Assembly (NCBI GenBank): GCA_025350465.1
Contig: JANXXU010000002.1
Span: 62,001 to 126,000, forward strand
From: Alphaproteobacteria bacterium
GTDB taxonomy: Bacteria; Pseudomonadota; Alphaproteobacteria; Micropepsales; Micropepsaceae
Length of the DNA: 64,000 bases
Direction of reading: 5' to 3'
Shown: in pieces, positions 1 to 64,000 of the stretch
Position numbering within the stretch: the first letter of the stretch is position 1
How the letters are laid out: each line of letters begins with the position of its first letter
Notes under the pieces: model-generated
Told to the model about the DNA's origin: nothing
Seen by the model: the letters and a program-made list of their open reading frames with translations, nothing else
Databases searched by the model: none
Translations under genes and position numbers: made by a program

Positions 1-211
1 GAATTGGCTCCTGCAGCGCCCGACCGTCGCCACCGTCATCATCGGCGCGCGCAACGAACAGCAGCTGAAGGATAATCTCGGCGCCGTCGGTTGGGCGCTC
101 ACGCCCGAGCAGATCAAGAAGCTCGACAAAGCGAGCGCGCTGACGATGCCTTATCCTTATTGGCACCAGCGCCAGTTCGTCGAGCGCAATCCGTTTCCGA
201 CGCGGGTGTGA
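1..211 (+). CDS. Aldo/keto reductase, C-terminal part (cut by window edge)
   Basis: Only the last 69 residues are inside the window; the reading frame starts at base 2 and stops with TGA at 209-211. The segment RPTVATVIIGARNEQQLKDN followed by LTPEQIKKLDKAS is the typical C-terminal end of aldo/keto reductases, NADPH-dependent cytosolic oxidoreductases of carbonyl compounds; the VIxGAR motif normally helps bind the adenosine phosphate of the cofactor. The substrate cannot be read from this fragment. It converges on the SDR gene downstream, with 4 bases between stop codons. Confidence 0.85.
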   Translation, partial: NWLLQRPTVATVIIGARNEQQLKDNLGAVGWALTPEQIKKLDKASALTMPYPYWHQRQFVERNPFPTRV

Positions 212-215
212 CACG

Positions 216-1043
216 TCACTTCGCTTTCGGCAGTGCGTAGACCGCGCCGACGACGCCCTCGAAGACCCGGCCGGGCAAGAGGCGCCGCGCGGTGATGGCG
301 GCGCGCTCGATCGGTGTGGCGCAGACGTAGCGCAGCTTCGGCCTCTTGGCGGCGATGGCACGCGAGACGAGGCGCGCGACCTTGTCGGCGGGCGGACCGG
401 CGTGTTCGGCCTTCGCCATCACGGCGACGGCGTGCCGCGCGCGCGCCGCGTAGATGGCGCTTGATTTCGCTGCCTCAGTCCATTCGCGCGCGTTGGGGAA
501 ATTGGAGTTGGTGTCGCCGGGTTCGATCATCACGACGTCGATGCCGAAGGGTTTGACTTCGATGCTGAGCGCTTCGCTCATGCCTTCGAGCGCGAATTTC
601 GAGGCGCAATAGGCGCCCTGAAACGGGATGCCGACACGCGCGCCGAGCGATGAGATCTGGATGATGCGGCCGCGGCCTTGTTCGCGCATCGCCGGCAGCA
701 CCGCTTGGCACACGCGCAAAGGGCCGAGGAGGTTCGTCTCCAGCTGGCGGCGCATGTCGTCGGGCGCGGTGTCCTCGATCGCGCCGGCGAGGCCGAAGCC
801 CGCGTTGTTGACGAGGACGTCGATACGCCCGGCCGCCGCCAGCAGCTGCGCCACCGCTTGCGCCACGGAGTCGTCGCGGCGCACGTCCATCGTCAGCATG
901 CGAACGCCGTCGGCCGGGGCTGCGCTGCCCGTGTTGCGCGAGGTTCCAAAGACCGTGTGCCCCTCGCCCGCAAGGCGCTTGGCGATCGCCGCGCCGATGC
1001 CCGACGAGGCGCCGGTGACGAGGATAATTTTGGCTTCCGCCAC
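216..1043 (-). CDS. Short-chain dehydrogenase/reductase (SDR) family oxidoreductase
   Basis: A 275-residue classical SDR. Visible are the cofactor motif TGASSGIG at residues 10-17, NNAG at 79-82, the catalytic serine pair at 131-132 and YCASK at 145-149 (Tyr145, Lys149). The enzyme should be a soluble NAD(P)-dependent alcohol/carbonyl oxidoreductase; the basic residues after the first strand (SRN) suggest NADP preference, which is inference. The substrate is unknown. It is divergent from the CoA-binding protein gene with only about 25 bases between starts, so the two promoters must overlap or lie inside the genes. Confidence 0.9.
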   Translation of the reverse strand: MAEAKIILVTGASSGIGAAIAKRLAGEGHTVFGTSRNTGSAAPADGVRMLTMDVRRDDSVAQAVAQLLAAAGRIDVLVNNAGFGLAGAIEDTAPDDMRRQLETNLLGPLRVCQAVLPAMREQGRGRIIQISSLGARVGIPFQGAYCASKFALEGMSEALSIEVKPFGIDVVMIEPGDTNSNFPNAREWTEAAKSSAIYAARARHAVAVMAKAEHAGPPADKVARLVSRAIAAKRPKLRYVCATPIERAAITARRLLPGRVFEGVVGAVYALPKAK

Positions 1044-1068
1044 GGCGCTTACTCCTTATGATTGGGCG

Positions 1069-1599
1069 ATGCCCGAGTATTCCGACGACCTCATCAAGCA
1101 AGTCCTGAGTTCGGTCCACACCGTCGCCATCGTCGGGGTGTCGGCGAACGAGGCGCGGGCCTCGTTCTTCGTGATGAAGTACATGCAGGGCAAAGGCTAC
1201 CGCATGATTCCGGTCAACCCCGGGCTCGCCGGGCAAACGTTGCTGGGTGAGAAGGTCTATCCCGACCTCAATTCCATCCCCGACCCCATCGACATGGTCG
1301 ACGTCTTCCGCAATTCGGAGGCGGCGGGCCACGTCACCGACGAGGCCATCGCCATCGGCGCCAAGGTCGTCTGGATGCAGCTCGGCGTCATCAACGAGGC
1401 CGCCGCGGCCCGCGCCGAACGGGCCGGCCTTACCGTGATCATGGATCGATGCCCTAAGATGGAGTACTCGCGATTCTCCGGCGAATTCGGCTGGGTAGGA
1501 AGAAACAGCCGAATCATCGACAATCGCCGCAAGAGTCTAGGCGCCGGGCGCAGTGCGTTGTCGCGCGACGCCATCGGCAAGGGGAAGGGCACATTATGA
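1069..1599 (+). CDS. CoA-binding domain protein (YccU type)
   Basis: A 176-residue protein with one CoA_binding Rossmann domain: HTVAIVGVSAN near residues 17-27, then a strand giving RMIPVNP and the conserved C-terminal CPKMEYSRF. This family (E. coli YccU-like) resembles the CoA-binding part of succinyl-CoA ligases but lacks the catalytic His domain; its role is not established. The start at 1069 is chosen because homologues begin just ahead of the first Rossmann strand; the upstream in-frame sequence lies antisense to the SDR gene. It overlaps metY by 4 bases (ATGA), which implies translational coupling and some link with sulfur amino-acid metabolism. Confidence 0.88.
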   Translation: MPEYSDDLIKQVLSSVHTVAIVGVSANEARASFFVMKYMQGKGYRMIPVNPGLAGQTLLGEKVYPDLNSIPDPIDMVDVFRNSEAAGHVTDEAIAIGAKVVWMQLGVINEAAAARAERAGLTVIMDRCPKMEYSRFSGEFGWVGRNSRIIDNRRKSLGAGRSALSRDAIGKGKGTL

Positions 1600-2894
1600 A
1601 TATGCAAGGATCGAAGCACGCCGACTATGGCTTCAACACATTGTCGGTGCATGCGGGCGCGGCGCCCGATCCGACGACCGGCGCGCGGGCGACGCCGATC
1701 TATCAGACGACGTCTTATGTGTTCGACGACGCCGATCACGCGGCGAGCCTCTTCGGCCTGCAGCAGTTCGGCAACATCTACACCCGCATCGGCAACCCGA
1801 CGCAGGCGGTTCTGGAAGAGCGCGTCGCGGCGCTTGAGGGCGGCACCGCCGCGCTCGCCACCGCGTCCGGCCACGCGGCGCAGATGATCACGTTCCATTC
1901 CATGATGCAGCCGGGCGACGAGTTCATCGCCGCGCGCCAGCTCTATGGCGGTTCGGTCAACCAGTTCGGCCAGGCCTTCAAGAATTTCGGCTGGCACGTG
2001 AAGTGGGCCGACGCGCGCGATCCCGAAAGCTTCCGCCGCCTGCTGCATGCGAAAACCAAAGCCATCTTCATCGAGAGTATCGCCAACCCCGGCGGCATCG
2101 TCGTCGACATCGAGGCGATCGGCGCGGTGGCCAAGGAAGCGGGCGTGCCGTTGATCGTCGACAACACGCTGGCGACGCCCTATCTCATCCGCCCGATCGA
2201 ATGGGGCGCCGACATCGTCATCCATTCGCTGACCAAGTTCCTGGGCGGGCACGGCAATTCGATCGGCGGCATGATCGTGGACGCCGGCACCTTCGATTGG
2301 TCGCGCACCAAGAAATATCCGATGCTGTCGGAGCCCTGCCCGTCCTATCACGGCATCAAGATGCACGAGACGTTCGGCGACATGGCGTTCGCCATCACCT
2401 GTCGCGTGCTGGGCCTGCGCGATATCGGCTCGGCGATTTCGCCGTTCAATTCGTTCCTGCTGCTCACGGGGATCGAGACGCTGCCCTTGCGCATGCAGAA
2501 GCATTGCGAGAACGCCAAGGCCGTGGCGCAGCATTTGAGCCGCCATCCCAAAGTCTCGTGGGTGAGTTACGCCAATCTGCCGAACGATCCGTGTTACGGC
2601 CTGGCGCAGACCTATTGCCCGAAGGGCGCGGGCGCGGTCTTCACCTTCGGCGTGCGCGGTGGTTTTGAGGCGGGGGTCAAGCTCGTCAACTCGGTGAAGC
2701 TGCTCTCCCATCTGGCCAACGTCGGCGACACGCGCAGCCTGATCATCCACCCCGCGTCGACGACGCACCGCCAACTCACCGACGACCAAAAGACGCACGC
2801 CGGCGCCGGCCCGGACGTGGTGCGGGTGTCGGTGGGGATCGAGGATGTGGCCGATATCATCGCGGACTTGGATCAGGGATTGGCGGCGGCGTAG
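1596..2894 (+). CDS. metY: O-acetylhomoserine aminocarboxypropyltransferase (sulfhydrylase)
   Basis: A 432-residue PLP enzyme of the Cys/Met metabolism fold. It should convert O-acetyl-L-homoserine and sulfide to homocysteine and acetate in the cytosol, the direct sulfhydrylation route to methionine. Visible motifs are YTRIGNPT (62-69), SGHAAQ (91-96), the cofactor-binding IVDNTLATP (187-195) and HSLTKFLGG (210-218), in which Lys214 should form the PLP aldimine. Length and the C-terminal HPASTTHRQL motif fit MetY/CysD rather than the shorter cystathionine enzymes, though a related gamma-elimination activity cannot be excluded. The start overlaps the stop of the CoA-binding gene (ATGA). A degenerate 65-bp copy of bases 2582-2645 lies at 3866-3930. 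Confidence 0.9.
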   Translation: MNMQGSKHADYGFNTLSVHAGAAPDPTTGARATPIYQTTSYVFDDADHAASLFGLQQFGNIYTRIGNPTQAVLEERVAALEGGTAALATASGHAAQMITFHSMMQPGDEFIAARQLYGGSVNQFGQAFKNFGWHVKWADARDPESFRRLLHAKTKAIFIESIANPGGIVVDIEAIGAVAKEAGVPLIVDNTLATPYLIRPIEWGADIVIHSLTKFLGGHGNSIGGMIVDAGTFDWSRTKKYPMLSEPCPSYHGIKMHETFGDMAFAITCRVLGLRDIGSAISPFNSFLLLTGIETLPLRMQKHCENAKAVAQHLSRHPKVSWVSYANLPNDPCYGLAQTYCPKGAGAVFTFGVRGGFEAGVKLVNSVKLLSHLANVGDTRSLIIHPASTTHRQLTDDQKTHAGAGPDVVRVSVGIEDVADIIADLDQGLAAA

Positions 2895-2942
2895 CCGTTC
2901 CCCTCGCCAGACACGCGCTGCTACCGCCCCCTCCAAGCTCGT

Positions 2943-3033
2943 CATCACCGGCCTCTTGCGCCGGTGATCCAGTGCGCGACGTGTCTACGTCGCGACGAGA
3001 CCCTGGATGGCCGGGTCAAGTGCCCGGCCATGA
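2943..3033. repeat. Composite intergenic palindromic repeat (three hairpins)
   Basis: The metY-DUF5681 intergenic region carries three perfect inverted repeats in a row: ATCACCGGC/GCCGGTGAT (2944-2952 and 2960-2968), CGCGACGT/ACGTCGCG (2975-2982 and 2987-2994) and TGGCCGGG/CCCGGCCA (3008-3015 and 3023-3030). The last one recurs at 53229-53251 with a 7-base loop in the opposite orientation. Repeats of this look are widespread between alphaproteobacterial genes; between these convergent genes they may also end transcription, which is inference. Confidence 0.7.
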
Positions 3034-3135
3034 CGAAAGGTTGCAAAATGGCCCGTGCTCCGAGCGCGAGCCCCCACCCCGCCCCCGCTGTATCCCGCTG
3101 TAAAAGACACGAAAATACAGCGAGACCCATGCGCC

Positions 3136-3645
3136 TCACCGCCCATGGCCGCCCGCGTCGGCGTTGCGTTGGGCGAGGGTCGCTTCCAAGGCGGCGAGCC
3201 GGCGCTCCAATTCGTCGAAGTCGGTACAGCGGCGTTGACCTTCGATGACGGTGACGAGCACACGCGCTTCCTTGGGCGTGATTTCGCCGGCGGCGACCGC
3301 GGCGATGACGGCGGCGATGGCTTTGGTGCAGTCGGCGACTGTTTCGACCGGCGGCAAGTCGAGTGTGATCGCGACGTCGCGTTTGCGCGGCAGGATCCGT
3401 TCGAAGCAGAGCTTGAGCGCGAGCGGATCGCCTTCGCGTGCGAGGGCGATCACCCGATCGGTAATGTCCTGGGTGCCCTCGTCGAGCAGCGAGCGCGCCA
3501 AGAGTGTCGACGTGTTGCGCGCGCCGAACGGACGGCCATGCGGGTTGCCCGAGGCCCCCTTCGCAAACGGCCGGCCGCGTGGCGCAGTCGTGGTGTCGGC
3601 GTGCACGGCGTCCGGCGACGCTGCGAATTCGATTTCACTTTCCAT
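3136..3645 (-). CDS. DUF5681 domain protein
   Basis: A 169-residue protein whose N-terminal part has the DUF5681 hallmark PRGRPFAKGASGNPHGRPFG (about residues 22-41). The rest is helical, with an acidic/basic C-terminal segment ending in a likely coiled coil (DFDELERRLAALEATLAQRN). The function of the family is unknown; its members are frequent in alphaproteobacterial accessory regions and prophage-like clusters. Here it stands alone next to decayed toxin-antitoxin modules, which suggests it marks imported DNA; no terminase, portal or integrase accompanies it. The start at 3645 gives the full N-terminal motif. Confidence 0.75.
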   Translation of the reverse strand: MESEIEFAASPDAVHADTTTAPRGRPFAKGASGNPHGRPFGARNTSTLLARSLLDEGTQDITDRVIALAREGDPLALKLCFERILPRKRDVAITLDLPPVETVADCTKAIAAVIAAVAAGEITPKEARVLVTVIEGQRRCTDFDELERRLAALEATLAQRNADAGGHGR

Positions 3646-3865
3646 CGGTTTAAAAACCCCTCGGTTGTCGTGTTCGGCAGCCCGGGATCGGCAAGAGAAT
3701 TATCGAGGCCAAGACATGGCGCAAATTGGCGATGTTTGCCTTCAATGTGCGGCGCAGCCGCCTTCTTGAAATGGTTTGCTGCTCGATTCCCGGTGCCCAA
3801 ATAGTATAGAACAAATCACGAACGTGTCAACAAAATTGCGCTGCCCATGTGCCGCGATCGCGCCG

Positions 3866-3930
3866 GCACGATCCCTGTTACGGCCTGGAGCAAACCTAAT
3901 GTCCGAAGGGCGCGGGCGCGGTCTTCACCT
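3866..3930 (+). pseudogene. Degenerate fragment homologous to metY
   Basis: These 65 bases align without gaps to bases 2582-2645 inside metY, with about seven differences by eye; the shared core includes TGTTACGGCCTGG and GAAGGGCGCGGGCGCGGTCT. The copy is out of any gene context, contains substitutions, and stops one base before the brnTA promoter begins. It is either a duplicated piece of the neighbouring metY or a remnant of a second sulfhydrylase gene. Its edge may mark a recombination junction where the brnTA module joined this locus (inference). Confidence 0.7.
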
Positions 3931-3931
3931 G

Positions 3932-3960
3932 TTGACAACAATTATGTAGCTACATAATAT
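3932..3960 (+). promoter_or_regulatory. brnTA promoter with 18-bp perfect operator palindrome
   Basis: A consensus -35 TTGACA (3932-3937) is followed by a 17-base spacer and the -10-like TAATAT (3955-3960). The spacer and -10 hold a perfect 18-bp palindrome, ATTATGTAGCTACATAAT (3941-3958). BrnA-family antitoxins repress their own operon through a C-terminal ribbon-helix-helix domain, so this is the obvious BrnA operator. Its flawless symmetry contrasts with the decay of the brnT frame right behind it. Confidence 0.8.
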
Positions 3961-4236
3961 ATACCGCATATACGAATGGGACGAAGCCAAGCGTACCGAG
4001 AGCCTGCGTAAGCACGGCGTCGACTTCGCCATGGTCGAAGGATTCGACTGGAGAAGGCAATTATATTCGAGGACCTTCGCGAACGTCATGACGAACGGCG
4101 GTGGGTCGCGTTCGGGCCGATCGGCACAAGGCTTTTCGCGCTCGTCTATGTCGAACGCGGGGAGGACGTCACCCGAGTCATCTCGTTGCGAGAGGCGACC
4201 AAGAAAGAAAGGAGGCTCTATGTCGAAGAAATCTAG
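3959..4236 (+). pseudogene. brnT: brnT-type toxin gene, frameshifted and without normal start
   Basis: The conceptual product starts IYEWDEAKRTESLRKHGVDF, continues to FDW near base 4051, and then needs a change of frame to continue EKAIIFEDLRER...ERRWVAFGPIG and to end ISLREATKKERRLYVEEI at the TAG at 4234-4236. Together these match BrnT, a RelE-like mRNA-cleaving toxin of about 90 residues. A single missing base at about 4049-4053 explains the break. No ATG, GTG or TTG lies in frame between the stop at 3947-3949 and the first conserved residues; the candidate start codons are ATA (3959 or 3968). Two independent lesions argue for a true pseudogene rather than a sequencing error. The end overlaps brnA by 17 bases, the usual brnTA arrangement. 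Confidence 0.8.
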
Positions 4237-4504
4237 CCGGCGTCGGACAACCGACCCGGACAATCCGGAATGGACGGCGGCCGATTTCCGGCGCGCTCAA
4301 CCCGCGCGAAAGGTCGCGCCAAAGATCGTGGAGGCCTATTTGCGCCGCCGTGGCCGCCCGCCCGCGGGCGACGCGCCGAAGGTGCAGGTGACGTTGCGCC
4401 TCGATCCCAAGATCATCGCCTTCTTCAAGGGCACGGGCGAAGGCTGGCAAACACGCATCAACGACACGCTGACCAAAGCGATCGGCGCGAAGGGGAAGCG
4501 ATAG
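4220..4504 (+). CDS. brnA: BrnA family antitoxin
   Basis: A 94-residue protein. The N-terminal part carries DPDNPEWTAADFRRAQPAR (about residues 12-30), and the C-terminal part has RGRPP followed by KVQVTLRLDPKIIAFFKGTG and GWQTRINDTL, the DUF4415/BrnA ribbon-helix-helix that binds DNA. BrnA neutralises the BrnT RNase and represses the operon. A strong ribosome site AGGAGG (4210-4215) sits 4 bases before the ATG, inside the brnT frame. As the partner toxin is broken, BrnA is probably now an orphan repressor acting at the palindrome at 3941-3958. A second copy of its N-terminal half lies at 5920-6087. Confidence 0.88.
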   Translation: MSKKSSRRRTTDPDNPEWTAADFRRAQPARKVAPKIVEAYLRRRGRPPAGDAPKVQVTLRLDPKIIAFFKGTGEGWQTRINDTLTKAIGAKGKR

Positions 4505-5017
4505 TTGGAGCACACACGCACATATACTTGGGTCGACGCGGACGAGTTGATGGCCAAGAGCGCGGGGCTCTCGGGGCTCGATGTGCTGCAAGAGATGGCG
4601 GCGCGGCGCATTCCGGCGCCCCCCGTCGGGCGGCTCGTCGGCGTCGCCGGGCTCGAGGTCGAGAAGGGCCGCGTCGGCGTCGGCTTCGAGCCGCAGGAAT
4701 TTCACTACAATTCCTTGGGCGCCGTGCATGGCGGCGTGATCGCGACGGTGCTCGACATCGTCTTGGGCTCGGCCGTGCATTCGACGCTGAAGGCGGGGCA
4801 AGGCTTCACGACGCTCACCCTCGAACTCAAATATCACCGCGCGGTCGCAGCCCGCACCGGCAAGCTCAAGGCGGTCGGCGAAGTCGTCACACGCGGGCGC
4901 GATATCGTGACGGCCGAAGCCAAACTCATCGACGCCCGCGAGCGGCTGTTTGCCAGCGCGACAAGCACGCTGATGATTTTCACTTTGCCTGGGACCGCGG
5001 GCGTCCCGCCCGCTTAA
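4505..5017 (+). CDS. PaaI-family hotdog thioesterase
   Basis: A 170-residue hotdog-fold protein with the PaaI/YiiD signature HYNSLGAVHGGVIATVLD (about residues 74-91), in which the HGG turn and Asp91 are expected in the active site. Such enzymes hydrolyse acyl-CoA thioesters, often phenylacetyl- or hydroxybenzoyl-type. The start is a TTG immediately after the brnA stop; it keeps the family N-terminal TYTWVDADELM, while the next ATG (4550) would remove it. The last residues (LPGTAGVPPA) are encoded by a dispersed GC-rich repeat that supplies the stop codon, so the natural C-terminus was probably replaced by repeat insertion. Readthrough from brnA is possible. Confidence 0.82.
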   Translation: MEHTRTYTWVDADELMAKSAGLSGLDVLQEMAARRIPAPPVGRLVGVAGLEVEKGRVGVGFEPQEFHYNSLGAVHGGVIATVLDIVLGSAVHSTLKAGQGFTTLTLELKYHRAVAARTGKLKAVGEVVTRGRDIVTAEAKLIDARERLFASATSTLMIFTLPGTAGVPPA

Positions 5018-5064
5018 ACAAAAAAAGAGCGGGCAAGATGCCCGCGGTCCCAGGCTGATTTTTT
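4988..5064 (+). terminator. Repeat-derived long inverted repeat with T-run
   Basis: A 15-bp perfect stem (CCTGGGACCGCGGGC at 4988-5002 with its complement at 5040-5054) encloses a second short stem GCCCGCT/AGCGGGC, and is followed by GCTGATTTTTTG with six T at 5059-5064. The shape is that of an intrinsic terminator for the thioesterase gene. The left arm and the bases after it recur at 6089-6118, so this is also a dispersed repeat in two facing copies. Confidence 0.65.
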
Positions 5065-5111
5065 GCAATTGGCCCCTGTTTGTTCTATACTGACATATCC
5101 AACAAAACGTG

Positions 5112-5142
5112 TGTTGACATTTGTCAACAGCTACCATATAGG
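5112..5142 (+). promoter_or_regulatory. Promoter and operator of the HicA-like/HTH toxin-antitoxin pair
   Basis: TTGACA (5114-5119) is the -35 element and TATAGG (5137-5142), 17 bases on, a weaker -10; CATATA (5135-5140) is an alternative. The -35 is embedded in a perfect inverted repeat, TGTTGACA TT TGTCAACA (5112-5129), with a 2-base centre. This is a textbook place for autorepression by the downstream HTH antitoxin. The ribosome site AGGAGG at 5140-5145 precedes the GTG start at 5155. Confidence 0.75.
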
Positions 5143-5154
5143 AGGCATCTGCGG

Positions 5155-5388
5155 GTGGCTCGGCCGACGCATCCCAACAAGGAGATCGAAGCCGCGATCC
5201 GCTACGCCGAGTCAAAGGGTTGGCGCTTCAAGAGTGCTGGAAAATCGGCACATGCTTGGGGGCGCCTCTTGTGTCGGCAGGCCGACCGGACCGGATGCCA
5301 GATGTCGGTGTGATCGACGCCCAAACACCCTGAAGATTTTGCGAAACAAATCCGCCGAAGGGCCGACAAGTGCGCGCACCAATCATGA
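5155..5388 (+). pseudogene. HicA-like toxin gene interrupted by in-frame TGA
   Basis: From GTG 5155 the frame reads RPTHPNKEIEAAIRYAESKG, then GWRF and HAWGRLLC, a HicA-like double-stranded-RNA-binding fold (PNKEI helix, GWR strand, HAWG motif with the catalytic-type His). It meets TGA at 5311-5313 after SV, exactly where relatives have tryptophan in SVWSTP. Past the TGA the same frame continues STPKHPEDFAKQIRRRADKC to a TGA at 5386-5388, restoring the family's C-terminal part. The simplest reading is a TGG-to-TGA nonsense mutation leaving a 52-residue truncated product. Start choice rests on AGGAGG nine bases upstream. The full frame overlaps the antitoxin by ATGA, as expected for a coupled pair. 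Confidence 0.75.
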
Positions 5389-5930
5389 AACGTTCGAAGG
5401 CGCCGAAGCCGCGCAAGTTCGAATTCGCCATCGTTGCCGACGGCGTTGATTTCAATGATCCCGCTTTCGAGGACCGGTTCTTCGAGGCCGGTTGCTCGGA
5501 CGCGCTGATTACGATCATCAAGGGAAGCGCGGTTCTCGAATTTACCCGCGAAGCCAAGAACTTCGCACACGCCATCGCCTCTGCCATTCGCGACGTGCAT
5601 CGCGCGGGCGCACGCGTGCGGCGCGTCGAGCCAGATTCCTATGTCAGCATCAGCGATATCGCAGAACGCGCCGGGCTGACACGCCAATCCATTTCGCTCT
5701 TGGTGAGCGGCGCGCGCGGGCCCGGCGATTTTCCGCCACCCAAACTTCGCGTCACCTCGGATTCGCCGTTGTGGGATTGGCTGACAGTCGCGCGCTGGCT
5801 GCATCGAAATCAAAAGCTGCCGAACCGCGATGCCCTCGTCTTCGCGTCGCTGGCGCGCGAGCTGAATGCCCATTTCGAAGCCGAACCGCTGCGCCGCAAG
5901 GCCGTCGAGAGACTCTTGGATGCAGCGTAA
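5385..5930 (+). CDS. HTH antitoxin/transcriptional repressor, partner of the HicA-like toxin
   Basis: A 181-residue protein with two parts. Residues 12-84 (EFAIVADGVDFNDPAFEDRF, FEAGCSDALI, LEFTREAKNFAHAI) form an alpha/beta domain of the kind found in antitoxins paired with HPNKE-type HicA proteins. Residues 86-120 (YVSISDIAERAGLTRQSISL, SGARGPGDFPPP) form a helix-turn-helix with the characteristic GPG-FPPP wing, followed by PLWDWLTVARWL. The role inferred is toxin neutralisation and autorepression at the palindrome 5112-5129. The ATG at 5385 is chosen for the ATGA overlap with the toxin frame. The frame is intact while the toxin is broken, so it survives as an orphan regulator. Confidence 0.75.
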   Translation: MKRSKAPKPRKFEFAIVADGVDFNDPAFEDRFFEAGCSDALITIIKGSAVLEFTREAKNFAHAIASAIRDVHRAGARVRRVEPDSYVSISDIAERAGLTRQSISLLVSGARGPGDFPPPKLRVTSDSPLWDWLTVARWLHRNQKLPNRDALVFASLARELNAHFEAEPLRRKAVERLLDAA

Positions 5931-6087
5931 AGCAAAGAAATCTAGACGGCGTCGGACACCCGATCCGGACAATCCGGAATGGACGGCGGCCGACCTCAAA
6001 CGTGCCCGGCCCGCGCGCGAGGTTGTGCCTCACATCGTCGAGGCCTATTTGCGCCGCAAGGCAATCAGCGTGAAGGGGAAGCGATAA
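5920..6087 (+). pseudogene. Truncated brnA copy lacking the DNA-binding domain
   Basis: A 55-residue frame starting inside the end of the HTH antitoxin gene (11-base overlap). It repeats the BrnA N-terminal half, DPDNPEWTAADLKRARPARE and IVEAYLRRK, and then jumps straight to the last residues VKGKR, which match the end of the intact brnA (AKGKR). About 43 residues are missing, precisely the RGRPP linker and ribbon-helix-helix. The DNA of about 4226-4350 and 5936-6060 is clearly homologous. It could still be translated through coupling and bind a BrnT toxin without binding DNA, but no brnT stands next to it. I treat it as a remnant. Confidence 0.7.
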
Positions 6088-6088
6088 A

Positions 6089-6118
6089 CCTGGGACCGCG
6101 GGCGTCCCGCCCGCTTAA
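6089..6118 (+). repeat. Second copy of the GGGACCGCGGGC dispersed repeat
   Basis: Thirty bases starting CCTGGGACCGCGGGCGTCCC are identical to 4988-5017, including the TTAA after the last GCCCGC. At 4988 the unit is followed by its inverted partner; here it stands alone, right after the truncated brnA stop. The same unit therefore closes both brnA-containing segments, 1.1 kb apart, and could have served as homology for a duplication. Confidence 0.75.
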
Positions 6119-6160
6119 GAAAACGCAAGTCGCCGTCGCACGAACTCGGCGCGACGGCCT

Positions 6161-6211
6161 TCCCTCACCCCCGTCCCCTCTCCCTTCCAAAGACGGAAGG
6201 GCGAGGGGTGA
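6161..6211. repeat. Single REP-like palindromic unit
   Basis: TCCCTCACCCCCGTCCCCTC at the left, then TCCCTTCC, a short loop, GGAAGGGCGAGGGG. The unit is one half of the roughly 180-bp doublet elements at 7073-7254, 15956-16135 and 58889-59071; here no facing partner is present. It abuts the stop codon of the methyltransferase gene and may end its transcription. Confidence 0.7.
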
Positions 6212-6212
6212 T

Positions 6213-6980
6213 TTATTTCGGCTTGCGGAACTTGAACACGAATTGATCCGTATGCCCGCGGATCGAGGGGTCGAAGACGAGCGCGGTCTTCGGGTCGGCC
6301 GGGTTGCGCAGGATGTCGCTCTCGGCTTCGAGCGTGAAGCCGGCGGCGAGCACTTCGGCCTTCACCACAGCCGGATCGATGCGGTGCAGCTTGTCGATCT
6401 GCTCGGGCGTGGTGACGCCGGCGAGCGCCGTGTGGTCGATGATGAAATAGACGCCGCCCGGTTTCAGCGCGGCGAAGATGGCCTTGTTCATTTTGGCGAC
6501 GTCGATCGACGACGTGACGCTCTGCCAATGCTGGTCGTGATAGAGCAGGCTGATAAAGACGAGATCGACGGGCTTGTCGAAATGGATCGCATCCATCGGC
6601 TGAACGACGGCCTCGACATTCGCATAGCCCGCGGCGACGAGCGCGGCCAGGCCCTCTTTCGCTTTGGGAAACTTGGTGTCGATCCACGACGGATTGAAGG
6701 CGAAGACGTGGCCGCCGGTGCCGACGATGTGGCTCAAGATGCGCGTGTAATAGCCCTTGCCTGGCCCGATATCGACGGCGCGGTCGCCGGGCTTGATGCC
6801 CGTCAGCGCCATGATCTCGGCGGGTTTGCGATCGACGTCGCGGTCGGTGTCTTCCTTCGGCCGCGCCGTATCGGCAACGGCGGCGGCGACGTAAGCCGGA
6901 ACATCGGCGGCCTGCGCCATCGATGCCAGCGACGCGAAAACGACGGCAGCTGCGAAACTCAATCCAACGAAACGGGTCAT
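6213..6980 (-). CDS. Secreted/periplasmic class I methyltransferase-like protein
   Basis: A 255-residue protein with an N-terminal signal peptide (MTRFVGLSFAAAVVFASLAS, cleavage after AQA). A Rossmann methyltransferase core follows: motif I AVDIGPGKGYY (about residues 69-79), motif II-like HVFAFNP, and a PVDLVFISLLYHDQHW segment. This subgroup of predicted exported SAM-dependent methyltransferases is known only from annotation; periplasmic SAM use is hard to explain, so the real activity is open. The start at 6980 is preferred because the codons upstream lie in a REP-like repeat and because GAGGGG precedes it. Confidence 0.8.
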   Translation of the reverse strand: MTRFVGLSFAAAVVFASLASMAQAADVPAYVAAAVADTARPKEDTDRDVDRKPAEIMALTGIKPGDRAVDIGPGKGYYTRILSHIVGTGGHVFAFNPSWIDTKFPKAKEGLAALVAAGYANVEAVVQPMDAIHFDKPVDLVFISLLYHDQHWQSVTSSIDVAKMNKAIFAALKPGGVYFIIDHTALAGVTTPEQIDKLHRIDPAVVKAEVLAAGFTLEAESDILRNPADPKTALVFDPSIRGHTDQFVFKFRKPK

Positions 6981-7072
6981 AGATCCCCTCCCCCAGTTGC
7001 CGCGCACAGTAGAGGCCGACCCAGGCGCGAACCAGGGGCGCGGCATCACCCGTTCGTGAACCCTCCCTACTT

Positions 7073-7254
7073 CACCCTCGCCCTTCCCACTTCGGGAAGG
7101 GAGAGGGCCGGGGTGAGGGATGGGCATCGCGCAAGATCAAACGCAGACAACCCGCGCACGCGTTTGCGCACATCGCGGTTGTCCGCGCGCGGCGTGACGG
7201 CCATCCCTCACCCCCATCCCCTCTCCCTTCCAAAGATGGAAGGGCGAGGGGTGA
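7073..7254. repeat. REP-like doublet element (about 182 bp)
   Basis: Two facing palindromic units: 7073-7123 (ending GGGGTGAGGGATGG) and 7201-7254 (starting CCATCCCTCACCCCC). The roughly 77-base centre itself contains GACAACC and GGTTGTC as an inverted pair, so the whole element could form a long cruciform. It fills most of the gap between the methyltransferase and the M13 peptidase (6981-7395), a stretch with no other gene. Confidence 0.75.
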
Positions 7255-7395
7255 GTCGAAAATGCTGCGGGATTACAGGCAATTTAGCCCGTTCTCGCAG
7301 CATTGTGATGCGCTCACCCGCCATAGTGGGGGTTGCACCCGATGGCTGGTCTTAGCAATGCTCCCCGCCAGCAAACCGTTGGAGGGGATTAGCCC

Positions 7396-9471
7396 ATGCC
7401 GAAATTGAACCGCCGCGCGCTCATGGCCGGCGCCGTCGTCACGCTCGCCGCCGCATCATTTGCCTTCACGCTCGAGCGCAGCGCCGCTGCGTCCGGCAAA
7501 CCAGCGATCGGCACATGGGGCTTCGACCTCGCGTCGATGGATCGCTCGGTCGATCCGGGCGACGATTTCTTCCACTACGTCAACGGCACGTGGCTCAAGA
7601 ACACGCAGATCCCGCCCGATCGCGCGAGCTGGGGCTCGTTCCAGATGCTCGGCGCGAAGGCCGAAGAAGACACGCGTACCGTCATCACGCGCGTCGCCTC
7701 GACGCCGCAAAAGCCCGGCTCGATCGAGCAAAAGGTCGCCGACTTCTACAACTCCTATCTCGACACCAAGGCGATCGACGCCTTGGGGCTGAAGCCGTTC
7801 GAAGGCGACCTCGCGACGATCGCAGGCCTCAAGACGCATGAAGAGGTTGCGCGCGTGATGGGCCGGCCCGACATACCGACCAACGGACCCGTCGGCGTCA
7901 ATTTCGGCATCGATCAGAAGAAGCCGGATCGCTATTCGATCGAGGTCGCGCAGGCCGGCCTCGGCATGCCGGACCGCGACTACTATTTGAAGCCCGATCA
8001 AAAATTCGTCGAGACGCGCGCCGCCTACCGCGGTTATGTCGAAAAGATGCTGACGCTCGCCAACTATGCGGACGCGGCGGCGAATGCCGAAGCGATCCTG
8101 GCGCTCGAGACCAAGATCGCCGAAGTGCAGTGGCCGCTGGAAAAGCTTCGCGATCGCGATCTCACCTACAATCCGAAGACGTGGGCGGAACTCAAGACGT
8201 TCGCCGGCGAGTTTCCGTGGGACGATTATTTTCAGCCCACGGGCTTTAACGCGCAAACCTTCTTCGTGCTCGACAATCCCGAACCCGTCGCGGCGCTGGC
8301 CAAACTCTTCCGCGCGACGCCGGTCGCGACCTGGCGCGCCTATCTGACGTTCCATTACCTCAACGGCCAAGCCGACATCATGCCGACGGCGTTCGACGAC
8401 GCCTCGTTCGAGTTCAACGGCAAGGTGATCACCGGCCAGCAGCAAAAGCGCGACCGCTGGAAGCGCGCCGTGCTGGCGCTGACGGGCCAATATGGCGGGC
8501 AACCCTTGGCCGAAGCGGTCGGACAATTGTATGTCCACGACAACTTTACGCCGCAGGCAAAGGCCGAGGTGAAGGAGCTCGTCGACAACATTCTTGCCGC
8601 CTATCGCGCGCACATGGCGAACCTCGAGTGGATGTCGGCCGAAACGCGTGCCGCCGCCATGCGCAAAGTCAACAGCGCGCACATCAAGATCGGCTTCCCC
8701 GACAAGTGGCGCGACTATTCGGCACTCCAGGTCAAGCCAGGCGACGCCTACGGCAATCGCCAACGCACGCAGACGTGGGACTGGAATCGGCAGGCGTCGC
8801 GCATGGCGCAGACGGCCGACAAGGGCGAATGGGGCATGGCGCCGCAAACGGTCAACGCCTATTACAATGCGCAATGGAACGAGATCGTGTTCCCGGCGGC
8901 GATCCTGCACGCGCCGTTCTTCGATCCCAACGCAGACCCTGCGATCAACTACGGCGCCATCGGCGGCGTGATCGGGCATGAGATGGGCCACGGCTTCGAC
9001 GACCAAGGCGCCAAGTCCGACGAAAACGGCGTCCTGCACACGTGGTGGAATCAGACCGATATCGATCGCTTCAAGGTGAAGACGACCGCGCTGGCGGCAC
9101 AGTATTCGTCCTACGAGCCTCTGCCCGGTCTGCATGTGAACGGCGTGTTCACGTCGGGCGAAAATATGGGCGACCTCGGCGGGCTGACGATCGGTTACGC
9201 CGCCTACCAGATTCATATGCAGGGCAAGAAGGCGCCTGTTCTCGACGGCTTCACCGGCGAGCAGCGCGTGTTCTTAGGCTGGGGCCAAGTGTGGCGCTCG
9301 CTCTATCGCGACGAAGCCCTGCGCGCCCAGGTGACGAGCAACGTTCACTCGCCGGCGCCATATCGCTGCAACGGCGTTGTGCGCAATGTCGACGGATGGT
9401 ACGACGCGTTCAGCATCAAGCCCGGCACGAAGCTCTATTTGGCGCCGCAGGATCGCGTGCATATCTGGTAG
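7396..9471 (+). CDS. M13 family (neprilysin/PepO-type) zinc metallopeptidase
   Basis: A 691-residue protein of full M13 length. The N-terminus KLNRRALMAGAVVTLAAASF looks like a twin-arginine or Sec signal, so it is periplasmic. The catalytic motif HEMGH is at 528-532 (His528, Glu529, His532) and the third ligand is Glu589 in ENMGDLGG, with Asp593 stabilising. The substrate strand NAYYNAQWNEIVFPAAIL precedes the motif, and the family ends, as here, on a C-terminal Trp (VHIW). It should cleave short peptides outside the cytoplasm. AGGGG in GGAGGGGATT precedes the ATG. The SDR gene begins 3 bases after its stop. Confidence 0.95.
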   Translation: MPKLNRRALMAGAVVTLAAASFAFTLERSAAASGKPAIGTWGFDLASMDRSVDPGDDFFHYVNGTWLKNTQIPPDRASWGSFQMLGAKAEEDTRTVITRVASTPQKPGSIEQKVADFYNSYLDTKAIDALGLKPFEGDLATIAGLKTHEEVARVMGRPDIPTNGPVGVNFGIDQKKPDRYSIEVAQAGLGMPDRDYYLKPDQKFVETRAAYRGYVEKMLTLANYADAAANAEAILALETKIAEVQWPLEKLRDRDLTYNPKTWAELKTFAGEFPWDDYFQPTGFNAQTFFVLDNPEPVAALAKLFRATPVATWRAYLTFHYLNGQADIMPTAFDDASFEFNGKVITGQQQKRDRWKRAVLALTGQYGGQPLAEAVGQLYVHDNFTPQAKAEVKELVDNILAAYRAHMANLEWMSAETRAAAMRKVNSAHIKIGFPDKWRDYSALQVKPGDAYGNRQRTQTWDWNRQASRMAQTADKGEWGMAPQTVNAYYNAQWNEIVFPAAILHAPFFDPNADPAINYGAIGGVIGHEMGHGFDDQGAKSDENGVLHTWWNQTDIDRFKVKTTALAAQYSSYEPLPGLHVNGVFTSGENMGDLGGLTIGYAAYQIHMQGKKAPVLDGFTGEQRVFLGWGQVWRSLYRDEALRAQVTSNVHSPAPYRCNGVVRNVDGWYDAFSIKPGTKLYLAPQDRVHIW

Positions 9472-9474
9472 CTT

Positions 9475-10443
9475 ATGAAAGACTTCGCAGGTAAGACCGC
9501 TGTCATCACCGGCGGCGGCACCGGCATGGGCCGCGAGCTGGCCCGTCAATTGGTCGCCGAAGGTTGCAACGTGGCGATGTGCGACGTCTCCGCCGAAAAC
9601 ATGGCCGAGACCAAGCGCCTCGCCGGCGTCGGCGCGCCGCAAGGCACGCGCATCACGACGCATTTGGCCGATGTCTCAGACGAAACGCAGGTGCTCAAGT
9701 TCCGCGATGCGGTCGCGCGCGAGTTGGATACCGACCACATCCATCTCCTGTTCAACAATGCGGGCATCGGCGGCGGGCCCAGTTTCATCAACAGCCCGCG
9801 CGGGGAATGGGAAAAGACCTTCAACGTCTGCTGGTTCGGTGTCTACTACTGCACGCGCGCCTTCATGCCGATGATCCTGAAGGCGCACGAGGCGCATATC
9901 GTCAATACGTCGAGCGTCAACGGCTTTTGGGCATCGCTCGGCCCGACGCGCGCGCACACGGCCTACAGCGCCGCGAAGTTCGCGGTGAAGGGCTTTACCG
10001 AAGCGCTCATCAACGATTTGCGTTTGAACGCGCCGCACGTCAAGTGTTCGGTCGTGATGCCGGGCCATATCGGCACCTCGATCGTCGAGAATTCGCGCAA
10101 GGTCTTGACCGGTCACGGCATCGGCGAGATGACGGCGGCGGAAGTTGCCGATGCACGCCGGTCGATAACAGCGATGGGCTTGCCCGCATCCGATTTCACG
10201 GACGACCAGATCCGCCAGATGATCGCCGAGCGGGCGCGCCAATTCGAGGAAGCTGCGCCGACGACGGCGGCGGAGGCCGCCACCGTCATTCTCAACGGCG
10301 TGCGCCGCGAACAATGGCGCATCCTGATCGGCAAGGACGCGCAGTGCATGGACGCGCTCGTGCGCGAGGCACCGGAACAGGCTTACGAACAGGTATTCAT
10401 CGACCGCTTGCGCGCCGCCGGCCATTGGGGCGGCTTCAGCTGA
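9475..10443 (+). CDS. SDR family NAD(P)-dependent oxidoreductase
   Basis: A 322-residue SDR, longer than the classical 250 because of a C-terminal extension. Motifs: TGGGTGMG (12-19), NNAG (94-97), the serine pair at 146-147 and YSAAK (164-168). The GGGTGMG form and Asp38 after the second strand favour NAD, which is inference. The C-terminal part (ILIGKDAQCMDALVREAPEQ) recalls SDRs annotated near steroid, aryl-alcohol or lipid metabolism, but the substrate is unknown. Co-transcription with the M13 peptidase is likely from the 3-base gap. Confidence 0.9.
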   Translation: MKDFAGKTAVITGGGTGMGRELARQLVAEGCNVAMCDVSAENMAETKRLAGVGAPQGTRITTHLADVSDETQVLKFRDAVARELDTDHIHLLFNNAGIGGGPSFINSPRGEWEKTFNVCWFGVYYCTRAFMPMILKAHEAHIVNTSSVNGFWASLGPTRAHTAYSAAKFAVKGFTEALINDLRLNAPHVKCSVVMPGHIGTSIVENSRKVLTGHGIGEMTAAEVADARRSITAMGLPASDFTDDQIRQMIAERARQFEEAAPTTAAEAATVILNGVRREQWRILIGKDAQCMDALVREAPEQAYEQVFIDRLRAAGHWGGFS

Positions 10444-10452
10444 AAACGTCGG

Positions 10453-11082
10453 CTAGCTGTTGCGTGCCGCCACTCGCTTCGACGCCGCCTGACCTTTCAC
10501 GGCGTCGGCAATCTTGTGAAGTTTTGGACATTCGGCCTTCATCCAATCTCGGCCGGGGCGCCAGTGCGACATGACCCACACATAGATATCGAGCGCGCTC
10601 CAATTGTCGCCGAGAAACCAGGGCCCTTTGATTTGGCCTTCGACAAATTTCCAGAGCATTTTTCTGTGATCGTCGGTCGAGGCCCGTAATTTATTGCCGG
10701 CTTGCTCATCGCCGGCGAGCCAGCGTTTCGGCTCGTCGCCGTACGTAAACGTCGGATAGACGGCAGATACGAGAAAGATGAGCCAGCGCAGGAATTGGGC
10801 GCGATGGGGATCGTCGGCAGCGGGAACGAGCTTTGCCTCCGGCGCGCGATCACCCAAGTGAAGAATGATCGCCGCACTCTCTGTCATGACCGACCCGTCC
10901 GGCAGGACCAGCGTCGGCACTTGACCCAGCGGATTGATTTTCTTGAGCGCTTTGCTCTCCCAACCTACGTCCTCCCAAGCAACGTCGACAATTGTCAGCG
11001 GGAATTTTGTCGCCGCGAATGCGCGTTCGACGATCATCGAGCCGCCGCGTTTGGCGGCGTAGAGCTTGTAGGACTTAGCCAT
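10453..11082 (-). CDS. Glutathione S-transferase family protein
   Basis: A 209-residue GST. The N-terminal thioredoxin-like domain has YKLYAAKRGGSM, the cis-proline turn in GQVPTLVLPDGSVMTESAAI (residues about 53-72) with the SNAIL-like ESAAI, and the C-terminal all-helical domain has FLGDNWSALDIYVWVMSHW. Typical function is conjugation of glutathione to electrophiles in the cytosol. The gene converges on the SDR at 9475. A complete IS1595-type transposon sits 93 bases upstream of its start. Confidence 0.88.
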   Translation of the reverse strand: MAKSYKLYAAKRGGSMIVERAFAATKFPLTIVDVAWEDVGWESKALKKINPLGQVPTLVLPDGSVMTESAAIILHLGDRAPEAKLVPAADDPHRAQFLRWLIFLVSAVYPTFTYGDEPKRWLAGDEQAGNKLRASTDDHRKMLWKFVEGQIKGPWFLGDNWSALDIYVWVMSHWRPGRDWMKAECPKLHKIADAVKGQAASKRVAARNS

Positions 11083-11167
11083 CGCGCTTCGTACTCCTCC
11101 AGGGTCTTTCGAGCGTAGCGAGAAATGCGCTCACATTCGGCCAAATAGTTTATTTGACTCTTTGCAC

Positions 11168-11175
11168 ATTCTATT
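11168..11175. repeat. Target-site duplication, left copy (ATTCTATT)
   Basis: ATTCTATT directly precedes the left inverted repeat and is repeated exactly after the right one (13900-13907). Eight bases is the duplication size known for the IS1595 family. Confidence 0.9.
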
Positions 11176-11200
11176 GGCGATATTATAGTTGGCAAACCCA
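11176..11200 (+). repeat. Left terminal inverted repeat of the IS1595-type transposon
   Basis: Twenty-five bases starting GGCGATATTATAGTTGGC. They match the reverse complement of 13875-13899 at 23 of 25 positions; the two differences (G/C at position 13, G/A at 17) make this end carry TTGGCA where the right end has TTGACA, so only the right end has a consensus -35 box. Confidence 0.9.
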
Positions 11201-11202
11201 CA

Positions 11203-11436
11203 TTAATGGGTGGGTGCGTTTGTCGCTTTTTCAATCGCAATAGCGATCCGCTCTAGCAGTTCACTTTGGCGCCGTTGCTCCGCCAGGCTGGCCTCCAGGT
11301 GAGCTGCCGCCTTCGCTTGGTAGTCCCTTGCGCGACGACTAATCCGGATGACCACGATCAAAAACGCAATGAGTAAGAGAACGGTGATGGCAAGGAAAGG
11401 CACGCCCCAGTCCAGAGGGCCAAATACCTCAGTCAT
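11203..11436 (-). CDS. Small single-span membrane protein with coiled coil (transposon passenger)
   Basis: A 77-residue protein. Residues 9-30 are a strongly hydrophobic segment (DWGVPFLAITVLLLIAFLIV) and residues 36-68 a charged helix with heptad-like spacing (RARDYQAKAAAHLEASLAEQ, then RRQSELLERIAIAIEK). It looks like an inner-membrane anchor with a cytoplasmic coiled coil. I do not recognise a family. The start overlaps the stop of the 67-residue gene (ATGA), so the two are translationally coupled. It ends 3 bases inside the left transposon end, showing that it belongs to the element. Confidence 0.65.
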   Translation of the reverse strand: MTEVFGPLDWGVPFLAITVLLLIAFLIVVIRISRRARDYQAKAAAHLEASLAEQRRQSELLERIAIAIEKATNAPTH

Positions 11437-11636
11437 GACTTGTTTCTCCGATCGCGCTTACCCGCGGGTGCGATAGAAGTCGCCTTCGCGATCTTACCGA
11501 GCTTCTCCTCGAACCGCGCCTTGTCGGTGTCGCAGCCAAGGCGACGGGCAACCGAAGCAAAGTCATCGGCTGCTATGACCCGTCGGGTCTTGGTTTTCGC
11601 AGATCGAGTTGCGGGTTTTTTGATTCGGGCTTGCAT
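11433..11636 (-). CDS. Small basic protein of unknown function (transposon passenger)
   Basis: A 67-residue, lysine/arginine-rich protein: a basic N-terminus (KKPATRSAKTKTRRV), a central DDFASVARRLGCDTDKARFE segment that could be a short helix-turn-helix-like fold, and a basic C-terminus (KRDRRNKS). No family recognised. Its ATG lies 64 bases inside the end of the PIN gene in another frame, a rather long overlap, and no later start codon is available. The ATGA coupling to the membrane protein gene argues that it is real. It might bind DNA or RNA (inference from charge). Confidence 0.5.
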   Translation of the reverse strand: MQARIKKPATRSAKTKTRRVIAADDFASVARRLGCDTDKARFEEKLGKIAKATSIAPAGKRDRRNKS

Positions 11637-12070
11637 ATGATGAGCTTATTGCCTCCAACGTTTCCAGAGTACCCGAGCAGCTTTTCGTCGAATGTATGAA
11701 ATTCGGTCGCGCGATAGAGGATCGCCGTTGCAAGGTGAATCGCATCGGGAGTCTTTAGCGATTTGCTTTGAGCGACGTAGTGATTGCGCAAATCATGCGC
11801 CAATTCAGCCACCCGAGTGTCCATGCTCATGCGGTTGGTGCGTTTAACAACGTCCTTGAAGATTTTGTCCATCCCAGCGGGGATTTTTGCGGCCAAAACT
11901 TCAACGGTCGTTAGGACCGAAGTCATAATCCTGGCATCACGTCGCTTGGCTCGCTGAATGATATCGCGCACGCCGTCCATTTCTCCGGTCGGACGAACTT
12001 CATCCTTGAGCCACGCGAGAAACAGGCAAGAGTCCCAGTAGAATAGTGGTGTTGAGCTAATCCCAGGCAT
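11573..12070 (-). CDS. PIN-domain ribonuclease, VapC-like toxin (transposon passenger)
   Basis: A 165-residue PIN-domain protein with the complete acidic set: Asp13 in YWDSCLF, Glu57 in TTVEVLA, Asp109 in TPDAIHLATA and Asp128 in TFDEKLLG. PIN proteins are Mg-dependent RNases, many being VapC toxins that cut tRNA or rRNA. Its start overlaps the end of the 271-residue gene by 14 bases, so they are coupled and probably form a toxin-antitoxin-like pair. No small AbrB, RHH or Phd antitoxin is present. The C-terminal 20 residues (after IICKP) overlap the 67-residue gene and may be poorly conserved. Confidence 0.82.
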   Translation of the reverse strand: MPGISSTPLFYWDSCLFLAWLKDEVRPTGEMDGVRDIIQRAKRRDARIMTSVLTTVEVLAAKIPAGMDKIFKDVVKRTNRMSMDTRVAELAHDLRNHYVAQSKSLKTPDAIHLATAILYRATEFHTFDEKLLGYSGNVGGNKLIICKPESKNPQLDLRKPRPDGS

Positions 12071-12872
12071 CGCGAAGCCCCCTGATGAAAGCCTCGCTGC
12101 TTAGCGATCCCGTGGCATCGGGCGCCCTACCACGTAAATCGTCCCAATCCGGCAGATCGTCATCCGAAGGGAAAACCTCTATGCTGGTGACGGCAATCTC
12201 ATGCGGAAAGGACGCTTGCGCGCGATACTTCAATGTTCCGAATACTTCAACGCGCCTGCCAACGGCTGCTACTGCATCGTCGAGCAATTTCGATGGGAAA
12301 TGGCAAGTGACACGCTTTGGTCCAATCTCCGGGTAAACGTGAAACGTGTTGACCCCTTGATGTATGTTGATCTGATCAAGGGCGCCCTCCAGGCCACCTT
12401 CGCACTCATCCTCTATGGCCAAGGCCACGTCCACCAACTGAACGACGCGCGGCGTTAGATCGAAAGCCGCTCCATTAAACACGAGCGTGGACGTTTTGAT
12501 CTGCCGACCGACCGGGGCGGCTAAGCCTCGTATGTCCTCTAACAACTCGGCATCAAACCCAGAAAGGCTGTCGCCGGCAATCAGCGCGTCCGTGACGTAC
12601 TTCAACCGCTCGACCACAAGCCGACCAGTATCGCGATACGGCGGAATCGATTTTGCCTGAAGCGCAACTCTAGTCGGATTCGTGTACGAGAGTTCGACAA
12701 TTTGGAACACACTGGCGGACTTGCCATCGTGGGATTCGCGGTCGAGTTTTTGCAGTGCTCCGCTCAGCTTTTGAAGCTGATTCATGAACGCCGTCAATCG
12801 AACGCGGCCCTCATCCTCGGGCAAACCCTGCAGAATAAGTTCAATCCGATCGTCTTGTGCCACTAGGATCAC
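12057..12872 (-). CDS. Uncharacterised 271-residue partner of the PIN protein (transposon passenger)
   Basis: No named domain recognised. The C-terminal half has a beta-rich pattern (HQGVNTFHVYPEIGPKRVTC, HFPSKLLDDAVAAVGRRVEV, FGTLKYRAQ) and ends DWDDLRGRAPDATGSLSSEA then FIRGLRDAWD. I recognise this pattern from uncharacterised proteins that recur just upstream of PIN-domain genes, so a role as an antitoxin or cofactor is likely; it is much larger than usual VapB antitoxins. The start is GTG at 12872, with no good ribosome site, 29 bases after the transposase stop. It may depend on transposase transcription, so toxin and mobility could be co-expressed (inference). Confidence 0.65.
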   Translation of the reverse strand: MILVAQDDRIELILQGLPEDEGRVRLTAFMNQLQKLSGALQKLDRESHDGKSASVFQIVELSYTNPTRVALQAKSIPPYRDTGRLVVERLKYVTDALIAGDSLSGFDAELLEDIRGLAAPVGRQIKTSTLVFNGAAFDLTPRVVQLVDVALAIEDECEGGLEGALDQINIHQGVNTFHVYPEIGPKRVTCHFPSKLLDDAVAAVGRRVEVFGTLKYRAQASFPHEIAVTSIEVFPSDDDLPDWDDLRGRAPDATGSLSSEAFIRGLRDAWD

Positions 12873-12901
12873 GACCAGCGAGGAGGTTCCAGAGAAGGAT
12901 T

Positions 12902-13837
12902 CTACACGGATGAGTCCCGGTACATAAGTCTCTTTCCGGCCGCACCGGACAACGCCTTTGCAGTGCGCTGTGTATCGTTAATCCCGAGCGCAATGCGCGC
13001 ATTGTATCTGAAGTCAAACTCGCTCAGATAGCGATGCAGGTGCCGCTCTGCGCAGTGCTGGTAGACGCCCTTCATGCCGCGCTTGAAGACGCTGAAGAAA
13101 CCTTCCGCCGTATTCGTGTAGGCCTCTCCGCGCACGTACTCATCTTCGGCATGGCGCACGACCTGATGGTCGGCAAACTCTTTGCCAATTGTCGTGTAAT
13201 AGGTCGCCTCGTCGGTCATCAGTCGCGCTTCGCGCGCCAAGTTCTTGCGAAGGATCGGCGCGAGCGTTGCGTTCTTTAGATCTTCGACGACCATACTGCG
13301 AGCTTGCTTCGTATCGCGATCAATCAGCGTCAGGACTTTCATCTTGTGCTGAAAGCCGCCGCGCCTTTTGGGAACGCCAGCTTTTCTGCCAATGAACGTT
13401 TCGTCGGCTTCTACGGCACCGCCGTTGCCGCCGAAGGGGACAGAGAGCTTCCCGTCACGCATAGCCTCCCGCAGGCGGTGACTCGCAAACCATGCCGTCT
13501 TCAAGGTGCATCCAAGCGTGCGATGCAGCTGGTTGCTGCTCACGCCCTTCTTGCTGGAGCACATCAGGAACGCGGCTTGAAACCATTGGTGCAGCTTCAA
13601 ATGGCTCGCTTCAAAAATGCTGCCCTTGCGAACCGTGAATTGGCCACGGCAGTGATAGCATTTCCACAAGCCAAGCCGAACGCGACCTTTCTTGTCCTTC
13701 ACGCCGTCAAGACGGTTTATCCGATCCACAGCTCCGCAATGAGGGCAGACGGGGCCGTTGGGCCACAGGATTGCCTCCAGCGCCGCGAAGGCCGCCGCCT
13801 CATCGTGGAAATAGGGGTCTTTCAAAACGTTGGTCAT
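12902..13837 (-). CDS. IS1595 family transposase (ISXO2-like DDE)
   Basis: A 311-residue transposase. The N-terminal zinc ribbon has VCPHCGAVDRIN (about 30-41) and KCYHCRGQFTVRKGS (about 59-73). The ISXO2-like catalytic core has EADETFIGRK (first Asp), LMTDEATYY (second Asp) and YTNTAEGFFSVFKRGMKG (the third position, NT-E, with FKRG). This combination defines IS1595. The frame is intact with all motifs, and the element ends match, so it may still be active. It is transcribed inward from a promoter whose -35 lies in the right inverted repeat. Confidence 0.95.
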   Translation of the reverse strand: MTNVLKDPYFHDEAAAFAALEAILWPNGPVCPHCGAVDRINRLDGVKDKKGRVRLGLWKCYHCRGQFTVRKGSIFEASHLKLHQWFQAAFLMCSSKKGVSSNQLHRTLGCTLKTAWFASHRLREAMRDGKLSVPFGGNGGAVEADETFIGRKAGVPKRRGGFQHKMKVLTLIDRDTKQARSMVVEDLKNATLAPILRKNLAREARLMTDEATYYTTIGKEFADHQVVRHAEDEYVRGEAYTNTAEGFFSVFKRGMKGVYQHCAERHLHRYLSEFDFRYNARIALGINDTQRTAKALSGAAGKRLMYRDSSV

Positions 13838-13857
13838 CGTCGCAACTCCCAGACTAG

Positions 13858-13886
13858 AATCTAGGAATTGTGCATGGGTTTGTCAA
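13858..13886 (-). promoter_or_regulatory. Transposase promoter embedded in the right inverted repeat
   Basis: On the minus strand TTGACA (complement of 13881-13886), a 17-base spacer, and TAGATT (complement of 13858-13863) form a sigma70-type promoter ending 20 bases before the transposase ATG. The -35 is inside the terminal repeat, so transposase binding to its own end could repress its transcription (inference). Confidence 0.65.
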
Positions 13887-13899
13887 GTATAATATCGCC
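13875..13899 (-). repeat. Right terminal inverted repeat of the IS1595-type transposon
   Basis: Twenty-five bases, TGGGTTTGTCAAGTATAATA onward, complementary to the left end at 23 of 25 positions. Followed directly by the target duplication ATTCTATT. Confidence 0.9.
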
Positions 13900-13907
13900 A
13901 TTCTATT
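13900..13907. repeat. Target-site duplication, right copy (ATTCTATT)
   Basis: Exact copy of 11168-11175. Removing the element and one copy joins TTGACT (11154-11159) to the sequence just ahead of the XRE regulator gene. Confidence 0.9.
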
Positions 13908-13920
13908 TTACACATGATTT

Positions 13921-14154
13921 ATGGGCCGGATCGCGCAGACACTCTCGATCAAGACCGAAGTGCACGTGCTGCGCGCGCGCAAGCGCATGTCGCAACAGGA
14001 ATTGGCAGACGCTGTCGGCGTCACGCGCGCGACCATCAACGCGATCGAGGGCGGCAATTACAATCCGTCGTTGGAGCTCGCCTTCCGCCTGGCGCGGTTC
14101 TTCGGTGTCGGCATCGAAGAGATTTTTTCCATTGAAGAGGAGAAGCGCAGATGA
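13921..14154 (+). CDS. XRE family HTH transcriptional regulator
   Basis: A 77-residue single-domain Cro/C1-type regulator: VLRARKRMSQQELADAVGVT with recognition helix RATINAIEGGNYNPSLELAF, then FFGVGIEEIF. Small regulators of this type (sometimes YozG-like) are usually paired with a membrane protein gene, as here: the next gene starts in its stop codon (ATGA, 4-base overlap). The transposon end lies 21 bases before the ATG, so native expression is probably disturbed; any current promoter would have to come from the transposon end or lie in the few bases left. Confidence 0.9.
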   Translation: MGRIAQTLSIKTEVHVLRARKRMSQQELADAVGVTRATINAIEGGNYNPSLELAFRLARFFGVGIEEIFSIEEEKRR

Positions 14155-14705
14155 TCACGCGCGTGTTGACATTCTTCCACTATGCTTTGTTCGCAGCCGT
14201 GCCAGTGTTTCTCGTTCTATTGTTTGACGGGCAGCTTTGGCCTTCGATCCTCCCGAATGCCAAACCAGACGCAATCGGCTTCGTGGTTGCCGCGATCGTT
14301 ATGACCTTGATCGCGTCTCTGTTCGTTTTAGTTGTTCGCTTGGTGCTCGATGAGAGCTACAGGGAAGCTTGCCTCTGCGGTTTAGCGGGCGTGCGAGAGC
14401 GCGACGAGCGCGAAGCCGATATCGTCGGGAGAGCGGCTCGCGCAACCTTCTTGCTTTCCCTAGTTGTGCTGGTGGGTTTGTGTCTATCGAACTTCTTCTT
14501 TCTCGAAATCGACCCGCCCAAGGGAGAAATCAATTTCTTGATCGGACAAAGGCGCGCCGCGCTGGTCGAAAACTCCGGGGTACATGGTACCGAGCAGGCA
14601 TTCGATCTCATGCCACTCTCGAAGACTGGAGTGATGGTGTTCTTGTTTGCGTTCCAAGTCGGTGCATTCCGCTACTTCAGTAGACGCGCTGCCAGGCCAC
14701 GATGA
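14151..14705 (+). CDS. Membrane protein paired with the XRE regulator
   Basis: A 184-residue protein with four predicted membrane spans at about residues 9-26, 42-63, 98-117 and 158-174. The loop after the second span contains GVRERDEREADIVGRAARAT, a charged motif often seen in membrane proteins encoded beside small XRE regulators. Function unknown; a sensor that sequesters the regulator is the usual suggestion for such pairs, but nothing in the sequence proves it. Translationally coupled to the regulator by ATGA. Confidence 0.7.
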   Translation: MITRVLTFFHYALFAAVPVFLVLLFDGQLWPSILPNAKPDAIGFVVAAIVMTLIASLFVLVVRLVLDESYREACLCGLAGVRERDEREADIVGRAARATFLLSLVVLVGLCLSNFFFLEIDPPKGEINFLIGQRRAALVENSGVHGTEQAFDLMPLSKTGVMVFLFAFQVGAFRYFSRRAARPR

Positions 14706-14802
14706 TTCATCTGCAGCACGCGCAATCCAAGGAGGCAACCGCGTTGTCAGACCTATGTCGGCGATTCGCAAGGCGAACGCTGCCCCTCTATGAAATGGTG
14801 CT

Positions 14803-15873
14803 TTAAGGCATTGCCGGCGAGCGAAGCGCAAAGGCATGAACAAGCGCGGCGGAGAGGAGAGCGACGGCGCCAAGTTGATGTAGCGCAGACAACCAGACCG
14901 GTGCAGCCTCGAGCAGCGTCCAGACGCCGAGTACGATCTGAACGGCCACCGCAGCAAACAAGAGATTTGAGGTGAGCGTGAGTTCCGCGGTTCGCGCATG
15001 GCGTTGCTCCACAAACCAGAGAGCCGCCACGGCTCCCGCCACAAAGTAGGCGACCAGACGATGATCGAATTGCGCGGTCGTCACGTCTTCGAACGGGGCA
15101 AGCCACAACGGAGTGTGTGCGAACAACCCACCCGGCACGAATTGACCGTCCATCAATGGCCATGTGTTGTAAATCAAGCCCGCGTGGAGGCCCGCGACGA
15201 AGCCGCCGAGCAGCATTTGGACATAGACGAGTGCGACGATCGCAACGGCCCAGCGAAGCATCGGATGCGCCTTGCTCTTGCCCGGCCATTCGCCACGCCA
15301 CAACGGCAGTGCGGTCCACAGCATCGCTGCATAAATCGCGACCGCCAAGCCCAGATGCGCGACGAGGCGATATTGGCTGACCTCGACACGATCCTGCAGG
15401 CCGCTCATCACCATGAACCAGCCGAGCACGCCTTGTAGGCCGCCGAGCACGAAGAGAAGGATCAATCTCGGATAGAGCGCGGGCTCGATGCGACGCAGAA
15501 ATGCAAAGGCGAGAAACGGCACGAGAAATGCGAACCCGATGAAGCGCCCCAGATTCCGGTGCGCCCATTCCCACCAGAAGATATCTTTGAACTCGTCGAG
15601 TGTCATGCCGGCGTTGACGCGCTGATACTGTGGGATGGCTTTATAGGCGTCGAACTCCTGGTTCCATTCGCTATCGCTAAGCGGCGGCAGCGCACCGTGG
15701 ATCGGCTTCCATTCGGTGATCGACAGGCCCGACCCCGTCAGGCGCGTCAGACCGCCGAGCACGATCATCGCAACCAGCAGCGCGCAGACGGCAAACAGCC
15801 ACAGCGCGATCGGACGCCGTGAAGCGATCTGTCGCGCAGTGGTTGTCGAAACGGAAACGACGTCGGCTGTCAT
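14803..15873 (-). CDS. ctaA: Haem A synthase (CtaA/Cox15 type)
   Basis: A 356-residue integral membrane protein of the alphaproteobacterial/mitochondrial Cox15 type, which oxidises the C8 methyl of haem O to the formyl of haem A for aa3-type oxidases. About eight spans are visible. Haem-ligand histidines appear in the usual pairs: EWAHRNLGRFIGF, RLVAHLGLAVAI, TAQFDHRLVAYF and LSALHQLGAVALL. TRLTGSGLSITEWKPIHGAL near the N-terminus is the family signature. The start at 15873 (MTADVVSV) is preferred, since upstream codons run into a REP-like element. No other oxidase gene is next to it. Confidence 0.93.
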   Translation of the reverse strand: MTADVVSVSTTTARQIASRRPIALWLFAVCALLVAMIVLGGLTRLTGSGLSITEWKPIHGALPPLSDSEWNQEFDAYKAIPQYQRVNAGMTLDEFKDIFWWEWAHRNLGRFIGFAFLVPFLAFAFLRRIEPALYPRLILLFVLGGLQGVLGWFMVMSGLQDRVEVSQYRLVAHLGLAVAIYAAMLWTALPLWRGEWPGKSKAHPMLRWAVAIVALVYVQMLLGGFVAGLHAGLIYNTWPLMDGQFVPGGLFAHTPLWLAPFEDVTTAQFDHRLVAYFVAGAVAALWFVEQRHARTAELTLTSNLLFAAVAVQIVLGVWTLLEAAPVWLSALHQLGAVALLSAALVHAFALRSPAMP

Positions 15874-15955
15874 GGCCCGCGCGACATAAACCGCCCCGCG
15901 CAATCGAACAAGCGGGCATGGGGCCGCGCCACTTGCGCTGGCAACGATCATTAGT

Positions 15956-16135
15956 CCCCTCGCCCTTCCGGTTGGAAGGGAGAGGGGCCCGGGGTGAGGG
16001 AAGGCGGTCGTTCGAGGCTCAAAGTCATGCATGCTCGAACGCGACCTCGCATCCGTCGGTGACAGCAAATCGGCCTTCCCTCACCCCCATCCCCTCTCCC
16101 TTCCAGAAGATGGAAGGGCGAGGGGCGCGCGAAAA
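15956..16135. repeat. REP-like doublet element (about 180 bp)
   Basis: Facing palindromic units at 15956-16003 (ends GGGGTGAGGGAAGG) and 16073-16135 (starts CCTTCCCTCACCCCC), same architecture and nearly the same length as the elements at 7073 and 58889. The two units are about 85% alike by eye to those copies; the central spacers differ. It occupies the 307-base gap between ctaA and the NIPSNAP gene; nothing else is seen there. Confidence 0.75.
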
Positions 16136-16180
16136 GGCTGGCCGCACAGCGCGAACAAAGCGGTGCAAATTCTCAACCGC

Positions 16181-16507
16181 CTACTTCCGAAATTGAAGCG
16201 TTGCCTGGACGGCGCGCAGGAACGTTCGCTCTTCCCGCAAGATGAATCTCTTGTCCTGCGCGGTGGCGAAATTCGCCATGCCGTCGGGATCGGCCCTTAG
16301 GCGTTGACGGTAGGCCTCGTAGCCGGCGAGCGAGTCGAAACCGATCACGGCGTGGGCTTCGTAGTTCGTGCCCTCGTGCGGCATGAAGTAGCCGAACAAA
16401 TTTCCGCCGCAGGCCGGAATGATGCCGGCCCAGCGATCGGCATAGGCCTCGAAGGCTGCGGTTTGAAACGGGTCGATCTCATAACGAATGAAACATGCAA
16501 TTGTCAT
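16181..16507 (-). CDS. NIPSNAP family protein
   Basis: A 108-residue ferredoxin-like alpha/beta-barrel protein: [20 protein letters not shown], then [30 protein letters not shown] and the closing FLRAVQ. NIPSNAP proteins form dimers; bacterial members have no settled function. The start at 16507 follows GGAGGA at good spacing. It is divergent from an ArsR-type regulator with a perfect 16-bp palindrome 14 bases ahead of this start, so regulation by that protein is likely. Confidence 0.9.
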
Positions 16508-16520
16508 GGTTCCTCCACAC

Positions 16521-16536
16521 TTCGTCGGCCGACGAA
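16521..16536. promoter_or_regulatory. 16-bp perfect palindrome between NIPSNAP and ArsR genes
   Basis: TTCGTCGGCCGACGAA is self-complementary over all 16 bases and lies in the 84-base divergent gap. A site for the ArsR-type regulator next door is the natural reading; it is GC-rich, unlike the AT-rich dyads of metal-sensing ArsR proteins. Confidence 0.65.
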
Positions 16537-16591
16537 CTATTGTGAAGAATAGCCGCTTGCGTCGCCGGCATGTTTCGCTGATGATCGAACT

Positions 16592-17278
16592 ATGCGTGAT
16601 GGACCTGATATTGCGGAAATTGCGAGCCTGATCGGCGACCCCGCGCGCTCGCAGATGCTTATGGCCCTGCTCGACCGGCGCGCCTGGACGGCGGGGGAGC
16701 TCGCGCGCGAGGCCGGCATCACGGCGCAAACCGCCAGCGCGCATCTGGCGAAGCTCGAGGCCGGTGGGCTTATCGTCTTGGAACGTCAAGGCCGCCACCG
16801 CTATGCAGCCTTGGCCGACGGCGGCGTGAGCGATGCGCTGGAGGCGTTGCTGCGGCTCGCGGCGCGGCAACCCAAGCCAAAGCGCCGGCCGGGACCGCGC
16901 GATCCGGCGCTGCGCCATGCGCGCAGTTGCTACAATCATCTCGCGGGCGAAGTCGCGGTGCAGCTGGCTGACCACTTTTTGGCACTGGGTTGGCTGAAGG
17001 CGGTTGCGGACGATGGGTGGCGCGTGACAAAGCCAGGCGAGCGCGGGTTCGGCGATGTGCTCGGCATCGACATTGGCGCACTCGGCGAGCGCAAACCGCT
17101 GGTGCGCCCGTGCTTGGATTGGAGCGAGCGGCGCCCGCACCTTGCCGGGCCGCTCGGCACGGCGCTGCTCGAAAGCCTCTTTAGCCGCGGATGGGTTCGT
17201 CGCGGCGAAGGGCGCGCGGTCGCGTTTACAAGGCGCGGTGAGGAGCGAGTTGCCGCCCTCGTCAAGGATTCCACCTGA
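16592..17278 (+). CDS. ArsR-type winged-helix transcriptional regulator, long form
   Basis: A 228-residue protein. The first 70 residues are a winged helix ([55 protein letters not shown]). The remaining 150 residues form an extra domain with [37 protein letters not shown] and [12 protein letters not shown], typical of a long ArsR subgroup that lacks the CxC metal site. The HLAGPLG segment recurs in these proteins. It is divergent from the NIPSNAP gene, its likely target; the ligand is unknown. Confidence 0.88.
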
Positions 17279-17281
17279 AGA

Positions 17282-17977
17282 TCATGCGCTCAGAGCGAAA
17301 TCGACCGCCGCCGTCGCGTGGATCGCGGCCGTGTCGAAGCACGGAACGTCGAAGTCGCCCGGCGACAGAAGCATGCCGATCTCGGTACAGCCGAAGATGA
17401 TGCCGTCGGCGCCGTCGCGGCGTGCGCGATCGACGACCTCGACATAGCACGCCTTTGATGTCGGCTTGACGATATCGCGCACCAGCTCATCGAAAATGAT
17501 CTTATGCACGAGCGCGCGATCCGGCGCATTGGGCACGCGCACATCGATGCCGTGCTTGTCGCGCAGGCGGCCGACGTAGAAGTCCTGCTCCATCGTGTAG
17601 CCGGTGGCGAGCAGCAGCGGGTGCTTCGCGCCTTTGCGTTTGATTTCGGCGGCCGCGGCATCGGCAATGTGAACGAGCGGTATACGCACCGCCTCGGCAA
17701 CGGCATCGGCCACTTTGTGCATGGTGTTGGCGCAGATCAGGATCATGTCGGCGCCGGCACGTTCCAAACGCTTCGCGGCATCGGCGAGATGTTCGCCTGC
17801 CCTCTCCCACTCGCCCGAAATCTGCATGCGCTCGATCTCGGCGAAGTCCACGGACCACAGCGCGATTTGGGCGGAGTGAAAGCCGCCAAGGCGCCCGCGA
17901 ACCGCCTCGTTGATCAAGCGGTAATAGATGGCGGTCGAGACCCAGCTCATGCCGCCGATAAGGCCGATGGTTTTCAT
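17282..17977 (-). CDS. Aspartate/glutamate racemase family protein
   Basis: A 231-residue protein with both cysteines of the cofactor-independent racemase pair: Cys in MILICANTMHKVADAV (about residue 83) and Cys in GIIFGCTEIGML (about 192). The N-terminal TIGLIGGMSWVSTAIYYRLI is the family signature. It should interconvert L- and D-aspartate or glutamate; the DUF-like YgeA group, which this resembles, has broad specificity. The start at 17977 fits the signature at residue 3. It converges on the ArsR gene with 3 bases between stops. Confidence 0.9.
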   Translation of the reverse strand: MKTIGLIGGMSWVSTAIYYRLINEAVRGRLGGFHSAQIALWSVDFAEIERMQISGEWERAGEHLADAAKRLERAGADMILICANTMHKVADAVAEAVRIPLVHIADAAAAEIKRKGAKHPLLLATGYTMEQDFYVGRLRDKHGIDVRVPNAPDRALVHKIIFDELVRDIVKPTSKACYVEVVDRARRDGADGIIFGCTEIGMLLSPGDFDVPCFDTAAIHATAAVDFALSA

Positions 17978-18201
17978 TGCTCCTCGTCCCACGCTTTCAA
18001 GCTCCCGACCTTGTATCACTTGGACCGGCGATAGGCGCGCGGTGGCGGCGAATGACAGCCATGCGCAACTAACGTGCGTGTCGTCCGCCCTAGCGAAAGC
18101 AAACGTATGCGATGCTTCGACAAGCCGCTGATCCGGCCGGCGCGCGAGCAGGGGCGCAAGAGAGCCTAGCCGCACCCCTCCTACCTTGCTAAACAGCGTC
18201 C

Positions 18202-18420
18202 ATGCCCATGCGTTGGAAGAAGTTCATCGGAGTTTTCGCACTGCTTGCGATTCTCGTCGTCTACACGCTGCTCGTGATGCGCGCGGCGGTCGCGATTCTG
18301 CCGATCGCCGGACCGATCGGCCAGTTCGTGTTCTATGCGATCGCCGGCATGGCGTGGGTCGTTCCGGTGCGATATCTGATCCTTTGGATGAATCGACCCG
18401 GGCGCGGCGAGAATGTATGA
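18202..18420 (+). CDS. DUF2842 small membrane protein
   Basis: A 72-residue protein with two spans (about 9-30 and 40-60): KFIGVFALLAILVVYTLLVM and FVFYAIAGMAWVVPVRYLIL. The pattern RWKKFIG...VVPVRYLI-WM is that of DUF2842, an alphaproteobacterial family of unknown function. The start could be 18202 or the second ATG at 18208; the latter gives MRWKK, as in homologues. Confidence 0.82.
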   Translation: MPMRWKKFIGVFALLAILVVYTLLVMRAAVAILPIAGPIGQFVFYAIAGMAWVVPVRYLILWMNRPGRGENV

Positions 18421-18550
18421 GAAACTGGAAAGGCTCCTCACCGGGCGCGACGGCAATCCGATGGCGACGATCCAATCGGTGATCGAACGCACCATCCTCT
18501 ACAGCCGCTATCTGCTCGTCATCTTCTCTCGACCGCATAACCGCACATGA
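18413..18550 (+). pseudogene. Possible remnant of a YqhA-family membrane protein
   Basis: A 45-residue frame overlapping the DUF2842 stop. Its residues 24-38, IERTILYSRYLLVIF, resemble the N-terminal start of the first span of YqhA/UPF0114 proteins (which read like LENAMYASRWLLAP), after which the frame ends SRPHNRT without the rest of the about 170-residue protein. It is either a truncated remnant or a chance frame. Confidence 0.3.
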
Positions 18551-18559
18551 AAACGCCAA

Positions 18560-18577
18560 GGCGGGCGAAAGCCCGCC
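18560..18577 (-). terminator. Hairpin downstream of alkB
   Basis: GGCGGGC GAAA GCCCGCC is a 7-bp GC stem with a stable tetraloop, 12 bases after the alkB stop; on the minus strand it is followed by TTGGCGTTTTC, a short T-rich tail. A moderate intrinsic terminator. Confidence 0.55.
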
Positions 18578-18588
18578 AAGGCCTGTGA

Positions 18589-19773
18589 TCACGCAGCACT
18601 CGCCTGCGGCGTGAACCCTTGGCGTAACTTCCGCGCCGCCCGCGGGTCCGCGTTGACCTTGCTCAAATCGCCGCCGGCCCACGCCATCACTTTCGGATCC
18701 ATCACCTTGAACCAAAGCGGCGGGATCGCGGCCAGCAGGAACATGCCGGGATAACCGCTGGGCAAGCGCGGCAGATCGGCGAAATCGCGCAACGCCTGGT
18801 ACGGGCGCTGCGGATTGGCGTGGTGATCGGAATGGCGCTGCAGGTGGAACGTGATGAGATTTGAGAAGATGTGGTTGGTGTTCCACGAATGGCGCGGCTC
18901 GACCGGCACATAACGACCGTTCGCACGCTTTTGACGCAGAAGGCCGTAGTGCTCGATGTAATTGGCCTGCGTCAGTCCATACCAACCGATGAAATGATGC
19001 GCGACGACGAACGGCAGGACCGCCCAACCGAACGCGACCACGAGAGCCATCGCGACCGCGAGCGTGAGCGCATAGCCCTGCAGAATTTCGTTTTCGACCG
19101 ACCACGCATTCTTGCCCCGCTTCGACAAGCGTAAGGCCTCTTGCTCCCAGCCGCGCCGAAACGCACCGGGCAGCTCACGACCGGCGAAGCGATAGATCGA
19201 TTCGCCCATGCGCGAACTCGCCGGATCTTCCGGGGTCGAGACATAAACGTGGTGGCCGCGATTGTGCTCGATGCAGAAATGGGCGTAGCCCACGACCGCG
19301 TTGGAGAGCTTCGCCGCGAGCCGATCGAACGGGCTGTTCTTGTGCCCGAGTTCGTGGCCCGTGGTGATGCAGCCGCCGTCGATCATGCCGACACCGACGA
19401 TCAATGCGAGGATCGACCACCAAGGCAGGTCTTGCGTGCCGACGAGAAAGGCCGTTGCGAGAAAGCCGATCCAGTAGAGCGGCACGGTGAGAAGCACCAG
19501 TATCCGGTAAAAATTGTCGGCCGACATCGCCGGCACAATCTCTTCAGGCGGGTTGTTCGTATCCTCGCCAATGATCGCGTCCGCCAGCGGAACGACGCCG
19601 AAGACGAAGAGGAGCGGGATCAGCGTGACGAGCGGATATTTGCCGGCCAAGAAGAACAGGATCACCGAGAGCGTGGGCACCAGCGGCAGGAACAGCGAGA
19701 AGAAATAGAGGTACCGTTTCCCGTCGGTGTAAGTGATGTCGCGCCCGTCTTCGGTGCGTGCAGCGAAAGCCAT
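18589..19773 (-). CDS. alkB: Alkane 1-monooxygenase
   Basis: A 394-residue integral membrane di-iron hydroxylase. Six hydrophobic segments and all histidine boxes are present: HELGHK, EHNRGHHVYVSTPEDPAS, and LQRHSDHHANPQRPYQALRD, plus the NYIEHYGLLR motif specific for alkane hydroxylases. It oxidises medium-chain n-alkanes to 1-alkanols, using electrons from rubredoxin and rubredoxin reductase; neither is encoded nearby. Length and motifs fit AlkB rather than xylene monooxygenase or fatty-acid desaturase. An AraC-type regulator is divergent from it, so induction by alkane or a derivative is likely. Confidence 0.93.
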   Translation of the reverse strand: MAFAARTEDGRDITYTDGKRYLYFFSLFLPLVPTLSVILFFLAGKYPLVTLIPLLFVFGVVPLADAIIGEDTNNPPEEIVPAMSADNFYRILVLLTVPLYWIGFLATAFLVGTQDLPWWSILALIVGVGMIDGGCITTGHELGHKNSPFDRLAAKLSNAVVGYAHFCIEHNRGHHVYVSTPEDPASSRMGESIYRFAGRELPGAFRRGWEQEALRLSKRGKNAWSVENEILQGYALTLAVAMALVVAFGWAVLPFVVAHHFIGWYGLTQANYIEHYGLLRQKRANGRYVPVEPRHSWNTNHIFSNLITFHLQRHSDHHANPQRPYQALRDFADLPRLPSGYPGMFLLAAIPPLWFKVMDPKVMAWAGGDLSKVNADPRAARKLRQGFTPQASAA

Positions 19774-19846
19774 GATGCGTCTCCTCCAATTTATCGTTCT
19801 GCGGAGGGCAAGCTAGGCTTGAAGGCAGGGCGATAAGAGTGCACCG

Positions 19847-19875
19847 TGCGCCATTGAGTTGGCATTTTGCGCCAT
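19847..19875 (+). promoter_or_regulatory. Paired TGCGCCAT direct repeats in the alkB-regulator gap
   Basis: TGCGCCAT occurs at 19847-19854 and again at 19868-19875, start to start 21 bases, two helical turns. AraC-type dimers bind such direct repeats, and these lie in the short alkB/regulator gap, directly ahead of the regulator ATG at 19876. The site could control alkB, the regulator, or both. Confidence 0.45.
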
Positions 19876-20865
19876 ATGGCCGACGGACGCGCGCTCGAAC
19901 GACTGCCGATGACGATGGGCTATTTCCGGCTCATCCTCAGGTGTTTTGGCGATACGCCGGAGCGGCGCAAGGCACTTCTCGAGAACACCGGCGTCAACGA
20001 GAAGCAGCTGCGCGATCCGGCCGCCGAGATCACGCTTTTTCAGCAAGTGCGCCAGGTCGAAAACGTCACACGCGAACACGGCGAAGGTTGGGCACTCACC
20101 ACGCCCGAGCTATGGCACCATTCCTCGCACGGCGCGCTGGGAACAGCGGCGTTGACGTCGCCGACCCTTGCGGTAGGGCTCAAGGTGCTTGAGCGCTACG
20201 CTCGCGTGCGGGGCCCCTATTACCGCATCGTGAGGCGCGCCGCGAAACAGTCGCTGACGCTTCGCCTCGAGCTCACGGCCGCGCTCGAGCAAGCCCAGTG
20301 GTTGCCGATGATGGAAGTCGCCTTCATAGGTATTCGCTCGCTGATGGAGGCCATGATCGGACGGCGGCCGCGCGAAGCGACCTTTTCGTTCGCCTGCAAA
20401 GAACCGGCCCACGCCGAGCGCGTGCGCGCGGCCCTCGCTGGTGAGGTTCGCTACGGCTCAACTTCTTGCACCATTGTCGTTCCAAGCGCCTGGCTGGAAA
20501 TCGAGTCGCCCTATGCCGACCCCGGCCTTCATGCCACGGCAGTGGCCGAACTCGAACGCGCGCTCAAGCGGCTTGAAAGTCCGCTTGAACTCTCCTCGCG
20601 CGTCGAACAACTCCTCCACACGATGCCCGACGGACGGTTGAGCGCAGACGATGCCGCCCGCGCCGTCGGCGTATCGCGACGTACCTTGGTGCGACGGCTC
20701 TCCGATGCGAAGTCAAGCTTTCGCAACCTTCTCGACGCCGAACTCAAACGCCGAGCGGCGCGACTGCTGAAGACCGGTACGTTGTCGCACGCAGAGATCG
20801 CCGAACGCCTTGGCTACGGCGACGCGACCAGCTTCAGCCGCGCCTGCCGGCGCTGGTTTCGCTGA
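19876..20865 (+). CDS. AraC family transcriptional regulator (OruR-like N-terminal domain)
   Basis: About 330 residues. The N-terminal 200 residues are the AraC arabinose-binding-like domain of the OruR/VirS type (YFRLILRCFGDTPERRKALL, LGTAALTSPTLAVGLKVLER). The C-terminal 100 are a double helix-turn-helix: GRLSADDAARAVGVSRRTLV and GTLSHAEIAERLGYGDATSF, ending SRACRRWF. It should activate transcription in response to a small hydrophobic ligand. The divergent alkB gene is the likely target. ATG 19876 is chosen over a TTG three codons upstream. Confidence 0.88.
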   Translation: MADGRALERLPMTMGYFRLILRCFGDTPERRKALLENTGVNEKQLRDPAAEITLFQQVRQVENVTREHGEGWALTTPELWHHSSHGALGTAALTSPTLAVGLKVLERYARVRGPYYRIVRRAAKQSLTLRLELTAALEQAQWLPMMEVAFIGIRSLMEAMIGRRPREATFSFACKEPAHAERVRAALAGEVRYGSTSCTIVVPSAWLEIESPYADPGLHATAVAELERALKRLESPLELSSRVEQLLHTMPDGRLSADDAARAVGVSRRTLVRRLSDAKSSFRNLLDAELKRRAARLLKTGTLSHAEIAERLGYGDATSFSRACRRWFR

Positions 20866-20941
20866 CTGCCGTGCGACTTTGCGGTTCGCCTGCGCGCTAA
20901 GCCTGTGATAGGCGTATTGACTCTCCCTTTAGAGGTTGCAC

Positions 20942-22444
20942 ATGCCCGCTCCCGGCTCGATCGCTCTCGGCAAAGGCGCCGTCGAGCAAAGCCTCGTTCT
21001 TTCGGTCGCGAACCGGCACGGGCTGATCGCCGGCGCAACGGGCACGGGCAAGACGTCGACGTTGCGCGTGATGGCCGAGGGCCTCAGCCAGGCGGGCGTG
21101 CCGGTGTTTGTCCCAGACATCAAAGGCGACCTCGCCGGGATATCCCAGCCCGGCGAGACCAAGGATTCCATCACCGAGCGCGCACTGAAGATCGGGATGA
21201 ATTGGTCTGCCGCGGCGTCACCCACTGTGTTCTGGGACTTGTTCGGCGAGCTTGGCCATCCGTTGCGCGCGACCGTTTCCGAAATGGGGCCGGTACTGCT
21301 TGCGCGCATGCTGCAGCTCAACGACACGCAGGAAGGCGTGCTCAACATCATGTTCCGCGTGGCGGACGAACAAGGCTTGCTGCTGCTCGATCTCAAGGAT
21401 CTGCGCGCGATGCTCGCCAATCTCGGCGAGAACGCCGACAAATACACGATGCAGTTCGGCAATATCGCGCCTGCTTCGATCGGCGCCATCCAGCGCGCGC
21501 TGCTGACACTTGAAAATCAGGGCGGTGACCATTTCTTCGGCGAGCCGGCGCTGAAGCTCGATGATTTGTTGAGATGCGACGCGCAGGGCCGCGGCATCAT
21601 CAACGTGCTGGCGGCCGAGAAATTGTTCGGCAGCCCGAAGCTCTACGCCACGTTCCTCTTGTGGCTGATCTCCGAATTCTATGAACATCTGCCGGAGGTC
21701 GGCGACCTCGACAAGCCGAAGCTCGTGTTCTTCTTCGACGAAGCGCATTTGCTGTTCGACGACGCGCCAAAAGCACTGCTCGACAGGATCGAGCAAGTCG
21801 TGCGGCTGATCCGCTCGAAGGGCGTCGGCGTCTATTTCATCACGCAGTCGCCACTGGATATTCCCGACGACGTACTGGGACAGCTCGGCAACAAAGTGCA
21901 GCACGCGCTGCGCGCCTTTACGCCCAAAGATCGCAAGTCGGTGAAAGCCGTCGCCGACAATTTTCGCGAGAACCCGAAATTCGACGCGGCCGACGCGGTG
22001 CAGGAACTCGAGGTTGGTGAGGCATTGGTGTCGCTGCTTGACGCCAAGGGCATCCCCGGCGTCGTCGATCGCGCCATGATCGCACCGCCGCGCTGCCGGA
22101 TGGGACCGATCACGCCGGCCGAGCGCGCCGCCATCATGGCGTCAAGCCCGGTCAAAGGCGTCTACGACACGACGATCGATCGTGCGTCGGCATATGAGAC
22201 TTTGGTCGGCCGCTTGCAGCAACCGGCGACACCTCAGGCGCGCGCGCCCTCACAGTCTCAATATGCGCCGATGCCATCGTCGCGCCCTGCCCCACAGCCA
22301 GAAGCGCCGCGAGCCGGCTATCAGCGCCAGACCATGGGCGAGGCCATCGCCAAAAGCGCCGTGCGCTCAATGACTTCCGCGATCGGCAGCAGCGTTGGCC
22401 GCGCTCTGATCCGCGGTGTGCTAGGATCGCTGTTGAAGGGTTGA
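20942..22444 (+). CDS. HerA/FtsK-like ATPase of the DUF853 (YjgR) family
   Basis: A 500-residue P-loop ATPase. Walker A is GATGTGKTS (31-39), Walker [14 protein letters not shown] (about 258-270), and a helicase-like sensor [15 protein letters not shown] follows. DUF853 proteins such as E. coli YjgR are hexameric HerA-related ATPases of unknown cellular function. The C-terminal 60 residues are proline/glutamine-rich (about 430-465) then a short amphipathic end. The ATG at 20942 follows AGAGG; an in-frame TTG two codons earlier is less likely. argC starts 4 bases after the stop, suggesting one transcript. Confidence 0.88.
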
Positions 22445-22448
22445 ACAC

Positions 22449-23396
22449 ATGACGATAGCGACGAAGACGCGGACGATTTTCATCGACGGGGAAGCGGGCA
22501 CCACGGGGCTCGGCATCCGCGAGCGAGTACGTGCGCTCTCCGGCGTCACGATCAAGAGCATCGCGCCCGACCAGCGCAAGGATCCGGCGGCGCGCCGCGC
22601 TTTGATGGCCGAAGCAGACGTCGTGGTGTTGTGTTTGCCCGACGATGCCGCACGCGAAGCGGTAGCCATGATCGATGCGATGGGCGCAAGCGGCCCGCGA
22701 GTCATCGACGCGAGCACCGCGCACCGCGTGACGCAAGGTTGGGTCTACGGCTTTGCCGAGATGGTGCCGGGTCAGGCCGAAGCGATCGCCAAGGCGCGGC
22801 GCGTGAGCAATCCAGGATGCTATCCGACCGGCGCCATCGCCCTGTTGCGACCGCTTGTCGATGCGGGGCTAGTCCCCACGGATCATGCCGTCACCATCAA
22901 CGCCGTCTCGGGCTACAGCGGCGGCGGGCGCACGATGATCGAGAGTTTCGAGGCCGGCACGGCACCGAACTTCGAGCTTTATGGATTGGGGCTCGAGCAC
23001 AAGCATTTGCCGGAGGCGCATCTTTATTCCGGTCTGAAGCGGCGGCCGATTTTCGTGCCCTCCGTCGGCAACTACCGCCAAGGCATGCTCGTGTCCATTC
23101 CTCTGCACCTCGACGCGCTACCGGGCAAACCGAAGGCAGAGGATTTGGAAGCAGCGCTCGAGATGCGCTATCGCAGCATGAAATATGTGCGCGTGCTGAC
23201 CGGCGCCGAAGCATGCGTCGAGCGGCTCGAACCCGAGGCCCTGAACGAAACGAACATGATGGAGCTGCGGGTCTTCGCCAACGAGAAGTACGCGCAAGCC
23301 GTGCTCGTGGCGCGGCTCGACAATCTGGGCAAAGGCGCCGCCGGCGCCGCGGTGCAGAACCTCGCGCTGATGCTCGGCCTCGAGAGCGGCGTCTAA
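22449..23396 (+). CDS. argC: N-acetyl-gamma-glutamyl-phosphate reductase (type 2)
   Basis: A 315-residue NADPH-dependent dehydrogenase of arginine synthesis: reduces N-acetyl-glutamyl-5-phosphate to the semialdehyde. The catalytic cysteine is Cys124 in SNPGCYPTG; the nucleotide loop is [10 protein letters not shown] (11-20), and the substrate segment is [13 protein letters not shown]. The shorter length and the DGEAGTTG loop mark the AGPR type 2 group common in alphaproteobacteria. No other arg gene is in the window, so regulation cannot be read here. Confidence 0.94.
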
Positions 23397-23398
23397 TC

Positions 23399-24193
23399 TT
23401 GCGCCGAACCCTGATCGGCGCCTTTATTGCCTTGTCGCTCCTCGCCCCCGCGGCGGCGACCGCCTCTTCCGATAAGAACGAGTCGCCCTTCATCTTTTCG
23501 CAGAGCGCGCTTGCGCCGGCGCCGTCGCGTGGCTGGGTCGTCCTGTTGCCGGGCGAGCGCGAATTCGGCTTCAGCGAAATCGAGCCGCACTATCAAAAGA
23601 TCGCGAGACTCCTGAGCGCGCACGGATTCGACACGCTGATCGTGCCCTATCAACAAGCGTACGACGAGAACCTCGACGGCGATCCGGACGACCATGGCGA
23701 GCGCATTGCCGCCGTCGCTCTACGCGCTGTCACGTGGATGCGACAGGCACATGGCGTCGCCGAAGACGCACCGGGCTCCGTCGTCGCCTGGGCTGAAGGC
23801 GCGCAAGGCCTGTGGGCGCTCGCGACGACGGGGAGCAAGTATCCGCTCGCCAATCTGGTCGCCGCCGTTGCGTTTTATCCGACCGTCGACGAGGCGGTAC
23901 CATTCAACAGCCGCGTCGCCGTGCTCGTGCAGGTCGGCGCCGAGGACGAGGTAGGCAAAGCGCTGGGCCGCTATCTGGCGGCACGCGCACCCGGCGGCGT
24001 CGAGCCCGAACTTGTCGTTCACGACGGCGCGCACCGTGGCTTTGACGTGGAGCGGTTTGCCGAACCGAAAACTATACACAGCGTGCCGCTGATTGGCCCA
24101 TCGACAACGCTCGCCTATAATGGAGCCGCCGCAAATGCGGGCGAACAGATGATGCTGTCATTCCTGATGGCGCGGCTCGAAGCGCCCGAATAA
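23399..24193 (+). CDS. Exported alpha/beta-hydrolase-like protein without the serine nucleophile
   Basis: A 264-residue protein starting at TTG 23399, two bases after the argC stop, with a signal peptide (RRTLIGAFIALSLLAPAAAT). The fold resembles dienelactone hydrolases: GWVVLLPGEREFGF, strand FDTLIVPYQQAYDEN, VVAWAEGAQGLWAL at the nucleophile elbow, VLVQVGAEDEVG and VVHDGAHRGFD (His). The elbow reads WAEGAQG where active hydrolases have a Gx[S/C]xG nucleophile, so catalysis by the usual mechanism looks lost. It may bind rather than cleave. Confidence 0.7.
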   Translation: MRRTLIGAFIALSLLAPAAATASSDKNESPFIFSQSALAPAPSRGWVVLLPGEREFGFSEIEPHYQKIARLLSAHGFDTLIVPYQQAYDENLDGDPDDHGERIAAVALRAVTWMRQAHGVAEDAPGSVVAWAEGAQGLWALATTGSKYPLANLVAAVAFYPTVDEAVPFNSRVAVLVQVGAEDEVGKALGRYLAARAPGGVEPELVVHDGAHRGFDVERFAEPKTIHSVPLIGPSTTLAYNGAAANAGEQMMLSFLMARLEAPE

Positions 24194-24209
24194 ACTCTTG
24201 GGAGACACC

Positions 24210-24626
24210 ATGCGCGCGATGCTCTTGTCTTTGACCGTTGTGCTGGCGTTCGCGCCCGGAGCTTGCGGGAGCATGGCCGCGGGCAGCGATTTGGCGACTG
24301 CCGTGGAGGGTCGCGTGTGGATTGCCGAAGCGATCGGTGGCAAGGACGTCGATGACGGCGCAAAGGTGACGCTCAAGATCGAAGGCGGGCGCGTCAGCGG
24401 CAAGGCCGGCTGCAACGCCTATGGCGGGCCCGTCGAAATCCACGGCGATCACATCAAATTCGGCGCACTCTTCTCGACCAAGATGGCGTGCATGGGTTCG
24501 GGCGTGATGGAACAAGAGTCGCGCTATCTCAATTCGCTTCAGGACGCGACGCGCGGCGAAGTGCGCAACGACGGCGCACTTGTGATTACCGCCGAGGGCG
24601 GGACCATCGTTTATCGCGGAGAATAG
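24210..24626 (+). CDS. META domain-containing secreted protein (HslJ-like)
   Basis: A 138-residue protein with a signal sequence (MRAMLLSLTVVLAFAPGACG; the Cys may be lipidated but the -3 position is Pro, so this is doubtful). The META domain spans about 32-137: WIAEAIGGKDV, KVTLKIEGGRVSGKAGCNAY, FSTKMACMGSGVMEQESRYL. The GxAGCN and TKMAC motifs are typical of HslJ-type proteins, linked to outer-membrane or heat-shock functions and to novobiocin resistance in E. coli. ATG 24210 follows GGGAGAC. Confidence 0.85.
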   Translation: MRAMLLSLTVVLAFAPGACGSMAAGSDLATAVEGRVWIAEAIGGKDVDDGAKVTLKIEGGRVSGKAGCNAYGGPVEIHGDHIKFGALFSTKMACMGSGVMEQESRYLNSLQDATRGEVRNDGALVITAEGGTIVYRGE

Positions 24627-24632
24627 ACTCAC

Positions 24633-25415
24633 ATGGCTTACACACCGTTCAATCTGACCGGCAAGGTCGCGCTCGTCACCGGCGGCAATGGCGGCATCGG
24701 GCTCGGCATGGCGACAGCGATGGCGCAAGCCGGCGCCGGCATCGTCATCTGGGGCACGAACGAGGAGAAGAACCGCAAGGCCGAAGCCGCGCTCAAGACG
24801 CACGGCGGGAAAGTCTTCGTGCAGAAGGTCGACGTCTCGAATGAGGGCCAAGTCGGGCAGGCGATGCAGGAAGCCGTCGCGAAGATGGGGCGCGTCGACG
24901 CGGTGTTCGCCAATGCAGGGATCGGCTCGCCGGCCCGCTCGTTCATCGAGATGACGACCGAGCAGTACCGCAAAGTCTTGGCGGTCAACTTGGACGGCGT
25001 GTTCTTCACGCTCCGCGAAGCGGCGCGCCATATGCGCGAGCGCGCGGGACGCGGCGACAAAGGCGGTTCGCTCATCGGCGTCGCAAGCCTTGCCGCGATC
25101 GAGGGCGCTGCGCGCAACGAACACTATGCGGCGACCAAGGGCGGCGTGATCTCGATGATGAAAAGCATCGCGGTCGAATTCGCGCGCGACGGCGTGCGGG
25201 CGAATTCGATTCTGCCGGGCTGGATCGCGACAGACATGACGGCCGGAGCACAATCCTCACCCGCCTTCGCCGAGAAGGTGATCCCGCGCGTGCCGGCGCG
25301 GCGTTGGGGCGAGCCCGCCGACTTCGGCGGCATCGCCGTCTATCTCGCGAGCGACGCCTCGGCCTATCACTCGGGTGACACCTTCGTGATCGACGGCGGG
25401 TATGCGATTTTCTAA
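24633..25415 (+). CDS. SDR family NAD(P)-dependent oxidoreductase
   Basis: A 260-residue classical SDR: TGGNGGIG (16-23), FANAG (92-96), the Ser of IGVASLAAIEG and YAATKGG (Tyr about 161, Lys 165). The C-terminal PADFGGIAVYLASDASAYHS and DGGYAIF are those of FabG-like and glucose-dehydrogenase-like SDRs. The substrate cannot be named. The 6-base gap after the META gene suggests they share a transcript. Confidence 0.9.
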   Translation: MAYTPFNLTGKVALVTGGNGGIGLGMATAMAQAGAGIVIWGTNEEKNRKAEAALKTHGGKVFVQKVDVSNEGQVGQAMQEAVAKMGRVDAVFANAGIGSPARSFIEMTTEQYRKVLAVNLDGVFFTLREAARHMRERAGRGDKGGSLIGVASLAAIEGAARNEHYAATKGGVISMMKSIAVEFARDGVRANSILPGWIATDMTAGAQSSPAFAEKVIPRVPARRWGEPADFGGIAVYLASDASAYHSGDTFVIDGGYAIF

Positions 25416-25542
25416 CGAGTGGCGGGGGGGCCGTGCGCCTCAAATCCGCATCGGCTCCTTTAGGATAGCTGAAAGAAATAGTCTGGAAAAGAGGCCGGCT
25501 GCTCTTTAGTTGGAGACCCCTGCTCACCAAAAAGGAGGGGTC

Positions 25543-26796
25543 ATGCGCGCCGCCGGATTCGACTTCGGGACTTCCAATTCCGCCATCGGCATTGTCGCCG
25601 CGAACGCGACGCGGCTCGCGCCCGTCGAAGGTGAGGCGACGATAATCCCATCGGCGGTGTTTTTCGACTTCACCGAACATGACCGTCCTTTCTATGGGCG
25701 CGGCGCGATCGAGGCCTACACCGCCGGCAATGACGGTCGGCTGATGCGCAGCCTCAAGACCATCCTCTCGACCTCGCTGATCCGCGAGCGAACGGCGTTG
25801 TCGAAGCGTTCGATCTTGCTCACCGACGTGATCGCGATGTTTGGGCGCCACATGCGGCTCAAGGCCGAGGAGGCGCTGGGGGCACCGATCGAAGCGGTCG
25901 TGCACGGGCGCCCGGTGCGCTTCGTCGAGGGCGACGACGCCGCGGATCGATTGGCCGAAGAGACGCTGAAGGCGGTGGCGCAGAAGGCCGGCTTCAAAGA
26001 AGTATCATTCGTCTACGAGCCGATCGCGGCGGCAACGCAGTACGAGCAAGAAGTGACGCGCGAACAGGTGGTGCTCGTCGCCGATCTCGGCGGCGGCACA
26101 TCGGACTTTTCGCTCGTGCGTATCGGCCCCGAGCGCCGCGCAAGCGACGACAGACGTTCCGATATCTTGGCAAACACGGGCGTGCGGGTCGGCGGCACGG
26201 ATTTCGATCGCAATCTGAGCATGGGCGCGGTGATGCCGTTGCTCGGCTTGGGGAGCGAACTCGTCGACAAGAGCTTGCCGATGCCGAAATCGGTTTACGC
26301 CGACCTCGCGTGGTGGCCGACGATCAATTTGACCTATACGTCGAAGGTCTTGCGCGAGGCCGGCGAAGTGCATCGGCTGGCGGTCGAACCGGCGAAGACC
26401 GCGCGCCTGCTCACGGTGCTCAACAAGCACCTCGGCCATCGCATCGCCTTTGCGGTCGAGGCCGGCAAGATTTCGCTGACCGATCAGGTCAAGGCGTCGT
26501 TTGCCCTCGGATTCATCGAGGCAGGGCTCGACGCGCCGGCGACCCGTGAGGAGTTCGAAGACGCGATCGAGCGCGAACTGATGCGCCTGCGCATTGCGGT
26601 GTGGGATTGCCTCGCGCTCGCCGATCTTCAAGACACCGACGTCGACACGGTATTCATGACCGGCGGCTCAAGCCTCGTGCCCGCAGTCGAAGCAGTGATT
26701 GCGGAAGAAGTGCCGAACGCCACACTCAAACGTGGCGACGATTTCCTATCGGTGGCGCTCGGTCTCACACTCGAGGCACAGAAGCGATATGGATGA
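25543..26796 (+). CDS. Hsp70-family protein (YegD-like, no substrate-binding domain)
   Basis: A 417-residue actin-fold ATPase of the Hsp70 superfamily. Phosphate loops: AGFDFGTSNSAIGIV (3-17) and VADLGGGTSDFSLVRI (about 185-200); adenosine motif TGGSSLVPAVEAVI (about 376-389). It stops after the ATPase domain; the beta-sandwich and lid of DnaK are absent, as in E. coli YegD. Its function is unknown. ATG 25543 is chosen because AGGAGGGG lies 5 bases before it. Confidence 0.9.
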   Translation: MRAAGFDFGTSNSAIGIVAANATRLAPVEGEATIIPSAVFFDFTEHDRPFYGRGAIEAYTAGNDGRLMRSLKTILSTSLIRERTALSKRSILLTDVIAMFGRHMRLKAEEALGAPIEAVVHGRPVRFVEGDDAADRLAEETLKAVAQKAGFKEVSFVYEPIAAATQYEQEVTREQVVLVADLGGGTSDFSLVRIGPERRASDDRRSDILANTGVRVGGTDFDRNLSMGAVMPLLGLGSELVDKSLPMPKSVYADLAWWPTINLTYTSKVLREAGEVHRLAVEPAKTARLLTVLNKHLGHRIAFAVEAGKISLTDQVKASFALGFIEAGLDAPATREEFEDAIERELMRLRIAVWDCLALADLQDTDVDTVFMTGGSSLVPAVEAVIAEEVPNATLKRGDDFLSVALGLTLEAQKRYG

Positions 26797-26801
26797 GGAT
26801 C

Positions 26802-27548
26802 CTATTTCACCGTCATCGGGCCGCGACGCGGGGTCGCGGTGAAATAGGTGTCGGCGGTGAGCTTCATGCCGAGTTCACCCAGCACGCGGCGGTGGTCGGC
26901 AATCGGCGTGCGCACAAGAGGCGCGGCCAGTTTCTCATAGTGGGCGAAGGCCGGCTCGGCGCGTACACGCGCAACCCAAGCGACGGTCTTCGGCCAACGG
27001 TTCGCGTCCGGTTCGACACGCGCCCAATTCAAATTGGCGAAGTACGGCACAATTGAAATTTCGGCAATCGAGATGTCGCCGAAGATGTAGCCGTGCGCCG
27101 GCACCTGCTCTTCAAGATAATCCATGATCTGCGGCAGCTCGGTCGTGACCGCGGCTTCGAGCGCCGCCTTGTCGCGCGGGCGACCCCAGACGCCGGGGTC
27201 GATCACTGCGGCTTGGAAAATGCGCCAAGCGAAGACGTCGCCGATACGGGTGTCCGCGTATTCTTCCAGCCAACGCGCTTGGGCTCGCAGAGCGACTTCT
27301 TCCGGATAAAGACGTGGCGTTGGACAGGCGTCCTCAAGGTATTGGCAGATGACGCTCGAATCGCAGAGCGTTACGCGCGCGTCGCGATAGACCGGAATAC
27401 GGCGCACGGGACTCAGCTTCGTGAAGCGATCATCGCCATAGAAGGCGACCAGCGGATCGATCTCAACCTCGATCCCTTTCAGCGCGCACATCGCCAGCAC
27501 CTTACGCGCGTAAGGAGAGATCGGCGAGCCGATGATGGCGGCGGTCAT
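26802..27548 (-). CDS. Glutathione S-transferase family protein
   Basis: A 248-residue GST. Thioredoxin-fold part: AAIIGSPISPYARKVLAMCA (Ser/Tyr/Cys region), RRIPVYRDARVTLCDSSVIC with the cis-Pro and DSS glutathione site. The helical domain includes YIFGDISIAEISIVPYFANL, the capping box of GSTs. It likely conjugates or reduces electrophilic compounds. The start at 27548 fits homologues; the upstream in-frame codons overlap the beginning of the next gene's end. It converges on the Hsp70-like gene, 5 bases apart. Confidence 0.9.
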   Translation of the reverse strand: MTAAIIGSPISPYARKVLAMCALKGIEVEIDPLVAFYGDDRFTKLSPVRRIPVYRDARVTLCDSSVICQYLEDACPTPRLYPEEVALRAQARWLEEYADTRIGDVFAWRIFQAAVIDPGVWGRPRDKAALEAAVTTELPQIMDYLEEQVPAHGYIFGDISIAEISIVPYFANLNWARVEPDANRWPKTVAWVARVRAEPAFAHYEKLAAPLVRTPIADHRRVLGELGMKLTADTYFTATPRRGPMTVK

Positions 27549-27570
27549 CAGGTAAAGCGCGGAGGAGGTG

Positions 27571-28929
27571 CTATTCGTGTGCCTCAAGAGGCTCTGTCGA
27601 AATAGAAGGCGTTGCAAGAGACGATTTGGGCGCCCGGAGGAATTTGGCGATTTCAGAAGCACCCAGTATCCCCCTCTCGAAGGGCGGAATGCGGGAGACC
27701 AGAAGAATACGATTCACACCGCTCTCGGCGATGGCGCCAAGGGCGTCTATCAATTCACGCTCAGCTTCATACGTGGCCGTCGCCAGCAACGGATCTTGAG
27801 CGGGCTGACGTAAAAGAAGCTGCTTGCGCGCCTCGTTGACCACCGATTTCAAATGCTCCTTATCGCCATGATTTAAGGCGAGGTAGAAGCTGTCCGAAAT
27901 AGCATCTCCATCCGTCTGCGCAACCTCTTCGCGCATCGTGGATAACTCTCTCAATTCCTTTCCCGTGCCGAAACAAACAATTTCGGCGCGGCCACGGCGA
28001 CTTACCCCGTAAACGAAGAAAAGAGACGCGTCGACATCAATGTCCACTGATTGTGCGTGTTCTTCAATTCGTTTGAAAGTAAAATCCTCACCTTTTCTGC
28101 TTTGCGGCCCCTCATACATAATGATCCTTATACGGCCCTTCTTTGTTCCTCCCTGTCCCTCATGTGGCAGACGTTGCAAATCACTCATGCGGTCGATCCG
28201 CACACGAGCTGGATAGCCGCGACCGAGGCGTAGGCGTGAAGGAATCGCGGATTCGGCGGGCAATCGAAGTTTCTTTGCAGCCGTTGTTTGCCCGTGAGTA
28301 AATCCTAGCGACAGTGTTATCTCCTCGAGTTGATGGCTCAGCGCGCCAGCGGCAGTGACGACTACAGTCCCCGCCGACAGCGATGCCAAAGCAATTCCCA
28401 TCGCCTCTGCGAGGTTAGTAACGGCCGCATCGGAAGCCTTTGCGGATTCGAGGTCCCAGCCGACCGAATGCACTGCGGACGTCAGGCCAACCCTCAAAAG
28501 ATCAAGAACGATTTCCAAGGGCTGTATGAGCGAACCGAGTTTTCCGGACAACAGAAACGTGATGGCTGCAACGCTAAGACCGGCCGACAGAATCGCAAGG
28601 CCGCGGTTTCGCGCCGGTGGCTCCTCTCTTAAGTTGCCGATGAGCACATAAAAAATTATGGCCAAAAAGAACACGAACAGCGCCTGCGATGCGCGCTCCA
28701 CACTCAGCACGCCAGACACAACAAGGTTGCGGACAAAGGCCGCCAGCAGAAAGCTAACCGCGATCACCACAAACGTTTCAATGATTAGTCTTGTCCATTC
28801 GCGAATGAACTGGCGCACGCGCTGGCGCCAAGGGTCAGGCAGCAAACCTACGAAAAGCGTGCTGATGGCGCCGACAGTGGATAGGGCAAGTATCGCCAGA
28901 ATGAAGATCTGGACGTAGTCCAAGTCCAT
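27571..28929 (-). CDS. Uncharacterised multi-span membrane protein
   Basis: A 452-residue protein with hydrophobic segments at about 7-30, 48-72, 82-99, 108-130 and 170-195, followed by a soluble C-terminal half (GRGYPARVRIDRMSDLQRLP, KGRIRIIMYEGPQSRKGEDF, ASLFFVYGVSRRGRAEIVCF) without a known domain. The C-terminal sequence has alternating strands and helices and contains a segment ELIDALGAIAESGVNRILLV. Base composition is less GC-rich than the neighbours, which hints at later acquisition. Function unknown. It is upstream of and co-directional with the GST gene. Confidence 0.65.
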   Translation of the reverse strand: MDLDYVQIFILAILALSTVGAISTLFVGLLPDPWRQRVRQFIREWTRLIIETFVVIAVSFLLAAFVRNLVVSGVLSVERASQALFVFFLAIIFYVLIGNLREEPPARNRGLAILSAGLSVAAITFLLSGKLGSLIQPLEIVLDLLRVGLTSAVHSVGWDLESAKASDAAVTNLAEAMGIALASLSAGTVVVTAAGALSHQLEEITLSLGFTHGQTTAAKKLRLPAESAIPSRLRLGRGYPARVRIDRMSDLQRLPHEGQGGTKKGRIRIIMYEGPQSRKGEDFTFKRIEEHAQSVDIDVDASLFFVYGVSRRGRAEIVCFGTGKELRELSTMREEVAQTDGDAISDSFYLALNHGDKEHLKSVVNEARKQLLLRQPAQDPLLATATYEAERELIDALGAIAESGVNRILLVSRIPPFERGILGASEIAKFLRAPKSSLATPSISTEPLEAHE

Positions 28930-29302
28930 CGTCGCTTCCCCCCAGAAGCAGCCGATCTCCGCTTGAGTCGCGGCCTGCGTGTGCTCAGTTCGCGAGCGGT
29001 CCTTGTGGGAGAAACGTTATCGTAGTTTGGCGAGCACGACCAACCCGACGGTACCCGCGCTTTCGCCAATACTGACCTTGAACTTGCTGTTGACTGAGGT
29101 ATGTCACAAAAGCGCAACTAACTCGACGCTTGGCGACAAGCGCTGTGGCCGTTGCTTGTCGAGGGCCATTAGGAATTCCCCCTGAGCAAGAATCCGTGGC
29201 GCCATAGTCGCCAGGCGCATGTGCAGCTCGCCAGGAAATGAGCCCGGCGGCGGCGATATGCGATCGGTGTCCTCCTCGCGCGGCCGAGTTGTTAACTCTT
29301 GA
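28930..29302. other. 373-base stretch without a recognisable gene
   Basis: I see no credible reading frame, RNA gene or repeat here. It separates the unknown membrane protein from the secreted 142-residue protein, both on the minus strand, and presumably contains the promoter of the former. Confidence 0.5.
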
Positions 29303-29731
29303 TCAATCGCAGATCAGCTCGCCCCATTGCGTGCGCTTGTTGCGCGCGATACATGCGGGCGACGGCTCGACGTATTTGCCGTCGGCCGACCATTGCTGCT
29401 TGCCGCGTTCAGAGGCTTTGTACCAATTGCTCTCGCAGGTCGCGGCGCTGTCGGAGCCGTTCGACTCCGGCCTGAAGCCTTGGTAGTTGCACAGGATGAT
29501 CGGCCACCAGTGATCGCTCGGCGCGGCGAGGATGCGGTCCTTCAGATATTTTGGAGCCTTCGCCCACCATTTCGGCAGGTTCGTCTTGAACTCATCGGGC
29601 ACGCGTTCATACGAAATGACCATGAACTGATCGCTGGTGTACGGCGGCCCGTTGTCGATGACGGCAGCGACAGCGGCGCCCGCCAGAACCGCGAGCGCGA
29701 GCGTTAACCCCATAAGGGCGCGAAAAAGCAT
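29303..29731 (-). CDS. Small secreted protein of unknown function
   Basis: A 142-residue protein with a clear signal peptide (MLFRALMGLTLALAVLAGAA, cleavage near AVAA). The mature part is rich in Trp and has four cysteines (LCNYQ, TCES, ACIAR, LICD), suggesting two disulfides in the periplasm. I do not recognise the family. The start at 29731 is chosen for the signal peptide; GGGAGAATAT precedes it. Confidence 0.7.
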   Translation of the reverse strand: MLFRALMGLTLALAVLAGAAVAAVIDNGPPYTSDQFMVISYERVPDEFKTNLPKWWAKAPKYLKDRILAAPSDHWWPIILCNYQGFRPESNGSDSAATCESNWYKASERGKQQWSADGKYVEPSPACIARNKRTQWGELICD

Positions 29732-29883
29732 CCGATATTCTCCCTGTTCCGTCGTTGGAACTAGATTAGCGCACGCACCTTGCCGCCTCCAGCGGGCATT
29801 TCGGGCTGGCTTGCAGCCAATGCGCGGTTGCTGCACCGGTCGCCATCCCGCATCATGATCCGTCTGCCGCGTTGAGGCTTTGT

Positions 29884-30705
29884 ATGGTCACAATTCCCGT
29901 CGTCGATGCGATCGTGCCCTTCGTGCTGGCCGCGCTCGGGTTTGCACTGCTTGCATGGCTCGTTCTGTCGCGACGCCAGCAGCTCGTCGTCTACGATTGG
30001 CATTGGGCGCTTCTCTTCCGCCGCGGCAAGTTCGTGCGCGTGCTGAAGCCCGGCCTCTATCGCTTCTTCCAGCCGCCTTGCTACTGGATGTTGCTTGACA
30101 AACGTCAGCAGACGATTGCCGTGCCGGGACAAGAGGTGCTGACGAAAGACGCGCTCGGCATCAAGTTGACGTTGCACGCCGAGTATCAGATCGAGGACGC
30201 CGTGCGCTTGATGAAGACGCTGCCGGCGTGGACGGCGCAAGAGGTCGTCGCAGCGATCTATCCGATGATTCAACTGCCTATTCGCGAAGCGGCTGCCGAA
30301 CACACGCTCGACGAACTCTTGCAGAACCGCGACATGTTGCCCGAACGGGTGATGATTGCGGCCTCGGCGCGTCTTGCCGACAACGGCGTGAAACTCGTGC
30401 GCGTCGCGGTTCGCGATATCATGATCCCATCGTCGCTGCGCGATGCCTTCGCCGCGACAACGATTGCGCAGAAGCAAGGAGCCGCCGCGCTCGAGCGCGC
30501 GCGCTCAGAAGTCGCGTCGATGCGGGCGCTCGCGAACGCGGCACGCATGGCGCAGGACCATCCGGCGCTGCTGCAACTTCGCGCTCTGCAAGCAGTGCAG
30601 GCGAGCGAGGGCAAGAATACGCTGGTGCTGGATCTTTCCGGCAAGGGCACGGCCGCCAAAGCCGACGGCGGCTCGACGCTTGGCGAGGACGATCAAACGA
30701 CGTAG
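29884..30705 (+). CDS. SPFH/band 7 (slipin-type) membrane protein
   Basis: A 273-residue protein with one N-terminal span (IVPFVLAALGFALLAWLVLS) and an SPFH domain: HWALLFRRGKFVRVLKPGLY, VPGQEVLTKDALGIKLTLHA, EVVAAIYPMIQLPIREAAAE, and VRDIMIPSSLRDAFAATTIA. A helical coiled-coil tail (QKQGAAALERARSEVASMRA) follows. Slipins organise membrane microdomains and often go with an NfeD protease partner; no nfeD gene is adjacent. The ATG at 29884 is chosen over a TTG 12 bases upstream. Confidence 0.85.
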   Translation: MVTIPVVDAIVPFVLAALGFALLAWLVLSRRQQLVVYDWHWALLFRRGKFVRVLKPGLYRFFQPPCYWMLLDKRQQTIAVPGQEVLTKDALGIKLTLHAEYQIEDAVRLMKTLPAWTAQEVVAAIYPMIQLPIREAAAEHTLDELLQNRDMLPERVMIAASARLADNGVKLVRVAVRDIMIPSSLRDAFAATTIAQKQGAAALERARSEVASMRALANAARMAQDHPALLQLRALQAVQASEGKNTLVLDLSGKGTAAKADGGSTLGEDDQTT

Positions 30706-30960
30706 ACTGCGCGGGCTGATCAGTGGCCCCGGCGCGGCATCGCCAAGCCGGGTCGCCGTACCAGCACACCACTGCTAACGGGTTGACTAGGAACGGCCGT
30801 TGTTTCCAGCGCGTGAAGCGCAGCCGGTGATGGGCTCTGCGGGCTTTCGGACCCCCGCCTGTCATTTGCGGAGGCGGCGGCCGTTTCATTTTCGCTTGAG
30901 CCCAGGCTTCGCGCCTGCTCACATCGCGGCAACGCCATTCAAGACTCCAAGGAAACGCCC

Positions 30961-31929
30961 ATGACGATCCGCACGCCGATTTGCGACATGCTTGGCATCC
31001 AATATCCGATCCTGCTCGCCGGCATGGGCGGCGTCTCTTACGCGGAAGTCTGTGCAGCGGTCTCGGAGGCCGGCGGCTTCGGCACGCTCGGCATGGCGGG
31101 TCGCAGGCCAAAGGAAATCCGCGAGCAAATGAAGCGGGTGCGCGAGTTGACGAAAAAACCGTTCGGCGTCGATTTGCTCGCCGCCGTTCCGCAGTCCCTT
31201 GAAGAATGCGCCGACATGATCATTGAGGAAGGCGCCGCCGCATTCATCTCCGGACTCGGCATACCGCCGCGCCATCTCGTCGATCGCTTTCATGCGGCAG
31301 GACTGAAGGTGATGAACGTGTGCGGCACTGTGCGCCACGCGAAAGCCGGTGAAGACGGCGGGCTCGATGCCGTCGTCGCGCAAGGCACCGAAGCCGGCGG
31401 CCACACCGGCAAGATCGCCGGCATGGCGCTGATCCCGCAGATCGTCGACGCGGTGCGCGTGCCCGTGCTCGCGGCCGGCGCCATCGTCGATGGGCGCGGG
31501 TTGGCGGCGGCGCTCGCACTCGGCGCGCAAGGCGTGTGGATGGGCACGCGCTTCATCGCTTCGACCGAGGCGCATGCGGGCGAGATGTACAAGCAGGTCG
31601 TGGTCGATGCCTCCGACGAAGACACGATCATCACCAAGGCTTACTCGGGCAAACCGATGCGCGTCTTCAAGAACGACTACGTCGCCGATTGGGAGCGCCG
31701 GCCGCAGGACATCAAACCGTTTCCGGCGCAGGCCGCAATCTCGGTTCAGGCGGGCGTTATGGGCGGCATTGGCGGCCAGGTCGAAGGCCTCGAGCGCGAC
31801 CGCTCCGCGTTCGCCATGGGCCAAGGCGCCGGTACCATCCACGAGGTGCTGCCCTGCGCCGAAATCATCCGCCGCGTGATGGCGGACGCGGAGAAAATCA
31901 TCGGCAAAATGAACGCGATGCGGGCGTAG
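30961..31929 (+). CDS. FMN-dependent nitronate monooxygenase-like oxidoreductase
   Basis: A 322-residue TIM-barrel flavoprotein of the nitronate monooxygenase/2-nitropropane dioxygenase family. Motifs: LGIQYPILLAGMGGVSYAEV at the N-terminus, QGTEAGGHTGKIAGMALIPQ (FMN phosphate loop with His) and AAGAIVDGRGLAAALALGAQ followed by GVWMGTRFIAS. It may oxidise propionate-3-nitronate or act as an enoyl reductase; family members vary. The 255-base gap before it contains GC hairpins but no gene. Confidence 0.88.
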   Translation: MTIRTPICDMLGIQYPILLAGMGGVSYAEVCAAVSEAGGFGTLGMAGRRPKEIREQMKRVRELTKKPFGVDLLAAVPQSLEECADMIIEEGAAAFISGLGIPPRHLVDRFHAAGLKVMNVCGTVRHAKAGEDGGLDAVVAQGTEAGGHTGKIAGMALIPQIVDAVRVPVLAAGAIVDGRGLAAALALGAQGVWMGTRFIASTEAHAGEMYKQVVVDASDEDTIITKAYSGKPMRVFKNDYVADWERRPQDIKPFPAQAAISVQAGVMGGIGGQVEGLERDRSAFAMGQGAGTIHEVLPCAEIIRRVMADAEKIIGKMNAMRA

Positions 31930-31930
31930 T

Positions 31931-32587
31931 TTGGCTGCGGCAAACGAAAATCAGAAAATTTGGGCGGCAATCGCTATTGCCCTAACCGACTTCGCCAAGA
32001 CTAAAGACACGACAAATCTGGTCAAATGCGCTCGGACCGCTCTGGCCCGTCGTCGCTGCGTTGCATGGGAGGTTGGACCAGACCCACGGAGCAAACACCT
32101 TTGGTCGTTTTCGCTCCGCCTGCCGGACAGGCCCGACTGCGAGCAGGAGGTTATTCGATTCTTTGCGGACCGGATCGACCTCGATGGTTGGCGGTTCTAT
32201 CTGGGCCTGCCGCCAAAGAATTGGGAGTTGTATTTTGAAATTCTGCCGGGCGGGAAAAACCCCGTCCCAATCGAAGGTAAGGATTGGTCATACACCATTG
32301 AGAGCGATGAAGCGGGTTGTCAACTAACGCTCTTTGTTGATGGCAAGGTTAAGCAACATGTCCTTGAGGAGGCTGCCGAAATCCTTGTGATGAGCGAAAT
32401 CGGCGAAGCAAATCGAGCCCAATATGTGACGCGCCTGTCAATCGCAGACTATGCGGCAAGATCGAAAAGTGCGGCAGTGCGGCCGTTCGGCTCTCTCGCG
32501 CCAGACTTCGCGAGCCGTTTTCCTCAGTGCCAATGGGCAGATGTTCTTTTGAAGAAGGTCAACGGCATTTACGAATCTGGAAGATGA
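31931..32587 (+). CDS. Uncharacterised soluble protein
   Basis: A 218-residue protein starting at TTG 31931, one base after the preceding stop. No domain recognised. The middle has several Trp-containing strands (WEVGPDPRSKHLWSFSLRLP, GWRFYLGLPPKNWELYFEIL, WSYTIESDE) and a helical, acidic end. The DNA is markedly less GC-rich than the flanks. It precedes a ParDE-type pair, so this 1.3-kb patch (31.93-33.19 kb) may have arrived together. Confidence 0.55.
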   Translation: MAAANENQKIWAAIAIALTDFAKTKDTTNLVKCARTALARRRCVAWEVGPDPRSKHLWSFSLRLPDRPDCEQEVIRFFADRIDLDGWRFYLGLPPKNWELYFEILPGGKNPVPIEGKDWSYTIESDEAGCQLTLFVDGKVKQHVLEEAAEILVMSEIGEANRAQYVTRLSIADYAARSKSAAVRPFGSLAPDFASRFPQCQWADVLLKKVNGIYESGR

Positions 32588-32619
32588 CCAGTTGCCGGGC
32601 AATGTGCTAGCGTAGGCGC

Positions 32620-32898
32620 ATGACAAAGCTGACTGTGACCATCCCAGAAGAACTCGCTTCGTTGGTGCTTGAGCGTCAGCGAAAGCTCGGATATCAGACG
32701 CCGGACGAAGCGGCTGCTGCCTTGATCACCGAGGGACTGGTCGCAAGCAGCGAAGAGGACCATTCGGGCGGCCGCAGCGACGAGGAGCTACGCTCTCTCA
32801 TCGACGAGGCAGAGGCGAGCGGGCCCGCCGAGATTTGGGATGGCCCAGCGTTGCGCGCGGAAATCCTTCGCCGCTTTGCTGCTCGTTCACGTGTTTGA
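32620..32898 (+). CDS. ParD-like antitoxin
   Basis: A 92-residue protein. The N-terminus KLTVTIPEELASLVLERQRK has a ribbon-helix-helix pattern (beta-strand TVTIPEELA then helix, YQTPDEAAAALITEGL). The acidic C-terminus with an EIWDGPALRAEILRRFAAR helix would wrap the toxin. The next gene starts in its stop codon (TGATG) and encodes a ParE/RelE toxin, which confirms the role. Expected to be an autorepressor; no clear palindrome found upstream. Confidence 0.82.
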   Translation: MTKLTVTIPEELASLVLERQRKLGYQTPDEAAAALITEGLVASSEEDHSGGRSDEELRSLIDEAEASGPAEIWDGPALRAEILRRFAARSRV

Positions 32899-33191
32899 TG
32901 CCGCTGCGCATAGAGCGTCTACCGGCGTTCAATGACGACCTGACAGCAGCCTATTTTTATGTCGGTGAGCGCAATCCGGCATCCGCGAACAAGTTGTTCG
33001 ACGAGGTCGAGGCGACAATCGAGTTGCTGAGCGCTTTCCCGCAACTCGGCCGGTCGCGCGACGAGTTGCGATCCGGCGTGCGCTCGTTCGTGATCCGACC
33101 ATTTCGATACATTTTGTTCTATCGCGTTACCGACGACGCCATCACCTTGCTTCGCTTCTTGCATGGAGCGCGGGAGAAACCGGCGCTGTAG
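32898..33191 (+). CDS. ParE/RelE-family toxin
   Basis: A 97-residue protein of the RelE/ParE fold: RIERLPAFNDDLTAAYFYVG, NKLFDEVEATIELLSAFPQL, GRSRDELRSGVRSFVIRPFR, YILFYRVTDDAITLLRFLHG, and the terminal AREKP. The GVRSFVIRPFRYILFYRV core is typical of ParE toxins (gyrase poisons), which lack the catalytic residues of RelE RNases. The frame is intact, unlike the two toxins near 4-5 kb. Confidence 0.87.
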   Translation: MPLRIERLPAFNDDLTAAYFYVGERNPASANKLFDEVEATIELLSAFPQLGRSRDELRSGVRSFVIRPFRYILFYRVTDDAITLLRFLHGAREKPAL

Positions 33192-33234
33192 TCAGAAGCC
33201 CCTGACTCGAACACCTTGTGGGCGAAGATAGTAT

Positions 33235-34188
33235 TCAGCCGTGCCCCGCCAGCCACTCTTCGTAGAGCATCGCGTAGAAGACGCTGTCTAAATATTCGCC
33301 GTCGCGGAAGAAGGCTTGTCTGAAGATGCCCTCGCGGCGAAAGGCGGCGCGTTCGGCGACGGCGACGGAAGCTTCGTTCTGCGGATCGATGTCGAGATAG
33401 ACGCGGTGAAGTTTCAGCGTCTTGAAGCCGTGTTCGAGCATCGCCTCGACGGCTTCGCCGACCAGACCTTGGCCACGATGCTCACGCGCCAGAATATAGC
33501 CGAGGCCGGCGATGCCGTGATGCTCGTTGTAGAAATTGATCCAACCGAGCGCCCGCTCGCCGTCGCGGGTGATGGCGAACGAATAGCCGGCTTTCGATTG
33601 CGGTGGCAGGTTGTGGGCGATACGCGTCTGCATTTCCTCGATGTGGATCAACGGCGCGTGCGACCAATGTTGCATCGTGTCGCGATCGCTGAAAATGGGA
33701 AAGAGCGCGTGCGCGTCGCTCATGCGGATCGGGCGCAGCGTCAGTCGCGCAGTCTTCAGCACAGGCTCCGTCATCGGCTTCGGGATCGAGGGTCCTTTAA
33801 GCTCGACCACGTTCAAGAACGGATCGCGGATATAGACCGACGGACCGGAGCCTTCCGCGCCGTAGCGTTCGCCCTTCTCGTGGATGTCGATGCCCTTCGC
33901 TGTCAGATAACGCGTGATCTGTGCCTCCTCGAAGGGCTCGATACGCAGGCAGATGTGGTCGACGTTGAAGGTCTCAGGCGAAAGGCGCGGCTCCTTTACC
34001 CACTTGGCGAGATCGATGAGATCGATCAGCGATTTGCCGACACGCAGTTGAACGAGGCCGATTTTATCGATGCGCCGTTCCTCAACCGCACCCAGCACGC
34101 CAACATAAAAGCCAAGTGCCTTCGCCATGTCGGGCACGCGCAGCACGACATGATCCAAACCGTTGAGCGCAAAGGGTGCGCCGTTCAT
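33235..34188 (-). CDS. VOC (glyoxalase)-GNAT acetyltransferase fusion
   Basis: A 317-residue two-domain protein. Residues 8-135 are a vicinal-oxygen-chelate domain (LDHVVLRVPDMAKALGFYVG, FNVDHICLRIEPFEEAQITR, YIRDPFLNVVELKGPS; metal ligands expected at His12, His79 and Glu132). Residues 145-310 are a RimJ/RimL-type GNAT (TARLTLRPIRMSDAHALFPI, LGYILAREHRGQGLVGEAVE, RVYLDIDPQNEASVAVAE). No frameshift separates the two; the linker is PKPMTEPVL, with a Met that could be the start of a separate GNAT. It starts 3 bases after the stop of the LysE exporter gene, so detoxification and efflux may be linked (inference). Confidence 0.85.
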   Translation of the reverse strand: MNGAPFALNGLDHVVLRVPDMAKALGFYVGVLGAVEERRIDKIGLVQLRVGKSLIDLIDLAKWVKEPRLSPETFNVDHICLRIEPFEEAQITRYLTAKGIDIHEKGERYGAEGSGPSVYIRDPFLNVVELKGPSIPKPMTEPVLKTARLTLRPIRMSDAHALFPIFSDRDTMQHWSHAPLIHIEEMQTRIAHNLPPQSKAGYSFAITRDGERALGWINFYNEHHGIAGLGYILAREHRGQGLVGEAVEAMLEHGFKTLKLHRVYLDIDPQNEASVAVAERAAFRREGIFRQAFFRDGEYLDSVFYAMLYEEWLAGHG

Positions 34189-34191
34189 GAT

Positions 34192-34857
34192 CTAAAACCT
34201 TTGCCAGATCGCGTAGCCCAAGAAAACAAGCCCGGTCACAAAGATAAGGGCGCCAGAGCCTTGGTTCATGTGGCGCAAGGTTTCGGGCGAGATGGTCTTG
34301 TGAAAGATCGCCGTAGTCTCGGTCACCACGAACCACCACAGGGCGGAACCACCCAGCACCGAGACGACGACGACCAAGGTGGCAATCCAGCTCGCCTGAA
34401 AATCGACGATCGATTGCAACCCGGCGAATGACGCGGCAAAGCCGACCAACGTCGCGGGATTGGTGATCGTGAGAGCGAAGGTCGAGGCCATGGCGACGGC
34501 GAGGCTGGCTCCGGTGCCGCGCTGGATGTTTTCGTCGGGGTGACGCAAGACCTGGGGCGCGGCGGCGATGAAGGCGCGGTAGCCGTAGATCATGAGCAGG
34601 GTTGCGCCGGCGAGCTTGAGGAAGATCCCCATGTCCTCGATCAGCTGGAAGACGGCCGTGACGCCGAAACCCGAAATGATTGCGAAGATGCCATCGCCGG
34701 CGGCCGCCCCGAGCCCGGCCGCGAAGCCGTTCAACTGACCATAGGTCAGCGTGCGGCGAATGCAGATCAGGTTGACCGGGCCGATCGGGGCCGCGACGAG
34801 CAAGCCGATGACCAGCCCGCCTCCGATCAGGGTTGCCCAGTCCATTCCGAAGGTCAC
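34192..34857 (-). CDS. LysE/RhtB family exporter
   Basis: A 221-residue membrane protein with six spans. The LysE signature is GLLVAAPIGPVNLICIRRTL (about 18-37), followed by GFAAGLGAAAGDGIFAIISG and the NPATLVGFAASFAGL motif. Such proteins export amino acids or their derivatives by proton exchange. The specificity is unknown. Upstream of and likely co-transcribed with the VOC-GNAT fusion. Confidence 0.9.
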   Translation of the reverse strand: MTFGMDWATLIGGGLVIGLLVAAPIGPVNLICIRRTLTYGQLNGFAAGLGAAAGDGIFAIISGFGVTAVFQLIEDMGIFLKLAGATLLMIYGYRAFIAAAPQVLRHPDENIQRGTGASLAVAMASTFALTITNPATLVGFAASFAGLQSIVDFQASWIATLVVVVSVLGGSALWWFVVTETTAIFHKTISPETLRHMNQGSGALIFVTGLVFLGYAIWQRF

Positions 34858-34893
34858 TGGCTGACGCCCCCTGGGCCCGACATCAGGAATCTT

Positions 34894-36759
34894 TCACAGG
34901 ACGATAATATCGTTGCCCGGCGGATCGGCGTAAAGGCGTTCCACGTCCTTGGCGCGGCGGGAAAGTGCGGCTCCTTGGTTGACATAGCCCTTGTCGGTCA
35001 TCTCGCCCGCGTCGAGACTCGGTAGCTCGGCGAGCAGTGCGGCGCGCTTGATCTGAGTCGATGAGCCGGGATTGACGGCGTTATGGCGGCGCAAACCCTC
35101 GGCGACGCGCGCCAATACGCGGCCCTCGCGGACGATTTCCTCAGGCTTGAGCTGAGCGTTACCTTCCAAGGCTCGGCATGCTGCGAGGTTTGGCCAGGCG
35201 AGCGCGCCGACAAAAGGGCGGTCGAGGCCGGCAATCAAAGCATCCGTAAGGAGCCCCTGACCCGCCTCCAGAGCCTGAACCCGCAGCCGGCCGGCATTGA
35301 CCCAGGTTCCGGTGTCGAGCTTGAAGTCCTCGGCGATGCGGCCGTCGAAGACGAGACCCTTCACCGGATCGTCTGAGTCGACGAACTTTGCCGCATCGCC
35401 CAGAGAATAGAATCCTTCCTCGTCGAAGGCCTTCGCCGTCAGGTCGGGCCGCTTCAGATACCCCGGCGTCACCGCCGGACCGCGCACGCGCACTTCGTAT
35501 TTTGCGCCCGCCGGCACCAGCTTGATCTCGATCCCGGGCAGCGGCAGGCCGAGCAGACCCATACGCTCGGTCTGCCAATGTACGCTCATGACACTGGGTG
35601 CAGTCTCGGTCGCGCCGTAGCCAGTGGTGAAGACGATGCGCTCCCCGGTCGTCTTGATTGCCACTGCCTGCATGCGGTCGTAGAGATCTTGGGCAAGCGC
35701 CGCGCCGCCGTAAGCAAGGCTGCGCAGCCGGGAGAAAAACGCGGTCGCAAGTTCGTCGTCGCGCTCCAGCGCGTCAATCAGCATGCCATAGCCTGCCGGC
35801 ACGCTCGAATAGCTGGTGGGGCGCACGTCCTTTAGATTCTTGATCGTCACCTCAAAAAGACCCGGCGTCGGCGCGCCACCGTCGAGATGCAGCGAGCCGC
35901 CGCGCGTCATCACAGCGTTCAACACCGAGTTACCGCCGAAGGTGTGATTCCACGGCAACCAAGAGAGCATGATCGGCGGCTCATCGCTCGCCCAGCTGCG
36001 CACGAGATTCAAGCCCATCACCGAATTTACGCACATCATGCGGTGCGTGTTGATCACCGCCTTGGGCATGCCTGTCGAACCCGAGGTAAAGAGATATTTG
36101 GCCACTGTGTCGTGGCTGAGTTTCGCATAGGCGTCTTCGGCGTGACCGTTGGCGGGTTCGTCGACGAGTTCGGCGTAGGCAGTCGCGGCGATTCCAAGTG
36201 GCGCATTCTTCGCGTAGACGACCTCGACGCCAGTCAGATTCAATCGCGCGAGGGCCTTGGTAAATTGCTGGCCGTCTTGCACGAAAATCATCTTCGGCTC
36301 GATCAAACCGAAAACGTAGTCGAGCTTCGAAAAATCCGACGACATGAGAGAGTAAGCGCGCGACACCGGCGCGACCGGTACACCGGCCCACATCGCGCCA
36401 TACATCATCAGCGCGTGCTCGAGCGAATTGCCGGAGAGGATCATCAGCGCCCCGTGGTTCTTGCCGTCCACGCCGAGGCCGCGCTTGATCAAAGCCGTCG
36501 CGATGCGCGCCGCGATGTCGGCACCGGCCTTGTAGGTGAGGTTTTGCCACGCACCCGACGCGTCACGTTCGGCAAGCCAAGTGCGCTCGGGTGCGTTCTC
36601 TGCCCAAGCACGCAAGGGCGCCAGCACGTTCACCGGCGGCTCACCCATCGGATACGGGTTCTTCAGGATCAATGAGCCATCGGCCCGGCACTCGACGTCG
36701 ACGCGCGGCTCGACAAAATCGATTTTGCGAAATGGGGGTGGACTCGGGCGCGCGCTCAT
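34894..36759 (-). CDS. fcs: Feruloyl-CoA synthase (AMP-forming acyl-CoA synthetase)
   Basis: A 621-residue ANL enzyme. A3 loop LFTSGSTGMPKAVINTHRMM, A5 TTGYGATETAPSVMSVHW, A7/A8 LGDAAKFVDSDDPVKGLVFD. The N-terminal EPRVDVECRADGSLILKNPY and the C-terminal REGRVLARVAEGLRRHN match the feruloyl-CoA synthase group, which is longer than 4-coumarate-CoA ligases and activates ferulate with ATP and CoA. The A10 lysine region is less conserved, as in that group. No feruloyl-CoA hydratase or vanillin dehydrogenase gene is adjacent, so the pathway is not complete in this window. Confidence 0.85.
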   Translation of the reverse strand: MSARPSPPPFRKIDFVEPRVDVECRADGSLILKNPYPMGEPPVNVLAPLRAWAENAPERTWLAERDASGAWQNLTYKAGADIAARIATALIKRGLGVDGKNHGALMILSGNSLEHALMMYGAMWAGVPVAPVSRAYSLMSSDFSKLDYVFGLIEPKMIFVQDGQQFTKALARLNLTGVEVVYAKNAPLGIAATAYAELVDEPANGHAEDAYAKLSHDTVAKYLFTSGSTGMPKAVINTHRMMCVNSVMGLNLVRSWASDEPPIMLSWLPWNHTFGGNSVLNAVMTRGGSLHLDGGAPTPGLFEVTIKNLKDVRPTSYSSVPAGYGMLIDALERDDELATAFFSRLRSLAYGGAALAQDLYDRMQAVAIKTTGERIVFTTGYGATETAPSVMSVHWQTERMGLLGLPLPGIEIKLVPAGAKYEVRVRGPAVTPGYLKRPDLTAKAFDEEGFYSLGDAAKFVDSDDPVKGLVFDGRIAEDFKLDTGTWVNAGRLRVQALEAGQGLLTDALIAGLDRPFVGALAWPNLAACRALEGNAQLKPEEIVREGRVLARVAEGLRRHNAVNPGSSTQIKRAALLAELPSLDAGEMTDKGYVNQGAALSRRAKDVERLYADPPGNDIIVL

Positions 36760-36817
36760 GCGCCAGCGCTATCGCATGAGACGGGGGTCGTTGTCATTGA
36801 GAACAAGGGTGACAGTC

Positions 36818-37279
36818 TCAAGCAATCTCGATGATCTCGGCCTCGGCGCCGGCGACGTGGATTGTTTCACCAACGCCCTTCCCCATCAGGGCTTGCGCCA
36901 TCGGAGAGATGTAAGAGACCGTTCCTTTCTCGGGGTCGGCTTGATCGAGGCCGACGATGCGGAAGGTTTGGCGGCGGTTGCCGTTGCGCTGGATCGTCAC
37001 GCGCGAGCCGAAGGCGACCTTCGACTTGTCCTTTGGCGGAGGCACGAGTTCGGCGTTTGAGCGGCGGGCGGTCCAATAACGCAGGTCGCGGGCGATATGA
37101 GCGGGCGCATTCAGGTCGTCGCCCTCTTCGGCCGCGGTCAGCTGTTTGCTCAATTCGGTTTGCATGCGCTCGATCTGCGCCAAGCCCTCGGCCGTCACCA
37201 GGTTGGGATGCGGCGGTATTTCGCGATCGGGCAAGACATCGCTTTGCGCATCATCGTCTTTGACAAATGCTTTGTTCAT
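36818..37279 (-). CDS. GreA/GreB family transcript-cleavage factor
   Basis: A 153-residue protein. The N-terminal 90 residues are a helical coiled coil (LVTAEGLAQIERMQTELSKQ, RDLRYWTARRSNAEL) and the C-terminal part the Gre FKBP-like domain (VAFGSRVTIQRNGNRRQTFR, QADPEKGTVSYISPMAQALM, GKGVGETI). It would bind the RNA polymerase secondary channel and rescue backtracked complexes. The acidic tip of the coiled coil is EEGDDLN. It differs enough from both GreA and GreB that I give no symbol; it may be the alphaproteobacterial GreB-like form. Confidence 0.85.
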   Translation of the reverse strand: MNKAFVKDDDAQSDVLPDREIPPHPNLVTAEGLAQIERMQTELSKQLTAAEEGDDLNAPAHIARDLRYWTARRSNAELVPPPKDKSKVAFGSRVTIQRNGNRRQTFRIVGLDQADPEKGTVSYISPMAQALMGKGVGETIHVAGAEAEIIEIA

Positions 37280-37683
37280 ATGCGGCTCCCTTTCGGCCGT
37301 CTCAGATTCTCAGGTTCTGAATTTGCGGCGCGCGTTGAGCGACGGTCCGGAAATCATGCGCGCGTCATCGCCACGACAATGAACGGTGCGTGGAAGTTTC
37401 TGCGTCGTCGCGGCATGGGCCCTTACGACCTCAAAGATGAGGTAATTCTACTTTTGTATTGGGCGCGCGTCGACAAGCTTGCATTCGAGACTTGCATGAC
37501 AATCGTGGGTCAACCGGGTCTTAACCTTCGCAGCTGCGGCAACCATGAGCCTGAATGTCGAGACCGTGTCGATTGCAGCGCCTGCTGAGCAGAGTCGTCC
37601 GCCGTCTTGAATCTCTCCACGGAACCGGCAGGGTGGTTCGGCGCATGGCCGTCAGCTAAACAGAATCGACACAGAGAAGGCAG
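37280..37683. other. 404-base intergenic stretch without a credible gene
   Basis: A frame from about 37380 to 37588 is open but lacks a ribosome site and resembles nothing I know. No repeat or RNA gene seen. It lies between divergent genes, so it should hold both promoters. Confidence 0.5.
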
Positions 37684-38844
37684 ATGGGGCTCGCGCTGAT
37701 AAGGCATCACACGTATTTGCGGGCGCGGATCGCGATCGCTCTCTTCGCATATGTCCTTGTCGCGTGCGCCGCACCGCAAGCGGAACCAATCGTAGCGACC
37801 GGACGCGCGTTTGCCGACGCCGATCGCCTCTTTCACGCCGATCCGCGCTGGCTCGGCGGCGACGCCGCCACCTCCGTGCCGCTCTCGCCCGGGCGCACGC
37901 TTTGGCTCTTCGGCGATTCGTTCGTTGCCAGGTCGAACGTGCACACGCGCGCGGCAGCGGCGTTCGTACACAACACGATTGCCATCGAAAGCGGCGATGA
38001 TCCGCGCACCGCGAGCATGGCGTTCGCGTGGGGCCGCGATGCACGCGGCCTCCCTGCCCCGTTCTTTCCGGACACGCGGCGAAATTGGTACTGGCCGGGC
38101 AGCGGTGTCCGGATCGGCGAAGGACCGCTCGTCATTTTTCTGGAGAAAATCATCGCCACGCCGGGACACGGACTTGGCTTTGTGCCGGACGGTTATGCCG
38201 TCGCAGTGATCGCCAATCCGGATGCAAGCCCAACCCGCTGGCGTTCGCGCATCGTCGAAGAGCCCGCACCGCCCTTCGACGCCGTGCCGGGCAGCGCCGT
38301 CATTCGCGACGGCGACCACGTCGTCGTTCTCGCGATTCGCCAGCGGGGCGTGCATGCCGGTGCGCTCGTGCGCTATCGCAGCAATGCGTTTGCCGGGGGC
38401 GACCTCTCAGGCGCCGAGTGGTGGGCTGGCGAGACGCGTGGCTGGGTTGCGACCGCGCGCATCGGAAAGGGTGGCCCCACGTTCGTTATCGACGATGCGG
38501 GCGCGGAATGCTCGTTGCAGTGGGACGTGCGTTTGAGTGTCTTTGTTCATGTCGCCAGCTATGGCTTTGGCGCCTCGACAATCGGCGTGCGCACGGCGCC
38601 CGCTCTCATTGGACCGTGGAGCGCGCCGCATACGGTCTATCGTCCGCCAGAGTCTGATCGCGAACGGCCGCTCGTCTACGCCGGTAAAGCACATCCTGAA
38701 CTTGTAGGTCCCGACACGCGGAATTCTGTGGTTACTTATGTGGCGAACAGCTTTGATCCGAAAGACCTGCTCACCCCTGAAGGCGAGCAGTCGCTTTATT
38801 GGCCGCACTTCGTCGCTGTGCCCTTAGGCGAGCCGGGCAAATAA
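37684..38844 (+). CDS. Lipoprotein with a glycosidase-like beta-propeller (DUF4185-like)
   Basis: A 386-residue protein with an N-terminal signal and lipobox LVAC (Cys28), so lipidated and periplasm- or surface-exposed. The mature part shows propeller-like repeats: TLWLFGDSFVARSNVHT, WPGSGVRIGEGPLVIFLEKI, AVIRDGDHVVVLAIRQRG, FGASTIGVRTAPALIGPWSA, YAGKAHPELVGPDTRNSVVT. The pattern, especially LFGDSFV and PALIGPW, resembles DUF4185/DUF5005 glycoside-hydrolase-like proteins. Enzymatic activity is not shown. Start ATG 37684 follows GAGAAGGCAG. Confidence 0.65.
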   Translation: MGLALIRHHTYLRARIAIALFAYVLVACAAPQAEPIVATGRAFADADRLFHADPRWLGGDAATSVPLSPGRTLWLFGDSFVARSNVHTRAAAAFVHNTIAIESGDDPRTASMAFAWGRDARGLPAPFFPDTRRNWYWPGSGVRIGEGPLVIFLEKIIATPGHGLGFVPDGYAVAVIANPDASPTRWRSRIVEEPAPPFDAVPGSAVIRDGDHVVVLAIRQRGVHAGALVRYRSNAFAGGDLSGAEWWAGETRGWVATARIGKGGPTFVIDDAGAECSLQWDVRLSVFVHVASYGFGASTIGVRTAPALIGPWSAPHTVYRPPESDRERPLVYAGKAHPELVGPDTRNSVVTYVANSFDPKDLLTPEGEQSLYWPHFVAVPLGEPGK

Positions 38845-38903
38845 TCAAGAACCTTCCTGTTGCAAGCACACAACTTAGAAGGGCGTGACACGGATGTTGC
38901 GCG

Positions 38904-39227
38904 ATGCGACGGTGGGCGACCAGCAACCATCGAACGGGCCGCTCAGTGATTGAGACGATATTGGCGCCAAAGAGCCACACCACCCAGACCAGGTCATTGG
39001 CCAAGACAATCACTTGGCGCGCTCTTGCGTCGGTGGATACGTTCATCCTCGGCTGGATCGTCACGGGAAGCATGATGTTCGCCGGATCGATAGCGAGCCT
39101 CGAGGTGCTCACGAAATTGGTGCTCTACTATCTTCACGAACGCGCATGGGCACGTGTCGTTTGGGGCGTGGTACCCGTGCCGGTGCCTGTGCCCGCCACG
39201 ATCAACCCCTCTGCGGCGAGCCATTGA
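38904..39227 (+). CDS. DUF2061 membrane protein
   Basis: A 107-residue protein whose centre, RSLAKTITWRALASVDTFIL and then GWIVTGSMMFAGSIASLEVL, KLVLYYLHERAW, is the full DUF2061 signature with two membrane spans. Function unknown. The family begins at about residue 30, so the real start may be the TTG at about 38994; the ATG at 38904 is only the first available. It has a proline/valine tail (VPVPVPVPA). The cytochrome c gene starts 8 bases after. Confidence 0.8.
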   Translation: MRRWATSNHRTGRSVIETILAPKSHTTQTRSLAKTITWRALASVDTFILGWIVTGSMMFAGSIASLEVLTKLVLYYLHERAWARVVWGVVPVPVPVPATINPSAASH

Positions 39228-39234
39228 GGTTGTC

Positions 39235-39612
39235 ATGCGAGCAGGCGTGCTGATCGGCGCGACTATTCTGAGCTGCGCCTTCGCAACCAGCGTTTATGCC
39301 GAGGGTAACGCGGCGGCCGGCGCGATCTTCTTCAAGGGCCGGTGCGCCACCTGCCATACCGCGGCCAAGGGCGCCGGCAACAAGATCGGGCCGAATTTGT
39401 TTGGTGTGTTCGGGCGGCGAGCCGCGGCGGTCCCCGATTACAACTACTCCGCCGCGATGAAAGCTTCCGGCATCGTCTGGACGATGGATAGGCTCAAGCC
39501 CTATCTGACGAACCCGCGCGGCGTCTTGCCCGGCACAAAGATGACGTTCGCCGGTATCCGCAAAGACGAAGACAACGCGAATACGATTGCCTATTTGGCG
39601 ACGCTGAAATGA
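39235..39612 (+). CDS. Class I c-type cytochrome
   Basis: A 125-residue protein with a Sec signal (MRAGVLIGATILSCAFATSV, cleavage after YA). One haem site CATCH (about residues 36-40) and the distal Met in PGTKMTF. The spacing, the NKIGPNLFGVFGRRAA segment and YNYSAAMKASGIVWT are those of soluble mitochondrial-type cytochrome c (cytochrome c2/cycM). It carries electrons in the periplasm. ATG 39235 is chosen for the signal peptide. Confidence 0.92.
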   Translation: MRAGVLIGATILSCAFATSVYAEGNAAAGAIFFKGRCATCHTAAKGAGNKIGPNLFGVFGRRAAAVPDYNYSAAMKASGIVWTMDRLKPYLTNPRGVLPGTKMTFAGIRKDEDNANTIAYLATLK

Positions 39613-40560
39613 TTATTTGCCAGCAGACGGCTTGGCGAACGAGGCGGTAAAGCTCGTAACCTCCGTCCGGCTCTTCACACAATTACCAAGCCGCGCTCGA
39701 TAAACCGCGATGCCTGGTGCCGAAGGCGAAAACGGATCGCTGATGCGTGTGTGATAGGCGCCTTCACCGATCGGCGACGGAACGCCCTCCTTCGGCTCAA
39801 AGGGCTTGTGCGCGTCGGCTTTCGCGGCGTCAGCTCCGGCGAGCGCCAACGAAATCGTCCGACCGTCGACTTGTGCAGCAAACATCACCGGCTTTGGGTT
39901 CGCGTTCTGCACCCAGAGGCAATTGTCGAGCGTCCTAAAAAGGATCTCGTTGCAGGCCTCGCCGCAAGCGTTGGCATCAGGTGCGGCAGGCGCAGGTGCG
40001 GTCGCCGCGGCGGCAGGCACAAGTGCCGGAGCGGCTGATGGCGGCGACACCGATGATGCAGCCGGGACCATCGCAATAGCCGGCGTAAGATCAGGCTTTG
40101 GACGCGGGAAAGGTTTCGCCGAAATTGGCTTTACGTGAGGGACCGCCGGCGGCGCAGAGGTCACCGGCGCCGTCGTCGGCTGCGTAGGTGGAGTCGACGC
40201 CATCGCCAGCGTTGCCGGCGCGGGCTTCGATCTCGGCAGAGGTATTGTTGCGACCGCGGTCATTGGTTTCACATGCGGAAACGGCTTGATGGCTGAGGCC
40301 GCAGCTGGCGCCGCGCTCACCGCCAGCTGCGGTCCCGCCGCTGCAGCGGGACTGTAGGGCTCATCCAATGGGTCAGGCTTGCGTCGTGGAAACGGCAATT
40401 TCGGCGGCCCGGGGATCGGCGCCACCGCGCTCGTATCGGTGGGCGCTGCCTGTTGTGAGGATGTTGATGGCGGCGACGCCGCCGGTGGCGCGGCGAAAGC
40501 CACTGGCGCCACCGATGCCAACAACACTAACGCTGCAACCGTTCGATCGAACTTGCGCAC
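39613..40560 (-). CDS. Proline-rich exported protein with KP repeats
   Basis: About 315 residues from GTG 40560; a GTG four codons upstream (40572) is possible. The N-terminus RKFDRTVAALVLLASVAPVA is a signal peptide. Residues 20-200 are low-complexity Pro/Ala with a recurring P-[FL]-P-[RH]-x-K-P motif: LPFPRRKPDP, KPFPHVKPM, IPLPRSKPAP, PHVKPISAKPFPRPKPD. The last 110 residues form a conserved-looking domain with GEACNEILFRTLDNCLWVQN and RTEVTSFTASF containing three cysteines. This layout suits a periplasmic linker (TonB-like Pro-rich stalk) with a terminal domain, but I recognise no family. Confidence 0.65.
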   Translation of the reverse strand: MRKFDRTVAALVLLASVAPVAFAAPPAASPPSTSSQQAAPTDTSAVAPIPGPPKLPFPRRKPDPLDEPYSPAAAAGPQLAVSAAPAAASAIKPFPHVKPMTAVATIPLPRSKPAPATLAMASTPPTQPTTAPVTSAPPAVPHVKPISAKPFPRPKPDLTPAIAMVPAASSVSPPSAAPALVPAAAATAPAPAAPDANACGEACNEILFRTLDNCLWVQNANPKPVMFAAQVDGRTISLALAGADAAKADAHKPFEPKEGVPSPIGEGAYHTRISDPFSPSAPGIAVYRARLGNCVKSRTEVTSFTASFAKPSAGK

Positions 40561-40750
40561 GGGTGGGCTCACGGGGTGGCTCGGGGACTCAAGACTAGCC
40601 GAGTCCGGCGTTGGGTAGAAGCGCCGTGGCGTTGTGCACTGTGGGCCGCTTACCCGGGTGGGAATCGCCTTGCACTGCAGCATAGCCTCGGCCTTGTGGC
40701 TCGAGGATGGCGCGGTTATGCGTGCCGGCCAGAAACGGGGAGTCCACCAC

Positions 40751-41158
40751 ATGACACGTCGCGCCTCGTGCACCTGTGGGCAATTGCATCTGACTTGCGA
40801 AGGCGAGCCCGTCAGAGTGTCGATGTGCCATTGCCTCGCCTGCCAGCGACGCACCGGCAGTGCCTTTGGTGTGCAGGCCCGCTTCCCGCGCGACCGCGCG
40901 AAGGTCGAGGGCCGCTCGACCGTTTACATACGTGTCGGCGACAGCGGCAATCCCATCACCTTTCACTTTTGTCCGGTGTGCGGTTCGACCGTCTATTGGG
41001 AGCTGAAACAGTTGCCGGATTTCATCGCGGTCGCGCTGGGTGCGTTCGCTGACCCGAATTTCGCCCCACCGAAAATCTCCGTCTACGAGGCGCGTGCACA
41101 TCGGTGGGTCTTGCCGGCGACGGCCGGCATCGAGCAGCACTTGGCCGATAGGAACTGA
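40751..41158 (+). CDS. GFA family zinc protein (glutathione-dependent formaldehyde-activating enzyme-like)
   Basis: A 135-residue zinc-binding protein of the GFA/CENP-V fold: SCTCGQLHLTC (first pair of Cys), CHCLACQRRTGSAFGVQARF (structural zinc and glutathione site), HFCPVCGSTVYWEL (second zinc). The namesake Gfa was proposed to join formaldehyde with glutathione; most members are uncharacterised. The ATG at 40751 is chosen because homologues start just before the first CxC. A second, distinct GFA gene is in the queuosine run (58060-58470). Confidence 0.88.
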   Translation: MTRRASCTCGQLHLTCEGEPVRVSMCHCLACQRRTGSAFGVQARFPRDRAKVEGRSTVYIRVGDSGNPITFHFCPVCGSTVYWELKQLPDFIAVALGAFADPNFAPPKISVYEARAHRWVLPATAGIEQHLADRN

Positions 41159-41234
41159 GCACGCTCGGCGCCACCTCCGTTCGCTGTCGAAATGTGACTT
41201 CAGGTTTGAAATAGCGCGCTAAACGTTCTTCCGT

Positions 41235-41264
41235 TTGACGTAACAGTACGTTACGTACTATACG
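41235..41264 (+). promoter_or_regulatory. padR promoter with 15-bp operator palindrome
   Basis: TTGACG (41235-41240) and TATACG (41259-41264) with an 18-base spacer form the promoter. The spacer holds AGTACGT T ACGTACT (41245-41259), a perfect 7-bp inverted repeat around one base, between -35 and -10. It starts the PadR gene 6 bases later, so autorepression is likely and the mRNA would be nearly leaderless. Confidence 0.7.
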
Positions 41265-41270
41265 AAACGT

Positions 41271-41804
41271 ATGAGCCTGACAACGCTCGACGCGCTCTTG
41301 ATCTTCCTGGTCGGCCACAAGAGCCAGTCGGGCTACGACATCCGCCAGCTGTTTCAAGCAACGCCCCTCGGCATGTTTAGCGACAGTCCGGGTTCGATCT
41401 ACCCCTCGCTGGCGCGTCTCGAAGCGCGCGGTTTGCTCGCGAGTTCAGCCTCGGCGGGCGGCCGGAGGCGGCGCAGCTATAAGCGCACGCCGCAAGGACA
41501 GAAGGCCCTGCACGCGTGGCTCGATGGGCCACTTGAGTCCGAGGACGTAAAGCGGCGCCCGGGCGAAGTTGAATTGCGCTTCGTCATGATCGCCGAAGCG
41601 AGCAGTTGGCCAAAGGCGGTGCGATTCCTGGAAATCGCGGAGACCGCCTACACGGTGCAGCTTAGAGAGCTAAAGACATTCATGGCGGGGCCCGGCGCCT
41701 CGATGAGCGCGGCGTCACAAGCCGCGGTCGACTTGGGAATGCGCACGTGTGCCTTACGCATCGAGTGGTGCCGCGATGTGCGGCAAAAAAAGAGGAGAGC
41801 TTAA
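41271..41804 (+). CDS. PadR family transcriptional regulator
   Basis: A 177-residue PadR-s1-like repressor. The winged helix is LLIFLVGHKSQSGYDIRQLF, MFSDSPGSIYPSLARLEARG and GGRRRRSYKRTPQGQKALHA; the C-terminal 80 residues are the helical dimerisation part. PadR proteins control detoxification or efflux genes in response to phenolic or drug-like compounds. The following secreted protein and TolC are likely members of the same operon, 1 and 74 bases apart. The operator is at 41245-41259. Confidence 0.88.
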   Translation: MSLTTLDALLIFLVGHKSQSGYDIRQLFQATPLGMFSDSPGSIYPSLARLEARGLLASSASAGGRRRRSYKRTPQGQKALHAWLDGPLESEDVKRRPGEVELRFVMIAEASSWPKAVRFLEIAETAYTVQLRELKTFMAGPGASMSAASQAAVDLGMRTCALRIEWCRDVRQKKRRA

Positions 41805-41805
41805 G

Positions 41806-42654
41806 GTGAGGACGAATCCATCCCTCGTAGCGTGCGCACTCGCGATCGTTGCGAGCCAAAGTGCGGCACTCGCAGGCGCGACATTCAAGTCGAGCGCCGT
41901 GCCAGGCACCCGACACTATCGCTATACCTCGCTGGAACGCGCGCAGGGGCAACCCGATAAGCGATACAGAGTCGATTTCGATCTGATCACCGGCACCGAT
42001 CGCGGTGTCGTCGCCGTCATCCGCGAGGCGCAGTCGGCAACTGGCGAAGTATGGTCGACGCCAACCGTGAACGCTGAGTGCAAAAAAGCCCTTCACGGAG
42101 GCGGGCGTACGCTCGCGCGAGTTACTCTGTCGCCGATTTCGCCGGAAGCCGCCAAATCACTCGGCGAACCGTTCATGGCGACGTGCGCGCCTGCGGCCTA
42201 TTTCTTCCCTATCGCCGACATCGTGAACGTTTCGCTCATCCAGACTTCTCCCAGGTTTCACTTGAGCGATCTAGCCCTGCCGGGAGCCAGCGCCCGGTTC
42301 GAGGGTTTCGACACCAAACTCGATCGACTTGGAATCTCGATGGTTGCGTCATCGCCGGGCGGCGAAATCAAGCTAAGCGCCCTCACCGAACACACGGCGA
42401 CGGTCGATTGGAGTCCCGATCCGATGCAGCTGACGATCGTTCACCACGCCGAACAGGGCTCGCCCGAAGTCACACTCAGCGGCGTCGAGCGTTATGCGTT
42501 TCGCCTCGAGATCGATGCTAGGTCGGGTGTGCTTCGTCACGCGGCAACGATTACAGACAATTTGGATCTCGTCGTCAGCATGCCGGGGCTGCCCGCCGAC
42601 AAAGCGCCCCACGTTGGGATTACGCGCGAGGTGACGATCGAGCGTCGCGATTGA
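41806..42654 (+). CDS. Secreted protein of unknown function, in the PadR-TolC cluster
   Basis: A 282-residue protein from GTG 41806, one base after the padR stop, preceded by AGAGGAGA. Signal peptide TNPSLVACALAIVASQSAAL, cleavage near LAG. The mature part is beta-rich: YRYTSLERAQGQPDKRYRVD, GVVAVIREAQSATGEVWSTP, WSPDPMQLTIVHHAEQGSPE. No domain recognised. The operon position suggests a periplasmic role linked to export by the TolC protein that follows, which is inference. Confidence 0.7.
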   Translation: MRTNPSLVACALAIVASQSAALAGATFKSSAVPGTRHYRYTSLERAQGQPDKRYRVDFDLITGTDRGVVAVIREAQSATGEVWSTPTVNAECKKALHGGGRTLARVTLSPISPEAAKSLGEPFMATCAPAAYFFPIADIVNVSLIQTSPRFHLSDLALPGASARFEGFDTKLDRLGISMVASSPGGEIKLSALTEHTATVDWSPDPMQLTIVHHAEQGSPEVTLSGVERYAFRLEIDARSGVLRHAATITDNLDLVVSMPGLPADKAPHVGITREVTIERRD

Positions 42655-42664
42655 GTTGTAAGTG

Positions 42665-42679
42665 GTGTCCGCCGGACAC
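42665..42679. promoter_or_regulatory. 15-bp palindrome ahead of the tolC-like gene
   Basis: GTGTCCG C CGGACAC is perfect over 7-bp arms. It lies in the 74-base gap before the tolC-like gene. It could be an operator for a second regulator or a weak hairpin; it does not resemble the PadR site at 41245. Confidence 0.4.
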
Positions 42680-42728
42680 AGCGCGCGCCTCCATTCCTGC
42701 CTACAATACCAGTGGGTAGGGGGAATTC

Positions 42729-44207
42729 ATGTCCAAGTGTTCGAGGCGCTCGCGGGGGCGGCGCACGAACGGTAGGGCTGCATGCGCAGCCGTTGCCGTC
42801 TGTCTGGCGATTGCGTTTCCGTATTCTGTGGACGCCGAAACGCTGAGCGAGGCGCTTGCCAAGGCCTATTCGACAAATCCCGACATTGCCGCTGCGCAAT
42901 CGCGCCTTCGGCAGGTGGATGAGACGCTGTCGATCGCCAATTCGAACTGGCGCCCGTCCCTTTCGGTCACAACCAACGCGGAACGGTTGTCCGAGACCGT
43001 CAAGAGCAACTCCGGCAGCGCCAACGACAGCTACGGCTCGTCGTATGCGGAAGTTGAAGCAGTGCAACCGATCTTTTCCGGTGGCCGGTTTGGCGCAATA
43101 CGGGGAGCAGCGCGAGCCAGAATTCGCGCCGAACGCGCGCAGCTGAGACAAGTGGAGCAGCACGTTCTGCTCGACACGGTCAGGGCCTTTGCCGATGTCG
43201 CCGTCAACGAGACGAGTTTCGATCTCATCCGCAAAGACGTGACGGTGCTTCAGGACGTTCTCAAGCAGACGTCCGATCGGGCGCAACACCATCGCGCGAC
43301 CGAAACCGACGTAGAACAAACTGTGGCCGCGCTCGATGCGGCACGGGCAGAGTGTCTTTCAAGGCAGGCCAAACTTTTCCAGAGCTGGCGCACCTATCAA
43401 CAGCTGGTCGGTAGCGCTCCCGTAATCGTAGCACCCGTTTCCGACACCGGCGTCAACGCTTGCCTCGACGCGAAGGGCGGACGGCGGCGATCGACGATTG
43501 CTTTGCCGGACACCCTGCCTGATGTACCGCTCTCGGTCGAAGACGTAGAAAAAGCTGCTCTGAGTGGCGCGCCCGAAATCGAATTTGCGCGCGCCAAGGA
43601 AGAAGAGGCGCGGCACGCGGCCGACGCGGCTTATGCCGAGCTGTTGCCGCGAGCGCAACTGACAGCACGGCTCAGCACCGACGACGCACAGGCGAACGGC
43701 CCAAATACGAGGACCAGCGATGCATCGATCAACGCGGAAGTGCGAATTCCGGTATTCAACGGCGGCGCGGAATGGTCCGCCATCCGAGCGGCACGCGAGC
43801 ACGGCGGCGAGACCCGTCTCCTTGTCGACAGCAGCGAGCGGCAAGGCGCGCGCAATGCCGCGGCAGCGTGGTTCGAACTGACATCGATCCAGGCGGTCAA
43901 ACTCATCAACAAGATGCAGGCCCGCGCTCAGCAGGACGCGTTCGAAGGTATGAAAGCGGAGATCGCCAACCCGAAGCTCAACCGAAGCACATCGGACCTA
44001 TTGCTTCAGGAGCATGCGGTTTTGTCCTCCCAGATTTCGCTGGCGCAAAGCGACCACGACGAAGCGGTCGCGATCTACGCGGTGCTCGCGGCGATCGGAA
44101 AGCTGAACGCCAGCGACCTGCAACTCGCCGTCGGCGTGTACGACGTCGACGCAAACTTGAAGATCCAATCCGGACGCTGGATCGGCGACTCGATCTTCGG
44201 GGAGTAA
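42729..44207 (+). CDS. TolC family outer-membrane channel protein
   Basis: A 492-residue protein. Signal peptide after a basic n-region (SKCSRRSRGRRTNG, then AACAAVAVCLAIAFPYSVDA). Two TolC repeats are visible: ETLSEALAKAYSTNPDIAAA, VEAVQPIFSGGRFGAIRGAA and later VEKAALSGAPEIEFARAKEE, VRIPVFNGGAEWSAIRAARE. It would form a trimeric channel for type I secretion or drug efflux. No inner-membrane transporter or adaptor gene is next to it, so partners are elsewhere. A GC hairpin follows. Confidence 0.92.
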   Translation: MSKCSRRSRGRRTNGRAACAAVAVCLAIAFPYSVDAETLSEALAKAYSTNPDIAAAQSRLRQVDETLSIANSNWRPSLSVTTNAERLSETVKSNSGSANDSYGSSYAEVEAVQPIFSGGRFGAIRGAARARIRAERAQLRQVEQHVLLDTVRAFADVAVNETSFDLIRKDVTVLQDVLKQTSDRAQHHRATETDVEQTVAALDAARAECLSRQAKLFQSWRTYQQLVGSAPVIVAPVSDTGVNACLDAKGGRRRSTIALPDTLPDVPLSVEDVEKAALSGAPEIEFARAKEEEARHAADAAYAELLPRAQLTARLSTDDAQANGPNTRTSDASINAEVRIPVFNGGAEWSAIRAAREHGGETRLLVDSSERQGARNAAAAWFELTSIQAVKLINKMQARAQQDAFEGMKAEIANPKLNRSTSDLLLQEHAVLSSQISLAQSDHDEAVAIYAVLAAIGKLNASDLQLAVGVYDVDANLKIQSGRWIGDSIFGE

Positions 44208-44248
44208 GCCAAGCGCGCAGCGCGCCGATCACAACGCGCACAAAATGA

Positions 44249-44279
44249 GAGCCCCGTCGCACGCGTGCTTACGGGGCTC
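44249..44279 (+). terminator. Hairpin after the tolC-like gene
   Basis: GAGCCCCGT (44249-44257) pairs with ACGGGGCTC (44271-44279); the loop contains the small palindrome GCACGCGTGC. There is no T-run, so it is a weak intrinsic terminator at best. Confidence 0.5.
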
Positions 44280-44608
44280 ATCGTCACTTCCAACTTGTGC
44301 CCAGTCAAAACCGGGCTGATTTACGAGGGCTATACCTCGTTGCAGATTCTCAGACGTCGATATGTAAAGCGATACGGATCAGCGCGTTGCGGTCGATATG
44401 GGTAAAGCGCTAGCGCTGAACCGCTCCCTCGCCTGCGTGGCGAGGGAAAATTGGACTGCCCGGTGGCGTCATGCTCCCTCCGCAGTTGTTGAACCAGATA
44501 GCGATCGGCGACTGCTTTCGCCCTATCGCTAATGTTTCAGTTTGTGCCTTTGCGGCGAAGTGTCAAGGGGCAGAAAGTGCGCTGCAACGGAGCAAAATCA
44601 ACGAGCGA
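44280..44608. other. 329-base gap between convergent genes
   Basis: No gene. Contains CCCTCGCC TGCGT GGCGAGGG (44426-44446), an 8-bp stem followed by AAAA, which may stop transcription arriving from either side, and the palindrome AGCGCTAGCGCT. Nothing else seen. Confidence 0.5.
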
Positions 44609-45601
44609 TTAAGCTTTCAGGTCGACGACGACGCGACCGCGGATTTGGCCTTTGACGATTTGTGGCGCGAGGGTCAACACGTCGGCGAGCTTCGCGCGAA
44701 CGATCGTACGTTCCAACTTATCGCGATCGAGATTGCGGGCGAGACGCTCCCACGCCTTCACGCGACGCGGCATCGGGCAATAAACGGACTCGATGCCGGC
44801 GAGCGTAACTCCGCGAAGAATGAACGGGGCAACTGAAGACGGCAGGTCCATTCCTTGCGCCAAGCCGCACGCCGCTACGACGCCGCCGTATTGTATCGAG
44901 GCCAAGACGTTCGCAAGGGTCTTCGAGCCGACGCTGTCGACGGCGCCGGCCCAACGCTCTTTCGCCAAAGGCTTGGGGTCGCCCGCGAGTTCGGCGCGAT
45001 CGATAATCTCGCTCGCACCGAGCTGCTTTAGATAGTCCGCCTCGTTCGGCCGCCCGGTCGACGCGGTTACCTTGAAGCCCAGGGTCGAGAGCAACGAAAT
45101 CGCGATCGAGCCGACACCGCCGGCGGCGCCGGTGACGAGCACCGGCCCGGTCGACGGCTTTACGCCGCCGTCTTCGAGTGCCAGGACACAGAGCATCGCC
45201 GTGTAGCCCGCGGTGCCGATCGCCATCGCTTGGGAAGGCGTGAATTCGACAGGCAAGCGCACCAACCAGTCCGCCTTCACACGAGCGCGCTCTGCATAAC
45301 CCCCGAAATGTGTTTCGCTCAAGCCCCAACCGTTGACGATCACGGCGTCGCCCGGCGCGTAGCGTCCGTCGGTGGAACTCAGCACCGTGCCGGCCAGATC
45401 GATGCCGCCGACCATCGGAAATTTGCGCACGACAGGCGCGCCGCTTGTCAGCGCCAAGCCGTCTTTGAAATTCAGGGTCGAGTGTGAAACGGCGATCGTG
45501 ACGTCGCCTTCCATCAGTTGAGATTCGTCGAGCGTGGTTAGCGAAGCCCTGATACCCGATGCATCCTTGTTAATCACGATGGCTTTGAATTGATCGGTCA
45601 T
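44609..45601 (-). CDS. acuI: Acrylyl-CoA reductase-like MDR oxidoreductase (AcuI/YhdH)
   Basis: A 330-residue zinc-free medium-chain dehydrogenase/reductase. GESS-type signature TLNFKDGLALTSGAPVVRKF, GIDLAGTV, VIVNGWGLSETHFGGYAERA and nucleotide motif VTGAAGGVGSIAIS (about 151-164). The HFGGYAE segment and EIID motif define the YhdH/AcuI branch, which reduces acryloyl-CoA to propionyl-CoA with NADPH, often in DMSP or 3-hydroxypropionate metabolism. No DMSP lyase is nearby, so the role may be general detoxification of acryloyl-CoA. Confidence 0.88.
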   Translation of the reverse strand: MTDQFKAIVINKDASGIRASLTTLDESQLMEGDVTIAVSHSTLNFKDGLALTSGAPVVRKFPMVGGIDLAGTVLSSTDGRYAPGDAVIVNGWGLSETHFGGYAERARVKADWLVRLPVEFTPSQAMAIGTAGYTAMLCVLALEDGGVKPSTGPVLVTGAAGGVGSIAISLLSTLGFKVTASTGRPNEADYLKQLGASEIIDRAELAGDPKPLAKERWAGAVDSVGSKTLANVLASIQYGGVVAACGLAQGMDLPSSVAPFILRGVTLAGIESVYCPMPRRVKAWERLARNLDRDKLERTIVRAKLADVLTLAPQIVKGQIRGRVVVDLKA

Positions 45602-45849
45602 CGGCGCACCTTTTCATCACGATTGGCACTCGGGAGATTCAAGCGCTAGCAAATCTGTTTCTACGCTGCAACGCAACGAAACTTTCTGGCTCTATCTGCG
45701 TGAATTCACGGGGTTCGCTTGCTCGACAGAAACATGAAGTCGTGAAAGCATTTCTTCACGGATGAACCGCAGACTCGGGTTTCGCGTTTCGTCCAGGCGT
45801 TGTTGCGTCCGCCTGATGCGTGCGTTTGTTTTGCGCGGGAGTGAAGCAG

Positions 45850-46113
45850 ATGGTGGAAATGAATCGTCTCCTCAAAGGGTACCGCCTCACGACGGCGGAG
45901 ATTCTCTATCACATACCGGACCATCCCGGCCTTCTTCAGACCTTCATCTGGCAGGAATTGGACATTGCGCCGAAGTTTCCGGTGTTGGGAAAATTTTTGC
46001 GCTTCTGGGAAGACAGGATCGAAGGCCGCCTACATTCGGTACGCGTTGCGACGTGCGGCATCTTGTGCCCGCTCGACGTGCGCCACGTCGGCAGCGAGTT
46101 CAGTTTGCACTGA
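45850..46113 (+). CDS. Usg family protein
   Basis: An 87-residue protein with the Usg pattern LLKGYRLTTAEILYHIPDHP, LLQTFIWQELDIAPKFPVLG, KFLRFWEDRIEGRLHSVRVA and DVRHVGSEFSLH. It is a small alphaproteobacterial family of unknown function, named from a gene upstream of trpF in other genomes; it is not the Usg of E. coli. ATG 45850 is chosen since homologues begin at MV. Its end overlaps the convergent dihydroorotase-like gene by 14 bases. Confidence 0.85.
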   Translation: MVEMNRLLKGYRLTTAEILYHIPDHPGLLQTFIWQELDIAPKFPVLGKFLRFWEDRIEGRLHSVRVATCGILCPLDVRHVGSEFSLH

Positions 46114-47443
46114 ACTGCAGCGTTTCCAGGAAGCGCAGGGGCTCGCCCGAGGGCGAGCCGATGATCGCGTCATTTTCCATGACCGTCCGGCCCCGGATGA
46201 TTGTCGCGACCGGCCAGCCGGTGACCTGCTTCCCGTCATAAGGCGTCCAGCCGCAACGCGACGCGATCCACTTGTTTTCGATCGTGCGCGTGGCCTTCAA
46301 GTCGACAATCGTGAAATCGGCGTCCCAGCCGACGGCGATACGGCCCTTGCTCGCGAGGCCGAAGATGCGCTGTGGGCCGTGGGCCGTAAGATCGACGAAG
46401 CGCTCGAGGCTCAGCCGCCCTGCGCTCACGTGATCGAGCATCAGAGGCACCAGGGTTTGTACGCCAGGCATGCCCGACGGCGTGTCCGGGTAAGTCTTGC
46501 CCTTTTCCTCGCGCGTGTGGGGAGCATGATCAGAGCCGAGCACGTCGACCATGCCTTCGCGCACAGCATGCCAGATAGCGTCATAGTGCGTGCGATCGCG
46601 TACCGGCGGGTTCATCTGCGCGTAAGTGCCCAGGCGCTCGTAGCATTCCGGCGCAATCAAAGTCAGATGATTGGGCGTGGTCTCGACCGTCGCGATGTCT
46701 TTGTGAGTGCGCAGGAAATGCATTTCATCGCCGGTCGAGACGTGCAGCACGTGGACGCGGCGGCCGGTTTCGCGTGCGAGTTTGACGAGGCGTTGGGTCG
46801 CCAACAGCGCCGTTTGCGCATCGCGACATGTCGGATGCGTACGCACGTCGCCTTTCTTCGCCTCGCCTCTTCGCGCAACAAGGCGCGCTTCGTCCTCTGC
46901 GTGAACGGCGACGCGGCGGCGCCCATGCGCGAGCACCTGGCGCACATGCACATCATCGGGCACCAGCAAGTTGCCGGTCGACGAGCCCATGAACATCTTC
47001 ACGCCGGCCGCGCCTTGCATCATTTCGAGATTGGGGAGTTCGGCGGCATTGTCCGGCGTCGCGCCGACATAGAACGCGTGATCGCACCACATGCGCCCCT
47101 TGGCGCGCACGAGCTTGTCGTTGAGCGCTGCGGCCGTCGTCGTCGACGGGCTGGTGTTCGGCATCTCGAACACCGACGTGACGCCGCCCAGCACGGCTGC
47201 CCGGCTGCCGGTCTCGAGATCTTCCTTGTGAGTATTGCCGGGCTCGCGGAAATGAACTTGGCTGTCGATCGCGCCGGGCAGAACATGCAAAGCTCTGACG
47301 TCTTTGATTTCCGCCGCGTTCGCATTGGCAAACGCACCAAGCGCGGCGATGCGGCCGCCCTTGACGGCGACGTCGCACTCCACCCTACCCCACGGCGTCA
47401 TTACCGTGCCGTTCTTCAGTATGAGATCGAAGCTGTCGCTCAT
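46100..47443 (-). CDS. Dihydroorotase-like amidohydrolase
   Basis: A 447-residue amidohydrolase of the dihydroorotase/allantoinase group. Visible: carbamylated lysine in AAGVKMFMGSSTG, His in RRVHVLHVSTGDEMHFLR, Asp in VDVLGSDHAPHTREEKGKTY, NTSPSTTT, and PGAIDSQVHFREPG at about 56-69. In the last motif the usual HxH is QxH, as in a subset of bacterial enzymes. Expected reaction: carbamoyl-aspartate to dihydroorotate; the Gln suggests a variant metal site or a non-pyrimidine substrate. Coupled to asnB by ATGA overlap. Confidence 0.85.
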   Translation of the reverse strand: MSDSFDLILKNGTVMTPWGRVECDVAVKGGRIAALGAFANANAAEIKDVRALHVLPGAIDSQVHFREPGNTHKEDLETGSRAAVLGGVTSVFEMPNTSPSTTTAAALNDKLVRAKGRMWCDHAFYVGATPDNAAELPNLEMMQGAAGVKMFMGSSTGNLLVPDDVHVRQVLAHGRRRVAVHAEDEARLVARRGEAKKGDVRTHPTCRDAQTALLATQRLVKLARETGRRVHVLHVSTGDEMHFLRTHKDIATVETTPNHLTLIAPECYERLGTYAQMNPPVRDRTHYDAIWHAVREGMVDVLGSDHAPHTREEKGKTYPDTPSGMPGVQTLVPLMLDHVSAGRLSLERFVDLTAHGPQRIFGLASKGRIAVGWDADFTIVDLKATRTIENKWIASRCGWTPYDGKQVTGWPVATIIRGRTVMENDAIIGSPSGEPLRFLETLQFSAN

Positions 47444-49212
47444 GCCGCCTTTAGCGTGTCCATGACGTCGCCGTCATGCGGTTTGCCCTCGATATGAATG
47501 CGATGCCATAACGCATAGAAGAGCAGAAGCCAGCATGCGGTCATCGCATGCTTGTCGCGAGTGCGCGAGACGGAGCGAAACAGCTGTTCGACGCGCTCGC
47601 CGCTGCAGCAGGCAACGACGCCGTCGATTTTGGCGACCAGCGGACCAATCGCCGCAGCGCGCGGCGCGATCCACTCGCCGACCGGCACCGTGAAGCCACG
47701 CTTGCGATCGAAGGCGCGCGCGGCCGGGAGTTTCTGATCGAGCCAGCGGCGCAGCAGATGTTTGCCGAGCCCGTTCTGAATCTTCAGGTCGTCCGGCAAG
47801 CGGAACGAGGCGGCTGTTACCATCGGATCGAGCAGCGGTGTGCGTCCTTCAAGCGCGTGCGCCATCAAGCAGCGATCGAGCTTGATCAAGAGATCGTTCG
47901 GCAGCCAGTCGGCGCAATCGAGAGCTTGCGCCTTTTGTAGTCGCGAGCCCACCGTGTCGGCAAGGCGACGCTCAACCGCGACAACGCCGTCGCGCCATGC
48001 CGGGCCCGGATCGCGCAGCACGCCCAGTCCCTCCAGAAGCCCCTTTGCGCGCATGGCACGACCGCCCAGCCAGAACGAGCGTATGACGCTGCGATAGCGG
48101 CCGTAGCCGGCAAACAGTTCATCGCCGCCTTCGCCGCACAACACGACTTTCAAGTCCTTCGCAGCACGCTCGGCCAAAAGATATGTGGGCACGACAGCAT
48201 AGTCGGCCGCCGGATCGTCGATCGCGGCGACAATGGCCGGGAGACGCGTCCAGAAGTCGTCGGCCGTGACGGCGACCTCGACGTGATCGGCACCGAGCGC
48301 TTTGGCGACCGTCCGCGCATGCTCGCGCTCGTCACTCACGTCGGCGCCAGGAAAGCCGGCCGTGTATGCGCGCACGGGGCGGTCGTTCAATTTCGCCATA
48401 CAGGCAAGAAGCGCCGAGGAGTCGATGCCACCGGACAAAAACATGCCATAGGGAACGTCAGAGCGTTGGTGCACCTCGACGCTATCCATCATGGCGCGCT
48501 CGAGGCGCTCCATCGCTTCCGCCTCGGTGATCCTTTCGGGCTCACCCTCGGGCACCGCAGCGATGCGATGGCGCTCTACGACTTTGCCGCGGCGGACGAC
48601 AAGAGTCTCGCCGGGCAGTACGCGCTTGATGCCGGCGAAAATCGTCTCGCGCCCCGTGGTGAATTGCAACTGCAGCAATTCGGTGATCGCCTCGGTGCGC
48701 GGGCGGCGTGCGATCAACCCGGTTTTCAGAATCGCTTGCGGTTCGGACGCGAAAATCAGGCCCTTATTCGTCTCCGCGTAATAAAGCGGTTTGATGCCGA
48801 AGGGGTCGCGCGATAGGAAGAGCGTGGCCTCGGCCGGATCGTAAAGCGCCAACGCGTACATGCCGCGCAGGCTTTTTGCGAAACCGGCTTTGTCGCGGTC
48901 GTAGAGAAAAAGCGGCAACTCGCAATCGGAATTCGTTTGAAAATTGGCGCCGGGAAAGTCGCGCTTCAGTTCGATGTAGTTGTAGATCTCGCCGTTGCAG
49001 ATAATGACGGAGCCCTTCGGCCCATAGAGCGGCTGATCGCCCGTGACGAGATCGATGATGGCAAGCCGCGCGTGAACGAGGCCGATTCCGGCGGCAGTGT
49101 AACGCCCTTCGCCATCAGGGCCGCGATGGGCGAGCGCCTTCAGCAGCATATTCAAGACGGGCGAGGGCGCGGGCCCGCCGTCCAACGTCATGAAGCCCGC
49201 GATGCCGCACAT
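47440..49212 (-). CDS. asnB: Asparagine synthase (glutamine-hydrolysing)
   Basis: A 590-residue two-domain enzyme. Cys2 of MCGIAGFM is the glutaminase nucleophile, so the start must be 49212; RLAIIDLVTGDQPL and NGEIYNYIELK complete the domain. The synthetase domain has the PP-loop FLSGGIDSSALLA (about 251-263). It makes asparagine from aspartate, glutamine and ATP, or amidates a sugar or lipid in glycan clusters. Next to two glycosyltransferases it fits the cell-surface AsnB/ WbpS-like branch, but the primary role cannot be decided. Confidence 0.9.
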   Translation of the reverse strand: MCGIAGFMTLDGGPAPSPVLNMLLKALAHRGPDGEGRYTAAGIGLVHARLAIIDLVTGDQPLYGPKGSVIICNGEIYNYIELKRDFPGANFQTNSDCELPLFLYDRDKAGFAKSLRGMYALALYDPAEATLFLSRDPFGIKPLYYAETNKGLIFASEPQAILKTGLIARRPRTEAITELLQLQFTTGRETIFAGIKRVLPGETLVVRRGKVVERHRIAAVPEGEPERITEAEAMERLERAMMDSVEVHQRSDVPYGMFLSGGIDSSALLACMAKLNDRPVRAYTAGFPGADVSDEREHARTVAKALGADHVEVAVTADDFWTRLPAIVAAIDDPAADYAVVPTYLLAERAAKDLKVVLCGEGGDELFAGYGRYRSVIRSFWLGGRAMRAKGLLEGLGVLRDPGPAWRDGVVAVERRLADTVGSRLQKAQALDCADWLPNDLLIKLDRCLMAHALEGRTPLLDPMVTAASFRLPDDLKIQNGLGKHLLRRWLDQKLPAARAFDRKRGFTVPVGEWIAPRAAAIGPLVAKIDGVVACCSGERVEQLFRSVSRTRDKHAMTACWLLLFYALWHRIHIEGKPHDGDVMDTLKAA

Positions 49213-49249
49213 CAGGGTTTGACCTGCTCGAAGCCCGGGACAGCGGCCA

Positions 49250-50272
49250 TCAACATGCGACCCTCTGGAAAAAAGCGCGGTAGTCGGCGACCACCGCAGC
49301 TTCCGTGAATTGTCGTTGGTACGTCGCAAAACCTTCGCGCGCAAGCGCATAGCGCAAAGCAGCGGCGGCGATCACGCGGTTGATTGCATCTGCCAATGCG
49401 GTTGCATCGTCGACCGGCGTCAACAGACCATTGAGGCCGTCTTCGATCAGCGCCTTGGGGCCTTGCGAGGCTGTTGCGATCACGGGCAGCCCTTGCGCGA
49501 ACGCCTCGATCACCACGTTGCCCAGCGGTTCGTGGCGCGAAGGACAAACGAAAATATCGGCGGCGGTGAGGACGGCTTCGGCATCCTCGCGCCAGCCCAG
49601 GAAGCGGACACGCGCGCCGACATCGCGTTCGATGGCACGGGCCTTGAGCGCCGAGTCCTCCGGCCCCGTGCCCGCAATCCAAAGATAGGCGCCGGGAACG
49701 CGGGCCAAAGCATCGATCAACACGTCGAACGCCTTGTTCGTGTGCAACCGGCCGAGAGCAACGAGAAGAGGCGCGTCATCCGGCGTATCGAATTCTCGAC
49801 GCGCCAGCGGCGCGACGCGCTTGCTGCTGACGAAGTTCGGCAAATAGTGCGCGCGATCGGTCGGCCAACCCTGGTTGCGAATATAGGCGACAATATCTTC
49901 GGTGTTGCCGATCAGGTGGTCGCAATGGCGATAGTATTTCAGGTCGTAATAACCGCCGAGGCGGCCGCACAAGACCGCACGCGAACGCGGCGTCTTGCTC
50001 GCAGCACGGCTCATCCAGGCGACGACGACATTCGGCGACCATGCCGCGATCTCGCGGCGAATGCGCCAAGGCGTATAGAGGTCGGGCGGCCCGCCGAACG
50101 GCAATTGCGTAACCGGCACGCCCTCCAGCGACAGACGATGCGCGCGTGCGCTGTTGCGGCGAATGACGGCGCGCTCGGTCAACCCGTCGCGGTGCAAGGC
50201 CAAGGTCAGACGCTCGAAGAAGGCTTCCGCCCCGCCATGCGCGCCGCCCGCCATGATCTGCATGACGCGCAT
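49250..50272 (-). CDS. Glycosyltransferase family 4 protein
   Basis: A 340-residue GT-B enzyme: MAGGAHGGAEAFFERLTLAL at the N-terminus, acceptor domain, and LVALGRLHTNKAFDVLIDAL, VRFLGWREDAEAVLTAADIF, PSRHEPLGNVVIEAFAQGLP in the C-terminal nucleotide-sugar domain; the EX7E motif is EPLGNVVIE. Retaining sugar transfer to lipid-A core or surface glycan is expected. The ATG at 50272 overlaps the stop of the GT9 gene by one base (TGATG). Confidence 0.88.
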   Translation of the reverse strand: MRVMQIMAGGAHGGAEAFFERLTLALHRDGLTERAVIRRNSARAHRLSLEGVPVTQLPFGGPPDLYTPWRIRREIAAWSPNVVVAWMSRAASKTPRSRAVLCGRLGGYYDLKYYRHCDHLIGNTEDIVAYIRNQGWPTDRAHYLPNFVSSKRVAPLARREFDTPDDAPLLVALGRLHTNKAFDVLIDALARVPGAYLWIAGTGPEDSALKARAIERDVGARVRFLGWREDAEAVLTAADIFVCPSRHEPLGNVVIEAFAQGLPVIATASQGPKALIEDGLNGLLTPVDDATALADAINRVIAAAALRYALAREGFATYQRQFTEAAVVADYRAFFQRVAC

Positions 50273-51222
50273 CAATTTGCTTTCTTGAGCAACGCGAGAA
50301 CCGCCTGCTCGACGCGATCGACCTCCAAATCGCCCATCAGATTACCGGGATTGCCACCGGCCGCCTCCATTTCGGCCCAGAGTTCGTCATAGCTGCGAGT
50401 CCCCCTGATCCACGCGGTGCGCTCGCCCCACGGCGCATAATGCTGCTCGGGGCTTGGGCCGAAAAGTCCGAGCGTCGGAATGCCCGCGGCGGCAGCCAGG
50501 TGCATCAAGCCGGAGTCGTTACCGATATAGAGCGCGCAGCGTGTGAGACAGCCGTACGCATTCAACACATCGACTCGACCAACGAGATCGATGAGACGCG
50601 TCTTGGCGATGGCGTCGATAAGGGGCTGTGCCATGGCGCGCTCGTTCTGCGCGCCGAAGACTGCGACACGCGCGCCCTCAAGCGGTGCGCCACGCGCCGT
50701 CAACCGCCGCGTCAGTTCGACGAAGCGATCGGCAGGCCATTGCTTTGGCATCCAATTGGCCGTTGGGCCCAGCGCTAGAACCGGCGCGCCAGGTGCAATG
50801 GTGACGGCAGCGCGCGCGCGCGTGGCCTCTGAGATCGCGAGTGTCGGTGCCGGCGGCGGTGTTACGCCGAGGAGGGCGGCGAGTTGCTCGACCCGGTGCC
50901 GCCCGTCGGAAGAGGCACGCATGACCCGACGCTCCTTCGTCCAGAGGAGCCAGGCAATGGCCGAACCTCGAAGGTCGACGACAAGGTCCCAGCGTCTGCC
51001 AATCGCGCGCGACCACAGGTGCCACCAGTGGGCAAGGAAGCCCTTCTTTTGCAACGGAATGACTTGGCTCACGCCGGGCGTTTCGGCGAAGAGCGGGGCC
51101 GCGGGGACGCCACAGGCGACCCAGATGTCGGGGTCGCTATCGGTCTCGATCAGATGATTCAAAAGCCCGGTCGAAAGCACGGCGTCGCCGATCCGGGTGG
51201 AGGTGATGAAGAGAACGCGCAT
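50272..51222 (-). CDS. Glycosyltransferase family 9 (heptosyltransferase-like)
   Basis: A 316-residue GT9 protein: RVLFITSTRIGDAVLSTGLL at the start, DLVVDLRGSAIAWLLW, LALGPTANWMPKQWPADRFV, and YIGNDSGLMHLAAAAGIPTL, then LFGPSPEQHYAPWG. These are the acceptor and ADP-heptose-binding motifs. It is likely to add heptose or a related sugar to the lipopolysaccharide inner core. First gene of the run GT9-GT4-asnB-amidohydrolase, all minus strand and closely spaced. The start at 51222 follows the MRVLFI pattern of the family. Confidence 0.88.
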   Translation of the reverse strand: MRVLFITSTRIGDAVLSTGLLNHLIETDSDPDIWVACGVPAAPLFAETPGVSQVIPLQKKGFLAHWWHLWSRAIGRRWDLVVDLRGSAIAWLLWTKERRVMRASSDGRHRVEQLAALLGVTPPPAPTLAISEATRARAAVTIAPGAPVLALGPTANWMPKQWPADRFVELTRRLTARGAPLEGARVAVFGAQNERAMAQPLIDAIAKTRLIDLVGRVDVLNAYGCLTRCALYIGNDSGLMHLAAAAGIPTLGLFGPSPEQHYAPWGERTAWIRGTRSYDELWAEMEAAGGNPGNLMGDLEVDRVEQAVLALLKKAN

Positions 51223-51291
51223 GCGTCGCGCGTTATAAGGGCTCGCGTTCGACCTTGCCAAGCGCGGGGATGAGGACTTACCTCAGTAACC

Positions 51292-52152
51292 ATGGAATCG
51301 GGCGCCTCCCTCCTACCCCATCGCAGCATCGTCGAGATCAAAGGGCCGGACAGCCTGAGCTTCTTGCAGGGCCTGGTCACAAACGACGTCGATCGGGCAG
51401 TTATCGGTAATGCGGTTTATGCCGCGCTGCTGACACCGCAAGGCAAGATCGTCACGGACTTTATGATCGTTGCCGTCGAGGGCGGATATTGGCTCGACTG
51501 CGCTGCGTCTTCTGCGGGCGACCTCACGGCGCGTCTGAAAAAGTACAAATTGCGCGCCAAGGTCGAGATCGCCGACCGGTCGGCCGAGCTGGCCGTGGCC
51601 GCGCTCGACGAAGGCAAGGCGATCACGGGTAAGGTTGTTGCCTTTGCCGATCCTCGCCTGGCCGGGCTTGGGTGGCGTGCCATCGGTCGGCGCGCAGAAC
51701 TGGAGGCCGCACTGCAGGCAGCAGGTTATCGGATGGCGCCGGCCGCCGATTATGAACGCAGGCGCATCGCGCTCGGCGTGCCGGACTCTGCCGACATCGT
51801 GCCGGAGACCGCCTTCCCCCTCGACTGCAATTTCGAGGAACTGAACGGCGTCGATTTCAAGAAGGGCTGCTATGTCGGCCAGGAGCTGACCGCTCGCATG
51901 AAGCATCGCGCGAGCGCGCGTAAGCGGTTCCTGCCGGTTAGCGCCGACGTCGAATTGCCGGCGCCGGGGACGAATGTGACGCTGGGCGAAGCGCCGATCG
52001 GGGAACTCAAATCGTCGATCGATCGTCAAGGGCTCGCGCTGATCAGACTTGATCGATTGGGCGAGGCGAAGGAAGCTGTGGCCGACGGCGTCATCATCCG
52101 CATCGGCGCCCCCGCCTACCCGCTCAATCTGTCCCAAGGAGACCAGTCATGA
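51292..52152 (+). CDS. ygfZ: YgfZ/GcvT-like folate-binding protein
   Basis: A 286-residue member of the GcvT-like family used in Fe-S cluster repair with tetrahydrofolate. The signature KKGCYVGQELTARMKHR (about 199-215) contains the essential Cys of the KGC-Y-x-GQE motif. The N-terminal IVEIKGPDSLSFLQGLVTND is the aminomethyltransferase-like half. It ends in an ATGA overlap with the VOC gene, and the VOC gene overlaps tag, making a ygfZ-VOC-tag operon. Confidence 0.92.
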   Translation: MESGASLLPHRSIVEIKGPDSLSFLQGLVTNDVDRAVIGNAVYAALLTPQGKIVTDFMIVAVEGGYWLDCAASSAGDLTARLKKYKLRAKVEIADRSAELAVAALDEGKAITGKVVAFADPRLAGLGWRAIGRRAELEAALQAAGYRMAPAADYERRRIALGVPDSADIVPETAFPLDCNFEELNGVDFKKGCYVGQELTARMKHRASARKRFLPVSADVELPAPGTNVTLGEAPIGELKSSIDRQGLALIRLDRLGEAKEAVADGVIIRIGAPAYPLNLSQGDQS

Positions 52153-52631
52153 TGCTGCATCACGTGTCCGTCGGCGCCCGCGACGTGCCGAAAGCGGTTG
52201 CGTTCTACGACAAGGTTCTGGCGCCGCTCGGCTACAAGCGCGTGATGGAATTCCTGCCGCACGCCGTCGGCTACGGCGTCGACCACCCGGACTTCTGGGT
52301 GCAAGTGCCGGCGGACGGCCGGACGGCGAGCGTCGGCAACGGCGTGCACATCTCCTTCGCGGCGACGAGCAAGAACGCGGTGAACGCGTTTCATGCGGCG
52401 GCGCTAAAGGCCGGCGGCAAAGACGAGGGCGCGCCGGGCCCGCGCCCCGATTATGGCCCCGACTATTACGGCGCATTCTGCCGCGACCTCGACGGCAACA
52501 AGATCGAAGCGGTGGTCATTGCAATGACGCTGCCGGCGAAATCGAAGAAGAGTTCTGCAAAAAAAGCGAAGCCCGCCGCCCGCAAGGCGAAGCCCGCGAA
52601 GGCCGCCAAGCGCAAAGCCAAACGGCGCTGA
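52149..52631 (+). CDS. VOC family protein with Lys/Ala-rich tail
   Basis: A 160-residue protein. Residues 1-125 are a VOC domain: MLHHVSVGARDVPKAVAFYD, FWVQVPADGRTASVGNGVHI, YYGAFCRDLDGNKIEAVVIA (metal ligands probably His4, His62 and Glu119). The last 33 residues are nearly pure Lys/Ala/Pro/Arg (KSKKSSAKKAKPAARKAKPA), like histone H1 tails, suggesting nucleic-acid or polyanion binding. The neighbouring tag is a DNA-repair glycosylase. Whether the tail is functional is unknown. Confidence 0.8.
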   Translation: MMLHHVSVGARDVPKAVAFYDKVLAPLGYKRVMEFLPHAVGYGVDHPDFWVQVPADGRTASVGNGVHISFAATSKNAVNAFHAAALKAGGKDEGAPGPRPDYGPDYYGAFCRDLDGNKIEAVVIAMTLPAKSKKSSAKKAKPAARKAKPAKAAKRKAKRR

Positions 52632-53218
52632 TGGACAAACGCAAACGCTGCGCCTGGCCTGGTGAAGACCCTTTCTATCAGGCCTATCACGACGAGGAAT
52701 GGGGCGTTCCGGAATACGACGACCGGGCACTCTATGAGAAACTGATCCTCGACGGCTTCCAGGCGGGCCTCTCGTGGATCACGATCCTGCGCAAGCGCGA
52801 GAATTTTCGCCGTGCCTTCGACGGTTTCGTGCCGGAGAAGATCGCGCGCTATTCGGAAACCAAAGTTGCGAAACTTCTGAAAGACGAAGGCATCATCCGC
52901 CATCGCGGCAAGATCGAAGGCACTATTAAGAACGCGCGCGGATATTTGGAGATCATGGAGAAGGAGCCTGGCGGCTTCTCCGGCTACATCTGGAAATTCG
53001 TCGACGGCAAACCGGTGCAGAACAAATGGACAGCGATTAGCAAAGTGCCCGCCTCGACGCCGACGAGCGTGGCGCTCTCAAAGGATCTGAAAAAACGCGG
53101 CTTCACCTTCTGCGGCCCAACGATCGTCTACGCCTTCGCGCAAGCCGTCGGCATGGTCAACGACCATCTGGTCGATTGTTATCGCTACAAGGAAGTGGCG
53201 AAGCACAAGCATCGCTAA
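52631..53218 (+). CDS. tag: DNA-3-methyladenine glycosylase I
   Basis: A 195-residue helix-hairpin-helix glycosylase. KRCAWPGEDPFYQAYHDEEW (Zn Cys and His), DGFQAGLSWITILRKRENFR, and FTFCGPTIVYAFAQAVGMVN then DHLVDCYR with His and Cys completing the zinc snap. It removes 3-methyladenine from alkylated DNA. The ATG is chosen at 52631 with a one-base overlap (TGATG) with the VOC gene. A small basic end KHKHR follows. Confidence 0.93.
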   Translation: MDKRKRCAWPGEDPFYQAYHDEEWGVPEYDDRALYEKLILDGFQAGLSWITILRKRENFRRAFDGFVPEKIARYSETKVAKLLKDEGIIRHRGKIEGTIKNARGYLEIMEKEPGGFSGYIWKFVDGKPVQNKWTAISKVPASTPTSVALSKDLKKRGFTFCGPTIVYAFAQAVGMVNDHLVDCYRYKEVAKHKHR

Positions 53219-53223
53219 CGGTT

Positions 53224-53262
53224 CGTCATGGTCGGGCACTTGACCCGGCCATCCAGGAGTCT
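53224..53262. repeat. Intergenic hairpin repeat, second copy
   Basis: CGTCATGGTCGGGCACTTGA then CCCGGCCATCCAGGAGTCTC. It matches the third hairpin unit at 3001-3036 in the opposite orientation. TGGTCGGG/CCCGGCCA form an 8-bp stem with one G-T pair. Here it follows tag and faces the HCCA-isomerase-like gene. Confidence 0.65.
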
Positions 53263-53305
53263 CGCCGCGCCGCGGACGCTGCGCGGCTGATGACGTTGGG
53301 GAGTG

Positions 53306-53917
53306 TTACAGGGCGACGACATCGCGCTTGCCCAGCGCCCAGTCGAACGCCTGCTCCACGCGATCGCCGCCCCAAAAAATTTCACCCTCGACCGCGAAAC
53401 TCGGCGCGCCGATGAGGCCGAGTTTGATCGCGCGATCGGTTTGGGTGCGCAGGGCGTCCTTCGAGTTTTGCGTCTGCGCCTCGGCCAAGATTTCTTCAGC
53501 CTTCAAACCCAGCGAGTCGATGACGTGCCCGACGACCTCCGCCGACGAGATGTCGCGGTCGTCGCGGAAGTTGGCGGCGTAGACGCGACGCACGAACTCC
53601 GGCAGCCACTGCTCTTCTGCATATCGGCAAGCAACCCGGGCGGCGAGCAAACCGTTGCGCGGGAATTGCGTCGGACGGCGCAACGGCAGGCCTTGCCGGG
53701 CGCAAATCCTCGCCAGATCACGCCACATATATTTGCCCTTCGCCGGATAGATGTTGAAGGGTGAGTCGTTCCAACCCTGCGCGCCGAAGATCGGTGCCAG
53801 CAGAAACGAACGCCAAGCGAGGCGCACTCCGACCGCCCGGGCGCGTTCCTCAACCGCGAACGCGGCCGGATACGAATAGGTGCTGGCAAATTCGAACCAA
53901 AATTCGACCACTGCCAC
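53306..53917 (-). CDS. 2-Hydroxychromene-2-carboxylate isomerase-like DsbA-family protein
   Basis: A 203-residue thioredoxin-fold protein of the HCCA isomerase/GST-kappa group: EFWFEFASTYSYPAAFAVEE at the N-terminus (Ser replaces the redox Cys), FNIYPAKGKYMWRDLARICA, PTQFPRNGLLAARVACRYAE, and GLIGAPSFAVEGEIFWGGDR with the cis-Pro. Such enzymes act in naphthalene or aromatic degradation with glutathione. No aromatic operon is adjacent, so the substrate is open. Confidence 0.88.
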   Translation of the reverse strand: MAVVEFWFEFASTYSYPAAFAVEERARAVGVRLAWRSFLLAPIFGAQGWNDSPFNIYPAKGKYMWRDLARICARQGLPLRRPTQFPRNGLLAARVACRYAEEQWLPEFVRRVYAANFRDDRDISSAEVVGHVIDSLGLKAEEILAEAQTQNSKDALRTQTDRAIKLGLIGAPSFAVEGEIFWGGDRVEQAFDWALGKRDVVAL

Positions 53918-53944
53918 CCTCTTCGCCTCCTGTTTGCGATGGCG

Positions 53945-55894
53945 CTAACGACGCGCCGATTTCAGTCTTGTGCTCAGATATCGCGCAAGGTCAAACGCGA
54001 CATCGACGTTCCGTTGGGAGCACCAGGCGAGTTGGCGCCGATGGCCCGGGTCCCCCGCGATCAGCACCAGTTCGTCACCCTCGGCAACGATCGTGCCGGT
54101 GTCGAACCGCCCGGCGCAGTGTGTCTCGTCGAGAGGGGCCGGCCAGGCATTACTCTCTCCGGTGATCGCCAGCGGGCCTTGCGGGACCGCGCCAGCTCCC
54201 AGACACAGATGTGAATTCCAAGGATCGCCGTTGGTGTGGATCACCAGTTCCCCCGCACCGTCCTCCATACGCAAATGAATCTCGCATGCTGGCGCGGCCG
54301 AACGCTCGCAAGTGACGACGATCGACTGCATGTTTTCCCGGGGGAGAAACAGCCGGGCCACGACGGCCGTCGCAGCCGCGGTGGAAATTGTGTAGGCATA
54401 GGCCGCGTGGTGAGAAAAACCTGCGCGCGCAGGGCGGCCCTCGAGAACGGACTCTCGCTCGTTCTGGCCAAGCGCGACGGCGTATGGAAAGAGCGGCCTC
54501 ACACCACGGCGTCGCCGCTCGCCTTCAGCTTTGAGATTCGCGACCCTCTTGGCGAATTTTGGATCGGCCCAGCCGGTTTCGAGTTTCTGGTCGCGATCAA
54601 TGCGATCAAGATCAACCTTTGGCGGCGGCTGGAATCCAGAGATTTCGTCACCAATCGTGACCCATTCCGACCCCGTCTCCGGCCAATGCTTGCGCGCTTC
54701 GTCCAGCACTCGCAAGCAATCGAGCTCCGGAGATGTGGCGACCGCAACGCAATCTGCCGCGTCGCCCCAGTCGCTTCTTCCGGCGACCACATCGTCTTCT
54801 GTTTGGGGTGCGCGACGGTCGGCGTACTCGAACGCTTGCAAGATCGACGAGCGTTCGGGGCCAGGGCGTCCCGCTTCAAGAAGTCGGGATAAAAGCTCGC
54901 GGGCCTCTACAAAGCCTTTTGAAGTGGTTTGGTAGACGTGCGCGCGCGTCTCGCCTTCGTAGCGAACGCGTGAGGTCACTAAGTGAGCTGTCCGAATTGC
55001 ATCGGTCAGGGCCCCCATCGGATCCTCAGCGCACGCCGTCGTCAGATCGAACACGATGACCTTGTCGTCGAGAGACACGGTGACCTCGACAATGCTCGTT
55101 TCGTGTTGGCCGTAGAAGAAGGACGCACACAAGCGGATGGGTCGACCGGTCTTACCGTCGAAAACCGCTGTAAACGCCGTGTTGCTGTTTCGCCCCGCGA
55201 GTGCTGCAGCCTCTATCGTACAAAGGTCGCCAAAGTTAATGTATGGTGAACAGCCGATTTTGAAATGCTGGCCGTATGACTGCCGCCCCCATCCGATACT
55301 GCCGCTCGAGTCCAATTGTCGGCTATAGCCGAAGCCGTCCATCACGCCGCGCAGTGTCGGAATCTCTCGCTCCTTTCCAACCTCGCTTGTCGAGACCTCG
55401 ACGATTTCCCCATCCGAGAAGCCGGGCGGGCGCACGAACGTCAAAATGTTGTCGCCGTCGCCGAAGCTGCCCTCGTGCAACGGTCGTTCGGTGAGGGGAT
55501 TCGCTTCGAAATAGCCACGCCATGCCGACTTCCTGATTGCGAAGGCAATCGCCGCACCAAGGTCCTCATGCTCTTCTGCAGGCAGATTCAATTGGGCGGT
55601 CGCCGCCTTCAGCGCATCGAGCGGACACGTCGCGGCGACGCCTTGTGCCACCTGTTGGCTCAAGGTCGGGGCATGCACATCTATAATCGGCTTGAGCGTC
55701 GAGCCAACCTCAAAGGCGCAGAGAGCGACCGGCGCCAGTTCTGGAATTTGGTCGACATCAAAGGATTCGGCTGCAGCAGCAGTCAATGTCGCGCTGCCGC
55801 TGCATAGGAGAGCTGCGACGCACGCAACGACGCGGAAGTCTCTCAACAACATCCCCACACCGTGACGGTCACGGAAAACGCCGCCATCGCTCAA
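53945..55894 (-). CDS. Large secreted protein of unknown function downstream of a peptidase
   Basis: A 649-residue protein from ATG 55894, which overlaps the preceding stop (ATGA); an alternative start at 55852 gives MLLRDFRVVACVAALLCSGS, a more typical signal peptide. Eight or more cysteines are spread through the mature part (CPLD, CTIEA, ACAED, DCVAV, CERSAAPACEI), fitting the periplasm. C-terminal 150 residues resemble a beta-sandwich (MEDGAGELVIHTNGDPWNSH, LCLGAGAVPQGPLAITGESN). No family recognised. It is translationally coupled to the M1/M61-like peptidase. Confidence 0.65.
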   Translation of the reverse strand: MSDGGVFRDRHGVGMLLRDFRVVACVAALLCSGSATLTAAAAESFDVDQIPELAPVALCAFEVGSTLKPIIDVHAPTLSQQVAQGVAATCPLDALKAATAQLNLPAEEHEDLGAAIAFAIRKSAWRGYFEANPLTERPLHEGSFGDGDNILTFVRPPGFSDGEIVEVSTSEVGKEREIPTLRGVMDGFGYSRQLDSSGSIGWGRQSYGQHFKIGCSPYINFGDLCTIEAAALAGRNSNTAFTAVFDGKTGRPIRLCASFFYGQHETSIVEVTVSLDDKVIVFDLTTACAEDPMGALTDAIRTAHLVTSRVRYEGETRAHVYQTTSKGFVEARELLSRLLEAGRPGPERSSILQAFEYADRRAPQTEDDVVAGRSDWGDAADCVAVATSPELDCLRVLDEARKHWPETGSEWVTIGDEISGFQPPPKVDLDRIDRDQKLETGWADPKFAKRVANLKAEGERRRRGVRPLFPYAVALGQNERESVLEGRPARAGFSHHAAYAYTISTAAATAVVARLFLPRENMQSIVVTCERSAAPACEIHLRMEDGAGELVIHTNGDPWNSHLCLGAGAVPQGPLAITGESNAWPAPLDETHCAGRFDTGTIVAEGDELVLIAGDPGHRRQLAWCSQRNVDVAFDLARYLSTRLKSARR

Positions 55895-57591
55895 TTCGTC
55901 CGTGACCAGCCATCGCTTTCCACCCGGAACGAGGGCAGCGGCTCAAGCATTGGTTCAGCGCAGCGGACGTGGATCGCGGCGCCGGTCTTTTGGCCGAGCG
56001 TCAGATTGCCCGCCGCGCGGCAGCGGTCCCAGACGGCGGAATAGGCTTGGCGCGTATCGGTGAAGAGGTCATGCCCTTCGATCGAAACGATCGTGGGGTC
56101 GCCGGCGAGGGCGCCGCATCCGGGCCCCGTCTGCAGCAGCATACCGCCTTCCTTGGCCCAAAAACCGTAGAACCCGGCTTCGCAATTGGTGCGCAGGAGG
56201 TGCCACATCATGGTCTCGCGCAGACGGCGTTCCGGCGCCTCGCCGACCGATACTTTGATCCCCAAGGGTGCCAGGATTTCGGGAAGCTTCGGCCAGCGAT
56301 CGCGACCTTCCTGGACCAAGAAAAGGCCGAGCGCCGCGCGCGTTGCCGGATCCATCGTGCGCACGAGCGACAAGAAGTCGGCCGTGGAATAGGCGCCCTT
56401 GTTATGTTCGGCGGCCTGAAACATCCTGACCCAAAGGCCATAGATGTTCTGTTGGCCGTTGCTCGCCTTGCGCAAGCCTACATCGCTCAACCACTGCACG
56501 ACTTCGCCGCAGGCATAGGTCGCACTGCCCCAACCGTGCGCATGAAGGGCGCCAACCAGCTCGGATCCGCCCAGAGCTTCAACGCAGGTATTGAGACTGT
56601 CTTGAAAATGCGCGCGCAGCGCATCGGCACTAAAGCCGAACAACTCGGCTTGCGCAGTCCACGACATATACTCGGCGCTGCCTTCGTGCAGCCAGGGATT
56701 CACATCGCCGTCGGCCGGATAATACGTGCTGCCGTTCCAGAAATGAAACGATTCATGCGACACGACCTGATGCAGTTGCAACAGCTGCTCGGGATTTGGC
56801 TGCGCCCACGCCGGGCCCCAAAAACGGAACAGGACCATTTGATCGTCGGTGACGTCGGCGCGAAAGGCGCCGCCGTCTTTCGGCTCAGTGGGGTACGCCA
56901 CGGCGTAAGCGAGCGGCAACGACGACAGCTGATGCCCCATCCGACGAGCGTAGTGCGGCAGGACGGCGTGCAACGTCGAGATGACCTCGTTCTTCATCCA
57001 ATCGGGAAAGCCGCTAGCAAAGACAAAGGTGCCGCCGTTATCAATGACCGCGCTGCGCTGCCCGAGATAAACATAGCGGCTGGTGGCAACCGGACTGGGC
57101 GGGAACAACGGCGGTACCGTCCAGCTCTGGGCATTGCCCGGCAAGCCGATCGCGACCTCACCGGCCGTCGTGTCGAATTTCAGCGTCGTCTCGAAAAGAT
57201 CGCGGTTGAGGATAAAGAATGCCGGGTAAATCAAAACGGAATTCGTCGAAAGCTCGGTGACGGCCGGATACGCAATCGCCGATGTCTCCGGCGTCGGATG
57301 TACGACAAGCTCGACATGATCAAACGCCGAGCCCTTCGTGACGATCGCGCCGTTGTCGAAAGCCACGCCTGTGCTCGCCAACGTCCACGCCGCCAGCTGG
57401 TCGGCACCCGCGCGATAGGCAAACGGCAGCTTGCTCACCGATTGGTCGAGTTTGATGAGAACGTGGACGTCGCTGCCGGTATGCGAGAATGCGACGGTCG
57501 CGCGCGTACGCTGTTGCGGGGCGCTGTCCGCTGTGATCGCGGAGACTGGAATGGCGAGAAACAAAACAAGCGCTGCTGTCGTCAGGCGCAT
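55891..57591 (-). CDS. Exported M1/M61-like gluzincin metallopeptidase
   Basis: A 566-residue protein with a signal peptide (MRLTTAALVLFLAIPVSAIT). The zinc motif is QVVSHESFHFWNGSTYYPAD (HESFH) followed after 19 residues by Glu in WLHEGSAEYMSW, the gluzincin HExxH...E arrangement; the FWN after the second His is M61-like (glycyl aminopeptidase). The N-terminal 250 residues look like the beta-sandwich of that family. It should cleave peptides in the periplasm. The 3' end overlaps the 649-residue gene by ATGA. It follows queF by 5 bases. Confidence 0.8.
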   Translation of the reverse strand: MRLTTAALVLFLAIPVSAITADSAPQQRTRATVAFSHTGSDVHVLIKLDQSVSKLPFAYRAGADQLAAWTLASTGVAFDNGAIVTKGSAFDHVELVVHPTPETSAIAYPAVTELSTNSVLIYPAFFILNRDLFETTLKFDTTAGEVAIGLPGNAQSWTVPPLFPPSPVATSRYVYLGQRSAVIDNGGTFVFASGFPDWMKNEVISTLHAVLPHYARRMGHQLSSLPLAYAVAYPTEPKDGGAFRADVTDDQMVLFRFWGPAWAQPNPEQLLQLHQVVSHESFHFWNGSTYYPADGDVNPWLHEGSAEYMSWTAQAELFGFSADALRAHFQDSLNTCVEALGGSELVGALHAHGWGSATYACGEVVQWLSDVGLRKASNGQQNIYGLWVRMFQAAEHNKGAYSTADFLSLVRTMDPATRAALGLFLVQEGRDRWPKLPEILAPLGIKVSVGEAPERRLRETMMWHLLRTNCEAGFYGFWAKEGGMLLQTGPGCGALAGDPTIVSIEGHDLFTDTRQAYSAVWDRCRAAGNLTLGQKTGAAIHVRCAEPMLEPLPSFRVESDGWSRTN

Positions 57592-57596
57592 GGCAA

Positions 57597-58076
57597 TCAC
57601 CCCCGTCCGCGGTATGGCGCCACCCCCTGATCGGGCACCCAAACCCCGGCGGGCAGCTTACCGGTTTGCCAAAATACGTCGATGGGCATTCCACCGCGCG
57701 GATACCAATATCCACCGATGCGAAGCCATTTGGGCACAATAGAATCCAGAATTCTCTTGGCGATTGTGATCGTTGTGGCTTCGTGAAAGCCCGCGTGATT
57801 GCGAAAGCTGCCCAAGAAGAGCTTCAACGACTTGGATTCGACGATGCGTGCGCCAGGCACGTAGTCGATGACAAGATGGGCAAAGTCCGGTTGTCCGGTG
57901 ATCGGACACAGACACGTGAACTCGGGCGCGGTGAAGCGGACGAGAAAGTCGATGTCGATATGGGGGTTGGCTGCGTACTCGAGCGTTGCCTCATCCGGCG
58001 ATGCTGGCAGAGCGACAGCACGGCCGAGCTGCGTCAGGCCGTCTTGCGCCGCCGAGCCCTTATTTTTTCGGCTCAT
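57597..58076 (-). CDS. queF: PreQ0 reductase (7-cyano-7-deazaguanine reductase), short type
   Basis: A 159-residue unimodular tunnelling-fold enzyme reducing preQ0 to preQ1 with NADPH. Catalytic Cys in [20 protein letters not shown] (Cys and Asp 7 residues later) and the NADPH motif [20 protein letters not shown]. The start at 58076 lies 17 bases inside the GFA gene. Located after queD and GFA in the minus-strand que run; it links preQ0 from queDEC to queuosine. Confidence 0.94.
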
Positions 58077-58470
58077 AGCCGGGCACCCATTTCTCATGTT
58101 GCGGCAGATTGTCGGTTATTTCCCACCACGGCGCCTTCGACGACGCGAACACGTGGAGCATCGGCCGAACGACGGGATCGTCGTCGAGCAACCCGGCGGC
58201 GATGCTGACTGTCGGCAAATACGCAGCTTGGCCCGGCGCACTCGAGCCACAAACGCGGCAAAAGCCTCGCAAGCTGCCGGGCGTCGATTCATAACGGGTG
58301 ATCAAATCTTCGCCGGAGACAAAGCGAAACTTGCTCTTGGCGACATGCGCATAGGAGGCGAAAGCGGCGCCGGAAAGCTTGCGACAGATCGAGCAATGGC
58401 AATGGGTGAGCGCCAAAACCTCATCGATTTCGAAACGGATGCCGCCGCAGGCGCAACTGCCTTTGATCAT
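58060..58470 (-). CDS. GFA family zinc protein inside the queuosine run
   Basis: A 136-residue GFA/CENP-V-fold protein: [13 protein letters not shown] (Cys pair), [20 protein letters not shown] (second Cys set), [20 protein letters not shown] (structural zinc). It overlaps queD by 4 bases (ATGA) and queF by 17, so it is translationally tied to both. GFA proteins have no known role in deazapurine synthesis, and a chance insertion would be less tightly overlapped. Zinc-binding Cys set is intact. Confidence 0.86.
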
Positions 58471-58841
58471 GATGATCGCACGCGATCGCGATAAGTGCAG
58501 GTTTCGCCCAGCGAATCTCGGCGCACCGTGACGGACGCGAGTTCGGGAAGCGAGTGTCTGAGCACGTCGAAGATGAAGCGCGCGAGGCGTTCAAGCGTCG
58601 GCTGTTCGAGACCCTTGATTTCATTCAAGAGGTGATGGTCGAGGCGCGCGCGGACATCTGCGACAGCGGCATCGATCTCGGCGAAATCGCGTATCCAGCC
58701 GGTTGTCGCATCGGCCGCACCTTCGAGCGTCACGACCGCGACAAAGGAGTGGCCGTGCAGACGCGCGTTCGGGTGGCCCTTCTCCGCGGTCGGCAGAAAG
58801 TGCGCCGCGTCGAAACGAAATTCTTTTGAGATGATGATCAT
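58467..58841 (-). CDS. queD: 6-Carboxytetrahydropterin synthase-like protein, catalytic Cys replaced
   Basis: A 124-residue T-fold enzyme: FRFDAAHFLP (first His), GHPNARLHGHSFVAVVTLEG (two zinc His), WIRDFAEIDAAV, LDHHLLNEIKGLEQPT and the terminal GETCTYR. Usual QueD converts 7,8-dihydroneopterin triphosphate to CPH4. In typical enzymes a Cys stands four residues before the HGH (KCGRLHGH); here the segment reads PNARLHGH, so Asn occupies that place. The zinc ligands and the catalytic His/Asp/Glu remain. The start at 58841 precedes the first strand. First gene after the REP doublet. Confidence 0.85.
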   Translation of the reverse strand: MIIISKEFRFDAAHFLPTAEKGHPNARLHGHSFVAVVTLEGAADATTGWIRDFAEIDAAVADVRARLDHHLLNEIKGLEQPTLERLARFIFDVLRHSLPELASVTVRRDSLGETCTYRDRVRSS

Positions 58842-58888
58842 GGGTGCGGCGCCCAAGAGCAAACACTGCCGCGGTCGGCATTCTCAAG

Positions 58889-59071
58889 ACCCCTCTCCCT
58901 TCCGGAATCGGAAGGGAGAGGGGTCCGGGGTGAGGGATGGCCGTCGTGCGATGTTGGATGGGGTAGGTGTGCATCGGAGCCGAGGCAAGTCTCATCAACC
59001 CATGCGTGGCGGGTCGGCCTTCCCTCACCCCCAACCCCTCTCCCTTCCAGAAGGTGGAAGGGAGAGGGGTG
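58889..59071. repeat. REP-like doublet element (about 183 bp)
   Basis: Facing palindromes at 58889-58940 and 59019-59071, same organisation as 7073-7254 and 15956-16135. It lies between queE and queD on the same strand and could weaken transcription between them or end a transcript. The 274-base gap holds nothing else. Confidence 0.75.
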
Positions 59072-59115
59072 GTGTGAGCAAATCGCGACTGCGACTCGTG
59101 GGACGACTGTTCGCA

Positions 59116-59763
59116 TCACTTCAGACCCACCCATTTGTGCGTTTGGAGCGACAGCCGCCAGCGCGGATGCGCCATGCAATAGCGCGCGGCCGCTTCCATG
59201 TTGGCTTGCGTCTGGTCGCCCCACATCGGCTGCAACAATAGATTGTCGAAGGCGAGCTGTGCAAAGCGCTCGGGCTCGGCGCCGACTTGCGGATAGACGA
59301 GCTTCAATTCTTGGCCACGCGTTTGCACAAGCGGCGCGCCGGCCTTTGGGCTAACGCAGATCCAATCGACGCCGGTCGGCGCCGCGATCGTGCCGTTGGT
59401 TTCGATCGCGATTTCAAAACCGTGTGCGTGGACGGCGTCGGTCAACCCGTCGTCGAGCTGTAGCAACGGTTCGCCTCCCGTGAAGACGACATAGGGCTTG
59501 CCTTCACCCTTTGCCTCTTTTTTCGCAGGCCAACGCGCGGCGATGGCGTGCGCGAGTGCTTTCGCATCTTCGAACTTGCCACCGCCCTCGCCGTCCGTGC
59601 CGACGAAATCGGTGTCGCAGAATTTGCATATGGCTTGGCTGCGATCATTCTCACGGCCCGACCAAAGATTGCAGCCGGCAAAGCGGCAGAACACAGCCGG
59701 GCGGCCGGCGCGAAGGCCCTCACCTTGCAGCGTGTAGAAAATTTCTTTTACGGCGTAGGACAT
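59116..59763 (-). CDS. queE: 7-Carboxy-7-deazaguanine synthase (radical SAM)
   Basis: A 215-residue short radical-SAM enzyme making CDG from CPH4. The cluster Cys motif is unusual for radical SAM but right for QueE: Cys in FAGCNLW, then 14 residues on, CKFC (CX14CX2C). FYTLQGEGLRAGRPAVFCRF precedes it; VFTGGEPLLQLDDGLTDAVH and FEIAIETNGTIAAPTGVDWI follow. The start at 59763 gives MSYAVKEIFYTLQGEG; 2 bases separate it from queC. Confidence 0.94.
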   Translation of the reverse strand: MSYAVKEIFYTLQGEGLRAGRPAVFCRFAGCNLWSGRENDRSQAICKFCDTDFVGTDGEGGGKFEDAKALAHAIAARWPAKKEAKGEGKPYVVFTGGEPLLQLDDGLTDAVHAHGFEIAIETNGTIAAPTGVDWICVSPKAGAPLVQTRGQELKLVYPQVGAEPERFAQLAFDNLLLQPMWGDQTQANMEAAARYCMAHPRWRLSLQTHKWVGLK

Positions 59764-59765
59764 GA

Positions 59766-60470
59766 TCAGTGGGCGGACTTGTAGCGGTTCCAGCCATTGG
59801 CCCGCAATTCGCACGCCGGACAAGCGGCGCAGCCATAACCCCATTCGTGCCGCTTGGTGCGATCGCCGCGATAGCAGGAATGGGTTTCTTCCACGATCAG
59901 GTCGACGAGATCCTTGCCGCCGAGTTCTTCCGCCAGGGCCCAGGTCGCCGCCTTGTCGCGCCACATCAGCGGCGTGTGGATGACGAGACGCGCATCGAGG
60001 CCGAGATTGAGCGTCACTTGCAAACTCTTCAGCGTGTCGTCGCGGCAATCGGGATAGCCCGAATAATCGGTCTCACACATCCCGCCGACGAGATGTTTGA
60101 CGCCCCGGCGATAGGCGAGCGCGCCGGCGGCGGCAAAGAAGAGAATATTGCGCCCCGGCACGAAGGTCGTCGGCAGACCGTTGCTCGCCAGCTTTATCTC
60201 GGTCTCGCTCGTCATCGCCGTCTCGCCGAGCGCCGGCACAATCGAAAGATCGAGGCGATGGTCGGGTCCGAGATTGGCAGCCCAGTTCGAAAATTGTTGC
60301 TTCAGCTTGGCGAGAAACCGCGGCCGGCAGTCAAGCTCGACGGCGTGGCGCTGGCGGTAGTCGAAGCCGATCGTTTCAACGACCGCGAAATTCGCCAGCG
60401 CCCAGGCGAGACAGGTCGCCGAATCCTGTCCACCGGAAAATAGCACCAATGCACTCTGCTCTTCGCTCAC
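59766..60470 (-). CDS. queC: 7-Cyano-7-deazaguanine synthase
   Basis: A 234-residue PP-loop ATPase converting CDG, ammonia and ATP to preQ0. PP-loop [20 protein letters not shown] at about 7-26; zinc Cys at THSCYRGD and [13 protein letters not shown]. The start is GTG 60470 ([13 protein letters not shown]); GTG 60476 two codons upstream is possible. The ATG at 60527 would put 19 unusual residues ahead and lies under the divergent ketosynthase leader. First gene of the que run. Confidence 0.92.
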
Positions 60471-60569
60471 GCACACAATTCTCTCGAAATTCGGCCGGAC
60501 ATTGGGGGGATGCAGCGCCAAGTGCAATGGGCTAAAACTCGCTCACACAAAGCCCCGGGAGTTAACCCT

Positions 60570-61694
60570 TTGACGGCAATCGCGATCAGCGGCACGGGCC
60601 TCTACACGCCACCCTACTCGATCAGCAACGAAGAGCTTGTCGCCTCATTCAACGCCTACGTGAAGAGATATAACGCCAGCCACGCGACCGAGATCGCGGC
60701 CGGCAAGCGGCCGGCGCTTGCGGAGTCTTCGACCGAATTCGTCGTCAAGGCGTCAGGCATCAAGAGCCGGTTCGTCGTCGAAAAGGACCACATCCTCGAT
60801 CCCGACGTGATGTGCCCGCGCATCCCCGAACGGGCGAACGATCAGCTCTCCATTCTCGCCGAAATGTCGGTGGCCGCGGCGAAGGACGCGCTGGCGCAGG
60901 CCGGGCGGAAAGCGTCGGACATCGACTGTGTGATCGTCGCCTGTTCGAACTTGCAGCGCGCCTATCCGGCGATCGCGATCGAGGTGCAGAACGCCCTCGG
61001 GTGCGGCGGCTTCGGCTTCGATATGAATGTTGCTTGTTCGTCGGCGACATTCGGCATGCAAGCGGCGGCCGACATGATCCGCGCAGGCAACGCGCACGCT
61101 GCACTCGTCGTCAACCCGGAGATCTGCTCCGGGCACTTGAACTTCCGCGACCGCGACAGCCATTTCATTTTCGGCGATGTGGCAACGGCGAGCGTGCTTG
61201 AACCTGCATCGTCCGCCCGCGGCAAACACGCGTGGGAGATCGTCAGCACCAAACTAAAGACGCAATTCTCCAACAACATCCGCAACAATTTCGGCTTCTT
61301 GAACCGCGCGGCGCCCGAGGGCGCAGGCAAGTCCGACAAACTCTTCGTGCAGGAGGGTCGCAAGGTCTTCAAGGAAGTCGTGCCAATGGTGGCCGAACTG
61401 ATCCTTCAGCATCTGGCGGAAATGAAAATCGAGCCGTCCGGCATCAAACGCTTCTGGCTGCACCAGGCGAATTTGGGCATGAACGAATTCATCGCGCGGC
61501 GCGTTTTGGGCCGCGACCCCTCGCCCGCCGAAGCGCCGGTGATCTTGGATACCTATGCGAACACGAGCTCAGCCGGGTCGGTGATCGCATTCCACAAATA
61601 CAATGACGACCTCGCCGCCGGCGACCTCGGCGTCATCTGTTCCTTCGGCGCGGGCTATAGCGCGGGTAGCGTGATCGTGAAAAAAATCGGCTAG
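60570..61694 (+). CDS. Beta-ketoacyl-ACP synthase III-like protein (PA3286 type)
   Basis: A 374-residue ketosynthase of the long FabH-like group. Catalytic Cys in [13 protein letters not shown], His in [13 protein letters not shown], Asn in [11 protein letters not shown]. The N-terminal [20 protein letters not shown] with the insert [20 protein letters not shown], and [16 protein letters not shown], match the group with Pseudomonas PA3286, which feeds beta-oxidation intermediates into fatty-acid synthesis. TTG 60570 is the start by homology and by GGGAG 8 bases upstream; an ATG at 60510 gives an atypical leader. Divergent from queC. Confidence 0.87.
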
Positions 61695-61943
61695 AACCAA
61701 GATCGACCTCGGTCGCTACAGGGGTCAGGCAACTGCACGCGGATGTCGTCGCGCAACGCGACGCAGCAAACCTAAGAGGCGAATTGGACCATACCCGTGC
61801 GCGGCGCACGCGAACTACCTTGTCTGTCTGCCCACGTCGAAAGCCAATTTGCGGTATCTGAAACAATAACACCAAGACCGCTGTTTCATCGTATAATGAT
61901 CGTTCCACGCTTGGCAGGTGCCGACCTGCGCTTGGGGCGAACC

Positions 61944-62474
61944 ATGGCGAGCGCCGAAGTTGCGAAGGACAGTCGGGGCCCACGGCATATTCTAAGATGG
62001 GCCGGGCTCGCGGCGGCCGCAGGCCTCGGGCTCGTTGTTGTTGCCCGGTTGGGCGAGGCGATACGGCAACCGCCGAGCGGTCCGACCGTGGCGCGATACG
62101 GCATATCGCAGTCGCACTGCACTCAGTTCATTGCGCTCGCTAAAGCGAAATTCGGTTCTGATTGGAAGTACCGGCTCGATCCGCGTGACACGACATGCGC
62201 GGCACAAATCCAGCAGGAGTGGGAGCATCAATGGAATCCCCGTTTTCCTTCGGAACCGCTGCAGCAACCGACCGTGACGATCAGCGCACCGATTGCGCCA
62301 GCGGTTGATGCAGGCCCCTCACCCATCGACACACACCTTCTCAACCCGGAAACGTATTGCCTGAATGTCATCTCGCTGGCCCAGGCGCGTTACAAGACCG
62401 ATTGGGCCCTTAGAGTCACGCCGGCTGAAGCAGCGAGTTGCGGCGTGCAGATTGAAAAGGCCGCAAGTCAGTGA
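61944..62474 (+). CDS. Single-span membrane protein of unknown function
   Basis: A 176-residue protein with a short cytoplasmic part, one span (about 18-40, ILRWAGLAAAAGLGLVVVAR) and a periplasmic region with two similar halves: HCTQFIALAKAKFGSDWKYR and YCLNVISLAQARYKTDWALR. Both halves have Cys-x-(Q/N) followed by A-(K/R)-(F/Y)-x-x-D-W, and each ends in a second Cys, so it is an internal duplication of about 90 residues with likely disulfides. The family is unknown to me. ATG 61944 is preferred; an ATG at 61896 is possible. Confidence 0.65.
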   Translation: MASAEVAKDSRGPRHILRWAGLAAAAGLGLVVVARLGEAIRQPPSGPTVARYGISQSHCTQFIALAKAKFGSDWKYRLDPRDTTCAAQIQQEWEHQWNPRFPSEPLQQPTVTISAPIAPAVDAGPSPIDTHLLNPETYCLNVISLAQARYKTDWALRVTPAEAASCGVQIEKAASQ

Positions 62475-62514
62475 AGAATCGGCCGGAGGTTGGCCGCCGA
62501 GCGATCCGGTCCCG

Positions 62515-62805
62515 ATGACATCGTCTGTTCGCGACAATCCAAGCCGCCATCGGTTCGAGATCGACGTCGATGGCGTCATCGCGTTCAGCGTGTATCGGCA
62601 CGAACCGGGTGTTGTCACATTCGTTCACACCGAGGTTCCGGACGCCCTTTCGGGGCGCGGAGTTGGCTCGAAGGTGGCTCAAGGCGCACTCGAAATCGTG
62701 CGTGCCCGTGGCGAAAAAGTGATCGCCGAGTGCCCTTTCATTGCCGGTTACATCAAAAAACATCTCGAATTCCAGGACCTGCTGGTCGGACGCGGATCGA
62801 TCTGA
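62515..62805 (+). CDS. GNAT-like N-acetyltransferase (YjdJ type)
   Basis: A 96-residue minimal GNAT of the Acetyltransf_CG (PF14542) group: RFEIDVDGVIAFSVYRHEPG, VVTFVHTEVPDALSGRGVGS (acetyl-CoA loop GRGVGSKV), ALEIVRARGEKVIAECPFIA, YIKKHLEFQDLL. The family is small and widespread, function unknown. ATG 62515 fits its usual start. Confidence 0.85.
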   Translation: MTSSVRDNPSRHRFEIDVDGVIAFSVYRHEPGVVTFVHTEVPDALSGRGVGSKVAQGALEIVRARGEKVIAECPFIAGYIKKHLEFQDLLVGRGSI

Positions 62806-62927
62806 TCGGCAATCCATGCCGGTTGGCGGCGTTGCAATGAGAGCCGCGATATCCTACGGCGGTGTTGTCATGGGGAATCGGATCGCTTGGCGGCGTTGCC
62901 GGCGCCCCTCGGTCAGTTTGGGCATTC

Positions 62928-64000
62928 ATGGCGGCAAAGCCGGTCTTCTTCGATCCGACGGGTAAACGGGCGCGGCGTGTCTCGTTCGTGGCCTGGTCGC
63001 TGGCGGTCTTGAGCACGCTCCTGTTCGTGGCTTTTGTCGCGAGCATGCTGGTCGTACCGGTATTGCCCGGGGTCGACTTTCGCCGTGTTCATACCGGGGC
63101 GATCAAGACGCCACCGAACGGCGTGCCCGTCGCGCCAGGCCTCTTGAGGCACGCGGCGGCGCTTGCCGCCGATGTCCGGGCGCGCCAGCACGGCATACCG
63201 CGTGCCATCCATCCCAAGATCATGCCTGTGACCCCGGCCACGCGTAGGCCGCATCCGGCGTTTCTTCCGCCGAACCGGACCAAACCGCTGACGATCGGCT
63301 TCTATGTCAATTGGGACGACAGCAGCTATGCCTCGCTGCGCCGTTCCCTGCCCTCGCTCGATTGGGTCGTGCCGGCTTGGCTCACCATGGGCGGCGCGGA
63401 AATGGCGCTAGCCATCGAAGTCGACCCCAAGGCGCTCGATCTCATCCATCGCGTTAAGCCGGACATGCCGATCCTGCCACTTCTGCAAAATTCGCAGAAC
63501 GATGTCTGGGACGGTAAGGGCCTGGCCAAGCTGTTGTCGGACAAGGTCGTGCGCGCGAAACGCATCCAAGAAATCGCGGCCTTTGTCGAGCAATACAAAC
63601 TGCAGGGCGTGACAATCGACTTTGAAGAAGTACCGTCGGCAGCGCAGCCGGACCTTCAGGCTTTTATCGGCGAGCTGCAGGCGCAATTCGCGCCGCATCG
63701 TTGGGTCGTTGCCATGGCCGTTCCCTTCGACGACGACAGCTGGAACTACGATATTTATGCAGCGCGCACCGATTATCTCATGCTGATGGCATATGATGAG
63801 CATTGGGCAGGTGGAAAGCCCGGCAGCATTGCCGCGCAAGCGTGGTTCGAAGAAAAGCTTGAGAAGCGGATGGCCAAGCTCGATCCCGAGCACACGATCA
63901 TTGCTCTGGGCAACTACGGCTACGATTGGGTCAAGGGGCAAGAGGCCAGCGACCTGACATTCCAGGAAGCGGTCTTGGCCGCGCGCGACTCCGACGCCGA
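62928..64000 (+). CDS. GH18-domain membrane enzyme, N-terminal part (runs off the window)
   Basis: At least 357 residues. N-terminal cytoplasmic KPVFFDPTGKRARRVSFVAW, one span (about residues 21-43), then a periplasmic GH18-type domain: LTIGFYVNWDDSSYASLRRS, GVTIDFEEVPSAAQPDLQAF (catalytic Glu of the DxE motif, one acidic residue altered), YLMLMAYDEHWAGGKPGSIA. This layout is that of a trifunctional GH18-polysaccharide deacetylase-glycosyltransferase of about 1,100 residues, acting on beta-linked N-acetylglucosamine polymers; only the first domain is visible, so the rest is inference. Confidence 0.75.
   Translation, partial: MAAKPVFFDPTGKRARRVSFVAWSLAVLSTLLFVAFVASMLVVPVLPGVDFRRVHTGAIKTPPNGVPVAPGLLRHAAALAADVRARQHGIPRAIHPKIMPVTPATRRPHPAFLPPNRTKPLTIGFYVNWDDSSYASLRRSLPSLDWVVPAWLTMGGAEMALAIEVDPKALDLIHRVKPDMPILPLLQNSQNDVWDGKGLAKLLSDKVVRAKRIQEIAAFVEQYKLQGVTIDFEEVPSAAQPDLQAFIGELQAQFAPHRWVVAMAVPFDDDSWNYDIYAARTDYLMLMAYDEHWAGGKPGSIAAQAWFEEKLEKRMAKLDPEHTIIALGNYGYDWVKGQEASDLTFQEAVLAARDSDA

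Follow-up and report, generated by a model that had tools for sequence, protein, structure and literature searches.

An IS1595-family transposon whose cargo slot holds a putative PIN toxin and a predicted OB-fold partner

Tn7-like transposons are multi-gene, site-targeted elements. Passenger genes are already known in IS1595-family elements, the 'transporter IS' of Siguier, Gagnevin and Chandler (2009), as cited in PMC3129680, and exchangeable toxin–antitoxin (TA) pairs are already known in Tn3-family transposons (PMC7157771). PIN nucleases paired with DUF433 or with COG2856 are among the TA combinations listed in PMC2701414, and Panacea has been described as a hyperpromiscuous antitoxin domain (PMC10440598). 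Here, we compared with these systems a 2.7-kb element from a 64,000-nucleotide stretch of DNA (referred to below as the window) and the transposon group to which it belongs.

A complete IS1595-family element and its genes

Positions 11176–13899 of the window are a complete IS1595-family transposon, as an earlier sequence-only reading had claimed. The terminal inverted repeats (GGCGATATTATAGTTGGCAAACCCA and GGCGATATTATACTTGACAAACCCA), one at the transposase-distal left end (11176..11200, + strand) and one at the transposase-proximal right end (13875..13899, − strand), are 25 bp long and match at 23 of 25 positions, and the 8-bp ATTCTATT is exactly duplicated on the left (11168..11175) and on the right (13900..13907; no strand for either copy). 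The chance of the repeat match and the target-site duplication (TSD) occurring together is about 2e-16 for this one fixed pair of ends. Terminal repeats beginning with GGC and an 8-bp TSD place the element in the IS1595 family, and like ends were found in 65 relatives. The intact 311-aa transposase (12902..13837, − strand) matched the IS1595 DDE domain (PF12762, 2e-35), an N-terminal zinc ribbon (PF12760, 2e-12) and the NCBIfam model transpos_IS1595 (NF033547, 1e-58), and has all of D145, D209, E245 and K252, a D-D-E-K motif that is presumably compatible with the DDEK subgroups of IS1595, a family whose named subgroups include ISNwi1, ISNha5 and ISSod11. None of the ORFs of the element matched a resolvase in Pfam or NCBIfam. 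The element has a G+C content of 55.4%, compared to 61.8% for the window, and is single-copy in its genome, where decayed pieces of transposase gene accompanied by SM (see below) occur at other places. In an empty-site comparison, the left flanking gene alone was kept in the genus, at ~71–75%.

Four passenger ORFs lie head to tail on the minus strand with successive frame overlaps of 14, 64 and 4 nt, and this overlap and shared orientation suggest that they form an operon. They encode X, a 271-aa putative antitoxin (12057..12872), a PIN-domain nuclease and putative toxin (11573..12070), the 67-aa small accessory protein SM (11433..11636), and a 77-aa protein that has a charged helix and is predicted to span the membrane once (TM; 11203..11436). 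Both of the short ORFs are present as claimed, the TM ORF stopping 3 bp short of the left inverted repeat. The PIN protein (PF01850, 4e-9) has the four catalytic acidic residues of a VapC-type nuclease that the sequence-only reading had picked out (D13, E57, D109 and D128), and an alignment of 17 diverged PIN homologues showed them to be invariant, together with W12, S51 and P148. Its profile also matched VapC 7by2 (E 4e-5).

X did not match any family in Pfam, NCBIfam, PHROGs or PADLOC, and a search by sequence returned no relatives among solved structures. The model (mean pLDDT 84.5; 92.1 for the N-domain modelled alone) predicts an N-terminal ferredoxin-like alpha/beta domain (residues 1–152) and a C-terminal OB fold (residues 154–237), followed by a tail (residues 238–271) that is of low confidence in the model and has conserved D..RG and L.xLR motifs. 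In structure comparison, the N-domain matched ferredoxin-like arrangements only, with Z < 6 and no named relative. The OB part matched PriB, SSB and tRNA-synthetase OB domains with Z of 8.5–9.9 over 65–85 residues, the class II anticodon-binding domain being among the best matches; a match of this modelled part is evidence for the fold, not for the ligand. By family searches and by its model, X does not qualify as a small DNA-binding antitoxin of the VapB type (RHH, AbrB, Phd/YefM). X belongs to no known antitoxin or DNA-binding family, and its predicted OB fold could bind RNA rather than silence PIN; both points count against an antitoxin role.

Recurrence and decay of the X–PIN pair

X and PIN are a real recurrent pair. 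X lies upstream of PIN in the same direction with the 14-nt overlap, which is the gene order of type II TA modules, and the order is unchanged in all 14 of the X-carrying elements. Among 80 loci collected via the transposase alone, X and PIN stood immediately 3' of the transposase in 12, and 14 of the 66 complete elements of the group carried the pair. The TA-like pairing of PIN with the 271-residue protein, proposed from this one locus, is supported, and the same passenger block was found between matching repeats in L005, L020, L035, L052 and others. For instance, L005 (the same locus as L079) is a second complete element with perfect repeats and a AAATATTT target duplication, in which a transposase 61% identical to that of the window is followed by an X of 250 aa, by PIN and by an SM-like protein. 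When the 271-aa X was used to query 100 related genomes, three remote homologues were returned, and a profile search covering 385 genomes of the class had matches in 12. X was absent from the same-genus genomes (0 of 10) and from all searched same-family genomes; passenger genes kept at the same locus without transposon ends, which had been named as the finding that would speak against carriage, were not seen.

The pair also occurs outside complete elements, including chromosomal loci where no element was recognisable. At L006, L007 and L012–L016, X–PIN had no adjoining transposase within the stretch read. Wider reads showed end-like sites together with transposase genes, or what remains of them, at the X loci L108, L114, L117, L119 and L120, and a single end-like site at the stand-alone locus L107; non-autonomous IS1595 ends were not found around the stand-alone pairs at L109, L110, L111, L113, L115 and L116. 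X–PIN is carried by the temperate Pseudomonas phage vB_PaeS_AV001, where it adjoins a repressor gene and the annotations read hypothetical protein and 'repressor protein', and the same X was found in prophage contigs. The pair also lies within metagenomic viral contigs, one of which has a transposase and SM as well. A plasmid search found no X. PIN was frameshifted beside an intact X at L109 and L115 and missing beside an intact X at L119 (three loci, partly draft assemblies), and the converse, a broken X with an intact PIN, was not seen. A further cargo pair of 244 and 175 aa (L037 type) is suggestive of homology on the X side (hhalign E 5e-4, probability 31%); its nuclease likewise has four invariant acids, and homology to PIN was not supported (probability 2%).

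Gene order, overlap, the one-sided decay and the company kept in the cargo slot (see below) suggest that PIN acts as an RNase toxin with X as the antidote, and we consider it reasonably probable that X–PIN is a type II-like TA module with an OB-fold antitoxin, located on an IS1595 clade whose members exchange modules of this kind. By this reading, X would be translated first, would be coupled to PIN through the overlap, and would bind and silence the nuclease, using an OB fold in place of the usual DNA-binding domain. If deletion of the element or phage shut-off made X fail or disappear, RNA would be cleaved by free PIN and growth would stop; such an arrest could retain the element in the lineage, limit phage, or both. 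The cassette may in this way have a stabilising function for the transposon.

An alternative explanation, which we regard as unlikely, is that X and PIN are a two-part effector in which the OB fold recognises an RNA (tRNA, rRNA or a phage transcript) and recruits PIN, giving defence without a separate antidote. The resemblance of the OB part to PriB, SSB and the class II anticodon-binding domain would fit such a role, as would the position of the pair next to the lysogeny region in Pseudomonas phages and the defence-like families among the slot contents of relatives. However, RNA binding is not implied by an OB match, classical TA pairs occupy the slot too, and the overlapping X-first order with loss of PIN only is better suited to an antitoxin.

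SM and the exchange slot

The sequence-only reading had treated the five genes as one system, with the two tiny genes as added parts of a TA locus. This was ruled out, as SM and the TM gene track the transposon and not X–PIN, and the cassette is reduced to X and PIN. SM is a conserved core gene of the transposon, separate from the pair. It was present in 59 of 66 complete elements whatever their cargo, on the transposase strand every time. The window's 67-aa protein (F..xAR.L..D.d...F...L.KIAK) is a member of the SM group, whose signature is QxxKFKEAARELexDDDEaxFxEKLxKxAK. A search of 289 genomes with SM only gave 16 matches, 12 of which had an IS1595 transposase or a fragment of one upstream on the same strand, and SM matches on plasmids came almost only from records that also carry the transposase. 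Six Sphingomonad-type elements have a different small ORF in place of SM, directly 3' of the transposase. As a right-end gene of the element, TM is variable, a TM ORF of any such kind being present in 6 of 46 elements.

The region between transposase and SM (11637..12901, − strand), here filled by X–PIN, contains unrelated modules in related elements and is referred to as the cargo or exchange slot. The group was sampled through the 80 loci fetched via the transposase only, with automatic finding of ends, and comprised 66 complete elements including those of the window and L020 (1914–3816 bp, median 2611), with 24-nt repeats and TSDs matching at 7–8 of 8 positions throughout. Cargo was mostly located between transposase and SM, in a slot of median 1139 nt. 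Pairs of elements with 83–91% identical transposase DNA had unrelated slots, with similarity returning at SM and the right end; in L054 and L062, identity was 90.4% over 1007 bp at the transposase, 88.8% at SM and 86.8% at the right end, with no similarity between. Mapped on the transposase tree, cargo required 41 changes over 59 labelled rows (shuffled mean 40.6, range 35–45) and is without signal on this tree, whose inner branches are poorly resolved, the close pairs showing the swap directly. Judged by the end points of similarity alone, slots are probably exchanged by recombination, which would be homologous, between co-resident elements, at the transposase gene and at SM or the right end.

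Cargo was assigned to families either from a Pfam match of its own or from the cluster to which it belonged. Within the 66 elements, X–PIN (14) and DUF3800 (13, often on the strand opposite to the transposase) were followed by SocA/Panacea (6), the 244-aa/175-aa pair (4–5), DUF433-HTH with PIN_10 (2, the DUF433 match being scanned in one and cluster-shared in the other), AlbA/HATPase (2, one of them also with FRG) and DUF1828 (2); another partner, possibly OB-like, with PIN, HTH-IrrE with DUF4411, RelA/SpoT and a D12 methylase were found once each, and the remainder was unrecognised. Several of the families matched PADLOC candidates. Recognised TA or defence-type families were present in at least 43 of 66 elements; as about 18 of 66 cargoes were unrecognised, the label 'mostly TA/defence' hangs on poorly known families such as DUF3800. 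For a control set, we took the longest gene flanking each of 64 elements, a choice biased to long genes, and only histidine-kinase, response-regulator and aminotransferase families recurred.

Unrelated toxin and defence modules in the slots of relatives make the group look like dedicated carriers. The fixed core consists of the transposase, SM and the ends, and the slot has been refilled many times over evolution, mostly with TA or defence modules. Whether this small IS1595 clade is a dedicated TA/defence vehicle, with a fixed transposase and an undescribed SM, a slot refilled until no phylogenetic signal is left, and X–PIN as a new TA family with an OB-fold antitoxin, is in our judgement evenly balanced.

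It has also been proposed for the TA pairs of the Tn3 family that they control transposition (PMC7157771), and the cassette might do the same here, with the antitoxin-like protein regulating transposase expression and the toxin stabilising the element transiently during invasion. This precedent includes PIN toxins, and the cargo of many elements in the group directly follows the transposase and shares its strand. We nevertheless find this improbable, since near-identical elements carry unrelated cargo, which frequently faces the other way (DUF3800), so that the slot has no common regulatory part; elements with transposase and SM but no cargo exist, such as the empty slot on Pseudosulfitobacter plasmids (NZ_CP086996), and SM would be the better candidate regulator, if anything regulates. 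That the passengers are random hitch-hikers captured within the element and not selected for TA content would fit the unrecognised genes but is very improbable given the TA and defence families of the slots against no such pattern in the flanking genes, and given the recurrence of X–PIN with invariant catalytic residues.

Comparison with described systems

In the literature searched, which covered the 'transporter IS' through citing papers, we found no report of an SM core gene, of a slot in this IS1595 group or of an OB-fold partner of PIN. Our reading adds a candidate antitoxin type, built on an OB fold, to the partners of PIN toxins, and brings in SM as a conserved transposon protein with a directly testable role. 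The group shows how two-gene TA or defence modules may reach new chromosomal sites singly and with traceable ends. Looking for cargo flanked by an IS1595 transposase and SM could also serve as a search rule for new TA and defence families, which would be useful because about one quarter of the slots contain proteins of no known family.

Compared to VapBC and other PIN TA modules (PMC2701414), X–PIN has the same four-acid PIN RNase with an upstream, overlapping partner gene, but the partner is a 246–300-aa protein with a predicted OB fold, whereas the PIN partners tabulated in that source include RHH, AbrB, PHD, DUF433, UPF0175 and COG2856. Similar to the TA-carrying transposons of the Tn3 family (PMC7157771), TA modules including PIN toxins occupy a fixed place and appear to be exchanged between elements. 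The Tn3 elements, however, are defined by a Tn3 transposase and a resolvase with its res site, the latter being the point of exchange, while the element described here has an IS1595 transposase and no resolvase, and SM bounds the far side of its slot; the Tn3 antitoxins also belong to known families (RHH, Phd, AbrB, HTH, ParD and MNT). Cargo of defence and TA genes is shared with Tn7-like transposons (PMC8649781), from which the group differs in its size of 1.9–3.8 kb, its two core genes and its single short slot. In architecture, the group resembles the IS1595 'transporter IS', with a zinc ribbon and DDE transposase, 8-bp TSDs and passengers between the transposase and one end; compared to these elements as portrayed in papers citing them, such as PMC3129680, the present group differs in its conserved SM, its exchange slot and X–PIN.

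X-PIN and a second cargo pair

An X-PIN-SM element from outside the class of the window (L108) has both ends present, and its transposase gene is split into two pieces. In the temperate Pseudomonas phage vB_PaeS_AV001 (PQ349086), a repressor gene adjoins an X-PIN pair (L123:4959-6318), the X of which has an identical copy in four prophage or viral contigs (L128-L131). A second, unnamed cargo pair of 244 and 175 aa was found at L037:5984-7242 and also in L023, L024 and L095; its 175-aa protein carries four invariant acids with PIN-like spacing, and the 244-aa protein, encoded first, is possibly related to X at a distance.

Remnants in the window's genome

On contigs C17 and C42 of the same assembly, an SM-like gene lies immediately 3' of decayed transposase fragments (L178:3447-3838, L176:3410-4230), and both loci are leftovers of related elements.

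Small genes around SM

Many elements encode a small protein on the opposite strand between SM and the right end (L058:7192-7509; L074:7580-7903; right-end regions of L023, L030, L037, L062, L070 and L071), making this interval a possible second variable site. One of these proteins shows weak Cas2 likeness (PF09827, E 0.008). In the X-PIN element L079, SM is fused to an extra domain of ~100 aa (L079:7173-7613); this domain is possibly a winged helix, and the fusion suggests that SM may act on DNA. In Sphingomonad-type elements (L064, L073, L076, L082, L089, L092), SM is replaced by a different small gene (signature EQSxRFxxEVQxLIDAGELxPTEAD) directly 3' of the transposase, and the cargo follows this gene.
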